A stretch of DNA of 43,937 nt from Actinomycetes bacterium (GTDB lineage Bacteria > Actinomycetota > Acidimicrobiia > Acidimicrobiales > GCA-2861595): positions 47,653-91,589 of the forward strand of contig JAHFUS010000004.1 of the NCBI GenBank assembly GCA_023264975.1. Direction: 5' to 3'. Made by a program: the position numbers and the translations under genes. Positions 1 through 43,937 of this stretch are shown one piece after another (positions within the stretch are counted from its first letter, which is position 1; each line of letters begins with the position of its first letter). Below the pieces are notes generated by a model. That model ran no database searches. It had not been told where the DNA came from and worked only from the letters and a program-made list of their open reading frames with translations.

Positions 1-309
1 TGAAGACGGCGTCGCCGAAGGCGAAGATCCCGCCGTCGGAGGCCACCAGGAAGTACCCGTTGCCGCTGGGTGTGGTGGCCATGCCCACGATGGGCTGGTT
101 CAGCCTGATGGCGCCGGTGGAGCCCTTGAAGACGGCGTCGCCGAAGGCGAAGATGCCCCCGTCGGCGGCCACCAGGAAGTACCCGTTGCCGCTGGGTGTG
201 GTGGCCATGCCCACGATGGGCTGGTTCAGCCTGATGGCACCCGTGGAACCCTTGAAGGCAGCGTCGCCGAAGGCGAAGATCCCGCCGTCGGAGGCCACCA
301 GGAAGTAGC
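1..309 (-). repeat. 126-bp tandem repeats encoding 42-residue units
   Basis: Two full copies and part of a third copy are visible. Each 126-bp unit encodes a GY(F)[36 protein letters not shown] unit. Copies differ at only a few bases, so the array is probably recombinogenic and may extend beyond the left edge. Confidence 0.9.
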
Positions 310-2209
310 CCTGATCGGACTCCGATCCGATCGTCACGACGGCTGCGACCGGGTTCACCAGGACGGTCCCGACCGGGTTCGACAGGGCGACGCTGAAGTT
401 CTCCTCGGGATCGGAGACGTTGTCGTCGATGATGGGAACGGCCACGGTGCGGCTGGTTTCGCCGTCGCCGAGGGTCACGGTCACGTTGACGCCCGTGTAG
501 TCACTGCCGGCCTTGGCCGTGCCGTCGCCGGTGGTGACGTCAACCCGCACCGGGCCGGCCGTGCCTGCGACACGGTTGACCGTGACGTTGACCGTCCCGG
601 CCTTCTCGGTGGTGGAGATGGCCGCACTGGCGAAGGTGACGCCGCCGGTGGGAACCGTTGCCAGGCCGCGAATCGTGCCGGCACCCGTGCCGATGTTGTC
701 GACGGCGGTGGCCGCTCCCGTGGAGAGGTTCACCGTGTAAAGCTTCGTGGTGGCGGCCGCGTTCAGGGATGCGTACGCAACCCCGGCGGCCGAGATGTCG
801 AAGTTTGCGTCGGCCACGATGGGCGCCACGCCGAGGGCCCCGACCGTCGTGACGGCGCCGGCGTTCGGCGACGGACTGCCGTCGACGCCACCGATGCGCA
901 CGAGGCTGGCCGACGCGGAATCGATGCCGAACAGGGTCGTGGCGGCAGGCGTCGCCGGCGTGGAACGGTCGTACGCGGCGGCGACCACGTTGCCGGCCGG
1001 GGTCAGATTGGTGTCAGCGGCAGCGAGAGTGCCGTCGGTGGGATTCACGCGCAGGCTCTGCTCGGTGTCGCTCACGATCCGGATGCGGTCGGCGACGGGG
1101 TTGAAGTCGAAGCCGAACGAGGTGCCCGAGAGCGTGAGCGGGGCCCCGAGGGCGGTGGCTGCCCCCGTGGTGGTGTTGATCGTGTAGATGCGCCCCGTGC
1201 TGCCCAGGGCGTAGAGCACGCCGTTCACGGGCCGGTAGTCGATGCCGAAGATCGTCTCGGCCGGCTGCAGCCCGGTGATCGCCGTCGAGCGCATGAGGTC
1301 CTGCGGCGTGTCGGCCGAGAACAGGAGCAACGTGTTCGTGGCGTCGACGGCCGTCATCAGGCGCACGGCGCCGGTGAACACTGTGAGTCCCTTGAGTGCC
1401 TGGCCGCCCCCCACCGTCCCCACGTTGGTCGTGGCCCCGGTGGTGAGGTTCACCGTGCGGAACTGGGTGGACGCGCCGCCGGTGGGGGTGACGGCGGCAT
1501 AGGCGGTGCCGTCCTTGGCGGAGATGTCGAAGGACACCTCGTCACCGGTGTCGACGCCCAGGGCGCCCACGTCGGTGAGCGTGCCGGCGTTCGGCGGGTT
1601 CTGGACCTGCAGCTTGTCACTGGTGCTGTCGATCACGTAGAGCGTGGTAGTGGTGGCCCCGCTCACGTTGTTCGTGTAGGCGGCCGCAGTCACGTTGGGC
1701 GTGCCCGGGTTGAGCGCGGTGTCGGTCGCGGCCACGGTGCCGGTGTTGGGGTTGAGGCGCAGGTTCTGCCCCGTGTTGCTGGTCACGCGCACCCGGTCGA
1801 CTGTCGGGTTGACGTCGAAACCGAAGGTCGTGCCCGACAGTGCGGGAACGAACGGCGCCACGCCGATCGCCGTGGCTGCACCGTTCACCGTCGCCAGGCT
1901 GTAGAGCCGGCTCGTGCTTCCCAGTGCGAGCAGCTGCCCGGTGGCCGGACGGAAGTCGATGCCGAGGAGGTTCTCGCCCGCCTGCAGGCCGGTGACCGGC
2001 GTGGTGGACAGGATGGTGCCCGGGTCGGCGACGGTGAACCGGACGAGGGCGTTGGTGCGGGTCAGACCGATCACCTCGTCGATGCCCGTGGCGGCGCCGG
2101 CTGGTCCTGCGCCGACCAACGGCGCCAGGACCCCGAGCACCAACGCAACGGTCGCCGCCAGCGCTGTTGCGCCGAGGCTCCTCTTTCGCTGCACGTACAA
2201 ACTCCCCAT
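1..2209 (-). CDS. Secreted DUF4394 / Calx-beta / 42-residue repeat protein (3' end outside window)
   Basis: The frame is open from an ATG at 2209 to the window edge, so the C-terminus is missing. The N-terminus is a signal peptide: basic RKR, a hydrophobic stretch of about 20 residues, then an AGPAGAA-like cleavage region. Two DUF4394-like units follow, each with a [18 protein letters not shown] and FGFDVNP/FGFDFNP signature. After them comes a Calx-beta-like segment ([28 protein letters not shown]), then 42-residue repeats of the type [22 protein letters not shown] lies 8 nt before the ATG, supporting this start. It is probably an exported cell-surface protein; Calx-beta domains can bind calcium, but no enzymatic function is visible. 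The C-terminal repeats are closely related to those of the island protein at 33522-35840. Confidence 0.85.
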   Translation of the reverse strand, partial: [736 protein letters not shown]

Positions 2210-2361
2210 TCGTTCGACCTCCAGATCGCTTCGTGTGGTGCCCCGCCGATCGTTGGCGCGGCAATCTCGGCCGTGACCGGCCGCCTACTCCGTCTACGTA
2301 CCCATCGCACGGGAGGATCGAACCGGTCGAAATGTTCGGCCTGACAGCAGACGGCCGAGGG

Positions 2362-4965
2362 TCACTCGCTCCGACCGGCGGATCGGAACGCCTCGCCCAG
2401 CCCGGAGCCCTCGCGGAGCCGGAGCGCCACCGCCACATCGAGCCGCTCCAGGAGCTGGGAGACCACCCGCGCCCGGCCGGCCAGCGGATGGGCCTCGAGG
2501 AACGCCCGGATGTCCACCGCCAGCTCCGGCGTGGACAGCGCCAGCACGCCGCCCAGCGCCCGCTCGTGCAGGTTCTGGGGCAGCTTGGCGGTCAGGTTGT
2601 CCCACTCCGCCTTGATCCGCTCCCACACCATGGCTCCGCCGGCCCGGTTGGCCAGCAGGAGGCTGATGACGAACGGGGCGTTCTGCGGGCGCACGTCCTC
2701 GAGCGCGAGGTTCAACGTGCGCTGGACGAGCGCGGGGTCCTCGAAACCGGTGAGGGCGTAGAGGTAGCGCAGCTCCTCCTGGGGCGTCGCCGCCGCCCGG
2801 CGGCCGGACAGGAACTGCTCGTACTCGGCCTCGCCGCCCCCGGCCGCCACCACCGCCAGGGCGGCGCCGGCCACGTCGGGGTCGACCGATGACGGATCGG
2901 CGACGGCGGCGGCGTGGATCTCGGCTGCCTTTGCCCGCACGCCGGGATCGGCCCCCATGATGCCGAGAGCACGGATGAGGGCGGCCCGGAGGCGGGCCCC
3001 GCGCCCGTCGTCGCCTTCGTCCTCCGCGACCCAGCCGAGACGATCGAGGGCGGGGCCGGCCAGCCGGCGGACGAACGCCTGGAGGTCGGCCCGGTCGGCG
3101 TCGGGAATGACGCGGTCCAGGGCCACGAGCCCGTCGAGCAGGCTCTGCCACACACTGGGGTCGTCGTCGCCGCCCAGCAGCGAAGTCAGCTCAAGGAACT
3201 CGGCCACTGGGGCCTCGGCGGCCAGCACCCGCGCCCACGTGTCGCTGGCCAGGCTGAGCCGCTCCAGGGCGTCGAGTTGGTCGAGGTGGGCGAGGAGCAG
3301 GGCGCGCAGGTCGTCGTCGTAGCCGACCCGGTAGTAGCCCCAGCCCCGCTCGTTGACCACGACCCAGTCGACGGTGGCGCCGGCGTCCGCGTCACCGACG
3401 AGGCCGATCGAGGCGCCGCCGGCGTCGAGCAGGACGCGACGCTGCACCAGGCGGCCACCGACCGAGGCGCGCAGGTGGACCGGGATCCGCCACGTCGGCG
3501 CCTCTGCGGTGCCGGTGGCGTCGCCGGCCGGCAGGTACCGGAAGCGTCGTTGCGTCAGTGCGACGGCGGTGCCGCCGTCGGTGAGGGACGCCGACACGAT
3601 CGGGAACCCGCCCTGCGGGATCCACGAGTCCATGATCGCCCGCGCCGGCTCGCCCGTTGCCTCCTCTACGGCGTCCCAGAGGTCGGCCGTCTCGGTGTTG
3701 GCGTGGCTGTGGGCGGAGATGTAGCGGCTGATGGCGACGCGGAACTCGTCGGCGCCCACGTAGCGCTCGAGCATGCGCAGGACGGCGGCGCCCTTCTGGT
3801 ACGTGAGGACGTCGAACATCCCCTCGGCCTCGACGGGGCGCTGGACGGGGAACTCGACGGGGCGGGTGGTGGCGAGGGCGTCGACGACCATGGCGTCGTC
3901 CCGGCTCGTGCCGAAGGTGACCCACCGCTGCCATGCCGGCATGAACGCGTCCACGCACAGCAGCTCCATGAACGTGGCGAAGGCCTCGTTCAGCCAGATG
4001 CCGTTCCACCAGCGCATGGTGACCAGGTCGCCGAACCACATGTGGGCGATCTCGTGGGCCACCACGTCGGCCACCCGCTCCAGCTCGCCGCGCGTGGCCT
4101 GGGCGGGGTCGATGAGGAGGAGGTTCTCGCGGAAGGTGACGGCACCGAGGTTTTCCATCGCCCCCATGGCGAAGTCGGGGAGGGCGATGAGATCGAGCTT
4201 CGAAGCCGGGTAGGCGAGCCCGAAGTAGTCGGCGAAGAAGCGCAACGAATGGCTGCCGATGTCGAGGGCGAAGCCGGTGAGGTGCTGCTTGCCGGGGACG
4301 GCGACGACACGCAACGGCGTGCCGTCCACGTCGAGGCCCTCGCTCGCCTCGAGGGGACCGACGGCGAAGGCCACCAGGTAGGTCGACATCCGCATGGTGG
4401 GCGCGAACTCGTGCTGCACCCGGCCCTCGCCGAGGTCGGTGACCTCGACGACTTCCGAGTTGGAGATCACGGCCAGGCCCTTGTCGACGACGAGGGTTGT
4501 GGTGAAGGTGGCTTTGCGGTCCGGCTCGTCCCAGCACGGGAAGGCCCGGCGGGCGTCGGTGGGCTCGAACTGGGTGGCGGCGATGGTGTGTTGCACGCCG
4601 GCGCCGTCGGTGAAGGTGCTGCGGTAGACGCCGTGCATCTTGTCGCTCAGCGTCCCCGAGAAGGTGAGGTGCAAGGTGTGCGCCCCGGGCTCAACCGTGC
4701 CCGCCAGGGTGATCACGGCTCGCTCGTCGTCGGGCCGGAGCTCGACCGAGCCGGCCACGGCGGTGCCGTCCGCGCCGAGCAGCTCCGCCTCGTGGACCAG
4801 GAGGTCGGCGGCGTTGACCACGACCTGCGTCACCCGCTCGTGCACCACGACGTGGACACGCTCCTCGCCCGCAAAGGTCCCCTCGGTGAGGTGAACGGTG
4901 AAGGTGAGGTCGTAGTGGGTCGGCTCGACGGTGCGCGGAAGCCGGTGCGGACCGTCGTTCGACAT
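2362..4965 (-). CDS. pepN: Aminopeptidase N, M1 family zinc metallopeptidase
   Basis: A protein of 867 residues, the normal length for actinobacterial PepN. It removes N-terminal amino acids from peptides in the cytoplasm. The substrate-recognition motif GAMEN is at about residues 268-272. The zinc site HEIAH is at 304-308, with the third ligand Glu327 in WLNEAF. An ERAP1_C-like helical domain fills the C-terminal half. There is no signal peptide. The start is supported by a TAGCCT box ending 8 nt upstream of the ATG, which suggests a leaderless mRNA. The gene is divergent from the PfkB kinase at 5000. Confidence 0.96.
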   Translation of the reverse strand: MSNDGPHRLPRTVEPTHYDLTFTVHLTEGTFAGEERVHVVVHERVTQVVVNAADLLVHEAELLGADGTAVAGSVELRPDDERAVITLAGTVEPGAHTLHLTFSGTLSDKMHGVYRSTFTDGAGVQHTIAATQFEPTDARRAFPCWDEPDRKATFTTTLVVDKGLAVISNSEVVEVTDLGEGRVQHEFAPTMRMSTYLVAFAVGPLEASEGLDVDGTPLRVVAVPGKQHLTGFALDIGSHSLRFFADYFGLAYPASKLDLIALPDFAMGAMENLGAVTFRENLLLIDPAQATRGELERVADVVAHEIAHMWFGDLVTMRWWNGIWLNEAFATFMELLCVDAFMPAWQRWVTFGTSRDDAMVVDALATTRPVEFPVQRPVEAEGMFDVLTYQKGAAVLRMLERYVGADEFRVAISRYISAHSHANTETADLWDAVEEATGEPARAIMDSWIPQGGFPIVSASLTDGGTAVALTQRRFRYLPAGDATGTAEAPTWRIPVHLRASVGGRLVQRRVLLDAGGASIGLVGDADAGATVDWVVVNERGWGYYRVGYDDDLRALLLAHLDQLDALERLSLASDTWARVLAAEAPVAEFLELTSLLGGDDDPSVWQSLLDGLVALDRVIPDADRADLQAFVRRLAGPALDRLGWVAEDEGDDGRGARLRAALIRALGIMGADPGVRAKAAEIHAAAVADPSSVDPDVAGAALAVVAAGGGEAEYEQFLSGRRAAATPQEELRYLYALTGFEDPALVQRTLNLALEDVRPQNAPFVISLLLANRAGGAMVWERIKAEWDNLTAKLPQNLHERALGGVLALSTPELAVDIRAFLEAHPLAGRARVVSQLLERLDVAVALRLREGSGLGEAFRSAGRSE

Positions 4966-4973
4966 TGCCGGAG

Positions 4974-4992
4974 AGGCTAGTCAGTGTACCGT
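4974..4992. promoter_or_regulatory. Divergent -10 boxes of pepN and the PfkB kinase
   Basis: The minus-strand TAGCCT (4979-4974) lies 8 nt before the pepN ATG. The plus-strand TACCGT (4987-4992) lies 7 nt before the kinase ATG. Both fit leaderless transcription. No clear -35 boxes were identified. Confidence 0.55.
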
Positions 4993-4999
4993 CGCCCGG

Positions 5000-5998
5000 A
5001 TGACGGCTCCCTCCCTGGACGTCGTGGCGCTGGGCAGCGCCATCGTCGATGTGCTGACGACCGCCCAGGACGCCGACCTCGACGCCCGGGGCCTCGTGAA
5101 GGGCACGATGGCCCTTGTCGACGACATGCGGGCGGACGAGCTCTACGCCGGCATGGGCCCGGCGGTCGAGGCGTCCGGCGGGTCGGCCGCCAACACAATG
5201 GCCGGCGTGGCCTCCTTCGGCGGGTCGGCCGCCTTCATCGGGAAGGTACGCGACGACCAGCTCGGCGAGGTGTTCGCCCATGACATCCGTGCCGTGGGGG
5301 TGTCCTACGCCACGGCCCCGGCCACCGCCGGCCCGGCCACCGCCCGCTGCCTCGTCTTCGTGACGCCCGACGCCCAGCGCACCATGACCACCTACCTCGG
5401 CGCCGCCACCGGGCTCGGGCCGCACGACGTCGATCCCGCGGTCGTCGCCTCTGCCCGGTACACCTATCTCGAGGGCTACCTGTGGGACCCGCCCGAGGCG
5501 ATCTCGGCTCTGCGCCTCGCCATCTCGGCTGCGTCCGGCGCCGGCCGCCAGGTGGCGCTGAGTCTTTCCGACCCGTTCTGCGTGGACCGCCACCGCGAGG
5601 ACTTCCTCGAGCTGATCGACGACCACGTCGACGTGCTCTTCGCCAACGAGGTCGAGATCATGTCGCTCTTCGAGGTCTCGTCATTGGCCGACGCCTTCGA
5701 CGCGGTGCGAAAGCGGGGCCGCTGCAAGCTGGCGGCCATCACGCTGGGCCCGCTCGGGTCGGCTGTGGTGACGCCCGACGGGGTCACCGAACGGCCCGCC
5801 GCCCGCGTCGACGCCGTGGTCGACACGACCGGGGCGGGAGACCTCTACGCCGCCGGGTTCCTGCACGGCCTGGCGTCGGGCGCCGACCTGGTGCAGTGCG
5901 CCGACCGGGGAAGCCTGGCCGCGGCCGAGGTGATCAGCCACGTGGGGGCAAGGCCCCGGGTGCCACTGGCCTCGTTGCTGGAGGCCGGCGCCGGCTGA
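5000..5998 (+). CDS. PfkB-family carbohydrate kinase (adenosine kinase-like)
   Basis: A 332-residue protein of the PfkB/ribokinase fold. An N-terminal Gly-rich substrate motif (GGSAANTMAGVASFGG) is present at about residues 56-71. The C-terminal PfkB signature 2 (DTTGAGDLYAAGF) lies near residue 280 and includes the catalytic Asp of GAGD. The order of motifs resembles actinobacterial adenosine/sugar kinases, but the sugar or nucleoside substrate cannot be fixed from sequence. The ATG at 5000 is preferred to upstream in-frame starts because a TACCGT box sits 7 nt upstream. It is transcribed divergently from pepN with no obvious functional link. Confidence 0.9.
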   Translation: MTAPSLDVVALGSAIVDVLTTAQDADLDARGLVKGTMALVDDMRADELYAGMGPAVEASGGSAANTMAGVASFGGSAAFIGKVRDDQLGEVFAHDIRAVGVSYATAPATAGPATARCLVFVTPDAQRTMTTYLGAATGLGPHDVDPAVVASARYTYLEGYLWDPPEAISALRLAISAASGAGRQVALSLSDPFCVDRHREDFLELIDDHVDVLFANEVEIMSLFEVSSLADAFDAVRKRGRCKLAAITLGPLGSAVVTPDGVTERPAARVDAVVDTTGAGDLYAAGFLHGLASGADLVQCADRGSLAAAEVISHVGARPRVPLASLLEAGAG

Positions 5999-6019
5999 TA
6001 CACGGCGTCGGGCGCGGCG

Positions 6020-6631
6020 CTACCTCAGCCCGCCCTCCTCCATCTCGGGCGGCACGAAGTCGAGGTTCATGTCGGCCAGCCGCACGAGGCTGGTGGCGAT
6101 CCAGCTGCCGAGGGGGCCGAGGTGCGTCTCCAGCCGGCCGGGCTCCTCCATGACCTCGACGGGCAGCCGGGCCAGGCCGACGTAGGACACCTCCACGGCG
6201 AACTGGGCCGTGCCCGCGGCCGGGTCGAGGTGCTGTTGCACCATCGGGCCCTCGCGCTCGAGCGGCTCGCCCAGGACGGCCGGGCCTTCGTCGGGAAGGG
6301 CGGCGAGCACGGCCAGGGCGTCCGGCTGGAGGGCGAGGCGCTGGATGCGCAGGACGACCTCGATCTCGATCTCGGGCGGGTCGTCGCCGGCGTCGCCCAC
6401 CTTCCACGACCGGTACGCCGTCTGGCTCCAGGTCGACCAGTCGAAGGCGATGTCGGCCTGGACGCGGGGCGGCACACCCTCGAAGGGCAGCGTGTACGAC
6501 GTCTCCCACGAGATGTCGCCCAGCATCACGTCGAGCTGGAAGCGCTCCTCGGTGGCGTGGCGCTCGAGCAGGGAGCTCTCCAGCCCTCTCCGGAGGGCGG
6601 CGATGGCCTCCACCAGTATGTGGTCGAGCAT
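6020..6631 (-). CDS. Conserved hypothetical protein, 203 residues
   Basis: An acidic, soluble-looking protein with no signal peptide or membrane segment and no family that I recognise. It is convergent with the PfkB gene (22 nt gap) and divergent from the phosphodiesterase. TAGCCT on the minus strand (6646-6641) lies 9 nt before the ATG, again a leaderless arrangement. Its beta-rich middle section with a WET-SYTLPFEGVP segment vaguely resembles that of the hypothetical protein at 19752-20318. A shared fold is only a guess. Confidence 0.7.
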   Translation of the reverse strand: MLDHILVEAIAALRRGLESSLLERHATEERFQLDVMLGDISWETSYTLPFEGVPPRVQADIAFDWSTWSQTAYRSWKVGDAGDDPPEIEIEVVLRIQRLALQPDALAVLAALPDEGPAVLGEPLEREGPMVQQHLDPAAGTAQFAVEVSYVGLARLPVEVMEEPGRLETHLGPLGSWIATSLVRLADMNLDFVPPEMEEGGLR

Positions 6632-6640
6632 GCGGGGCCC

Positions 6641-6694
6641 AGGCTACCCCCGGCGCCCCTCTTTCGTCTGCGCCTGGAGCCCCTCCGCTACGGT
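6641..6694. promoter_or_regulatory. Divergent -10 boxes for the 6020-6631 gene and the phosphodiesterase
   Basis: TAGCCT is at 6646-6641 on the minus strand. TACGGT is at 6689-6694 on the plus strand. They lie 9 and 7 nt before the respective start codons. Confidence 0.5.
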
Positions 6695-6701
6695 CCCGTC
6701 G

Positions 6702-7553
6702 GTGGAGAATCCGTGGCTCGATCGCCGGGTGCTGAACTACGCCCACCAGGGCGGCGCGCGGGAGGGGCCGTCGTCCACCATGCACGCCATGCGGCAGGCG
6801 GTTGCGGCCGGGGCCCACGCCATCGAGCTCGACGTGCACGCCACCGCCGACCGGCACCTGGTCGTGTGCCACGACGCCACCGTCGACCGCACGACCGACG
6901 GTTCCGGCCGCATCGCCGCCCTCTCGTGGGACGCCCTCCGGCGGCTCGACAACGCCTACTGGTGGGTGCCGGACCGGGTCGTCGACCACGAGGCGACGGC
7001 GGGCTCGCACGTGCTCCGTGGCCGTGCGCCCGACGACCCCGAGCTGCGCATCCCCCTGTTGCGCGAGGTCCTCGAGGCGTTCCCCGCCGTCTTCCTCAAC
7101 CTCGACATCAAGGAGACGACGCCAGACGTAGAGCCCTACGAGGACCTGCTGGCCGACCTGCTGCGGGAGTTCGAACGCACCGACGACGTGATCGTCGCCT
7201 CGTTCTCCGACGCCGCCGTCGCCGCTTTTTCGGCCGCCGCCCCCGGGATCAGCACCGCCGCCGCCACCAACGCCGCCGCCGCCTTCTACTTCGCCGCCAT
7301 CCAGGGCGACACCCCACCCCCGGCCGCCTTCCAGGCCCTCCAGGTCCCCCCCGCCTTCGGCGGCGTCGAGGTGGTCGACGAACGCTTCGTCACCACCGCC
7401 CACGCCCACGGCATCGCCGTCCACGTCTGGACCATCGACGACGCTCCGGAGATGTCGTCGCTGCTCGACACCGGGCTCGACGGGATCATGACCGACCGGC
7501 CCAGCGTGCTCGCCGGCGTCCTCGCCACACGCGGTGGGGCGTTCGTGGCGTAG
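6702..7553 (+). CDS. Glycerophosphodiester phosphodiesterase family protein
   Basis: A 283-residue GDPD-domain protein expected to hydrolyse glycerophosphodiesters to glycerol-3-phosphate plus an alcohol. Typical motifs are NYAHQGGAREGPSSTMHAM, AIELDVHATADRHLVVCHD and DRTTDGSG at the N-terminus, and VHVWTIDD with GLDGIMTDRP at the C-terminus. The first catalytic His is in HQGG instead of the commoner HRG. The GTG at 6702 is chosen because TACGGT ends 7 nt upstream and the homologous region starts here; upstream in-frame codons overlap the divergent gene. There is no signal peptide, so it is likely cytoplasmic. Confidence 0.9.
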   Translation: MENPWLDRRVLNYAHQGGAREGPSSTMHAMRQAVAAGAHAIELDVHATADRHLVVCHDATVDRTTDGSGRIAALSWDALRRLDNAYWWVPDRVVDHEATAGSHVLRGRAPDDPELRIPLLREVLEAFPAVFLNLDIKETTPDVEPYEDLLADLLREFERTDDVIVASFSDAAVAAFSAAAPGISTAAATNAAAAFYFAAIQGDTPPPAAFQALQVPPAFGGVEVVDERFVTTAHAHGIAVHVWTIDDAPEMSSLLDTGLDGIMTDRPSVLAGVLATRGGAFVA

Positions 7554-7595
7554 ACGCCTCGTCGGTCGCCGGAGCGGCTCGCCCGCCCACGCCGG

Positions 7596-7639
7596 CGGCC
7601 CCCGCGGATTGGGCCAACGGCCCCCGCGGATGGGGCCAA
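7596..7639. repeat. Two 22-bp tandem repeats
   Basis: Two adjacent copies of a C/G-rich unit (cggcccccgcggat-ggccaa) at 7596-7617 and 7618-7639 with one mismatch. They lie between the 3' ends of the phosphodiesterase and bL37 genes. No function is evident. Confidence 0.7.
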
Positions 7640-7706
7640 GAGGAAGCCGGGCCTCCGCACGATCGGACCCGCCGAAGGAACCTCCGGTCCCGAGGCGAAG
7701 GGCGCG

Positions 7707-7787
7707 CTAGCGCCCGGCGTTCGGCCGTCCGCCGTGGTTGGCCTTCTTGTTGGCCCGGATCTTTCGCTTGTTCGTCTTCTTCGACAT
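7707..7787 (-). CDS. 50S ribosomal protein bL37 (26 residues)
   Basis: A tiny, very basic protein starting MSKKTNKRK and ending KANHGGRPNAGR. The KANHG-RPN signature matches bL37, a small protein first seen in mycobacterial ribosome structures and conserved in actinobacteria (that family sequence is from memory). Length and charge fit. A TACGTT box ends 9 nt before the ATG, so the mRNA is probably leaderless. It is divergent from ychF, which encodes a ribosome-associated ATPase. It is easily missed because of its size. Confidence 0.85.
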   Translation of the reverse strand: MSKKTNKRKIRANKKANHGGRPNAGR

Positions 7788-7796
7788 GGCCTGTGC

Positions 7797-7818
7797 AACG
7801 TAGCAGCGGCAGTAGCCT
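7797..7818. promoter_or_regulatory. Divergent -10 boxes for bL37 and ychF
   Basis: TACGTT (minus strand, 7802-7797) is 9 nt before the bL37 ATG. TAGCCT (7813-7818) is 7 nt before the ychF ATG. Confidence 0.55.
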
Positions 7819-7825
7819 CCGCCCA

Positions 7826-8911
7826 ATGGAGCGCCTTGGGATCGTGGGGCTGCCCAACGTCGGCAAGTCGGCGCTGTTCAACGCCGTCACCGGCGGGTCT
7901 GCCCTCGTGGCCAGCCATCCGTTCTCCACCACCGAGACCAACGTGGGCATCGCCCAGGTCAGCGACCACCGCCTCCTCGCCCTGTCGGAGATGTCGAAGA
8001 GCAAGAAGACGGTGCCCGCCACCGTCGAGATGGTCGACGTCGCCGGCCTGGCCGCCGGCTCGTCGTCGGGCGAGGGCATGGGCAACCGGTTCCTGGCCGG
8101 CATCCGGGAGACCGACGCCCTGTGCCTGGTGCTCCGGGCGTTCGAGGACGACGCCGTGGTCGGCGGGTCCAGCCCGCTGGAGGACCTCGAGGTCCTCGAG
8201 CTCGAGTTGGTGCTGGCCGACGAGGCGGCGGTGGACAGCCTGGTGGGTCGGCGCCGGCGGGCGGCCAAGGGCGACTCGTCCCTGGCCGGCGAGGTGGTGG
8301 CGCTGGAGGCGGCGCTAGCCATCCTGGGCGACGGCACGCCCCTTTACCGGGCTGCCCCCGGCGCGCTCACCAAGGAGATGCGGGCCGACCTGCGCCAGTT
8401 CTACCTGCTCACCGACAAGCCGGTGCTCGCAGTGGTGAACATGGGCGAGGACGACATCGCCGACCCCGATCCCGTCGTGAAGCCGGTGGCCGACGCCCTT
8501 GGTGGGGCGGCCGAGGTGCTCGGCGTGTGTGTACAGCTGGAGGCGGAGGCGGCCCGCCTCGATCCGGCCGAGCGGGCCGAGCTGCTGGAGGGGCTGGGCC
8601 TCGGCGAGGGCGCTCTCGCCCGGGTGGCACGCAGCGCTTACCACTTGCTCGGCCGGCGCACGTTCCTCACCACGGGTGACAAGGAGTCGCGGGCATGGAC
8701 GTTCCGGGCCGGCGCCCGGGCGCCCGAGTGTGCGGGCGTCATCCACTCGGACCTGCAGCGCGGCTTCATCCGGGCCGAGGTGATCCACTGGGACGAGCTG
8801 CTCGAGATCGGCTCGTGGAACAAGGCCAAGGACGTCGGCAAGCTGCGGGTGGAGGGCAAGGAGTACGAGGTCCTCGACGGCGACGTGCTCGAGATCCGCT
8901 TCAACGTGTGA
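7826..8911 (+). CDS. ychF: Redox-regulated ATPase YchF (Obg/OLA1 family)
   Basis: A 361-residue P-loop NTPase of the Obg superfamily that binds the ribosome and prefers ATP. G1 is GLPNVGKS at residues 8-15. The region corresponding to G4 reads NMGE rather than NKxD, the family feature that explains ATP specificity. A coiled-coil insert lies in the middle. The C-terminus is a TGS/DUF933-type domain (WTFRAGARAPECAGVIHSD). TAGCCT 7 nt upstream supports the ATG at 7826; far longer upstream frames run through another gene. It is followed 6 nt later by a DUF192 gene, probably one transcript. Confidence 0.95.
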   Translation: MERLGIVGLPNVGKSALFNAVTGGSALVASHPFSTTETNVGIAQVSDHRLLALSEMSKSKKTVPATVEMVDVAGLAAGSSSGEGMGNRFLAGIRETDALCLVLRAFEDDAVVGGSSPLEDLEVLELELVLADEAAVDSLVGRRRRAAKGDSSLAGEVVALEAALAILGDGTPLYRAAPGALTKEMRADLRQFYLLTDKPVLAVVNMGEDDIADPDPVVKPVADALGGAAEVLGVCVQLEAEAARLDPAERAELLEGLGLGEGALARVARSAYHLLGRRTFLTTGDKESRAWTFRAGARAPECAGVIHSDLQRGFIRAEVIHWDELLEIGSWNKAKDVGKLRVEGKEYEVLDGDVLEIRFNV

Positions 8912-8917
8912 GATGGC

Positions 8918-9256
8918 GTGATGGCATGGCTCCTGCGCGACGGTGAGGTGCTGGCCGCCCTGGAGGTCGCCGACTCGCTGGGCGCCCGGTCGCGCGGCCT
9001 GCTCGGCCGGGACGGCGTCGACGGCGCCCTGCTCATCAAGCCGGCCATGTCGGTGCACACCATCGGCATGCGGTTCCCGATCGACGTCGCCTACTGCGAC
9101 CGGGACATGACCGTGCTCTGCGTCGTCACCATGCGCCGCCACCGGGTCGGACGGCTGCGCCTGCGGTCGAAGTGCGTCGTCGAAGCCGAGGCCGGCGCCT
9201 TCGAGCGCTGGGGCCTGCGGGCCGGCGACCGCTTGGAGATCAAGGGTGAAGCGTGA
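8918..9256 (+). CDS. DUF192 family protein
   Basis: A 112-residue protein covering one DUF192 domain, with typical SRGLLGRDG and MRFPIDVAY motifs. The biochemical role of the family is not established. Many homologues are exported, but no signal peptide is visible here. The start may be GTG at 8918 or the next codon, ATG at 8921. It lies between ychF and rsmI, and its 3' end overlaps the rsmI start by 11 nt, so translation is probably coupled. Confidence 0.85.
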   Translation: MMAWLLRDGEVLAALEVADSLGARSRGLLGRDGVDGALLIKPAMSVHTIGMRFPIDVAYCDRDMTVLCVVTMRRHRVGRLRLRSKCVVEAEAGAFERWGLRAGDRLEIKGEA

Positions 9257-10208
9257 GGGGCGGGCGCCCGACGGTGCGACCGGTCGCATCGCCGGCCGCC
9301 GTCCGACGCCACTGACCGGCGGCGCCGGACAGGAGAATGAAGCAACCGGCGACGAAGGCGGCCCGGCTTGCCCGGCGCTGCTGGTCGTCGGCACGCCGAT
9401 CGGCAACCTGGGCGACCTCACGCCGCGCGCGGCCGAGGCGTTGGCCGGCGCCGGCGTGGTGGCGTGCGAGGACACCCGCCGCACCCGTGCCCTCCTCAGC
9501 GCGGCCGGTATTCCGCTCGCCGGCAAGCGCCTCCTGGCCGTCCACGAGCACAACGAGGCCGAGCGGGCGGGCCACATCGTGCACCTCATTGCCGACGGCC
9601 ACCGGGTCGCCCTCGTCACCGACGCCGGCATGCCCGCCATCTCCGACCCGGGCGAGCGGGTGGTGGCCGCGGTGGCCGCCGCCGGCCTGGCCATCGAGGT
9701 GGTGCCGGGGCCGTCGGCGGTGATCACCGCCCTGGCCGCCAGCGGCCTGCCGTCGGCCCGCTTCGTGTTCGAGGGTTTCCTGCCCCGCAAGGGCACGTTG
9801 CGCCACCGCCGACTCGCCCAGCTGGCCGCCGAGCAGCGCACCACGGTGCTCTTCGAGGCGCCCCACCGGGCGGCGGCCACCGTCGACGACCTGGTGGCGG
9901 CGTGCGGCGCCGACCGGCGCGTCGCCTTGGCGCGCGAGCTCACCAAGGTGCACGAGGACGTATGGCGGGGCACGCTGGTCGACGCCGCAGCCCATCTGGC
10001 GGCCGTCGAGCCCCGGGGCGAGTTCGTCATCGTCGTGGACGGCGCGCCGGCGCCGGCCGAGGCGACCGACGACGACATCGAGCGCGCCCTGGCTGCCCGC
10101 CTTGGTGCGGGAGACGACAAGCGGACGTCGGTGGCGGCGGTGGCGCTAGAGCTTGAGGTCGCCAAGCGGCGTGTCTACGAAGCCGTTCTGCGCGTCACCG
10201 GTCAGTAG
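9246..10208 (+). CDS. rsmI: 16S rRNA (cytidine-1402-2'-O)-methyltransferase RsmI
   Basis: A 320-residue SAM-dependent methyltransferase that 2'-O-methylates C1402 in the decoding centre of 16S rRNA. Tetrapyrrole-methylase-fold motifs are present: [16 protein letters not shown] near residue 47, [22 protein letters not shown] and [17 protein letters not shown]. The first 43 residues are a low-complexity, non-homologous extension; no other in-frame ATG/GTG/TTG lies closer to the domain, so GTG 9246 is used. The 3' end overlaps the convergent AbrB-family gene by 63 nt. It lies upstream of metG as in many actinobacteria. Confidence 0.93.
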
Positions 10209-10436
10209 TTCCTGGGAGCAGGTGGCGCACACCTGCTTGTGGCGGTACGGCCGCAGCTCGGCCTCGGCGCCGCAGAAGACGCACCGGGCCTCGATCTTCC
10301 GCAGCAATATCGAGGCCCCGTCGACGCCGATCTCGAGCTCGTCGCCAGGGTGTATCCCGAACATCCTGCGCATCTCCACGGGCAACACGATGCGCCCGAG
10401 GTCGTCCACTTTGCGTGCCATCCCGGTCGAAACCAT
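10146..10436 (-). CDS. AbrB/SpoVT-type regulator with C-terminal zinc ribbon
   Basis: A 96-residue protein. Residues about 7-50 form a swapped-hairpin AbrB DNA-binding domain (KVDDLGRIVLPVEMRRMFGI, GDELEIGVDG). A short zinc ribbon follows, with CVFCG and CATC pairs. AGGGGGAGG ends 5 nt before the ATG at 10436, a strong ribosome binding site. It is divergent from metG, with a promoter region shared at about 10459-10467. Its 3' end runs 63 nt into rsmI on the other strand. It is likely a transcriptional regulator; targets are unknown. Confidence 0.9.
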   Translation of the reverse strand: MVSTGMARKVDDLGRIVLPVEMRRMFGIHPGDELEIGVDGASILLRKIEARCVFCGAEAELRPYRHKQVCATCSQELLTGDAQNGFVDTPLGDLKL

Positions 10437-10458
10437 TCGAGCCTCCCCCTTGCCCGCA

Positions 10459-10467
10459 CCTAGCCTA
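10459..10467. promoter_or_regulatory. Overlapping divergent -10 boxes of metG and the AbrB-like gene
   Basis: TAGCCT (10461-10466) ends 6 nt before the metG GTG. The opposite strand reads TAGGCT (10467-10462), which would give the AbrB-like gene a roughly 20-nt leader with its ribosome binding site. The two boxes overlap on opposite strands, so RNA polymerase binding could be mutually exclusive. Confidence 0.45.
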
Positions 10468-10472
10468 CGCAC

Positions 10473-11978
10473 GTGGGACGCTTCTATGCGACGACTCCGA
10501 TCTACTACGTCAACGACGCGCCCCACATCGGGCACGCCTATTCGACGGTGAATGCCGATGCGGTGTGCCGCTGGCACCGTCTCGCGGGCGACGAGGTGTT
10601 CTTCCTCACCGGCACCGACGAGCACGGCCTCAAGGTGGCCCGGGCGGCCGAGGAGCACGGGCTCAGCCCGCAGGAGCAGGCGGACCGCACCAGTGCGCGC
10701 TTCGTGGAGGCGTGGGAGCTTCTCGACATCGCCTACGACGACTTCATCCGCACCACCGAGCAGCGCCACCACAGGGCGGTCCAGGCCCTGCTGCAGAAGA
10801 TCCACGACAACGGCGACATCGAGCTCGGCACCTATGAAGGGCCGTACTGCGTGTCGTGCGAGGCCTATTACGCCGAGGGCGACCTGGTGGACGGCCGTTG
10901 CCCGATCCACCTGCGCCCGGTCGAGATCTTCAAGGAGGACAACTGGTTCTTCAAGCTCAGCCGCTATCAGCAGGCCCTGCTCGACTGGTACGAGGCGAAC
11001 CCTGACGCGGTCACGCCGGAGTCGAAGCGCAATGAGGCCATCGGCCTGATCCGCCAGGGCCTCGACGACATCTCGATCACCCGCAGCTCGCTCACATGGG
11101 GCGTCCCGGTGCCGTGGGCTGCCGGTCAGGTCTTCTACGTCTGGTACGACGCCCTCGTCAACTACGTCACCGCCATCGGCTACCCCGACGACGAGGAGCG
11201 ATTCGAAGCCTGGTGGCCGGCGGTGCACCACGTCATCGGCAAGGACATCCTCCGTTTCCACTGCGTGTACTGGCCGGCCATGCTCCTGGCCGCCGGCATC
11301 GACCCCGCCCGCCACGTGCACGTCCACGGCTACCTCCTGGTGGGCGGCGAGAAGATGAGCAAGTCGTCCACCAAGCTCACTGCCATCGCCCCCGCCGACC
11401 TGGTGGCCGACTTCGGTGTCGACGCCTTCCGCTACCACTGCCTGCGCAACATCGCGTTCGGGCCGGACGGCGAGTTCTCCTACGAGGGCATGGTGGCGCG
11501 CTACAACGCCGACCTCGCCAACAACCTCGGGAACCTGCTGTCGCGGGTGAGCACCGTCGTCGACAAGAAGTGCGGTGGCACCGGCCCGGCGCCGTCGCCC
11601 GACAGCCCTCTGGCCACGGTGGCGGCCGACGTCGTGGCGGAGACGGCGGCGGGATGGGAACGGGTGGCGCCGAGCGACGCGCTCGAGGCCACATGGCGCC
11701 TCATCCGCGAGACCAACGCCTATCTCGAGGCCCACGAGCCGTGGAAGGCCGAGCCGGGCCCCGCCGTCGACGCCGTGCTGGGCGACGCCCTCGAGGCACT
11801 GCGCATCGTCGCCCTGCTGGCCACGCCGGCCATGCCGTCCGCCACGGCCGAGATCTGGCGCCGCATCGGCCTCCCCGGCGCGCCGGGCGACAACGTGCTA
11901 CCGGCGGCGGCCGCCTGGGGCGGCTATCCGGGAGGGGTGCCGGTGGAGAAGGGCTCGCCGCTGTTCCCGAGGAAGTAG
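10473..11978 (+). CDS. metG: Methionine--tRNA ligase
   Basis: A 501-residue class I aminoacyl-tRNA synthetase charging tRNA-Met. The ATP-binding HIGH motif is at about residues 19-22 (APHIGHAYS). The zinc-binding knuckle CVSCEAYY-CPIH lies near 125-147. KMSKS is near residue 297. The helical anticodon-binding domain follows, and there is no C-terminal Trbp111-like extension, so it is a short MetG. GTG at 10473 has TAGCCT ending 6 nt upstream. tatD begins immediately after the stop codon. Confidence 0.97.
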   Translation: MGRFYATTPIYYVNDAPHIGHAYSTVNADAVCRWHRLAGDEVFFLTGTDEHGLKVARAAEEHGLSPQEQADRTSARFVEAWELLDIAYDDFIRTTEQRHHRAVQALLQKIHDNGDIELGTYEGPYCVSCEAYYAEGDLVDGRCPIHLRPVEIFKEDNWFFKLSRYQQALLDWYEANPDAVTPESKRNEAIGLIRQGLDDISITRSSLTWGVPVPWAAGQVFYVWYDALVNYVTAIGYPDDEERFEAWWPAVHHVIGKDILRFHCVYWPAMLLAAGIDPARHVHVHGYLLVGGEKMSKSSTKLTAIAPADLVADFGVDAFRYHCLRNIAFGPDGEFSYEGMVARYNADLANNLGNLLSRVSTVVDKKCGGTGPAPSPDSPLATVAADVVAETAAGWERVAPSDALEATWRLIRETNAYLEAHEPWKAEPGPAVDAVLGDALEALRIVALLATPAMPSATAEIWRRIGLPGAPGDNVLPAAAAWGGYPGGVPVEKGSPLFPRK

Positions 11979-12725
11979 ATGGCCTGGACCGACAGTCACT
12001 GCCATGTGCCCTACGAGGGCATCGGCACCGAGGTCATCGAGTTGGCCCGCCGGGCCGGCGTCACCCGCATGGTGAACGTCGGCACCGACGCCGGGCAGTC
12101 GGCCACAGCCGTCGCCGTGGCCCAGGCCAACGAGGGCGTGTGGGCCACCGTCGGCCTGCACCCGCACGACGCCAGGAACGGGGTCGACACCATCGTCCAC
12201 CTCCTCGGTGAGGCCAAGGTGGTGGGGATCGGGGAGTGCGGCCTCGACTACCACTACGACCACTCGCCCCGCCCCGTGCAGCGCGATGCCTTCGCCGCCC
12301 AGATCGCCCTGGCCAAGGCCAACGACCTGGCGCTGGTCATCCACACCCGGGAGGCATGGGACGACACGTTCGCCATCCTGGCGGCCGAGGGCGTGCCCGA
12401 GCGGACGGTCTTCCACTGCTTCACCGGCGGGCCCACCGAGGCACGCCTGGCCCTCGACCTCGGCGCCGTCCTGTCGTTCAGCGGGATCGTCACCTTCAAG
12501 ACGGCGGGCGACACCCGCGCCGCCGCCGCCCTGTGCCCGCTCGACCGCCTGCTCGTCGAGACCGACTCCCCGTTCCTCGCCCCGGTCCCCCACCGGGGCG
12601 GGAAGAACCAGCCTGCCTACGTGGTGGCGGTGGGCGCCGCCATCGCCGAGGTGAAGGGCGTGGAGGTGGCCGACATCGAGGCGTCGACGTGGGACGCAGC
12701 GGAGCGGGTTTTCCAGTTCCCGTGA
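11979..12725 (+). CDS. tatD: TatD family deoxyribonuclease / metal-dependent hydrolase
   Basis: A 248-residue TIM-barrel hydrolase. The motifs are DSHCH at the N-terminus, [27 protein letters not shown] and [10 protein letters not shown]. Together they form the two-metal site of TatD enzymes, which have 3'-5' exonuclease activity on DNA/RNA ends. The ATG follows the metG stop directly, so the two genes are co-transcribed and probably coupled. This order is standard in actinobacteria. Confidence 0.94.
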
Positions 12726-12822
12726 GCTTCGTCCGAGCCGGGTTGCGGGTAGCTGTCCCGCACACCTAGGTTGCAGGGTCAGCGCCACAAGAGGAGACGA
12801 CCTGAGCACCGAACCTGCTCGG

Positions 12823-13500
12823 GTGAGACGGGTTGTGGTCCCCATGCTGCTGTGTTCCGGACTGCTGTTCGCACCCGTGCTCGCCGCACGACTCAACCGA
12901 GGGTCACCAGGTCAGACCTCCTCCGGGGTGACGCGCCTGAGCGCAGCAGCTCTGGACCGCCCGACGGCGGCCCGGGCCGGCCGCCACGCCACGCGCGCCA
13001 TCGCACCGGCCGTCACGGCTGCTCCGGTGGCCCTGGCCGCTGCGGCTGCGCCGCCGCCGGCGGTGGCGCCCACCACCGTCGCCCCGCTCCCGACCACCGC
13101 GCCGGCTCCCCCGCAGCCGGCGCCGCCGCAGCCGACGATCACGCACACCCACCCGACGACCACGACCACCCGGCCCAGGCCCACGACCAGCCCCACGACC
13201 GGGCCCACGACGACGAAGCCGCCGACCACGACGACGACCACCACCGTCAATTACGCCAACGGGCAGGGCGGCAAGGCCTCGTGGTACACGTCGGCGTCTT
13301 CGGGCGGCTGTGCGCACCGCACCCTGCCCAAGGGCACCAAGGTGAAGGTCACCAACACGGCCAACGGCAAGTCGGTGGTCTGCACGGTCAACGAGCGCGG
13401 CCCCTACGTCGACGGGCGCATCATCGACCTGTCCAAGCCCGACTTCGACAACGTGGCCGGTTCCCACGTCGGCGTCATCGAGGTCCTCGTCGAGTGGTGA
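12823..13500 (+). CDS. Exported RlpA-like double-psi beta-barrel protein
   Basis: A 225-residue protein. An N-terminal hydrophobic signal/anchor ([14 protein letters not shown]) is followed by a Pro/Thr-rich low-complexity linker of about 100 residues that likely spans the wall. The C-terminus is a DPBB domain of the RlpA type ([42 protein letters not shown]). Family members bind or cleave peptidoglycan; the usual Asp of NDRGP is Glu here. It sits between tatD and rsmA, exactly where rpfB lies in many actinobacteria, suggesting a substituted cell-wall enzyme. AGGAG lies 5 nt before an in-frame CTG at 12802, which might be the true start. Confidence 0.85.
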
Positions 13501-13510
13501 AATCGGCGCC

Positions 13511-14398
13511 GTGACGCTGACGCGGCGGGAGATCACCGAGCTCCTCAGCCGCAACGGGATCCGCCCGAGCCGGGCGCTCGGGCAGAACTTCGTGGTCGAC
13601 CCGAACACGGTGCGCCGCATCGCCCGCCTGGCCGGCGTGGGTCCCGGTGACAGGGTCGTCGAGATCGGCGCCGGCCTCGGGTCGCTGACGCTCGCCCTGG
13701 CCGGCACGGGCGCCACCGTCGTCGCCGTGGAGCTCGACCGCTACATCGTCCCGGTGCTGCGCTCGCTGGTCGAGCCGAAGGGGGTGCGGGTGGTGGAGGG
13801 CGACGCCCTGCGCCTCAACTGGGCGGAGCTGCTCGGCGACAGCGACAGCGACGGCGACACCGACACCGACACCGACACCGGCGGCGACGGCCACGGCGGC
13901 CCGTGGGTGCTGGTGGCCAACCTGCCCTACAACGTGGCCACGCCGCTCGTGCTCACCCTGCTGGAGGGGGCGCCCATGATCGGGCGCATGCTGGTGATGG
14001 TGCAGCGGGAGGCGGGGGAGCGGTTCGCAGCCGGGCCGGGCGACGATGCGTACGGGGCGGTGTCGGTGAAGCTCGCCTACCGGGCCCGGGCGTCGGTGGT
14101 GGGCCGGGTGCCGGCCACCGTGTTCGTGCCCCAGCCCAACGTGGAGTCGGTGCTGGTGTCGGTGGAGCGCCGGCCGGCGCCGGCCGTCGACGTGGACGAG
14201 GCCCGGTTCTTCAGGTTGGTCGAGGCCGGCTTCGCCCACCGGCGCAAGATGCTCCGCGGCGCCCTGGCCGGCCTCGTCGACGAGGCCGCCTTCGCAACGG
14301 CCGGCGTCCGGCCCGAGGCCCGGGCCGAGGAGCTCGACGTCGAGACGTGGGGCAGGCTCTCCGCATGCAGCGCCACCTCCGGGCCCTCGCCAAGCTGA
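13511..14398 (+). CDS. rsmA: 16S rRNA dimethyladenosine transferase RsmA/KsgA
   Basis: A 295-residue enzyme that dimethylates A1518 and A1519 of 16S rRNA. Motifs are GQNFVVDPNTV, VVEIGAGLGSLTLAL (SAM binding, residues 49-64), EGDAL and the catalytic NLPYNV at 137-142. An Asp-rich insert (residues about 109-130), encoded by a hexanucleotide repeat, lies just before the catalytic motif. The GTG at 13511 starts 10 nt after the RlpA-like stop. The 3' end overlaps the ispE start by 34 nt. Confidence 0.95.
   Translation: MTLTRREITELLSRNGIRPSRALGQNFVVDPNTVRRIARLAGVGPGDRVVEIGAGLGSLTLALAGTGATVVAVELDRYIVPVLRSLVEPKGVRVVEGDALRLNWAELLGDSDSDGDTDTDTDTGGDGHGGPWVLVANLPYNVATPLVLTLLEGAPMIGRMLVMVQREAGERFAAGPGDDAYGAVSVKLAYRARASVVGRVPATVFVPQPNVESVLVSVERRPAPAVDVDEARFFRLVEAGFAHRRKMLRGALAGLVDEAAFATAGVRPEARAEELDVETWGRLSACSATSGPSPS
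13838..13888 (+). repeat. Hexanucleotide (GACACC-like) repeat inside rsmA
   Basis: The stretch consists of gac-agc and gac-acc units and encodes alternating Asp-Ser/Asp-Thr/Asp-Gly. Four near-identical GACACC units lie in the middle. It produces an acidic loop in RsmA and could vary in length by slippage. Confidence 0.75.
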
Positions 14399-15069
14399 CG
14401 CTCTCGCTCCGGGTCACCGGGGTGAGGGACGACGGCTACCACCTGATCGACGCCGAGATGGTCACGATCGACCTGGCCGACTCTTTGACCTTCGACGAGG
14501 GCGACGGGCTCGACGGGCTCGAGGTCATAGGCGCCGACCTGCCGCCCGACGACCTGGTCTCCCGCGCCATGCGGGCCGTCGGCCGCCGGGCGCAGGTCCG
14601 CCTCGACAAGCGCATTCCCATGGGCGCCGGCCTGGGCGGCGGGTCGGCCGACGCGGCCGCCGTCCTCCGCTGGGCCGGCTGCACCGACCTCGCCACCGCC
14701 CTCGACCTCGGCGCCGACGTGCCCTTCTGCCTCGTGGGCGGGCGGGCCCGCGTGCAGGGCGTGGGGGAGGTGGTGGGCCCGCTCGGGTTCGTCGAGGCCG
14801 CATACACCCTGCTCACGCCCCCCTTCGGTGTCTCCACGCCGGCCGTCTACCGGGCGTGGGACGACCTCGGCGGGCCGAGAGCGGACGGCCCCAACGACCT
14901 GGAGCCGGCCGCCCTGGTGGTGGAGCCCCGTCTGGCCGGGTGGCGGGACCGGCTTGGTGACGCCACCGGCCGGACGCCGGTGCTGGCGGGCAGCGGCGGC
15001 ACTTGGTTCGTCGCCGGGGCGCACGACGGCGTCGAGGGCGCCGTGGTGACGCGAACCGACCGCCCGTAG
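14365..15069 (+). CDS. ispE: 4-diphosphocytidyl-2-C-methyl-D-erythritol kinase (short form)
   Basis: A GHMP kinase of 234 residues in the MEP isoprenoid pathway that phosphorylates CDP-ME. The N-terminal ALAKLTLSLRVTGVRDDGYH contains the catalytic Lys region. PMGAGLGGGSADAAA is the ATP loop, GADVPFCLVGG contains the catalytic Asp, and LAGSGGTWF is the GHMP C-terminal loop. It is about 50 residues shorter than E. coli IspE (283), losing loops between the N-terminal strands and the ATP loop, but all key motifs remain. The ATG lies inside the end of rsmA (34-nt overlap), consistent with coupled translation. Confidence 0.9.
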   Translation: MQRHLRALAKLTLSLRVTGVRDDGYHLIDAEMVTIDLADSLTFDEGDGLDGLEVIGADLPPDDLVSRAMRAVGRRAQVRLDKRIPMGAGLGGGSADAAAVLRWAGCTDLATALDLGADVPFCLVGGRARVQGVGEVVGPLGFVEAAYTLLTPPFGVSTPAVYRAWDDLGGPRADGPNDLEPAALVVEPRLAGWRDRLGDATGRTPVLAGSGGTWFVAGAHDGVEGAVVTRTDRP

Positions 15070-15117
15070 CGGGCGGCCGGACGGTGCGAAGATCTCAGGT
15101 GCAGCGGTGCTGCGGGG

Positions 15118-15216
15118 TTACTTGCCCGCGCGGCGCTGCCAGCGGGTGGCCTTCAGCATCTTCTTGTGCTTCTTCTTCCGCATGCGCTTGCGGCGCTTCT
15201 TTATCAGTGAGCCCAT
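15118..15216 (-). CDS. 30S ribosomal protein bS22 (AURKAIP1/COX24 domain, 32 residues)
   Basis: A 32-residue, extremely basic protein beginning MGSLIKKRRKRMRKKKHKK. It matches the actinobacterial AURKAIP1/COX24-domain family, seen as bS22 in mycobacterial ribosomes (family knowledge from memory). Length, the MGS-IKKRRKRM start and the charge all fit. It is convergent with ispE and divergent from tRNA-Gln. TACTGT ends 10 nt before the ATG. Together with bL37 it gives two tiny ribosomal proteins in one window. Confidence 0.88.
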   Translation of the reverse strand: MGSLIKKRRKRMRKKKHKKMLKATRWQRRAGK

Positions 15217-15226
15217 GGCGGGGCGC

Positions 15227-15236
15227 ACAGTAGCCT
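15227..15236. promoter_or_regulatory. Overlapping divergent -10 boxes for bS22 and tRNA-Gln
   Basis: TACTGT on the minus strand (15232-15227) and TAGCCT on the plus strand (15231-15236) overlap by two bases. They serve bS22 and, 10 nt downstream, the tRNA-Gln gene. Confidence 0.45.
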
Positions 15237-15246
15237 CGATCTCCGA

Positions 15247-15322
15247 TGGCGGGTAGTTCAACTGGCAGAACGCCGGACTTTGGATCCGGAGGTCGCAGGT
15301 TCGATCCCTGCCCCGCCAACCA
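15247..15322 (+). tRNA. tRNA-Gln (anticodon TTG)
   Basis: The acceptor stem TGGCGGG/CCCGCCA pairs over 7 bp. The anticodon stem CCGGA/TCCGG encloses the loop CTTTGGA with anticodon TTG. The T-loop TTCGATC is present, and CCA is encoded (15320-15322). It lies just upstream of glmU. Confidence 0.96.
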
Positions 15323-15346
15323 GGACCCGCGCGGTAGAAAGGAGCC

Positions 15347-16459
15347 ATGACCTTTCCGTTGTCCGCTGTGGTGCTGGCTGCGGGCGAGGGCACGCGCATG
15401 AAGTCGGCCCGGCCGAAGCCCGTGCACCTGCTGTGCGGGCGGCCCATGGTGCTCCATGTGGTCGACGCCCTCAGCGAGCTCGACGTCGACCGCGCCGTCG
15501 TGGTCGTGGGCCACGGCGCCGAGCGGGTCACCAAGGCCCTGCTCGAGCGGGCGCCCGCCCACCTCGCCATCGACTTCGTGGAGCAGCGGGTCCAGCGGGG
15601 CACGGGCGACGCCGTTTCCGTCGCCCTCACCGCCTTCCCCGACGACGACATGGAGGACGGTGAGATCGTCGTCCTGCCGGGCGACACGCCGCTGCTGCGC
15701 CCCTCCACCCTGGCCGCCCTGGTGCGCCGCCACCGCGACCAGGGCGCCGCCGCCTCGGTGCTCACCACCAAGCTGACCAACCCCACCGGCTACGGCCGGG
15801 TCGTGCGTGACAAGAACGACCGGGTGGCCCGCATCGTCGAGGAGGCCGACGCCACGGCCGAGGAGCGGGCCATCGACGAGGTGAACACCTCGATCTACTG
15901 CTTCCGTCGCAGCGTGCTGGCGCCCGCCCTGCGCCGCCTCAGCCCCGAGAACGCCCAGGGCGAGTACTACCTCACCGACGTCATCGAGGTGCTCCACGAC
16001 GCCGGCTACCCGGTGGTCTCCCTGGTCGTGCAGGACGCGCTGGAGGCGGCAGGGGTGAACGATCGCTCGCAGCTGGCCGTGGCCGAGGCCGAGTTGCGGT
16101 CGCGCACCAACCAGCTGTGGATGCAGCGGGGCGTCACCATGCTCGACCCGGCCCGCACCTACATCGACGCCACCGTCGAGCTGGGTCTCGACGTCACCCT
16201 GTTCCCGGGCACCATGCTGCAGGGGAACACGGTCGTCGGTCCCGGCGCCCAGCTCGGCCCCGACTGCCGCCTGATCGACTGCTCGGTGGCGGAGAACGCC
16301 GTGGTGGAGCACACGGTCGGCCGCCAGGCCGAGATCGGCGCCGACGCCCGGGTGGGCCCGTTCGCGTCCCTTGGCCCCGGTTCGCGCGTCCCACCCGGCA
16401 CTGTCACCGGCCCGTTCTTCTCGGCCGCCGCCCACGACGAGAACGACGAGGAACGCTGA
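15347..16459 (+). CDS. glmU: GlmU-like UDP-GlcNAc pyrophosphorylase lacking the acetyltransferase end
   Basis: A 370-residue protein; bifunctional GlmU is usually about 450-490. The N-terminal uridyltransferase domain is complete: VVLAAGEGTRMKSARPKP, VVLPGDTPLL, NPTGYGRVVRD and EVNTSIYCF. The left-handed beta-helix begins (hexapeptide runs around residues 265-345) but stops near PFASLGPGSRVPPGTVTG. It lacks the later coils that carry the acetyl-CoA and glucosamine-1-phosphate acetyltransferase residues. It probably makes UDP-GlcNAc from GlcNAc-1-phosphate, with acetylation done elsewhere. AAAGGAG precedes the ATG closely. prs starts 2 nt after the stop. Confidence 0.88.
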   Translation: MTFPLSAVVLAAGEGTRMKSARPKPVHLLCGRPMVLHVVDALSELDVDRAVVVVGHGAERVTKALLERAPAHLAIDFVEQRVQRGTGDAVSVALTAFPDDDMEDGEIVVLPGDTPLLRPSTLAALVRRHRDQGAAASVLTTKLTNPTGYGRVVRDKNDRVARIVEEADATAEERAIDEVNTSIYCFRRSVLAPALRRLSPENAQGEYYLTDVIEVLHDAGYPVVSLVVQDALEAAGVNDRSQLAVAEAELRSRTNQLWMQRGVTMLDPARTYIDATVELGLDVTLFPGTMLQGNTVVGPGAQLGPDCRLIDCSVAENAVVEHTVGRQAEIGADARVGPFASLGPGSRVPPGTVTGPFFSAAAHDENDEER

Positions 16460-16461
16460 CG

Positions 16462-17424
16462 ATGGAGCTGGTCCCCACCAAACGTCTGGAGCTCTACTCG
16501 GGCCGCGCCCACCCGGCGCTGGCCGAGGACATCGCCCGCCACCTCGGCGTCCAGTTGGGGGAGCCCAACCTGCGGCAGTTCTCCAACGGGGAGATCCACT
16601 GCCGCTTCAACGAGTCGGTGCGGGGCGCCGACGTGTTCATCATCCAGACCCACTCGGTCCCGGTGAACGACTCGATCCTCGAGCAGCTCATCATGATCGA
16701 CGCCGCCAAGCGGGCATCGGCCAAGCGCATCACCGCTGTATGCCCCTACTACGGCTACGCCCGCCAGGACCGCAAGGCCGAGGGCCGCGAGCCCATCACC
16801 GCCAAGCTCCTCTCCGACCTGCTCAAGGCGGCCGGGGCCAATCGGGTGGTGAGCGTCGACCTGCACTCGGGCCAGATCCAGGGCTTCTTCGACGGCCCGG
16901 TCGACCACCTCACCGCCATGCCCGTGCTCCTCGAGTACCTCGCCGGCTACGACCCGCAGGAACTGGTGATCGTGGCGCCCGACGAGGGCCGGGCCAAGGT
17001 CGCCAGCCGCTTCGCCGAGCGCCTCGACGCCGAACTTGCGGTCGTCTACAAGAAGCGCTCGCACGGGGTGGTGGAGGCGCGGGAGGTCATCGGCGACGTG
17101 GCCGGGCGCCGGTGCGTCCTCATCGACGACATGATCGACACGGCCGGCACCATCCTGGCCGCCGCCGACATCCTGGCCAGCCGGGGCGCCGGTGAGGTGT
17201 GGGCCATGGCGACCCACGGCGTGCTCTCGGGCCCGGCCATCGACCGCCTCAAGAACTCGTCGCTCACCCGCGTGGTGGTCACCAACACACTGCCGGTGCC
17301 GCCCGAGAAGCAGATCGACAAGCTCGAGGTGCTGTCCGTCGCGGGGATCATCGCCGACGCCCTCGACGCCGTCTTCGAGGACACATCCGTGTCCGATATC
17401 TTCGACGGGGACAACCAGTCCTGA
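16462..17424 (+). CDS. prs: Ribose-phosphate pyrophosphokinase
   Basis: A 320-residue class I PRPP synthetase making phosphoribosyl pyrophosphate from ribose-5-phosphate and ATP. Motifs: RQFSNGEIHCRFNESVRG near the start, PYYGYARQDRK (ATP loop), VDLHSGQIQGFFD, and the PRPP-binding VLIDDMIDTAGT. GAGGAACG upstream lies within the end of glmU; the two genes are separated by 2 nt and form an operon. The pairing is conserved and links nucleotide and cell-wall precursor supply. Confidence 0.97.
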   Translation: MELVPTKRLELYSGRAHPALAEDIARHLGVQLGEPNLRQFSNGEIHCRFNESVRGADVFIIQTHSVPVNDSILEQLIMIDAAKRASAKRITAVCPYYGYARQDRKAEGREPITAKLLSDLLKAAGANRVVSVDLHSGQIQGFFDGPVDHLTAMPVLLEYLAGYDPQELVIVAPDEGRAKVASRFAERLDAELAVVYKKRSHGVVEAREVIGDVAGRRCVLIDDMIDTAGTILAAADILASRGAGEVWAMATHGVLSGPAIDRLKNSSLTRVVVTNTLPVPPEKQIDKLEVLSVAGIIADALDAVFEDTSVSDIFDGDNQS

Positions 17425-17513
17425 TGCCGCCGCGGCGGGGGCCGTCCCGGTGGCGCAAGCGGATCAACAGCCACGAGGCGTTCGTCCACGACAGCATCGA
17501 CGGCCCGGGCTAG
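17424..17513 (+). CDS. Possible coupled small ORF, 29 residues
   Basis: The ATG overlaps the prs stop (TGATG). The ORF encodes a basic peptide ending HEAFVHDSIDGPG. No family is recognised. The overlap is the only support; it may be a chance frame. Confidence 0.25.
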   Translation: MPPRRGPSRWRKRINSHEAFVHDSIDGPG

Positions 17514-17615
17514 GACTGGGGCCGCATCGCCGGCGGGTTCGTGTCGGTCGGCGGCATCAGAGACCGCCGTCGCGATCTATCGTTTGAGCGGGCGGCGACC
17601 AGGAGCCACAAAGCG

Positions 17616-17993
17616 ATGTTGGACATGTACCGAAGCGAGGAGGACGAACGGCGGCACTGGCGGCGGGTGCCGGTGCGGTTCACCATGAACTGCAGGCGCC
17701 TTGGCCGAGGCGAGGACGACATGGTGGCAGAGGCAGTCGACCTGTCGCCGGGCGGGGTGCGGTTGCGTGCCCCAGACCGGCTGATCACCGGCGACGTCGT
17801 CCTGTGCTGGACCCACGACGGCGACGGCGAAACGGTGATCGGCTTGAAGGGACTGGTGGTGCAGGCCCGGGCACACCGGGGCGAGCCCTCGAGCGTCCAC
17901 GTCGCGTGGACCAGCCTGTCCGAGGAATCCCGTGAGGAGCTGAGCCGGCTGCTCCGACTGCACGACGCCGAGCAGCCGACGGCGGGCGACTGA
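17616..17993 (+). CDS. PilZ-domain protein
   Basis: A 125-residue protein with one PilZ domain, which in other systems binds cyclic di-GMP. The signature arginine motif RRVPVR lies near residue 14, and the DLSPGGVRL (D-S-G-G) motif near residue 50. No other domain is visible. AGGAG lies 10 nt before the ATG at 17616; an in-frame start also exists at 17541, but the upstream part has no domain similarity. It is convergent with the EgtB-type gene. Confidence 0.82.
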   Translation: MLDMYRSEEDERRHWRRVPVRFTMNCRRLGRGEDDMVAEAVDLSPGGVRLRAPDRLITGDVVLCWTHDGDGETVIGLKGLVVQARAHRGEPSSVHVAWTSLSEESREELSRLLRLHDAEQPTAGD

Positions 17994-18000
17994 CGCCTGA

Positions 18001-19218
18001 TCAGCCGGCGTCGCGTGCCAGGCGGACGCCGGAGAAGGCCCAGCGGGCGGACGGCGGGAAGAAGTTGCGATAGGTGCGCCGGGCGTGGCCCGGGGGGGTG
18101 GCCAGGCAGCTGCCGCGGAGCACCTGCTGGTTCACCATGAACTTCCCGTTGTACTCACCGACCGCTCCGGGAGCGGGCTGGAAGCCGGGGTAGGCGGTGT
18201 AGGCGGTGGATGTCCACTGCCAGGCGGCGCCGTACCAGCCGCCGGCGGGCGCCCGGCCGTTCGACGGGCCGGAGTCCGGAGCGACCGCCTCCCACTCCGC
18301 TTCCAGCGGGAGGCGGGCGCCCGCCCAGCGGGCGAACGCGTCGGCCTCGTACCAGCTGACGTGCATGACCGGAGCGTCCGGCTCGGGGGTGGCCACGCCC
18401 GACAGGGAGTACACCTGCCACGAGCCGTCGCTTTCGAACCAGTAGAGCGGCGCCCCCCACCCGTTGGCCTGTACGGCCGCCCACCCGTCCGACATCCACA
18501 GCTCCGGTCGGGCGTAGCCGCCGTCGTCGATGAAGGCCTGCCACTCGGAGGACGTGACCAACCGGCCGGCCATCTCGAAGGGCCGGAGGAGCACCTCGTG
18601 GCGCGGGCCCTCGTTGTCGAAGGCGAAGCCGTTGCCGTCGTGGCCGATCTCCACCACGCCGCCCTCACCCGCGATCCAGCCGGGCGACGAGGTGGCGGCG
18701 GGCGGCGGCGTCCAGGGGAGCGGCCCGTAGGCCGGCAGCAACGGGTTGCAGGACAGCATGTGCTTGATGTCCATCACCAGCAGCTCCTGGTGCTGCTGCT
18801 CGTGGCGGAGGCCGAGGTCGAGGCGCGGCGCGATGTCGTCGGGTAGCCCCCGCTGCACGAGGTCCTCCATGTCGGTGTCGACCTTGACCCGGTAGTCGCC
18901 CACCTCATCCACGCCCGGCCTGGTGATGAGGCCGCGCTGCGGCCTGGCGTGGCGCGGCCCGACCGTCTCGTAGTACGAGTTGAACAGGTACCCGTAGCCC
19001 GGGTGGAACGACTCGTAGCCGGGCACCGACGGCTCGAGCAGGAACGTCTCGTAGAACCAGGTCGTGTGGGCCCGGTGCCAGGTCGTGGGGCTGGTGTCCG
19101 GCATGGACTGCACCGTTTGGTCCTCGGGGCTCAGGGGAGCGGCGAGGAGCTCGGTGAGCCGGCGGACGCCGGCGTAGTCCGGGTGGACCTCGATCGGGAC
19201 GTCAGTGGTGACGGGCAT
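18001..19218 (-). CDS. egtB: EgtB-type non-haem iron sulfoxide synthase
   Basis: A 405-residue protein with an N-terminal DinB-like domain and a C-terminal FGE-sulfatase domain, the EgtB architecture. EgtB joins a thiol donor to hercynine in ergothioneine synthesis. Iron ligands are seen as His51 (WHRAHTTWFYETF) and His139/His143 (LRHEQQHQELL). The C-terminal domain ends WAFSGVRLARDA, as in the family. GGAGGA lies 9 nt before the ATG. No egtA, egtC or egtD gene is nearby, so the precise substrate cannot be fixed from context. Confidence 0.88.
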   Translation of the reverse strand: MPVTTDVPIEVHPDYAGVRRLTELLAAPLSPEDQTVQSMPDTSPTTWHRAHTTWFYETFLLEPSVPGYESFHPGYGYLFNSYYETVGPRHARPQRGLITRPGVDEVGDYRVKVDTDMEDLVQRGLPDDIAPRLDLGLRHEQQHQELLVMDIKHMLSCNPLLPAYGPLPWTPPPAATSSPGWIAGEGGVVEIGHDGNGFAFDNEGPRHEVLLRPFEMAGRLVTSSEWQAFIDDGGYARPELWMSDGWAAVQANGWGAPLYWFESDGSWQVYSLSGVATPEPDAPVMHVSWYEADAFARWAGARLPLEAEWEAVAPDSGPSNGRAPAGGWYGAAWQWTSTAYTAYPGFQPAPGAVGEYNGKFMVNQQVLRGSCLATPPGHARRTYRNFFPPSARWAFSGVRLARDAG

Positions 19219-19244
19219 GGGTCGAAGTCCTCCGGTTCTCTCTT

Positions 19245-19505
19245 TCAGTCCTGTGTGCCCATCGGGCGGTCGGCCAGGGGTCGCGTCTCGCGGATGGCGG
19301 CTTCGGCCACGTGCCGCCGGCGCAGGCCGGCCATCGCGCGGCGCGGGACGAGAACCACCGACAGCAGGACGGCCGACAGCGCGACAGCGACATGCACGTC
19401 CCCATTCTTGTCCAGACTTGGCCCGTAGCAAGCGCAGGGGCCGGCGCGTCCGAGACCGGGGACCGGAGCGCGGCGGTAGGGCGGATCGTACCCGTCTGTT
19501 CCCAT
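19245..19505 (-). CDS. Small single-pass membrane protein (hypothetical)
   Basis: An 86-residue frame whose stop lies 26 nt before the egtB ATG. A hydrophobic helix (VAVALSAVLLSVVLV) is followed by a basic cytoplasmic-type tail (PRRAMAGLRRRH). AGGGGAAG precedes the ATG at 19505; a GTG at 19397 giving a 50-residue protein is an alternative start. It may be co-transcribed with egtB. No family is recognised. The 246 nt upstream (19506-19751) hold no gene I can support. Confidence 0.4.
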   Translation of the reverse strand: MGTDGYDPPYRRAPVPGLGRAGPCACYGPSLDKNGDVHVAVALSAVLLSVVLVPRRAMAGLRRRHVAEAAIRETRPLADRPMGTQD

Positions 19506-19751
19506 GACTTCCCCTCGCCTTTGCGGCATCCGGTCCAACTCGGGGGTTCGGGAAATTCGCCGTGCTGGTGGCCGAAGAAACGCCGGCAGGCCGAGGACGG
19601 GGCGACCGTCGACCTCGGTCGACGTGCATGCCCTGCTGGAGGAACGGGTGGCGGCGTGGTAGTCCGGCACGGGACGGGCCTTCCTCGTGAACCGGTGTGA
19701 ATTTCGCTCGGTTCTGCCGAACAGGGCCCTCCAACGTCGGAGCGCCGGCGA

Positions 19752-20318
19752 TCAGGTCGGCTCGGAGAGCCAGCCCGGCGCGGCGTTGAGGAGGTGCTGG
19801 CTCACGGCCAGGCACCGGTCCAGGGTTTCGCACAGGAGTTCGTCGCCGGCCAGGATGCGGGCAAGTGAGACCTTCTGGCGGGCGATGATCGTGAGGCTGC
19901 GCTCGGGTGCGTCGGTGGCCGATGGGAACGAGTCGATGGCCGAGACCTCGAGGGGCAGGTCGAGCCCGCCCACCCCCGCCAGGTCCAGATGGAGCTGGAG
20001 CAGGTCGGGCCCCGACGGCAGCGGCGGCAGCGCCCAGGTGAAGGTGATGGGGAAGTGGAAGTCGTCGGGTGGCTCCGCCTCGTCGGGGAGGTCGACCACC
20101 AGGTCCTCGAACGACAGGAGGACGCGCGGGTCGACCTCGAGGGCCAGATGGAGGTCGACGGGCACGCCGCAGCCCTCCTCGGGGTGCAGGTCCACCTCCC
20201 ACGCCTGGCGCAGGGAGTAGCTCTCCACGAAGTGACGCTCGTCGTGCACGTGGAAGCCGTGGTCGACGGCGTGGCCCTTGAGGTCGGCGACGAACCCGGC
20301 GACATCGATGACGGCCAC
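19752..20318 (-). CDS. Conserved hypothetical protein, 188 residues
   Basis: A soluble acidic protein beginning VAVIDVAGFVADLKGHAVDHG and rich in beta strands in the middle. No family is recognised and there is no membrane segment. The GTG at 20318 is supported by TAGGCT ending 6 nt upstream (20330-20325). It is divergent from the IMPase-family gene. Confidence 0.75.
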   Translation of the reverse strand: MAVIDVAGFVADLKGHAVDHGFHVHDERHFVESYSLRQAWEVDLHPEEGCGVPVDLHLALEVDPRVLLSFEDLVVDLPDEAEPPDDFHFPITFTWALPPLPSGPDLLQLHLDLAGVGGLDLPLEVSAIDSFPSATDAPERSLTIIARQKVSLARILAGDELLCETLDRCLAVSQHLLNAAPGWLSEPT

Positions 20319-20435
20319 AGGGCAAGCCTACGGGCGAAGGGCCCGGGCCGGGGCCACGCCACAACCGCAACGGAGCCTTTGACGTGCGGGGGGTGGTGGG
20401 GGGCTCGCCCCCGACCGTCCGGGTAGGTTCGCCTG

Positions 20436-21182
20436 GTGGACGACGATGGCCTGCTGGCGGTGCTGCACGAGGCGGCCGACGCGGTGGCCGCCGTACTGGC
20501 CGCGCTGGCCGACTGGGGCCTGGCCGGCACCCGCCCCGGGCAGTACCACAGCGACCTGGCGGCGGACGCGGCGGCGGTCGCCGTGCTCGACGCCGCCGGC
20601 CTCGGCGTCCTGAGCGAGGAGAGCGGGCTGCACGGCGCCGGGCGCAGCCTGCTGGCCGTGCTCGACCCGGTGGACGGGTCGACCAACGCCTCCCACCGCA
20701 TCCCCTGGTTTGCCACCAGCGTGTGCGTGCTCGACGCCGCAGGGCCTCGTGCCGCGGTGGTGGTGAACCAGGCCAGCGGGACCCGCTACGAGGCCAGCCG
20801 CGGTGGCGGGGCCCGCCGGGACGGGCGCCCCATCGCACCGAGCGGCCGGGAGACGCTGGGCGATGCGCTCGTCGCCATCAACGGTCTCCCGCGCCGGCCC
20901 CTGGGCTGGCGCCAGTTCCGGGCCTTCGGGGCGGCCGCCCTCGACCTGTGCGCGGTGGCCGACGGCACGGTCGACGGGTACGTGGACTGCGTCACCGACG
21001 GCCACGGGCCGTGGGACTACCTCGGCGGTGTCCTCGTCTGCCGGGAGGCGGGCGCCGTGGTCACCGACGCCGGTGGTCGGCCACTCGACGCACGGGGCCA
21101 CGCCGATCGCCGGTCGCCGGTAGCGGCCGCCACGCCGGCCCTGTTGGCCGAGTTGCAGGCCGTCAGGGCCACCTTCGGATAG
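20436..21182 (+). CDS. Inositol monophosphatase family protein
   Basis: A 248-residue lithium-sensitive phosphatase fold. Metal-binding motifs: LSEESG (Glu61/Glu62), LDPVDGSTN (Asp77, Asp80) and the C-terminal WDYLGG. Family members dephosphorylate inositol-1-phosphate, histidinol phosphate or fructose-1,6-bisphosphate; the substrate here is not clear. The GTG at 20436 has TAGGTT ending 6 nt upstream, a leaderless arrangement. Confidence 0.9.
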   Translation: MDDDGLLAVLHEAADAVAAVLAALADWGLAGTRPGQYHSDLAADAAAVAVLDAAGLGVLSEESGLHGAGRSLLAVLDPVDGSTNASHRIPWFATSVCVLDAAGPRAAVVVNQASGTRYEASRGGGARRDGRPIAPSGRETLGDALVAINGLPRRPLGWRQFRAFGAAALDLCAVADGTVDGYVDCVTDGHGPWDYLGGVLVCREAGAVVTDAGGRPLDARGHADRRSPVAAATPALLAELQAVRATFG

Positions 21183-21191
21183 TGGTCCGAC

Positions 21192-21227
21192 AAATCTGTT
21201 GACGCACCTATGTCGGTGTGGTGCGAT
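21192..21227 (+). promoter_or_regulatory. Promoter of the whiB7-like gene with AT-rich activator box
   Basis: AAAT (21192-21195) is followed by 3 nt and then TTGACG (21199-21204) as -35. TGCGAT at 21222-21227 is a possible, weak -10 at 17-bp spacing. An AT-rich box 3 bp upstream of -35 is the known WhiB7 target arrangement (from mycobacterial work), so autoactivation is likely. Confidence 0.55.
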
Positions 21228-21281
21228 AGCGGTGCCTCGGGCCCTCCCGTCCGCAGCGCGCCGAACTCAGGGAGTTGCACG

Positions 21282-21476
21282 GTGACGAACCTCAACTGGC
21301 AGAGCGAGAAGCAGTTGGCGATGCCGGGTAGCGGCGCGCCTGTCTGCTTCCGCCACGTCCAGCCGTTCTCCACCGTCGTGGGTTACGGCCCGGCAGTGGC
21401 GGGCGGCACGGCCTCTCGCCTCAACGGCGATGCCATCGGGTGGCCAACGGGCCTCGCGGGTGATCCGGCTGGATAG
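21282..21476 (+). CDS. Leader uORF of the whiB7-like gene, 64 codons
   Basis: The GTG at 21282 follows AGGGAG by 7 nt and begins MTNLNWQSEK. The stop (TAG, 21474-21476) lies 29 nt before a terminator hairpin. In mycobacteria and Streptomyces, whiB7/wblC leaders contain a uORF whose translation controls termination. The position here fits that role. The peptide itself has no recognised domain. Confidence 0.5.
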   Translation: MTNLNWQSEKQLAMPGSGAPVCFRHVQPFSTVVGYGPAVAGGTASRLNGDAIGWPTGLAGDPAG

Positions 21477-21538
21477 TTCAGCCCTCATCCAGAGGAAGGC
21501 CCTGAGGCCGCCGGGATCTCCCGGCGGCCTTTGTGTTT
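21469..21538 (+). terminator. Attenuator-like hairpins in the whiB7 leader
   Basis: The strong hairpin GGCCGCCGGG-ATCT-CCCGGCGGCC (21506-21529) is followed by TTTGTGTTT, a Rho-independent terminator. Just upstream, CTGGAT (21469-21474) and ATCCAG (21487-21492) form another stem spanning the uORF stop. GGTGATCCGG inside the uORF (21459-21468) can pair with the terminator's left arm and loop, a possible antiterminator. The start codon of whiB is 45 nt beyond the tract. Confidence 0.65.
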
Positions 21539-21582
21539 CTCAGGAACCTTCGGGTGGTACCAACCAAGAGGGGAGTGGCGAG

Positions 21583-21897
21583 ATGCTCGCCGAGTGGATA
21601 GAAGCAGGGATGGAGGTCGAGGAGGGTCCCGTCATCGACTGGGCCGCGGCCCGGTGCCGTGATGGTGCCGGGACCATGACGGGCCTGTTCTTCTCGGAGC
21701 AGATCGACGAGATCGACCGGGCCAAGGCGATCTGCCGCGCCTGCCCGGTGCAGGAGCCCTGCCTCGAGGGCGCCGTGGCCCGGCGCGAGCCGTGGGGCGT
21801 GTGGGGCGGTCAGCTCTTCCTCAACGGGAAGGTGCTCCCCTTCAAGCGCAAGCGGGGGCGTCCCCCGAAGAACCCGCCCGCCCAGATGACGGCCTGA
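21583..21897 (+). CDS. whiB7: WhiB7-like transcriptional regulator
   Basis: A 104-residue WhiB-family iron-sulfur protein. Cluster cysteines are seen as C...CRAC...C ([15 protein letters not shown]). EPWGVWGG is the WhiB turn that contacts sigma region 4. The C-terminal KRKRGRPPK is an AT-hook, the feature that separates WhiB7 from other WhiB proteins. WhiB7 activates intrinsic antibiotic-resistance genes with the principal sigma factor. GAGGGGAG lies 7 nt before the ATG. The leader carries a uORF and terminator. The 3' end overlaps a convergent sigma-factor gene by 56 nt. Confidence 0.85.
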
Positions 21898-22879
21898 GCG
21901 ACCCACGCCGCTCCGTGCCATCCCGGCCCCCTCCGGCGGCCTCCGTGTGCGGCACCAGCGCGCGGAGGCCCTTGGGGCCGGCGGGGTGGCGGAGCCGGGT
22001 GAGCGCCTTGGCTTCGATCTGGCGGATGCGCTCGCGGGTGAGGCGGAAGTCCTGGCCGACCTGCTCCAGCGTGCACGGGGCGGCGCCGGCCAGCCCGAAG
22101 CGCATGCTGAGCACCCGCTGCTCGCGCTCGGACAAGGTGCCCACGGCGGCCCGCACGGCGTCGGTGCGCAGGCCGGCGTCGGCCTGCTCGAAGGGCAATC
22201 CGGCGCCCCGGTCCTCGACGGTGTCGCCTAGCTCGCCGTCGCTGTCCCCGTCACCCCGGGGCGCGTGCAGGGAGATGGCGTCGGGGATGAGGCGGCGGGC
22301 ATCGACCACGGCCGTCACCGGCAGGTCGACGTCGACAGCAACCTCGTCGAGGGTCGGCTCCCGCCCGAGGTCGTTGGTGAGACGGGTGGACGACCGGTTC
22401 ACCCGTCGCACGATGTCGAGCACGTGTGCGGGGACGCGGATCGTTCGGGCCTTGTCGGCGATGGCCCGGCTGATCGCCTGGCGGACCCACCACGTGGCGT
22501 AGGTGGAGAACTTGCACCCGCGGGTGTGCTCGAACTTCTCGACGGCCCGGATGAGGCCGAGGTTGCCTTCCTGTACGAGGTCGAGCAGCGGAAGGCCGAA
22601 GGACTGGTAGCGCTTGGCGATGGACACGACGAGGCGGAGGTTGGCCTGGATGAACCGCCGTTTGGCCTCGGCACCGGCGGTGACGGCCAGCTCCAGCAGC
22701 TCCGTGCAGCCAGGCTCGGCGCCGGCGCCGTCGAGGATCTCCTGGGCCCGCCGGCCCCGTTCCATGGTCTGGGCCAGCTCGACCTCCTCGGCCGCCGTCA
22801 GCAGCGGGTACACGCCGATCTCATCCAGGTACCGGCGGATGAGCTCATCGCTTGTGTCCCGGTCGCCGCGCACCGACAT
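21842..22879 (-). CDS. Group 2 sigma-70 family RNA polymerase sigma factor
   Basis: A 345-residue protein with regions 1.2 ([27 protein letters not shown]), 2 ([31 protein letters not shown]), 3 and 4 ([21 protein letters not shown]). No region 1.1 is visible, so it is a SigB/HrdB-like alternative factor rather than the primary one. About 45 low-complexity residues follow region 4. AAGGGAG lies 7 nt before the ATG at 22879. It is convergent with and overlaps whiB7, whose protein partners with sigma region 4. Confidence 0.9.
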
Positions 22880-22918
22880 CGGCATGCTCCCTTGTGGCCG
22901 CCGCCCTACTGTGGCCTC

Positions 22919-23407
22919 GTGCCCGAGGGTAGTGCCCGCCGGCCCGCGATCCTGGTATCCGCCTGCCTGCTGGGTTTCCGGTGCAACCACCTCGCCGCCG
23001 CCAGCCCTTCGGCGGCAGTGTGGGCGCTCGGTGCGGACCACGATCTGGTGCCCATCTGCCCCGAGGTGGCGGGCGGCCTCGGCGTGCCCCGTCCGGCCGC
23101 CGAACTGCAGCCGGACGGGTCCGTGCGCACGGCTGCCGGCGATGACCTCACGGATGCGTACCGGCGCGGGGCGTCGGTCGCCGTTGCCGCTGCCCGCTCG
23201 GCCGGCGTCGTGGCCGCCGTGCTCAAGGCCCGGTCGCCGTCGTGTGGGTGCGCCGACGTCTACGACGGCACGTTCACCCGCACCCGGGTGCCGGGCGAGG
23301 GAGTGGCGGCCCGGGCGCTCCGGGAGTCCGGAGTGGCGGTGCTCTCGGAGGAGGATGCCGCCGCGGATGCGAGTATGGAGGCTCGGGCGCTTAGCTCAGC
23401 TGGCTAG
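22919..23407 (+). CDS. DUF523 family protein
   Basis: A 162-residue cysteine-bearing DUF523 protein. Signature motifs are [23 protein letters not shown] and KARSPSCGC. Some family members are thiouracil desulfurases; no more specific role can be assigned. The GTG at 22919 has TACTGT ending 6 nt upstream. The stop lies inside tRNA-Val: the last 23 nt overlap the tRNA 5' end. Confidence 0.88.
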
Positions 23408-23458
23408 AGCACTTCCCTTACAAGGAAGGGGTCGGGGGTTCGAATCCCTCAGCGCCCA
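23385..23458 (+). tRNA. tRNA-Val (anticodon TAC), integration target
   Basis: The acceptor stem GGGCGCT/AGCGCCC is perfect. The anticodon stem CTTCC/GGAAG encloses CTTACAA with anticodon TAC. The T-loop TTCGAAT is present. CCA is not fully encoded (ACC then T). From the anticodon loop to the 3' end the gene doubles as attL, and near-copies occur at 38596-38639 and 40485-40520. Confidence 0.96.
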
Positions 23459-23459
23459 C
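23416..23459 (+). repeat. attL of the tRNA-Val element (44 bp)
   Basis: The core begins in the anticodon loop and ends at the tRNA 3' end. It recurs at 38596-38639 with two A-to-G differences, and in a shortened form at 40485-40520. This is the usual crossover region of tyrosine integrases. Confidence 0.88.
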
Positions 23460-23516
23460 CTAAAACATGCTGGTCAGCGGCCATTTCCTGATGGGCGGTG
23501 CGGGCGCATCCACCCA

Positions 23517-23558
23517 ACGTAGCCACTTTGGACGTAGCCTTGGTCCTGATGGCTACGT
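23517..23558. promoter_or_regulatory. Arm-type integrase sites near attL
   Basis: ACGTAGCC occurs at 23517-23524 and 23532-23539, and its complement GGCTACGT at 23551-23558. The 10-mer ACGTAGCCAC is repeated at the right end (38399-38408). Two of the copies flank the -10 box and start codon of the integrase, so Int could autorepress. Confidence 0.6.
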
Positions 23559-24724
23559 CGCGAGGTCCGAGCGTGCGCTGGAGCGAGTCCGCCCAGCGGT
23601 GGATGTCGTGGGTGCGGTTCCCAGATGGGTCCCGCCGCAAGGTCGAGCGGGTTAGCCGGGCCGACGCCGAGCGCGACCTGGACGACCTGCTCGCGCTACG
23701 GGCCGAGGCGCTGGCGCCGGGCCCCAGGCGGCAGCGGGGGGCCACGTTCGCCGAGGTCCTGGACGCCTGGTTCGAGGCCGGGTGCCCCAACGCCGTGCCG
23801 AGCAGCCGGTCCCGCCACGTCCGGGTCAAGTCCGCCAACACCGTTGCCACCGCCGGCATCCTGCTGGCTACCCACGTCCGCCCCAAGCTCGGCCGGCTCG
23901 CCGTCGACCGCACCACGACCGAGCGCCTCGAGCGGGTGTTCCGGGAGATGGCCGCCGCCGACTACGCCACCGCCACCATCGACCGGACGTGGCTGTACCT
24001 CAACCAGGCCTGCCAGCTTGCGGTCCGCCAGCGCCGCACGAAGCTGAACCCGGCAGGCGACGTGCTTCTCCCGGCCGCCCGGCCGCCCAAGGTCCGCAAG
24101 TCGCTCACCATCGACGAGGCCCAGCGCCTCCTGGTCGACGCCATCCCCACCGACGCCCAGCCGGCCATGTGGCTCACCGGGCTGATGTGCGGCCTCCGCC
24201 CCGGCGAGCTGGCCGGCCTGCGCTGGCCGTACGTGGACCTGGAGTCCGCCGCGCCCACGCTGGAGGTCGCCGAGCGGGCCCTGGAGGTCGGCGACCGCTA
24301 CGCCGGCCAGGCCGCCCCGAAGACCGAGCGGGGCCGCCGGCGGATCGGCATGCACCCCTTGCTGGTCGCAGCCCTCATCCGCCATCGCCATGAGCAGCAA
24401 CTGCTCGGGCTGTACGACGCCGAGGGCTTCGTGTTCTGCACCCGCAACCGCACGCCGCAGTCCCTGTCCAACCTGCGGCGGGGCTTCCGCCGGCTGTGCG
24501 CCCGGGCCGGGCTGGGGGAGGACTGGACCACCTACGAGCTGCGCCACTCGTTCGTTTCGCTGGTGGCCGACCAGCTCGACGACCTGGTGAAGGTGGCCGA
24601 CCTGGCGGGCCACGTGGACACCCGCACTACCCAGGGCTACCGCCACCCGGTGCGCCCGTCGCTGCCCCACGCCATCGAGGCCTGGGACCGCCTGCTCGGC
24701 CCGCTCGACCCAGCGGCGACGTGA
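23549..24724 (+). CDS. Tyrosine-type site-specific integrase
   Basis: A 391-residue phage-type recombinase. There is an N-terminal arm-binding region, a SAM-like core-binding domain (about 65-165) and a catalytic domain. Catalytic residues seen: Arg217 (CGLRPGE), Lys258 (PKTERGRR), Arg332 (YELRHSF), His355 (GHVDT) and nucleophile Tyr364 (QGYRHP). The first His of the H-x-x-R box is Tyr here. The ATG at 23549 has TAGCCT ending 8 nt upstream. Its position 90 nt from attL is typical. Its stop overlaps the next gene (GTGA). Confidence 0.93.
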   Translation: MATSRGPSVRWSESAQRWMSWVRFPDGSRRKVERVSRADAERDLDDLLALRAEALAPGPRRQRGATFAEVLDAWFEAGCPNAVPSSRSRHVRVKSANTVATAGILLATHVRPKLGRLAVDRTTTERLERVFREMAAADYATATIDRTWLYLNQACQLAVRQRRTKLNPAGDVLLPAARPPKVRKSLTIDEAQRLLVDAIPTDAQPAMWLTGLMCGLRPGELAGLRWPYVDLESAAPTLEVAERALEVGDRYAGQAAPKTERGRRRIGMHPLLVAALIRHRHEQQLLGLYDAEGFVFCTRNRTPQSLSNLRRGFRRLCARAGLGEDWTTYELRHSFVSLVADQLDDLVKVADLAGHVDTRTTQGYRHPVRPSLPHAIEAWDRLLGPLDPAAT

Positions 24725-25299
24725 TCGCCGTCGTCGATGAGGCGGCGCCGGCAGACGGCGCCGGCATCTACTACGTCGTCACCGCGGCCATCGTGCTGGA
24801 CGAGCGGGCAACGAGGGGCGCCCTGGCTGGTGTGCTACCGAAAGGCCGGGCCCGCCCGTTTCACTGGGCCCAGGAGGGCCCAGCCGCTCGCTCCCGGATG
24901 CTCGACCTGGTCGAGGCGCAGGGCCTCGTGGCGCACGTCGTGGTCCACCATCCGACGGGCCGGCGTCGACAGGAGCACGCCCGGCGTGCGGCGCTCGGCG
25001 AGCTTGTGCCCCTGGCCATCGGCGAGGGCGCCGATGAGCTCATCATCGAATCCAGGACGAGCCGGGAGGACGCCCGCGACCGCCGGGCACTGATCGACAT
25101 CGTCCGCGATGCCGGCGCATCACTGGCCTACCGGTGGGAGGACAAGCGCGAGCCGCTCCTGTGGATCGCCGACGCCATCTGCGGCGCCGTCAAGGAGTAC
25201 CTGCTCGGCGAAGACGTGACGTCCTTCGAGCGGCTCAGGAGCGCCCATGTCCTCGGCGACCTGAGGTACCGGCGCCTGCCGCCGTCCGGGTATGCGTGA
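24721..25299 (+). CDS. DUF3800-like protein coupled to the integrase
   Basis: A 192-residue protein starting VIAVVDEAAPADGAGIYYVVTAAIV, with an Asp-Glu near the first strand, a central ELIIESR strand and a C-terminal ADAICGAVKEY helix. This pattern resembles DUF3800 proteins (RNase H-like fold), often found in mobile elements. The assignment is by pattern only. The GTG overlaps the integrase stop by 4 nt, so it is translated from the same mRNA. A role in element maintenance or defence is possible but unproven. Confidence 0.6.
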   Translation: MIAVVDEAAPADGAGIYYVVTAAIVLDERATRGALAGVLPKGRARPFHWAQEGPAARSRMLDLVEAQGLVAHVVVHHPTGRRRQEHARRAALGELVPLAIGEGADELIIESRTSREDARDRRALIDIVRDAGASLAYRWEDKREPLLWIADAICGAVKEYLLGEDVTSFERLRSAHVLGDLRYRRLPPSGYA

Positions 25300-25320
25300 G
25301 TCCCGGCTCCCGACCTAGGC

Positions 25321-25338
25321 GGCCACCTCTCGGTGGCC
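25321..25338 (+). terminator. Hairpin after the integrase operon
   Basis: The perfect inverted repeat GGCCACC-TCTC-GGTGGCC lies 22 nt after the stop at 25299. No U-tract follows, so termination may be weak or Rho-assisted. Confidence 0.4.
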
Positions 25339-25460
25339 CTCGGTCTGGCCCTCCGGGACTCGCGTCTACCTGAGGAACAGCACCTCCAGGCAGGACCAGT
25401 CTAGCCTTGAACGTGGCCTCTCCCGCACGTCCTCCGGCGGGCAGCCCACCCAACCAAGCC

Positions 25461-25522
25461 CGAGATTTCCGGAACTCTTTCGCGAGATTTCGGCGCTGAG
25501 GCGGCTTAGCCCTAACAGGGCT
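25461..25522. promoter_or_regulatory. Repeats in the gene-free interval before the excisionase
   Basis: The interval 25300-25645 has no gene. It contains two direct copies of CGAGATTTC (25461-25469, 25483-25491; 22 bp, about two helical turns, apart) and an inverted repeat AGCCCT-AAC-AGGGCT (25508-25522). These are candidate operator, Xis or oriT sites. The excisionase has a strong AAGGAGG site further on, at 25636-25642. Confidence 0.35.
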
Positions 25523-25645
25523 CGCCGAGAAGGACAGGTAGCGGGTCCGGGCTGACAACCAGGCCGCGCGAGGAGCCGGCCGTCCCGCATCCCCGTTCCT
25601 CCGACACGCCGGGCGCCGTCGCGCGCTCGTGACCAAGGAGGAACC

Positions 25646-25844
25646 ATGGACCATGACCGGCTGACCGTCACCGTCGAGGAGGCGGCCAAGCTGCTCGGCA
25701 TCTCCCGGGCCCTCGGCTACGAGCTGGTGGCCCGGGGCCAGGTGCCGAGCATCCGGCTCGGCCGTCGCATCGTCGTGCCCCGCCGGGCCGCTCGACGCCC
25801 TGCTCGATGCCGCCACCGACGACTCGTCGTGGGCCGCCTCGTGA
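25646..25844 (+). pseudogene. Excisionase (MerR-like wHTH), disrupted by a 1-nt insertion
   Basis: The N-terminus is a typical excisionase helix-turn-helix (TVEEAAKLLGISRALGYELVARGQVPSIRLGRR). AAGGAGG lies 3 nt before the ATG. After VVPRRA at about 25789 the frame departs. Dropping one G at 25790 restores LDALLDAATDDSSWAAS and a stop at 25842-25844 that overlaps the next GTG (GTGA), exactly the compact layout expected. As written, the frame reads on into the next gene, making a 235-residue fusion. It could be a real mutation, programmed frameshift or sequencing error. Confidence 0.7.
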
Positions 25845-26353
25845 TCGGCCCGGGGGCGGCCGGCCTACGACGGCGCCTCGGGCCGGTGGGGTGGTTCGTG
25901 CTGGAGGAGCTGGCCGGCCTGGCTGGCGCCAGCGGGGTGGCGGTCACCAGTGTGCGGGCTCTGGCCGCCACCGTGTCGCTCGACAAGGACACGGTGGCCC
26001 GGGCCCTGCGCCGCCTCCAGGACGAGGGCGTAGTGACCCGCGTCGAGCAGGCGAACGGCGCCGGCTGCTTCGGCCCCGTCGGCTACCGCCTCGTTCCCGT
26101 TCCCGGCCTGGAGCACCTGAACCACGAGGCCCCCGAGGTCCGTCTCCCGCGCCCTCGCATCCCGGTCCCCCGCCGGTCCCCCGAGGGCCAGCTGAGCCTG
26201 CTCGACCGCGCCGCCGACGAGGCCGCCGGCGACGGCCAGTTCCGTGGCGATCCACCCCCCTGGCAGCTTGACGCACTTGCACCACCGGTGCGGCCCGAGC
26301 ACGCGTGCAGCACGCGGGACGCGGGGGACGGCGACGGAGGCCGGGGATGCTGA
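25841..26353 (+). CDS. Winged-helix protein upstream of the relaxase
   Basis: A 170-residue protein starting at GTG 25841. Residues about 17-75 form a winged helix (GWFVLEELAGLAG, SVRALAATVSLDKDTVARALRRLQDEGVV). The C-terminal part is Pro-rich and disordered. It may be a regulator or replication/transfer accessory factor; the family is not assigned. Its end overlaps the relaxase ATG by 7 nt (ATGCTGA), so translation is coupled. Its frame is continuous with that of the broken excisionase. Confidence 0.7.
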   Translation: MIGPGAAGLRRRLGPVGWFVLEELAGLAGASGVAVTSVRALAATVSLDKDTVARALRRLQDEGVVTRVEQANGAGCFGPVGYRLVPVPGLEHLNHEAPEVRLPRPRIPVPRRSPEGQLSLLDRAADEAAGDGQFRGDPPPWQLDALAPPVRPEHACSTRDAGDGDGGRGC

Positions 26354-28848
26354 GCGTCGCCAAGCTCAAGGCCGACCGCTCCTCCTACTACTGCGACGAG
26401 CTGGCAGCCGGCCTGGAGGACTACTACCTCGGCGCCCGGGAGGCGCCGGGCCACTGGATCGGGCGGGGGGCCGAGGCCCTCGGCCTGGCCGGTGCGGTGG
26501 TCGACACCGCCGGCTTCGAGGCCATCCTGGCCGGCCGTGACGCCACCACGGGGACGGCGCTCACCGATGGGTCGGTGAAGGTCCTCGGCTACGACGCCAC
26601 CTTCTGCGCCCCCAAGTCCGTGTCGGTGCTCTACGGATTGGCCCCGCCGGTCGTGGCAGAAGAGGTGAGGGCCGCCCACGACGCGGCGGTGGCGGCCGCC
26701 CTGCGTACCTACGAGGACGTCGCCTGCCGGGCCCGGCGGGGCCACGCCGGGGCGGTGGTGGTGGAGGCCGAGGGCTTCGTCGGCGCCGCCTTCACCAGCC
26801 GCTCCGGCGACCCCCACCTCCGCACCCACGTCGTGCTGGCCCACCCGGTCCGCCACGCCGGGCGCTGGAGCGCCCTCGACGGCCGGCGCTGCTTCCCGTG
26901 GGCCAAGCCGGTCGGACACCTCTACGAGGCCCAGCTACGGGCCGAGCTGACGAGGAGGCTGGGCGTTGAGTGGGGACCGGTGCGCAACGGCATCGCCGAC
27001 ATCGCGGCGGTGCCCGCCCCGGTGCTCAAGGCCTTCTCGCAGCGCCGGGCCGAGATCGAGGCCCACCTGCAGGCGACGGGACGGCGCTCGGCCCGGGCCG
27101 CCCAGCTGGCCGCCTGGTCCACCCGGGGGCCCAAGGACCTCGGGCGCTCGGCCGCCGACTTCGCCGCCGAGTGGCGCCGTCGGGCCGCCGAGCTCGGCGC
27201 ATCGGAGGACACCGTGGCCGCATGGACCGGACACGGCCGGCCCGTCGCCCCTCCCGGTGCGGCCGAGGTCGAGACGCTGTTCGCCGGCCTGGGCGGCCCC
27301 GAGGGCCTCACCGCCCGGCGTTCCAGCTTCGACCGCCGGGCGGTGGTGTGCGCCAGGGCCGACGCGTGCGCCGGCGGGGCGGACGTCGACGCCGTCGTGG
27401 GCCTGGTCGATCGCTTCCTCGCCTCGGAGCGCGCCGTGGCACTGCCCGTGACCGCAACCTCCGGTCACGTGCTGCGCCGCCGGGACGGCACCGTCGTTCC
27501 CCTGGAGGCCGACGGCGCCCGCTTCTCCACGCCCGAGATGCTTGCCGTCGAGCGCCAGCTCCTCGACGGCGCCGCCGCCCGACAGCGGCGCGACCTCGCA
27601 CGGGTGCCGCTGGCGGTGCTGCGAATGATGCTCGACCAGCGCCGGGACCTGAGCATCGAGCAACGGAGGATGGTCCACCACCTTTGCAGCAGCGGCAACG
27701 GCGTGGACGTCGTGGTGGGGGCGGCTGGCACCGGCAAGACCACCGCCCTCGGGTCGGCCCGGGAGCTGTGGGAGCTGGCCGGCTTCCGGGTGGTGGGCTG
27801 CGCCCTGGCCGCCCGGGCGGCAGCGGGACTCTCCGCCGGGGCGGGCATCGAGTCCTCGACCATCCACCGCCTCCTGGCCTCGAGGGCGACAGGCACGCTG
27901 CCGGAACGCACCGTCCTGGTAGTCGACGAGGCGGCCATGGTTGGCACCCGCCAGCTGTCCCGCCTGGCCGACCTGGCCGCCGCCAGCGGGGCCAAGCTCG
28001 TCCTGGTGGGCGACCATCGCCAGCTGCCGGAGATCGAAGCAGGCGGCGCCTTTGCCGCCCTGGCCCGCGAGCTGGACGCCGTCACCCTGCGCCGCAACCG
28101 CCGCCAGGTCGAGGCATGGGAGCGCCAGGCCCTGGCCGACCTGCGGGACGGCAACCCGGGCCGGGCCATCGACGCCTACCTGGCCGCCGGCCGGGTCCAC
28201 GCCGGCCCCGACGCCGCCGGGGTGTTCGAGCAGATGGTGAGTGACTGGGAGGCGGGACGGGCCCGGGGCGAGGAGGTGGTGATGATCGCCCCCCAGCGCC
28301 GCCAGGTGGCGGTCCTCAACGGCCTGGCACGCCGGCGCCTCGCCGACGCCGGCGTACTCGGTTCCGAGGTGGTCGTGGCCGGTGGCCGGCGGTTCGCCGC
28401 CGGCGACGAGGTGCTGGCCGGCCACAACGACTACCGCCTTGGACTGCTCAACGGGACCCGCGGCACCGTCACCGCTGTCGACGTGCGCCGGAGCCGGGTC
28501 AAGGTGGCCACCGAGGACGGGCGCAACGTGGACGTCCCCCGTTCCTACCTGCAGGCTGGCCGCCTGACCCACGGTTACGCCACAACGCTTCACAAGAGCC
28601 AGGACGCCACCGTCGACGCCACCCTCCTCCTCATCGACGACCAGGGTTACCGGGAGGCGGCCTACACCGGGATGTCCCGGGGCCGGATCGCCAATCGGGT
28701 GTATGTGGTCAGCGACGACCCCGAGGCGCTCGAGGCCTGTGCTGGTCGGCCGCTGCCAGTGGACGGGGTCGCCACCCTGCGGGCGGCCGTCGGGAGGTCA
28801 GCCGCCCAGGAGCTGGCCACACCCCCGGCCCTACGACGCCGGCGGTGA
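26347..28848 (+). CDS. MobF-family relaxase/helicase (TrwC/TraI-like)
   Basis: An 833-residue conjugative relaxase. N-terminal catalytic tyrosine pairs are at 14/15 and 26/27. The metal-binding histidine motif is GDPHLRTHVVLAH (His157, His161, His166); the middle His of the common LHTH is Arg. A RecD-like helicase follows, with Walker A GAAGTGKTTAL (about residue 458) and Walker B VVDEAAMVG, and a C-terminal UvrD-like YATTLHKSQ motif. It nicks oriT and unwinds the transferred strand. No VirB/VirD4 genes accompany it, so the element is likely mobilized by others. Confidence 0.92.
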   Translation: MLSVAKLKADRSSYYCDELAAGLEDYYLGAREAPGHWIGRGAEALGLAGAVVDTAGFEAILAGRDATTGTALTDGSVKVLGYDATFCAPKSVSVLYGLAPPVVAEEVRAAHDAAVAAALRTYEDVACRARRGHAGAVVVEAEGFVGAAFTSRSGDPHLRTHVVLAHPVRHAGRWSALDGRRCFPWAKPVGHLYEAQLRAELTRRLGVEWGPVRNGIADIAAVPAPVLKAFSQRRAEIEAHLQATGRRSARAAQLAAWSTRGPKDLGRSAADFAAEWRRRAAELGASEDTVAAWTGHGRPVAPPGAAEVETLFAGLGGPEGLTARRSSFDRRAVVCARADACAGGADVDAVVGLVDRFLASERAVALPVTATSGHVLRRRDGTVVPLEADGARFSTPEMLAVERQLLDGAAARQRRDLARVPLAVLRMMLDQRRDLSIEQRRMVHHLCSSGNGVDVVVGAAGTGKTTALGSARELWELAGFRVVGCALAARAAAGLSAGAGIESSTIHRLLASRATGTLPERTVLVVDEAAMVGTRQLSRLADLAAASGAKLVLVGDHRQLPEIEAGGAFAALARELDAVTLRRNRRQVEAWERQALADLRDGNPGRAIDAYLAAGRVHAGPDAAGVFEQMVSDWEAGRARGEEVVMIAPQRRQVAVLNGLARRRLADAGVLGSEVVVAGGRRFAAGDEVLAGHNDYRLGLLNGTRGTVTAVDVRRSRVKVATEDGRNVDVPRSYLQAGRLTHGYATTLHKSQDATVDATLLLIDDQGYREAAYTGMSRGRIANRVYVVSDDPEALEACAGRPLPVDGVATLRAAVGRSAAQELATPPALRRRR

Positions 28849-28976
28849 TGAGCCGGACGGCGTGTCGCCGCCGGGCAACGGGTGGGACCGGCGCGACGAC
28901 GCGCTGATCTGGAACACCCCCAGATCGCCAGTTCCGGAATGGCCATCACAACTTCGCATTGACGGCGCCAGCGTTG

Positions 28977-29038
28977 TTATCGAGCGCACGATAAGTGCGG
29001 AGTGTGCTGTCCGGCTGCCCGATAATCCCGGGCGATAA
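28977..29038. repeat. Four CGATAA iteron-like repeats after the relaxase
   Basis: TTATCG (28977-28982) and CGATAA (28989-28994) form an inverted pair with a 6-nt gap. Direct CGATAA copies follow at 29020-29025 and 29033-29038. The cluster begins 129 nt after the relaxase stop in locally AT-richer DNA. It is a candidate oriT, replication origin or operator. Confidence 0.45.
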
Positions 29039-29104
29039 CCGACCGAGGATCGGTCATGGGACCACCGCTCGGCACGATCTTGCGGCCGATCTTCTCGGTT
29101 CAGG

Positions 29105-29375
29105 TCAGCCTCGGTCGCCCCGCGCTGCCTGGTACACGTGGACAAGGGTCGGCGGCCAGATCATTGAGTTCGAGCTTCTCCAGCGCCGCTTGGTGGCTCT
29201 CGAATACCCGGCGGGCAGCCTCGGCCTCCCCTCGGGCGAGGTGGGCCTCCATGAGGAGCGTGGTGAGGCGGCTGTGCGTCTTGCAAGCGTCGAGGCCCCG
29301 CCGTGCCGCCCACACGTCGTGCCCACCGCCGGCGATGGCCGGCCCGTGCTCCTCCAATGCCGCCCGCTGACCGCC
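29105..29375 (-). pseudogene. Remnant of a BTAD/TPR-domain regulator C-terminus
   Basis: The minus strand encodes RAALEEHGPAIAGG, then LLMEAHLARGEAEAARRVFESH, a bacterial transcriptional activator (BTAD/TPR) pattern. A 1-nt shift near 29147 is needed to continue into LVHVYQAARGDRG and the stop at 29105-29107. The N-terminal regulator part is missing. It lies in the decayed interval 28849-30068. Confidence 0.5.
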
Positions 29376-29439
29376 GTGGCCGCACCCGGGCGCGAAGCCC
29401 CTCGGGGGCGGCGGTGGTCGGGGTGGCCGTCGACCCCCT

Positions 29440-29720
29440 GGGTCGGCGACACCGTCGGCGGCATCGCCGTCGTCGACCGGCTCACCACCGCCGACTACGG
29501 GATCGTGTTCCGCTCGGCGGCAGTGGTGATGCAGCAGGAGGCGTCGTCGCTCAGCCACGTCGCCATCCTCTGCCGCGAACTTGGCGTGCCCCTGGTGTGC
29601 GGCGTCGCCGGCGCCCGCTCCCTCATCGGCCGCCGGGTTGCCGTCGACACGACACGGACTATGTCGAGGTGGTGGAACACGACCTGACGCCGGAGCCGCC
29701 GGCGCCGGCAGTGCCCGTCG
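29440..29720 (+). pseudogene. Remnant of a PEP-utilising enzyme mobile (His) domain
   Basis: GDTVGGIAVVDRL, SSLSHVAILCRELGVPLVCGVAGA and RRVAVD match the swivelling phosphohistidine domain of PEP synthase-like or rifampin phosphotransferase enzymes (catalytic His in LSHVAI). A frameshift near 29658 separates VAVDTTR from YVEVVEHDLTPEPP. Only this domain remains, so it is a fragment. Confidence 0.55.
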
Positions 29721-30068
29721 CCGTCGAGAGCTGCTCGGCCCGTCCTTCTCGGTCGCCTCGAGCAGCTCGAGCGACTGGGCACCGGTCGCCGGCGGCGATG
29801 GGTGGGGAACGACGGTGGACCGGCCGGCGATCCGCGCCGCTTCACCGGCCGGCGGGTAACCGGGGCGGCCTTCGGCCAGGACCCGCGGGAGCAGCCGACC
29901 TCCTCGCCGGCCCGCCGGACTGAACGACTCGAGCAAGGGAGATCACTGACGCGCGTCCGCCCCGTCACCCCGGAGGTCGTCACCCTCGGACACCGGGGCG
30001 ATCGTCGCTCCACCGCCGGGCTGGCCGCGCGACCATGGAATGCGGTCCTGCAGGATTCGGGAGGGGCG

Positions 30069-30779
30069 TTGGTCCAGCAACGTGCGGTGGAACCGGATGA
30101 CACGCCTCCGCGCGCCCGTCCCCGGCTCAGCCGACCGGCCATCGCCGAGGCGGCGCTGAAGCTCATCGACGACGGTGGCATGCCTGCGCTCACCATGCGC
30201 CGCTTGGGGCAGGCCCTCGGCGTTGAGGCCATGTCGCTCTACGAGTACGTGGCGAACAAGGACGAGATCCTGGAGGACATCCTCGGGTCCCTGTTCAACG
30301 AGGTCGAGCTGCCAGACCAGAACGACCGGCCGTGGGAGGAGCTGGCCTGTGAGCTGTTCTGCGCCTTCCGGTGCATGCTGCTGGCCCATCCCCACGCGGT
30401 CACGCTGGTCGCGTCGCGCGCTGTCCAGCCGCTCGAAGCTCTGGCGCCCATCGAGATGTCGCTCGGCATCTTCCGCCGGGCCGGCTTCGGGCGGCAGGGG
30501 GCGGTGGACGCCCACCGCGTGCTCCAGAGCTTCACCATCGGCTACCTGCTGGCCGAGACGAGCGTTCTGAACGACCCCACGGCGGTGCCCAACAGCTGGG
30601 GAACGGCCGCTTACGCGTTGCGCGAACTCCCCGCCGACACGCTCCCCCACCTCAGCGAGTTGGCCCAGGTGGCCATCGACCGCGTCGCCGACGAGCAGTT
30701 CCCCGCGCTCTTGATGGTCATCATCAGTGGCCTGCGCACGGAGCTCCGGCCTGAACCGGGCACCGCCTCGCCAACCTGA
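30069..30779 (+). CDS. TetR-family transcriptional regulator
   Basis: A 236-residue regulator. The N-terminal HTH (RPAIAEAALKLIDDGG, LTMRRLGQALGVEAMSLYEYVANKDEIL) is followed by a TetR_C-type ligand domain. TTG at 30069 has GGAGG 4 nt upstream; GTG 30087 is an alternative. The longer upstream frame has no similarity to the family. It is convergent with the FtsH-like gene. A palindrome over the promoter of the substrate-binding gene (37922-37940) is a plausible, unproven target. Confidence 0.8.
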   Translation: MVQQRAVEPDDTPPRARPRLSRPAIAEAALKLIDDGGMPALTMRRLGQALGVEAMSLYEYVANKDEILEDILGSLFNEVELPDQNDRPWEELACELFCAFRCMLLAHPHAVTLVASRAVQPLEALAPIEMSLGIFRRAGFGRQGAVDAHRVLQSFTIGYLLAETSVLNDPTAVPNSWGTAAYALRELPADTLPHLSELAQVAIDRVADEQFPALLMVIISGLRTELRPEPGTASPT

Positions 30780-30866
30780 GAACGCGCCCGAGAGCGCTCA
30801 TTGGTGCACCACCCTTTCGGGATGTCGCGCCAGCGAGTTGCTCTTGGGAGCGTCCTCCCGGGCCGG

Positions 30867-33518
30867 TCACGTGGCGGGCGGCACCTCCTGGAGGACGCCG
30901 TCGTCGGTCCCGATGATGGCGGCGGCCTGCTGGGCGCTGAGCGTCTCGTGCTCGAGGAGCGCGGTGACCAGGCGGTCGAGGTCCTCCGCACGCGACGTCA
31001 GGACGTCGCGTGCCCGGGCGGCGGCCTCGTCCACCAATGCACGGACCTCGGCGTCGATGAGCCGCGCCGTCTGCTCGGACCACCGGCGCTGGCCACGGCC
31101 CTCGATAAAGGGAATGGCGCCCACCGCCTCGCTCATGCCCAGCTCGCACACCATGCGCCGGGCGATGACGCCCACCTGCTCGATGTCGCCGCCCGCACCC
31201 GAGCTGGGCTGGCCGTAGACCAGTTCCTCCGCCTCCCGGCCGCCGAGAAACACCGCCATGCGATTCACCAGGCGGTCCCGGGAGAACACGGACCGGTCGG
31301 CGTCGTCGATCATCCGGCAGTGGGCGAGGGCCCGGGCGCGGGGGACGACGGTGATCTTGTGAAGGCTGCTGGCCCCGAACAGGGTGATGGCGACAAGGGC
31401 GTGGCCCGCCTCGTGGTACCCCACGAGACGGCGCTCGTAGGCCGAGAGCAGGGTTCCGCGGGACGCGATACCGAGCGACACCCGGTCGATGCTCTCGTCG
31501 ATGAGCGCCCGCGAGATGGACGGGTGGCCCTGGCGGGCGGCGAGGAGCGCCGCCTCGTTGAGGACGCCGGCCAGGTCGGCGCCGGAGAACCCCTGGGTGA
31601 GGGCGGCCACCACGTCGAGGTCGACGTCGGGCGCCATGCGCTTGGTGCGGGCGTGGACGGCGAGGATGGCGCGGCGACCGGCCCGGTCGGGGAGGGACAC
31701 CTCGACCTCGCGGTCGAAGCGGCCGGGCCTCACCAGCGCCGAGTCGAGGATGTCGGGACGGTTGGTCGCCGCCATCACGATCACCGCCGAGCGGGCGTTG
31801 AAGCCGTCGAGCTCCACGAGGATCTGGTTGAGCGTCTGGTCGCGCTCGCCGTGGCCCTCGAGGGACTGGCCGCGGGAAGCGCCGATGGCGTCAAGCTCGT
31901 CGATGAAGACGATGGACGGGGCCACCGAGCGGGCCTCGGCGAACAGCTCCCGCACCCGGGCCGCTCCCTGCCCCACGAAGATCTCCACGAACTCGCTGCC
32001 CGACACCGAGAAGAAGGCGGCGTTGGCCTCGCCCGCCACGGCGCGGGCCAGCAGCGTCTTGCCGCATCCCGGCGGCCCCGACAGCAGGATGCCCCGGGGC
32101 GGTTGGGCGCCCATGGCGGCATAGGTGCCCGGGTCGGCCAGGTACGACTGGATCTCGGCCAGTTCGGCGATGGCGTCGTCCACACCCGCCACGTCAGCGA
32201 AGGTGACCCGGTCGGTGGTTGAGGATCGCTTGGCGATGCTGCGCTGCCGCATGGCCAGGCGACGCTGGCGCTCTGGGGCGTCGAGGACGCGCTGGAGCGC
32301 CTCGTCCAGCTCGGCCTGGCCGATGACGGCCTTGCCGGCGCGGGCGGCCAGCAGGGCGCTCTCGTTCAACACGTTGGCCAGGTCGGCTCCCGTCATCCCG
32401 ATCGCCCGCGACGCCAGCCCACGCAGGTCGACCTCGGGGGCCATCACCTTGGCGCGGGCGTGGACGCGCAGGATGGCCAGCCGGTCGGCCTCCCCCGGCA
32501 GCTCGAGCCCGACACTGCGGTCGAAGCGGCCGGGCCGCAGGAGGGCGGGGTCGAGCACGTCGGGGCGGTTGGTGGCGGCCAGCACGATGAGGCCCTCGGA
32601 CGGCGAGAACCCGTCCATCTCGGCGAGGATCTGGTTGAGCGTCTGCTCCTGCTCGCCGTGGACGGCCACCACGCCGCCGGTCGCCCGTGACCGGCCGATG
32701 GAGTCCAGCTCGTCGATGAAAATGAGCGCCGGTGCATGCTGGCGCGCCTCGTCGAACAGGTCCCGGACCCGGGCCGCCCCGATGCCGACGTACATCTCCA
32801 CGAAGTCGGACCCGGAGATGGACCAGAACGTGGCGCCCGCCTCACCCGCCAACGCCCGGGCCAGAAGCGTCTTGCCGCAGCCCGGCGGCCCGAACAGCAG
32901 GACGCCCTTCGGCACCGATGCTCCCAGGGCGACGAAGCGGGCGGGGTCGGACAGGAAGTCCTTGATCTCCCGCAGCTCGGCCACCGCTGCGTCCTGCCCC
33001 GCCACGTCGGCGAAGGTCGCCGTCGCGTGGTCGGGCAGGATCCGCTTGGCCCCGCTACGCACCCGGAACAGGCCCGAACCTGAGCGGAACGAGATGATCA
33101 TGTAGATGAACAACACCACGAGGATCAGGCTCGGGAGCAGGTAGCTCGCCAGGCTGACGAGCCGCTTTCCGTTCTGCTGCTCGATCTCGATCGGGATCCG
33201 CTTCGCCACCAGCACGTCGATGAGCGGCTGGCGGCTCTCCTTCAGGTAGGGCGTGTTGTAGGCGACGCTGGTGCCGTCGGCGCGGGTGTACCGCCCGACC
33301 AGGAACGAGTCGACGTCGAGGATGCGGGCGCTCTTGACGTTGCCGCTGTCCACCAGGGCGAGGAATGTGTCGAAGCGGAGCCGGTCGCCGTCGACGTGCG
33401 GGCTCGACATCTCCAGCACGCCGACGTAGGCGCACGCCAGGAGGAGGACGGCGGCGGCCGCCCACGGGCCGAGCCGCCGCTCCTCCTGCTTCCTTGTCCG
33501 CCGCCGACGTGCTGCCAC
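30867..33518 (-). CDS. FtsH-type membrane protease with two AAA+ modules
   Basis: An 883-residue protein; ordinary FtsH is about 600-700. Order: basic N-terminus, TM1 (about 19-34), FtsH periplasmic-type domain (40-120), TM2 (about 126-143), AAA-1, AAA-2, M41 peptidase. AAA-1 has Walker A GPPGCGKT (210-217), Walker B LIFIDE (265-270) and Arg finger RPGRFDR (328-334). AAA-2 repeats all of these at 481-488, 536-541 and 598-604, offset by 270-271 residues. Pore loops are MYVG and IFVG. The protease site is HEAGH (702-706) with third ligand Asp778 (GAGGDIEQ). All sites look intact. The GTG starts 3 nt after the stop of the surface-protein gene, so the two are coupled. It lies inside the tRNA-Val element. 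Confidence 0.92.
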
Positions 33519-33521
33519 GAT

Positions 33522-35840
33522 CTACCCCGCAGACATCCCCACGATGGGTCTGTTCAGCTTAAGTGCGCCGGTCGACCCGAGGAAGCGCGCGTCACCGAAG
33601 GCGAACCCGCCGCCGTCGGACGCCACCAGCCAGTAGCCACGACCGCTCGCCGACTGCGCCATCCCGACGATGGGTTGGTTCAGCGTGAGCGCTCCCGTGG
33701 AACCGAGGAAGCTCGCGTCACCGAAGGCGAAGATGCCGCCGTCGGAGGCAACCAGCCGGTAGCCCTTTCCGGTCAGCGACGGCGCCATGCCGACTATCGG
33801 CTTGGCCAGCGTGATCGCACCCGTGGACCCTGCGAAGCGGGCGTCGCCGAAGGCGAAGATGCCGCCGTCGGAGGCCACCAGCCAGTACCCCTTGCCGCTG
33901 GGCGTGGCCGCCATGCCGACGATCGGCCGGTTCAACCTGAGGGCGCCGGTTGACCCGAAGAAGCGGGCGTCGCCGAAGGCGAAGATGCCGCCGTCGGAGG
34001 CCACGAGCCAGTACCCCTTGCCGCTGGGCGTGGCCGCCATGCCGACGATGGGCTGGTTCAGCTTCAGCGCACCGGTCGACCCGAAGAAGCGGGCGTCACC
34101 GAAGGCGAATACACCACCGTCGGACGCCACCATCCAGTAGCCGCCCGTGTTCGGCGTGGATGCTGTTCCCACGATGGGGCTGTTGAGCGTGATGGCGCCG
34201 GTGGAACCGAGGAACGGTGCTCCACCGAAGGCGAAGATGCCGCCGTCGGAGGCCACCAACCTGTAGCCGGGGCCGGCGGCGGAGAGGAAGTAGTACAGCC
34301 GACCGACGTCCAACACACTGCCCTCGTCACGCTGGGGACCGCTGCCCACGAAGTCGGGCTCGCCGTCGCCGTTGAGGTCGCCCGGTGCGATGAGGCTCCA
34401 GCCGAGGAACGGTCCACGGTTGACGGGGTTGGTGACCCGCCGGCCCGGCTCCCGCTCGGCGGCGGGCATCTCGAAGGCCTTGAGCAGTTTGCCATCGCGG
34501 CCGTCGTACACGTACATGCCGCCGTTCTCGTCCTGGGGCACCGTGCCGACCGGCAGGTCGCCGCCCACCAGGTCTGGGGTGCCGTCGTGGTTGTAGTCGA
34601 CCGTGTCGAGAGAGAAGAAGTCGTTGCCGATCTCGGCGTCCGGCATCTTGAGGGCGTACAGGTAGGCGCCCGTCTTCCCGTCGAACACGTAGCCCTGGCC
34701 CTGGAAGGCGCCCTCCTCGCTGGCCGACCCGAATATGTCGGCGATGCCGTCGCCGGTGACGTCGCCGGGGGCCAGCGGCGCGATGTCCTGGAACCCGAAC
34801 AGGGTGTTGCGGGACGGGAAGGGGTTGTCGATGCGCCGAATCAGCGCGCCGGTGCGGCCGCTGTAGAGGTACATCCGGCCCTGGATCTCGTTGCAGCCGT
34901 TCGGCTCGGCGGCGCCGCAGGGCGTGCCCGTGCCCGTGTAGAAGTTGTAGCTGGTGGCGTCGATGAGCTGGTCGGGAACGCCGTCGCCGTCGGTGTCGCC
35001 GGGGCCCTGGACGGCCAGGCCGAACCAGCCGCAGCTGCCGGCGCAGGAGCCGGCCGGCTGGCGGTCCTCGGCCGGGAAATTGAACGTACGCACCAGCGCC
35101 CCGTTGGCGCCGTTGAAGAGGAACACCTGGCCCTCGTCGACCCGGCAGCCGGCCGGCAGCGGGCTGGTGTCGCCGCAGCCGGCGGGCTGGTCGTTGTAGG
35201 GGCCGGCCACGAGGATGTCGCCGACGCCGTCACCGGTGACGTCGCCGGCTGCGCCGATGCGGGAACCGAAGCGGGCCCGGTTGGTGGCGCTGCCCTGGGG
35301 TACCGGGTTGTCCATGGCGAACAGGACGCGGCCGGTGGCGCCGCTCATCGCCCACGCCTTGCCCTGGCGCTCGTTGCAGCCGTTGGGCTCGGGGGCCCCG
35401 CACGGTGGACCGGAGCCGGTGTAGACGTTCTGGGCGTCGGTGCCCACCGCCATGTCGAGCTTGCCGTCGCCGTCGGCGTCGCCGTAGGCGGAGAAGAAGA
35501 AGCCGAAGCTCACGCCGGCCTGGGGCTCGGGGGAGTCGTACTGCCGCAGCACCGTCTGATCACGGCCGCTGACGAGGTAGACCCGACCCTGGTCGGCGTT
35601 GGCGCCGATGTCGAGGCCCGGCTGGCCGACGAAGAAGTCGTTGACGCCGTCCCCGTTCTGGTCGCCTGCCGTGGCCATGCCGTCGCCGAAGGTCGAACTG
35701 GCCTGGACTTCCGGAGCGGACATGATCTTCACGTTGTAGGGAGTGGTCGACGTCGCCGCTGACCCGGTGCCAGGCGGGAGGGCGAACAACGAGGCGACCA
35801 TGCAACACAGGACCCCGACGACGTACCGCTTGTTCTTCAC
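33522..35840 (-). CDS. Secreted FG-GAP beta-propeller protein with 42-residue repeats
   Basis: A 772-residue exported protein. The signal peptide is clear (basic KNKR, hydrophobic VVGVLCCMVASLFAL, then GSAAT). Residues about 50-510 hold FG-GAP/integrin-like repeats with DGDGxxD-type calcium loops (DQNGDGVNDFFVG, DADGDGKLDMAVG, DLNGDGEPDFVG). Six C-terminal 42-residue repeats (GYWLVASDGGIFAFGDA type) follow. AAGGAG lies 5 nt before the GTG at 35840. The stop is 3 nt from the start of the tandem-AAA FtsH, implying linked expression. The function is probably surface display or adhesion. Confidence 0.9.
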   Translation of the reverse strand: MKNKRYVVGVLCCMVASLFALPPGTGSAATSTTPYNVKIMSAPEVQASSTFGDGMATAGDQNGDGVNDFFVGQPGLDIGANADQGRVYLVSGRDQTVLRQYDSPEPQAGVSFGFFFSAYGDADGDGKLDMAVGTDAQNVYTGSGPPCGAPEPNGCNERQGKAWAMSGATGRVLFAMDNPVPQGSATNRARFGSRIGAAGDVTGDGVGDILVAGPYNDQPAGCGDTSPLPAGCRVDEGQVFLFNGANGALVRTFNFPAEDRQPAGSCAGSCGWFGLAVQGPGDTDGDGVPDQLIDATSYNFYTGTGTPCGAAEPNGCNEIQGRMYLYSGRTGALIRRIDNPFPSRNTLFGFQDIAPLAPGDVTGDGIADIFGSASEEGAFQGQGYVFDGKTGAYLYALKMPDAEIGNDFFSLDTVDYNHDGTPDLVGGDLPVGTVPQDENGGMYVYDGRDGKLLKAFEMPAAEREPGRRVTNPVNRGPFLGWSLIAPGDLNGDGEPDFVGSGPQRDEGSVLDVGRLYYFLSAAGPGYRLVASDGGIFAFGGAPFLGSTGAITLNSPIVGTASTPNTGGYWMVASDGGVFAFGDARFFGSTGALKLNQPIVGMAATPSGKGYWLVASDGGIFAFGDARFFGSTGALRLNRPIVGMAATPSGKGYWLVASDGGIFAFGDARFAGSTGAITLAKPIVGMAPSLTGKGYRLVASDGGIFAFGDASFLGSTGALTLNQPIVGMAQSASGRGYWLVASDGGGFAFGDARFLGSTGALKLNRPIVGMSAG
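33525..34270 (-). repeat. Six 126-bp repeats (42-residue units)
   Basis: Six units, more divergent than those at 1-309 but with the same consensus (ASDGG-FAFGDA-GSTGA-PIVGMA). The shared repeat family could allow recombination between the island and the chromosomal gene. Confidence 0.88.
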
Positions 35841-35971
35841 AGTGTCTCCTTGGTTCGGTCCGGCCTTCTGCACGCCCAGCCCCCGGCTCCGGGAACAGAG
35901 CAACCGGGGGCCAGTGGCCTGGCCCCCGGTGTGCTGGTCACCGTCGGCGGTCGTCCGCCTTGTCGCCTTGC

Positions 35972-36892
35972 TCAGTCAGTGCGGCCCCCTGCGCCGGTGC
36001 GGACCGTCGCCCGCCGGCGGGTCAGCGCTGCCGCCGTGAAGCCGCCGAACAGCAGCACCAGGCCGACGCTGAAGAGGATGATGCCCACGCTCGATCCGCC
36101 ACCGTGGCCGGTGGACGTGGTGGGCACGCGTGGACGGCTCGCCTGGGTGCTCGCGCCATCGGCTGCCGCCGCGGTCGACGGGTCGGCGGGGGGCGTGCTG
36201 GGCTCATTCGGCGCGTCCACGGTCGTCGGCTCCGGCGTCGCCGCGGCGACCGTCGGCGCGGGGACTGGTGTGCCGGCCGCCGGCTCGGCCTTGGCGGGTG
36301 CGGGCCGCACCGGCCGCACGGTGCGGGCCGTGGTGGCGGCCGCCGGCTGGGGCGTGGCGACGGGCTGGGGCGTGGCGACGGCGACGGGGACCGGACTGGT
36401 CGTCTCTTCGGCGGACGCCGCCGCCGACGCCGGCTGGGTGGTCGGGACCGTGCCCAGCTGGTCGGCGGGCTGCCCGCCGTAGGAGTTGTTGACCCACGCG
36501 CCACGGACGTTCGCGGCGGTGACCTCGAACGCCGTCCTGTTCCAGTACTGCGATGAGGGTAGTGAGCCTCCGGTGGTGGCGCCGGCCTTGACCGCGTACA
36601 CAATGTAGAGGCCGTCTGCCGCGTCGGGAATGGTGACGTCAGCCACGAAGTCGGGCGCAGTCACCGCAGCCGCCGTCTTCAGCACCGGGCCGTCGGAAGC
36701 GCCCCAGTGGAACTCCACTGGACCGGCGAACCCCTGCCCGTTGAACCTGGCCACGGTCCCCGGGATGCCGTAGTCGGTCTCGGCCCAGAAATGAGAGGAG
36801 GGCACGCAGGCGTAGGCCAGCGCGGCGAGGCCGAACACCCCCGTCCCCACGGTGAGAAGCACCATCGATGCTGCCCGTCGACGTCTTGTCAT
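35972..36892 (-). CDS. Exported surface protein with Pro/Ala/Thr linker and C-terminal membrane anchor
   Basis: A 306-residue protein. RRRR plus the hydrophobic stretch MVLLTVGTGVFGLAALAYA is a signal peptide. An Ig/IPT-like beta domain follows (about 30-145: IPGTVARFNGQGFAGPVEFHWG, FVADVTIPDAADGLYIVYAV). A low-complexity P/A/T/V linker (about 150-265) leads to a TM helix (VGIILFSVGLVLLFGGF) and a basic tail, a wall-spanning anchor layout. AAAGGA lies 6 nt before the ATG at 36892. It is 62 nt downstream of the broken substrate-binding gene, on the same strand. Confidence 0.8.
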   Translation of the reverse strand: MTRRRRAASMVLLTVGTGVFGLAALAYACVPSSHFWAETDYGIPGTVARFNGQGFAGPVEFHWGASDGPVLKTAAAVTAPDFVADVTIPDAADGLYIVYAVKAGATTGGSLPSSQYWNRTAFEVTAANVRGAWVNNSYGGQPADQLGTVPTTQPASAAASAEETTSPVPVAVATPQPVATPQPAAATTARTVRPVRPAPAKAEPAAGTPVPAPTVAAATPEPTTVDAPNEPSTPPADPSTAAAADGASTQASRPRVPTTSTGHGGGSSVGIILFSVGLVLLFGGFTAAALTRRRATVRTGAGGRTD

Positions 36893-36954
36893 CCGACATC
36901 CTTTCTCTTTGTTCGCAACTGCTCTTCGACCTGGCGCACCGCAGGATCGGTGCT

Positions 36955-37908
36955 TCACGACGACGGCCCGCCGGGCGCCGCCGCCAACACGCCCTCGGGC
37001 GCATCGACCAGCAGGTCCGGCCGGTAGAGGCGTTCTGGGGCGGGGGCGGGGAGCGAGTGCATCGCGGAGGTGAGGGCAACGGTGCGCTGCCAGGTGCGCT
37101 CGTCCATCGACCCCGCGGGACCTTCACCCCAGCCGTGGCGGACGAACGACGACCAACTGAGACGGATGTCGTCCAGCGGGATCTGCGGGAACTTGGCCTG
37201 GTAGGCCGTGGCCCCGAGGTCGGGCCGGCGTCGCTGGAGCTCCATGGCCGCGGCCAGGGCGTCGCGCATCCGGGCTGCGACCTCCGCCGGCACCCGGTCG
37301 GCTGCGATCACGCCTGAGGAGTAGGCGGAGAGGCCGAGTGGGATCGCACGAACCGCGAAGCCTGCCGTCCGGCGCACCACCGGCAGCGTGTCGGCCCACG
37401 TGGGCACCACCTCGACGAGTCCTCCGGCCAGGGCGGCGGCCCCGTAGTCGCCACCGGACGAGGGCACGAAGTCGGCGGCCATGCCCGCCGCCCGCAACCC
37501 GTAGCCGTACTCGGTGACGAACCACGGCAGGGTGTGCGACGCCGTCCGGCGGCCGGCCAGATCGCCGATCACGGCGATGGGCGACTCGTCGGCTACGACG
37601 CCGGCAATGGGATGGCGCTGATGGAAGACCGAGATGAACCGCACCGGCAGCCCGCCACCCGCCTCCGCCTGGGCGGCGAGGACATAGGGAACGGTGGTGA
37701 CGCCGAAGTCAGCGGCTCCGGCGGCCAGGGCGGGCACCCGGAGGGACAGCCCCGACAGGCTGAGGTCCCTGCCCGGAGGGGCCTTGACGAACTCCACGTC
37801 CAGCCCGAACTCGGCGAACAGACCGCTCGCCGCTGCCGCGAACGCCGGCAGGTGCAGGGCCGTGAGTCACGTGGGGCACAGCAGCATCAGTCGGACGTGG
37901 TCGAGCAT
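36955..37908 (-). pseudogene. NMT1/SsuA-like ABC substrate-binding protein with in-frame TGA
   Basis: From ATG 37908 (AGGA 8 nt upstream) the frame reads MLDHVRLMLLCPT, then TGA (37869-37867), then LTALHLPAFAAAASGLFAEFGLDVEFVKAP without interruption to 36955. This is a standard substrate-binding N-terminus broken at codon 14; TGG (Trp) to TGA is the simplest change. The body matches THI5/NMT1-like periplasmic proteins (ALAAGAADFGVTTVP). Reinitiation at GTG 37797 would lose the first strand and any export signal. No permease or ATPase gene is nearby. Confidence 0.75.
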
Positions 37909-37921
37909 GTGCCGGATCCTC

Positions 37922-37969
37922 CCTTACGTTGTACGGAAGGACCTTAGAACATTTCGGCTCTAGTGGCAA
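37922..37969 (-). promoter_or_regulatory. Promoter with palindromic operator before the substrate-binding gene
   Basis: Minus strand: TTGCCA (37969-37964), 17-bp spacer, TAAGGT (37946-37941). Directly downstream is the palindrome CCTTACG-TTGTA-CGGAAGG (37922-37940, 6 of 7 pairs match), covering the likely transcription start. The layout is that of a repressor operator of the TetR kind. Confidence 0.6.
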
Positions 37970-38398
37970 GGGCCCCTTGACGGGAGGTCGCAAACTCCAT
38001 GGACGGCAGGAGTCACGGCTTCAGCTGGCCGGTTCATCGCCAGCACGACGACGACGCACATAACGACGGCGTGGCCCGCCCCGACCGGTCACCCGCAGAT
38101 GCCCGACGGGGACCACCCGGTAACCGGCATCGTAGTCCTACGCCGCGACCGCTCGGTATCACTCATGCGCGCCTACCGAATCGAGCCGGGAATGCCTGCA
38201 CTGGGCGGTGGTCAGCCCCACACCCGTTTGCTTGGACGACGGGCTCGGCCCCGCAAACCTCCGCCCGGGCGATGCCAGCGCCAGGCCTCGCCTTTGCCGT
38301 CGCCACCCTTGACTATCGCGGCATCAGGATCCGGCCCCCCTACGCGGACGCGTTCACACGGGCTCTTGCGCTCCTCCGCACACGCCGTGTGGCCGCCG

Positions 38399-38418
38399 AC
38401 GTAGCCACGAACGTAGCC
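38399..38418. promoter_or_regulatory. Arm-type integrase sites near attR
   Basis: ACGTAGCC occurs at 38399-38406 and 38411-38418; the first extends to ACGTAGCCAC, identical to the left-end site at 23517. They lie about 180-200 bp inside attR. The rest of 37970-38595 has no gene that I can support. Confidence 0.6.
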
Positions 38419-38595
38419 AGCGCACCCCGTTGCTTCGCCCTCCCAGCGAGGACTACGTGACAGCACTGACCGGTCTTCCGACGACCGCTGTGGACGAAGG
38501 AACCCTTACCGCAGAAGGGAGATCTGGAGTTGACGGCGCGCTCCTGAGGCCACTCCCGGGTGCTCAGGGGCACTCTCGGGACCGCCGCCAAGTTG

Positions 38596-38639
38596 CCTTA
38601 CAAGGAAGGGGTCGGGGGTTCGAGTCCCTCGGCGCCCAC
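38596..38639 (+). repeat. attR: copy of the tRNA-Val 3' half
   Basis: A 44-bp near-identical copy of 23416-23459 with two A-to-G changes. The 5' half of the tRNA is absent. Downstream sequence (gcaaagaggctggtca) also resembles the DNA following attL and the third copy. Confidence 0.88.
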
Positions 38640-38741
38640 GGCAAAGAGGCTGGTCACCGCCTGACCCGGGATCAGTGCCAGCCCGTCGCTGGGTGAAGAG
38701 ACCGGACGGCCATCGCTGCGTCGTGAAGCCGGACCCGGCGA

Positions 38742-39419
38742 CTACGGGTACTCGACGAGAAGCCATGGCCACCACGGCAACGGTTCCGAGGCTACGTCGG
38801 GTCTCGATATGAGCTCGGCGGCAGAGCAGGCGTCGTCGAAGGATGCGATCAGCCCGTCCTCGTTCACGCGGATCCCGAGTCGGTCGTGGACCAGGGCCGG
38901 GAGGTGGTTGGCGGCCCACGAGACCAGTGGCGGGACATCGAGCCCCAACAGTTCGTATCCCAGGGCCGTCCCGCGCTCCTCCAGAGCGTCTCCAAGTGCC
39001 AGCCTCTCGGCCACGGCCGACTGGCTCTCGACTTCAAGCACGGCCGCGGCGTGTCGCTCGAGAAGGCCGATGCCCAGGACGACGACGTCCGCCCGTCCCG
39101 GCAGGAAGGAGTGACGGAACTCGGTGGCGTCGGCGCACTCGATGAAGACGTTCGGCCATCCCAACCGGTGCGCGTCGAAGAGTTCGTCCGCACGACGGCC
39201 GGCGGCCCTGCCTTCTTCCATTCCCATGCCGAACCGGGTTGCAAGTGCATCGAAGTCGCCGGCCCAGGTCGGCAGCGGGAACGCCGGGACCAATCCCTCG
39301 CTGGCGCTGATCGTCCTCGTCACACCCAATTCCTCAGGCATCCACGGCGGCGATCCACTGGACGACCGGACGAGGATGTACCCACCCGTCACGTGCTCGG
39401 TGATCATCGGCTCCGTCAT
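38742..39419 (-). CDS. Hypothetical protein, 225 residues
   Basis: No family recognised. The sequence is soluble and acidic, with strands such as GGYILVRSSSG and RADVVVLGIGLLERH, and two WW-rich spots near the C-terminus. The ATG at 39419 has TACCCT ending 7 nt upstream (39432-39427). It starts just beyond attR in the remnant segment, so it could be cargo. The 213 nt between this gene and 39633 hold nothing clear. Confidence 0.6.
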   Translation of the reverse strand: MTEPMITEHVTGGYILVRSSSGSPPWMPEELGVTRTISASEGLVPAFPLPTWAGDFDALATRFGMGMEEGRAAGRRADELFDAHRLGWPNVFIECADATEFRHSFLPGRADVVVLGIGLLERHAAAVLEVESQSAVAERLALGDALEERGTALGYELLGLDVPPLVSWAANHLPALVHDRLGIRVNEDGLIASFDDACSAAELISRPDVASEPLPWWPWLLVEYP

Positions 39420-39632
39420 CGACCGGAGGGTAGTCCCCGAAGGTCGCCAGGATGACGGGAGTGGCGGTGTCATTAGCCATGCCACCGAGCGCCAGAGGGA
39501 GGAAGAATCGGCTCGTCCGCGCAGGCGAGACGCCCGACGACCGGTAGTCGTCGTACGGGCTACTCCGGCCGACCGGGAGCGTGCTGTCGCGGCGATGGTC
39601 GAGGATGCCGAGCTGTCGGGAGCCAGTACATC

Positions 39633-39980
39633 GTGGAGGTCAGTCCCGGGCTGCGGGAGGTTCTCCACGGTGTATCGGTCTTCGCCCGTCCTCCGGAAGC
39701 CGACGTCGCAGCGATCCTTGACCGCTTCACCGGAGCGCCCTCGTACGTCGAGGTCGCCGTCGGCACGCTCCGGGCCGCCGGCTTTGCTGGCTATCCAACC
39801 GGGTTCAACGTCGATCACGATGACGTCCAGCTGCTCGGCGGCCTCCGTGACGACGGACCTGCGGCGTCGAGCAGCGACCTCGAGCAGGCGGCTGCTCGCC
39901 TTCTCGCCAATGGCGGTCCGCTGCGCCGGAACCCGGCGTACGCTGGCGGAACTGCAGCGTCTCGGCAGGAGGACCGATGA
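39633..39980 (+). CDS. Hypothetical protein, 115 residues
   Basis: GTG start; the central part (DVAAILDRFTGAPSYVEVAVGTLRAAGFAGY) looks like a folded domain, and the C-terminus is low-complexity. No family recognised. The stop overlaps the next ATG (ATGA), which supports both as a coupled pair. Confidence 0.45.
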   Translation: MEVSPGLREVLHGVSVFARPPEADVAAILDRFTGAPSYVEVAVGTLRAAGFAGYPTGFNVDHDDVQLLGGLRDDGPAASSSDLEQAAARLLANGGPLRRNPAYAGGTAASRQEDR

Positions 39981-40351
39981 ACGGCCGGGCCAATCCATGG
40001 CACGTGGAGCACGTGGAGCAAGTGGACCCGAGGTTGGTCGAGCGCTTGGCCGCGCTTCACGTCGCGTACCCGGGGGCGGTCGACGCCGGCGTCGACATCA
40101 TGGGCGATCCGCACCGCGAGACCGATGAGGGTTACAACTGGACCGTCCTCAGCCGGGCCAGGAGTGTCGAGGACGTCGTGCCGGGCTCTGCGGTGGTGAT
40201 GGGGAGCGGGATCGGCACCTACCTCGCCAAGGTCGTCGCATGGCACTTCGAGGCGAGTGACGACGACCCGATGGGTGGTCCTAGACCTCGTGCCGCTCAC
40301 CAGGCAGGCCATCGAGCGGGCGCTGGAGCGCACCCGGACGACAGCGGCCTG
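39977..40351 (+). pseudogene. Hypothetical gene with 1-nt insertion near its 3' end
   Basis: From ATG 39977 the frame is plausible (VDPRLVERLAALHVAYPG, GYNWTVLSRARSVEDVV) up to SDDDP at 40270. There one extra A (40271) breaks it. Without that base the sequence continues WVVLDLVPLTRQAIERALER and stops at 40349-40351, giving 124 residues. As written the frame runs to 40456 in unrelated sequence. Function unknown. Confidence 0.5.
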
Positions 40352-40484
40352 AACTCCGGTTGCTACTCCGTCTGCTACTCCAACCCAGCGGAGAGAGCGG
40401 AAACGGGCGGTCTCCAACGGGACGGCAAAGCCGTGACCAGCACCGGAGCGGTCTGAGCGGTCTCCAGCGGAAGGATCGACCGCT

Positions 40485-40520
40485 CTTACAAGGAAGGGGT
40501 TCGAGTCCCTCGGCGCCCAC
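40485..40520 (+). repeat. Third, shortened tRNA-Val 3' copy (attR2)
   Basis: A 36-bp copy of the att core lacking 7 nt (TCGGGGG) before the T-loop. It carries the same two G variants as attR at 38596, so both right ends derive from the original chromosomal tRNA end. Confidence 0.8.
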
Positions 40521-40555
40521 GGCAAATGTGCAGGTCAGCACCACGGAGCCACCTC

Positions 40556-40584
40556 TTTACACACGAACATATGTTCGTTATTAT
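40556..40584 (+). promoter_or_regulatory. SOS-box (LexA) promoter of the HNH endonuclease gene
   Basis: TTTACA (-35, 40556-40561), 17-bp spacer, TATTAT (-10, 40579-40584). The spacer contains the perfect 16-bp palindrome ACGAACATATGTTCGT (40563-40578), matching the Gram-positive/mycobacterial LexA consensus CGAAC-N4-GTTCG. The ATG follows 6 nt after the -10, so the mRNA is leaderless. Confidence 0.85.
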
Positions 40585-40590
40585 GGGCAG

Positions 40591-41904
40591 ATGGGGCTGG
40601 CGCTGGTGCAGCGGGACGACGAGTTGCACGTGGTGGCCGACGGCCCCGAGAGGCGGCTGTGCGAGGCCATGGGCCTGCTCAACGTGGCCACCGCCGAGGT
40701 GGTGGCGTCCATCGCCGAGGCGCTGGCCGGTGACGACTGGCAGGGCGACGGCATCGTCACCCCCGAGCAGTGGGTGGCGCTGCGCTGCGGGGTCACGTCC
40801 AACCGGGCCCGGCGCCTGGTGTCGGCCGCCCGCGCCCTCGACTTGCTGCCGGCCGCGGCGGCTGCCTTCGCCGACGGGGCGCTGAGCGAGGACCAGGTGG
40901 GCCTGGTGTGCCGCCACGTCGATCCCGCCCACGACGCCGAGGTCACCGAGTTGGCCCGGCGCTGCACCGTCAGCCAGCTGCGCCGCATCCTGCCGTCGGT
41001 GGTGCCGCCTGCTGCTGTGCCCGACCCCGATCCCGAGCCGGGCACGGGCGAGGAGGGCGACGCCACCTCGGCCGGCGGCGACGTGGCGGGGCGCCGTGAG
41101 GTGGCCTTCGGCAACAGCGAGGACGGCCGGTGGTGGGCGCGGATACTGCTGCCGCCCGACGAGGGCGCCCTCGTGCAGGCCGCCATCGAGGCGTCGCTGG
41201 CCGCTCTTCTGCACGACGAGCCCGGCGGGCCCGCCGGCGCCGAGCGGGGCCACGGTCCGCTCGCTCCCCGCCTCGGCTGGTCCGAGGCCCTGCTCCATAT
41301 GGCCGAGGCCGCCCTGTCGAACATCGAGGGCAGCGGGCGCACGCCGGCAGACCGCTACCAGGTGGTCATCCACGTCGACGGCAACGGCTTCGACCGCTCG
41401 TCGCTGCACCTCGGCCCCCTCCTGGCGGCGTCGGTGGCGGAGTACCTGGCCTGCGACTCGACGGGCCGGGTCGTGATCGAGGACAAGGGCACCCCCATCC
41501 ACGTGTTCGCCCGCATGCGCACCGTCGACGACCGCCTGCGCCGGCTCATTGAGCGCCGGGACGGGGGCTGCGTGGTTCCCGGCTGCGGGCGCAGGCGCCG
41601 GCTGCACGTGCACCACATCACCCACCACGGCGACGGCGGGGCGACGGTGCCGGAGAACCTGTGCTGCCTGTGCCCCGCCCACCACCGCCTGCACCACGCC
41701 GGCAGGCTGGGCATCGCCGGCGACCCCACCAGCCCACACGGGCTGCGCTTCACCGACCAGTCGGGGAGGTTGCTCCGGGGACCGAGCCCGTGCCCTCCCG
41801 GTGCGCCGCCGCACGAGGCGGCTGCCGCCATGGGGCTGCCGGCGCCGGCGTGGGAACCGCCGCACGGCGAGCGGCTCGACACGAAGTGGATCACCTGGAG
41901 CTGA
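40591..41904 (+). CDS. DUF222 / HNH endonuclease family protein (13E12-like)
   Basis: A 437-residue protein with an N-terminal DUF222 helical domain (GLLNVATAEVVASIAEAL, VTSNRARRLVSAARALDLLP) and a C-terminal HNH nuclease motif (CVVPGCGRRRRLHVHHI, ENLCCLCPAHHRLHH) holding two Cys pairs and the catalytic His. Actinobacteria carry many such genes, often in repeat families (13E12 in mycobacteria). The LexA box in its promoter indicates DNA-damage induction. ATG 40591 is fixed by the -10 box. It lies just outside attR2. Confidence 0.9.
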   Translation: MGLALVQRDDELHVVADGPERRLCEAMGLLNVATAEVVASIAEALAGDDWQGDGIVTPEQWVALRCGVTSNRARRLVSAARALDLLPAAAAAFADGALSEDQVGLVCRHVDPAHDAEVTELARRCTVSQLRRILPSVVPPAAVPDPDPEPGTGEEGDATSAGGDVAGRREVAFGNSEDGRWWARILLPPDEGALVQAAIEASLAALLHDEPGGPAGAERGHGPLAPRLGWSEALLHMAEAALSNIEGSGRTPADRYQVVIHVDGNGFDRSSLHLGPLLAASVAEYLACDSTGRVVIEDKGTPIHVFARMRTVDDRLRRLIERRDGGCVVPGCGRRRRLHVHHITHHGDGGATVPENLCCLCPAHHRLHHAGRLGIAGDPTSPHGLRFTDQSGRLLRGPSPCPPGAPPHEAAAAMGLPAPAWEPPHGERLDTKWITWS

Positions 41905-42565
41905 GGCGCGCCGCCCTGCGGTGAAGCAGCACGCCCAGGATCGAGCCCTTCAGCTCCGGCCGCTACCGGGACATGCAGGAGCCGATGGAACCTTCGGCTC
42001 CTGTCCTCGGTCGTTGGCCCCCCTGATGGTCACGTTCAACGTCCGCACGCGCTCATTGAAGCCGGCGGTCAACAACACCCAGCCTGATGCTGACGCTCAT
42101 TGCCGGCTGAAGCCGCGATGCCGGCACGGCGGAATGATCGGTCCGCTGGCGCCGCCCAGGCCGGAGTGGTGCCGTCGTGGGGCGTCGGGCGCGACGACCG
42201 GCGCGACGACCGTCGGCAAGTGGCGCTCGGTCACCGGCGACGACAGCGCAAGACTGGTTGTGCCACTCGCTTCAATCGTTCAGGACGACGAGCGCCGGTC
42301 CTTCGTGTCGACGATGGCGCTCGTGGTCCAGCTTCGGCATGAGTACGGCTCTCACCTCCTCCTGAGCGGAGGTCTCGGACCTCGCTGCGGAGCCGTTCTC
42401 GCTCACCGCCCCGTCGGGTCGCGAGTTGATGCCACCGGGAGACACGGCTTGGGAGGTGGCCGCCGCTCTTCCGCTCTTCAACCGGGTCGGCTCCAGCATG
42501 ACGGCACGACGGTCCGGTGGGGCGACCTCCCAGGCCGATCTGCGGTACGTGTAGTCGGCATGCGA
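41905..42565. other. Gene-poor interval after the HNH gene
   Basis: No frame here has recognisable domains or start signals. Apart from the hairpin at 41976-42003 and the antitoxin promoter at the end, I see nothing I can support. It may hold decayed sequence. Confidence 0.5.
41976..42003 (+). terminator. Hairpin downstream of the HNH gene
   Basis: Perfect 10-bp stem CAGGAGCCGA/TCGGCTCCTG with an 8-nt loop, 71 nt after the stop. There is no U-tract, so it is a probable but unproven terminator. Confidence 0.5.
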
Positions 42566-42577
42566 TACACTCAACTC

Positions 42578-43000
42578 ATGCCGCGTCCAACCTCGTTCCG
42601 TCTCCCGGCCGAACTTCTCGAGCGGCTCGAGACCGAGAGTCAGGTCAACAGCACGTCGATGACTGCCCTCGTGACCACGTTGCTCGACGAGGGTCTCAAG
42701 ATCCGCCAGTTCCCGGGCATCGTCTACCGGGGTGGTCCGACCGGCCGGCGGGCCGGTCTTGTCGGAGGACCCGATGTCTGGGAAATCGTCCGCGATCTCC
42801 GTCACGCGCCAGGACGGGGCATGGCGCGCATCACCCACCTCAGGGACGAGACGGGCCTATCCGCGGGTCGCATCAGCCTCGCGGCGGACTTCTACGCCGC
42901 GTTCCCTCACGAGATCGACACCCGGATCGAGGCCGACGAGCAGGCGGCCGAGCGTGTCCGACAGCTTGTGGAGCATCGCGACCGCCTCCTGTCGTCGTGA
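42578..43000 (+). CDS. Antitoxin-like protein (RHH plus DUF433-like)
   Basis: A 140-residue protein. The N-terminus (RPTSFRLPAELLERLE) resembles a ribbon-helix-helix DNA-binding segment. FPGIVYRGGPTGRRAGLVGG followed by DVWEIVRDLR resembles DUF433. It overlaps the downstream DUF5615-like gene by 4 nt (GTGA), the typical antitoxin-toxin order. ATG 42578 has TACACT ending 6 nt upstream; an in-frame ATG at 42560 is less likely because it lies before that box. Confidence 0.7.
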   Translation: MPRPTSFRLPAELLERLETESQVNSTSMTALVTTLLDEGLKIRQFPGIVYRGGPTGRRAGLVGGPDVWEIVRDLRHAPGRGMARITHLRDETGLSAGRISLAADFYAAFPHEIDTRIEADEQAAERVRQLVEHRDRLLSS

Positions 43001-43344
43001 GGTGGCTGATCGACGAGATGCTTCCACCAGCGGTCGCCGATCATCTGCATCAACTCGGTCACGATGCGCTTGGAGTCGCGGCCGCTGGGCTTGCTGAAAC
43101 GAATGACACCGTCATCTACGCAGCCGCCGTCGAGCAGGACCGGGTGGTGGTGACGGAGAACTTCGCCGATTTCAGCGTGATCGTGACCCAGCGGGTCGCA
43201 GGCGACGAGCCCTGTGTCCCCGTCCTGTTCGTCAAGAAGCAGGACTTCCCGCGGGGTGGCGCGCTCGCTTCGCATCTCGCCGACCACCTCCGTCGGTGGG
43301 CAACCGCCAACCCCGACCCCTACCCCGGCCCGCACTGGCCGTGA
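42997..43344 (+). CDS. DUF5615 PIN-like toxin
   Basis: A 115-residue protein beginning VRWLIDEMLPPAVADHLHQLGHDA, with the N-terminal Asp-Glu of PIN-like nucleases and later VVVTENFADFSVI (acidic Glu/Asp site). Members of DUF5615 pair with DUF433 antitoxins as presumed ribonuclease toxins. The GTG overlaps the antitoxin stop. Confidence 0.78.
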   Translation: MRWLIDEMLPPAVADHLHQLGHDALGVAAAGLAETNDTVIYAAAVEQDRVVVTENFADFSVIVTQRVAGDEPCVPVLFVKKQDFPRGGALASHLADHLRRWATANPDPYPGPHWP

Positions 43345-43529
43345 CGCCCATGCCCATCGCCCGAACCACCTCGTGCAGCGGGTGTTCGACGTGGCCAGAA
43401 TCGTTAGGGACTGGAGGAGACACCGACGTCCTCGTCGGGTCTGCTCAGACGGTGGTCGCGTCCCGATGCAGCAAGGGGCAGGGGGCAGGCGGCCGGCGCA
43501 GGAGGGCGCCTCGATAGGGTGGGGCCCGC

Positions 43530-43937
43530 CGTGGCCTCGACCCGCATCCTGTTCGTCTGTATGGGCAACATCTGCCGCTCGCCGACTGCTGAGGCGGTGA
43601 TGCGGGCGCGGGTGCGAGAGGCGGGCCTAGAGGACGAGATCAGCGTCGACAGCGCCGGCACGGGCTCGTGGCATGCGGGCGAGCCACCCGACCCGAGGTC
43701 GGTCGCGGCCGGTGCACGCAGGGGCCTGAGCGTCGGCGGGGCGGCCCGGCAGGTACGCGCCGGCGACTTCGATACGTTCGACCTCATGCTCGCCTGCGAC
43801 ACCGACAACGTCCGCGACCTTCGCCGCCTGGCGAAGACGGAGGCCGGTCGGGCGAAGGTCCGCCTGCTGCGGGAGTTCGACCCCGCCTCGGCAGGCGCAC
43901 CCGACCTCGACGTGCCCGACCCGTACTTCGGCGCCGG
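43530..43937 (+). CDS. Low-molecular-weight protein tyrosine phosphatase (3' end outside window)
   Basis: 136 codons are visible. The P-loop CMGNICRS (C-x5-R-S) lies near residue 10 and the general-acid DPY motif (DVPDPYFG) at the window edge. It dephosphorylates phosphotyrosine; some members act in arsenate reduction or exopolysaccharide control. The GTG at 43530 follows a TAGGGT box by 10 nt. The 185 nt between the toxin gene and this start hold nothing clear. Confidence 0.9.

What the first reader, a model, noticed from the sequence alone, without database searches (positions are those of the whole stretch)
40556..40590. Textbook LexA box within the promoter of a DUF222-HNH gene
A perfect 16-bp palindrome fills the spacer between TTTACA and TATTAT, and translation starts 6 nt later. 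LexA would block RNA polymerase, so a nuclease gene would be switched on by DNA damage. In mycobacteria some 13E12 (DUF222/HNH) genes are in the SOS regulon (from memory). This links the family to SOS in another lineage and argues for a role in DNA repair or mobility.
Basis: partly seen in the sequence, partly recalled or inferred. Interest (0 to 1): 0.56.

Follow-up and report, generated by a model that had tools for sequence, protein, structure and literature searches.

The report
DNA-damage switch on a 13E12 nuclease
A nuclease gene of a poorly understood bacterial family carries the DNA-damage (SOS) control site inside its promoter, and many relatives of the gene in two distant bacterial phyla carry the version of that site that their own lineage uses, which suggests that being switched on by DNA damage is central to what this family does.

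Summary
The box is real: a perfect 16-bp palindrome (40563-40578) fills the 17-nt spacer of the only sigma-70-like promoter nearby. The ATG at 40591 sits where transcription should start (leaderless). The gene encodes an intact DUF222-HNH (13E12) protein. The genome has LexA; two such boxes lie at lexA, others at recA and ruvC. Four of the genome's seven DUF222 genes have an exact box and three a one-mismatch box.

SOS control of 13E12 genes is already known in Mycobacterium tuberculosis. New here: it holds widely in what is very probably Actinomycetota (exact box in 48 of 116 genes, at most one mismatch in 82 of 116). Proteobacterial DUF222-HNH genes instead carry the gammaproteobacterial LexA box (CTGT-N8-ACAG): 13 of 35 exact, 23 of 35 within one mismatch. 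Neither exact box occurs in the other group's genes. Rokubacteria, Gemmatimonadota and Acidobacteriota showed no convincing box, so the rule is not universal.

The protein looks like a stand-alone DNase: an N-terminal part resembling ParB/Noc DNA-binding domains (suggestive only) and a McrA/IscB-like HNH. LexA binding, induction and the cellular role are inferred.

The parts
40556..40561 (+). -35-like hexamer TTTACA
40563..40578 (.). LexA operator ACGAACATATGTTCGT, perfect 16-bp palindrome filling the promoter spacer
   Evidence: the same core lies at lexA, recA and ruvC of this genome
40579..40584 (+). -10-like hexamer TATTAT
40591..41904 (+). DUF222-HNH (13E12-family) protein, 437 aa, probably translated from a leaderless mRNA starting at the ATG
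   Evidence: DUF222 5.9e-18; HNH 2.7e-4, 21.5 bits against cut-off 21.4
40666..41016 (+). residues ~26-142: helical part whose predicted fold resembles ParB/Noc DNA-binding domains (suggestive)
   Evidence: weak sequence support
41584..41700 (+). residues 332-370: HNH match, with the conserved Cys, His and Asn residues present

Best explanation
The box is a LexA operator placed so that a LexA dimer covers the -35/-10 spacer and keeps RNA polymerase off. When DNA damage activates RecA, LexA cleaves itself and a leaderless mRNA for the DUF222-HNH protein is made. The protein is a stand-alone endonuclease with a predicted ParB/Noc-like DNA-binding part and a C-terminal HNH. Most likely it acts on chromosomal DNA during the SOS response, for example by cutting or processing DNA so that recombination can act on it. 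Shown by sequence: operator, predicted promoter, LexA in the genome, intact nuclease residues, family-wide association with LexA boxes of two different kinds. Inferred: LexA binding, induction, cutting, and the cellular purpose.
For: Operator and promoter geometry. LexA present with two exact boxes at its own promoter; recA, ruvC, an IMS (Y-family polymerase) gene and a DEDDh exonuclease/GIY-YIG gene also have exact boxes. Box at 7 of 7 DUF222 genes of this genome (4 exact, 3 with one mismatch). In 116 DUF222 genes from 44 genomes of this phylum: exact box upstream in 48, at most one mismatch in 82; the same-size stretch inside the genes gives 0 and 4; 29 other palindromes with rearranged arms give at most 1 and 9. 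Without this genome 44 and 75 of 109. In the same loci 49 exact sites lie in 41.9 kb of upstream DNA against 3 in 258 kb of the rest. In 35 proteobacterial relatives CTGT-N8-ACAG is exact in 13 and within one mismatch in 23; 13 exact sites in 12.7 kb upstream against 1 in 215 kb of the rest, and 25 against 47 for sites with at most one mismatch. Actinobacterial box within one mismatch in 0 of 35 proteobacterial genes; exact gamma box in 0 of 116. An even draw of genomes of the class of Halioglobus repeats it: exact 6 of 11 genes, within one mismatch 10 of 11. Catalytic residues intact. Five putative HNH endonucleases are induced by mitomycin in a RecA-dependent way in M. tuberculosis (PMC8151990, passage; the passage does not name their family).
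Against: No binding or expression data for this organism. Rokubacteria: 3 of 3 lexA promoters examined have TCAAC-N4-GTTGA but 0 of 9 DUF222 genes do (best three mismatches). Gemmatimonadota and Acidobacteriota: no recurring palindrome found. 34 of 116 genes of this phylum and 12 of 35 proteobacterial genes have no box within one mismatch, so SOS control is common, not obligatory; in the same-order genome G031 none of 4 genes examined has one. The gamma box with at most one mismatch is upstream of 12 of 116 genes of this phylum, twice its background, so single one-mismatch hits mean little. The ParB-like fold is suggestive: Foldseek gives no match with E at or below 0.001, best Z 9.1 and 8.3, profile comparison E 0.0055-0.017 with low probability. 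Nuclease activity and target are untested.
Confidence: 0.82

Rival explanations
1. A selfish or semi-mobile repeat: the nuclease cuts to spread or homogenise its own copies, and SOS control times this to moments when recombination is active.
For: In this genome the DNA similarity of the C68 copy to the C139 and C34 copies begins at the LexA box, with no aligned piece upstream (C139-C68 97.5% over 711 nt). REP13E12 copies are gene-conversion hotspots in M. tuberculosis (PMC13061034, a preprint, passages). The window gene adjoins a decayed tRNA-derived repeat of an integrated element.
Against: Near absence from phages: no hit for the window protein; for relative L120, 14 records, only one covering over 30% of the query. 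Rare on plasmids. The C139-C34 similarity begins some 60 nt after the box start, and the first ~80 nt of the C68/C139 pair have diverged although the rest is nearly identical, so the edge at the box may reflect conserved sequence and gene conversion rather than an insertion edge. Edges differ between pairs of other genomes, some over 100 nt upstream of the box. Target duplications were not examined.
Confidence: 0.3
2. A programmed-death DNase that degrades the chromosome when damage is irreparable.
For: An M. smegmatis HNH nuclease, MSMEG_1275, cleaves chromosomal DNA and kills when over-expressed (PMC9416677: part of the abstract, passages and one section). Stand-alone nuclease under stress control.
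Against: I could not establish that MSMEG_1275 belongs to the DUF222 family; the passages read do not say so. Of five HNH genes over-expressed there only that one greatly inhibited growth. Many copies per genome under a common stress response would be a costly suicide system (argument, not a result).
Confidence: 0.15
3. An anti-phage or anti-plasmid restriction-like nuclease induced by SOS.
For: HNH region resembles McrA/TagI modification-dependent enzymes and weakly type IV restriction models (relative L120 only).
Against: No PADLOC hit for the window protein or two paralogues; no widely recurring neighbour in 80 loci, so no sign of a cognate methylase or partner.
Confidence: 0.1
4. The palindrome is not a LexA site: it is bound by another regulator, or is conserved because it encodes the first residues (Met-Phe-Asp/Glu).
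For: In some relatives an in-frame start codon may lie inside the box: of 65 boxes with NTG at that place 31 are in frame (p = 0.017 against one third); but 27 fall in another frame and 7 in the third, so the excess is not specific to the reading frame.
Against: The left arm lies upstream of any such start; in the window gene the ATG in the box is out of frame with the gene; the proteobacterial genes carry a different palindrome, that of their own LexA.
Confidence: 0.04

Closest known systems
13E12 (REP13E12/DUF222-HNH) genes of the Mycobacterium tuberculosis LexA regulon
   Same: Same protein family, same SOS-box type (TCGAAC-N4-GTTCGA), multi-copy, upregulated with the LexA regulon (PMC5005354, PMC4181829 passages; the primary papers of 2002 and 2012 were not held).
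   Different: Here the box sits inside the -35/-10 spacer of a probably leaderless promoter, and the family also carries the other LexA box type in Gammaproteobacteria.
Phage P1 Ref, a RecA-dependent HNH nuclease
   Same: HNH nuclease tied to the SOS state (PMC4713147, abstract and outline).
   Different: Ref is a phage gene; sequence resemblance is at chance level (2 of 42 members, best E 0.23). Dependence on RecA filaments was not testable.
McrA/TagI modification-dependent endonucleases and the IscB HNH
   Same: Similar HNH fold (Z 7.2-7.9 over 65-79 residues).
   Different: The N-terminal part differs: Pfam gives only DUF222 there.
ParB/Noc parS-type DNA-binding domain
   Same: Predicted fold of residues ~26-142 (ranks 1-9: Z 8.1-9.1, rmsd 2.4-3.1 angstrom, 97-102 residues); HTH_ParB listed for 6 of 42 relatives at E up to 1, best 0.016.
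   Different: No ParB CTPase domain among the Pfam hits; sequence similarity not significant by itself; joined to a nuclease.

Membership tests
LexA (SOS) regulon, actinobacterial type | LexA encoded in the genome | tested here: met
   Peptidase_S24 plus LexA_DNA_bind
LexA (SOS) regulon, actinobacterial type | Consensus operator CGAAC-N4-GTTCG, as at lexA and recA of the same genome | tested here: met
   consensus by ChIP-seq in S. venezuelae (PMC9380542, passages)
LexA (SOS) regulon, actinobacterial type | Operator overlaps the promoter | tested here: met
   (promoter predicted, not mapped)
LexA (SOS) regulon, actinobacterial type | LexA binds; transcript rises after damage in a RecA-dependent way | not testable with these tools
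   needs the bench
DUF222-HNH (13E12) family | DUF222 above Pfam cut-off | tested here: met
   65.7 bits, cut-off 24.4
DUF222-HNH (13E12) family | C-terminal HNH with conserved Cys/His/Asn residues | tested here: met
   (21.5 bits, cut-off 21.4, marginal); invariant residues present
DUF222-HNH (13E12) family | Multi-copy in the genome | tested here: met
   8 matches, 7 genes (two matches lie in one gene)
ParB/Noc-type DNA-binding domain | Fold of the parS-binding domain | tested here: inconclusive
ParB/Noc-type DNA-binding domain | Significant sequence similarity | tested here: inconclusive
   (E 0.0055-0.017, low probability; reversed control 0.28-0.52)
P1 Ref RecA-dependent nuclease | PF16786 similarity | tested here: inconclusive
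   2 of 42 members, best E 0.23
Anti-phage defence system | Match to a known defence model or a conserved partner gene | tested here: inconclusive
   no hit for the window protein; no widely recurring neighbour
Mobile repeat / homing element | Precise unit ends with target duplication or empty sites | not tested
   only edges of paralogue similarity were looked at

The most novel reading that the evidence does not exclude
DUF222-HNH proteins are a widespread SOS effector: a ParB-like DNA-binding nuclease that cuts chromosomal DNA in damaged cells to promote recombination. Its SOS control is so important that, after passing between phyla, the gene was brought under the recipient's own LexA box. 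That the family is under lineage-specific LexA control in both Actinomycetota and Proteobacteria is well supported (I put it at about 0.9); the nuclease role and the ParB-like recognition are the bold part.
Probability: 0.3. Interest if true: 0.8.

Novelty: new variant of a known kind. Interest (0 to 1): 0.6.

Why it matters
13E12/DUF222 genes have been called repeats, mobile elements or parts of a mismatch-repair system, without a defined function. Finding that two phyla with unrelated LexA boxes both place this gene under a LexA box moves the question from a mycobacterial curiosity to a broader SOS gene. It also offers non-pathogenic hosts in which the function can be tested: Corynebacterium glutamicum, which rang in the control search, and marine Gammaproteobacteria such as Halioglobus japonicus and Seongchinamella sediminis.

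Tried and rejected
Coding constraint (Met-Phe-Asp/Glu in the box) as the reason for conservation: rejected as sufficient, because the window gene's ATG in the box is out of frame and proteobacterial genes carry another palindrome. Conserved operon partner: none found among 1047 mechanical ORFs of at least 100 aa around 80 loci; the largest cluster spans 6 loci at scattered positions. Alphaproteobacterial-type box GTTC-N7-GTTC: no exact match in any group. Rokubacterial lexA-promoter motif at DUF222 genes: 0 of 9. Myxococcota TGAAC-N4-GTTCA: 1 of 4 exact, 1 of 4 with one mismatch; too few to claim. Single one-mismatch actinobacterial-type hits in one Rokubacteria and one Acidobacteriota locus (labelled A) are taken as chance. 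A start codon inside the box as a general layout: weak, since another reading frame is nearly as frequent (31, 27 and 7 of 65).

Rows dropped or weak: L008 is the second half of the L007 gene and was not counted. Of the rows listed, 29 came as loci and 80 more were fetched by hand, chosen for matches that start near the profile's N-terminus and limiting three many-copy genomes of one family; the listing itself was cut by the tool. Three of the 116 (L005, L056, L063) begin late in the profile, so their upstream window may miss the true start. One search read minus-strand loci in the wrong orientation and misplaced a few contig-edge loci; both are superseded. Proteobacterial counts leave out 4 of 39 loci with under 350 nt upstream, and keep L220 and L221, which group with Gemmatimonadota in the tree and may be misbinned. 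In one search one fragment (L294) of 12 matches was left out; L290 is the same gene as L169, and the centre genome G152 was chosen because it has the gene: without it 4 of 9 genes are exact and 8 of 9 within one mismatch, but 6 of these 9 come from one genome. No shuffle control was made for the promoter-hexamer counts. The boxes of four other genomes were listed only in part.

Print check: searches (open-licence PubMed Central only) showed no report of LexA control of DUF222 genes outside mycobacteria in their listings or in the passages opened; the primary M. tuberculosis papers were not held.

Full report
WHAT IS THERE. The sequence at 40556-40593 reads TTTACA, one base, ACGAACATATGTTCGT, TATTAT, six bases, ATG. 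The palindrome is perfect over 16 bp and lies within the 17-nt spacer of the only sigma-70-like promoter in the surrounding 1.8 kb. The ATG at 40591 opens a 437-aa frame with DUF222 (5.9e-18) and HNH (2.7e-4, just over the cut-off). With the -10 element ending at 40584, transcription should start at about 40591, which would make the mRNA leaderless; this is inference from spacing. One exact CGAAC-N4-GTTCG in the window is not by itself strong evidence (0.09 expected, reached in 9 of 100 shuffles); its position and the genome-wide pattern are what count.

WHICH ORGANISM. The genome (3.78 Mb, 139 contigs) is unnamed. Of eleven genomes reached through named loci, ten gave a match to the first 250 residues of its RecA; three labelled Acidimicrobiia were the closest (83, 81 and 73% identity), a Solirubrobacteraceae genome 71%, the rest 67-70%. 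I therefore take the phylum to be Actinomycetota; the tools do not state it.

THE GENOME'S LEXA REGULON. The genome has one LexA gene. It holds 18 exact boxes against 1 for the pattern read backwards. Eleven of the 18 lie at genes with recognised domains: two at lexA, one each at recA, ruvC, an IMS-family (ImuB-like) polymerase gene, a DEDDh exonuclease with a GIY-YIG domain and a glyoxalase-fold ORF, and four at DUF222 genes. One lies by an ORF without Pfam hit near the IMS gene; six were not assigned, and of these the C92 site and probably the C33 site lie within long ORFs. Of seven DUF222 genes, four have an exact box and three a one-mismatch box. For three close paralogues, similarity of the C68 copy to the other two begins at the box, with no aligned piece upstream; that of C139 to the window copy begins some 60 nt after the box start. 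In four other genomes exact boxes number 19-31, against 0-7 for the reversed pattern, so part of any genome's exact sites is background.

THE SAME PHYLUM. DUF222 occurs in 57 of 149 genomes drawn evenly from the phylum. I examined 116 genes from 44 genomes. Between -350 and +30 of the DUF222 match, an exact box is present in 48 and a box with at most one mismatch in 82; a stretch of the same size inside the genes gives 0 and 4; 29 palindromes with the arm letters rearranged give at most 1 and 9. At least one exact box occurs in 24 of 44 genomes, and one within a single mismatch in 34 of 44. Without this genome: 44 and 75 of 109; without it and the four genomes of family f30: 35 and 58 of 86. 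Among five loci from named Actinomycetota, 2 are exact and 3 within one mismatch. Two layouts recur among the 82 boxes: a -10-like hexamer at the upstream edge of the box (32) and one just downstream of it (20, of which 17 also have a -35-like hexamer), as in the window gene; one box shows both and 31 neither (loose matching, no shuffle control). A start codon inside the box is possible for some genes, but the frame statistics are weak (31, 27 and 7 of 65 in the three frames).

OTHER PHYLA. A search with five relatives returned 80 loci, mostly from Gammaproteobacteria, Rokubacteria, Gemmatimonadota, Acidobacteriota and Myxococcota. In 35 proteobacterial genes with enough upstream DNA (of 39), CTGT-N8-ACAG, the gammaproteobacterial LexA box (recalled), is exact in 13 and within one mismatch in 23. 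Exact sites: 13 in 12.7 kb upstream against 1 in 215 kb of the remaining locus DNA; sites with at most one mismatch: 25 against 47. The longer TACTGT-N8-ACAGTA within two mismatches is upstream of 20 genes and occurs once in the 215 kb. The actinobacterial box within one mismatch is at 0 of these 35; the exact gamma box is at 0 of the 116 genes above, while its form with at most one mismatch is at 12 of 116, twice the background. Without being told the motif, a dyad count put ACTG-N10-CAGT (14 of 31) and TACTG-N10-CAGTA (10 of 31) first among the gammaproteobacterial upstream regions; inside the genes the commonest dyads, CG-rich ones, reach 10 and 5 of 31. An even draw of 229 genomes of the class of the Halioglobus genome (including that genome) found DUF222 in 5; of 11 genes examined, 6 had the exact box and 10 one within a single mismatch. 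Without the centre genome these are 4 and 8 of 9, six of the nine from one genome.

WHERE IT FAILS. LexA is encoded in all 20 genomes checked. In Rokubacteria three of three lexA promoters have TCAAC-N4-GTTGA, yet none of nine DUF222 genes comes closer than three mismatches. Gemmatimonadota and Acidobacteriota show no recurring palindrome. In Myxococcota one of four genes has an exact TGAAC-N4-GTTCA and another has one mismatch. SOS control is thus well supported in two phyla, possible in a third and not found in three.

HISTORY. In a tree of 128 proteins (quick method, midpoint root) the non-actinobacterial sequences nest among actinobacterial ones, many of which carry the actinobacterial box. 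Operator labels need 25 changes; none of 200 shuffles was as low (mean 52.2). This fits transfer out of Actinomycetota followed by replacement of the operator, but the root is not inferred, support is mixed, and the number of replacements cannot be read off.

THE PROTEIN. The HNH cysteines, histidines and asparagine are conserved in the window protein. Two predicted models (mean pLDDT 76 and 82, pTM 0.53 and 0.55) place the N-terminal ~100 helical residues nearest to ParB/Noc DNA-binding domains (ranks 1-10 in both; best Z 9.1 and 8.3), and the HNH nearest to McrA/TagI/IscB. The tool warns that helical parts can reach such Z by common arrangement, Foldseek E-values are not significant and profile comparison is weak (E 0.0055-0.017 at low probability, against 0.28-0.52 for reversed columns). 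HTH_ParB is listed for 6 of 42 relatives at E up to 1 (best 0.016). I treat the ParB-like part as a lead. No neighbour recurs widely in 80 loci; the window protein has no defence-model hit, no match in 50,697 phage records (E limit 1e-3) and none in 72,556 plasmid records (E limit 1e-6); a relative has a few.

WHAT IS KNOWN. In M. tuberculosis, 13E12 genes Rv0515, Rv1702c, Rv3074 and Rv3776 are listed in the LexA regulon (PMC5005354, passages). Five putative HNH endonucleases are induced by mitomycin in a RecA-dependent fashion (PMC8151990, passage). A mismatch-repair role was proposed (PMC4181829, passages). REP13E12 copies are gene-conversion hotspots without defined function (PMC13061034, preprint, passages). 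The S. venezuelae LexA consensus, tCGAAC-N4-GNNCGa, matches the core of this box (PMC9380542, passages). I found no report of LexA control of this family outside mycobacteria in ten searches of an open-licence library (listed under Tried and rejected); subscription papers were mostly not searchable.

VERDICT. The window gene alone is a new member of a known kind. The pairing of one nuclease family with different lineage-specific LexA boxes in different phyla is, as far as I could search, new, and it argues that damage induction is part of the family's function. What the nuclease does when induced remains open; my preference is DNA processing that feeds recombination, with selfish spread as the strongest rival.

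Noticed in passing
23385-24724, with copies at 38615-38661 and 40496-40542: tRNA-Val followed by a tyrosine integrase; two copies of the tRNA 3' end further on look like attachment sites of one or two integrated elements. The SOS-box gene begins just outside the outermost, decayed copy.
   Followed up: partly
26305-28848: TrwC-type relaxase with a helicase part, inside the presumed integrated element.
   Followed up: partly
L033:3165-5543 (genome contig C83): The recA gene of this genome contains an intein with a LAGLIDADG domain.
   Followed up: no
30867-33518 (minus strand): One frame with two AAA modules in tandem followed by an M41 peptidase: a double-headed FtsH-like protein.
   Followed up: no
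42580-43344: A small ORF that looks ribbon-helix-helix-like by eye (no Pfam hit) followed by a DUF5615 (PIN-like) ORF, resembling a toxin-antitoxin pair, downstream of the nuclease gene.
   Followed up: no
L025 (genome contig C14), box at 3261: One LexA box lies between a DUF222-HNH gene and a divergent 902-aa DUF1156 gene, so it could control both.
   Followed up: no
L006/L031 (genome contig C68): The C68 DUF222 copy is truncated (237 aa) though its box is exact; it lies near a contig end.
   Followed up: partly
L172, L181, L186, L188, L189, L191, L202, L207, L212: Rokubacterial and one acidobacterial DUF222 genes share, by eye, a different conserved upstream element (CCGAAA...GGGTGTAGAGTC-like) that may point to another regulator.
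   Followed up: no
L220, L221: Two loci labelled Gammaproteobacteria group with Gemmatimonadota in the tree; probably misbinned contigs.
   Followed up: no
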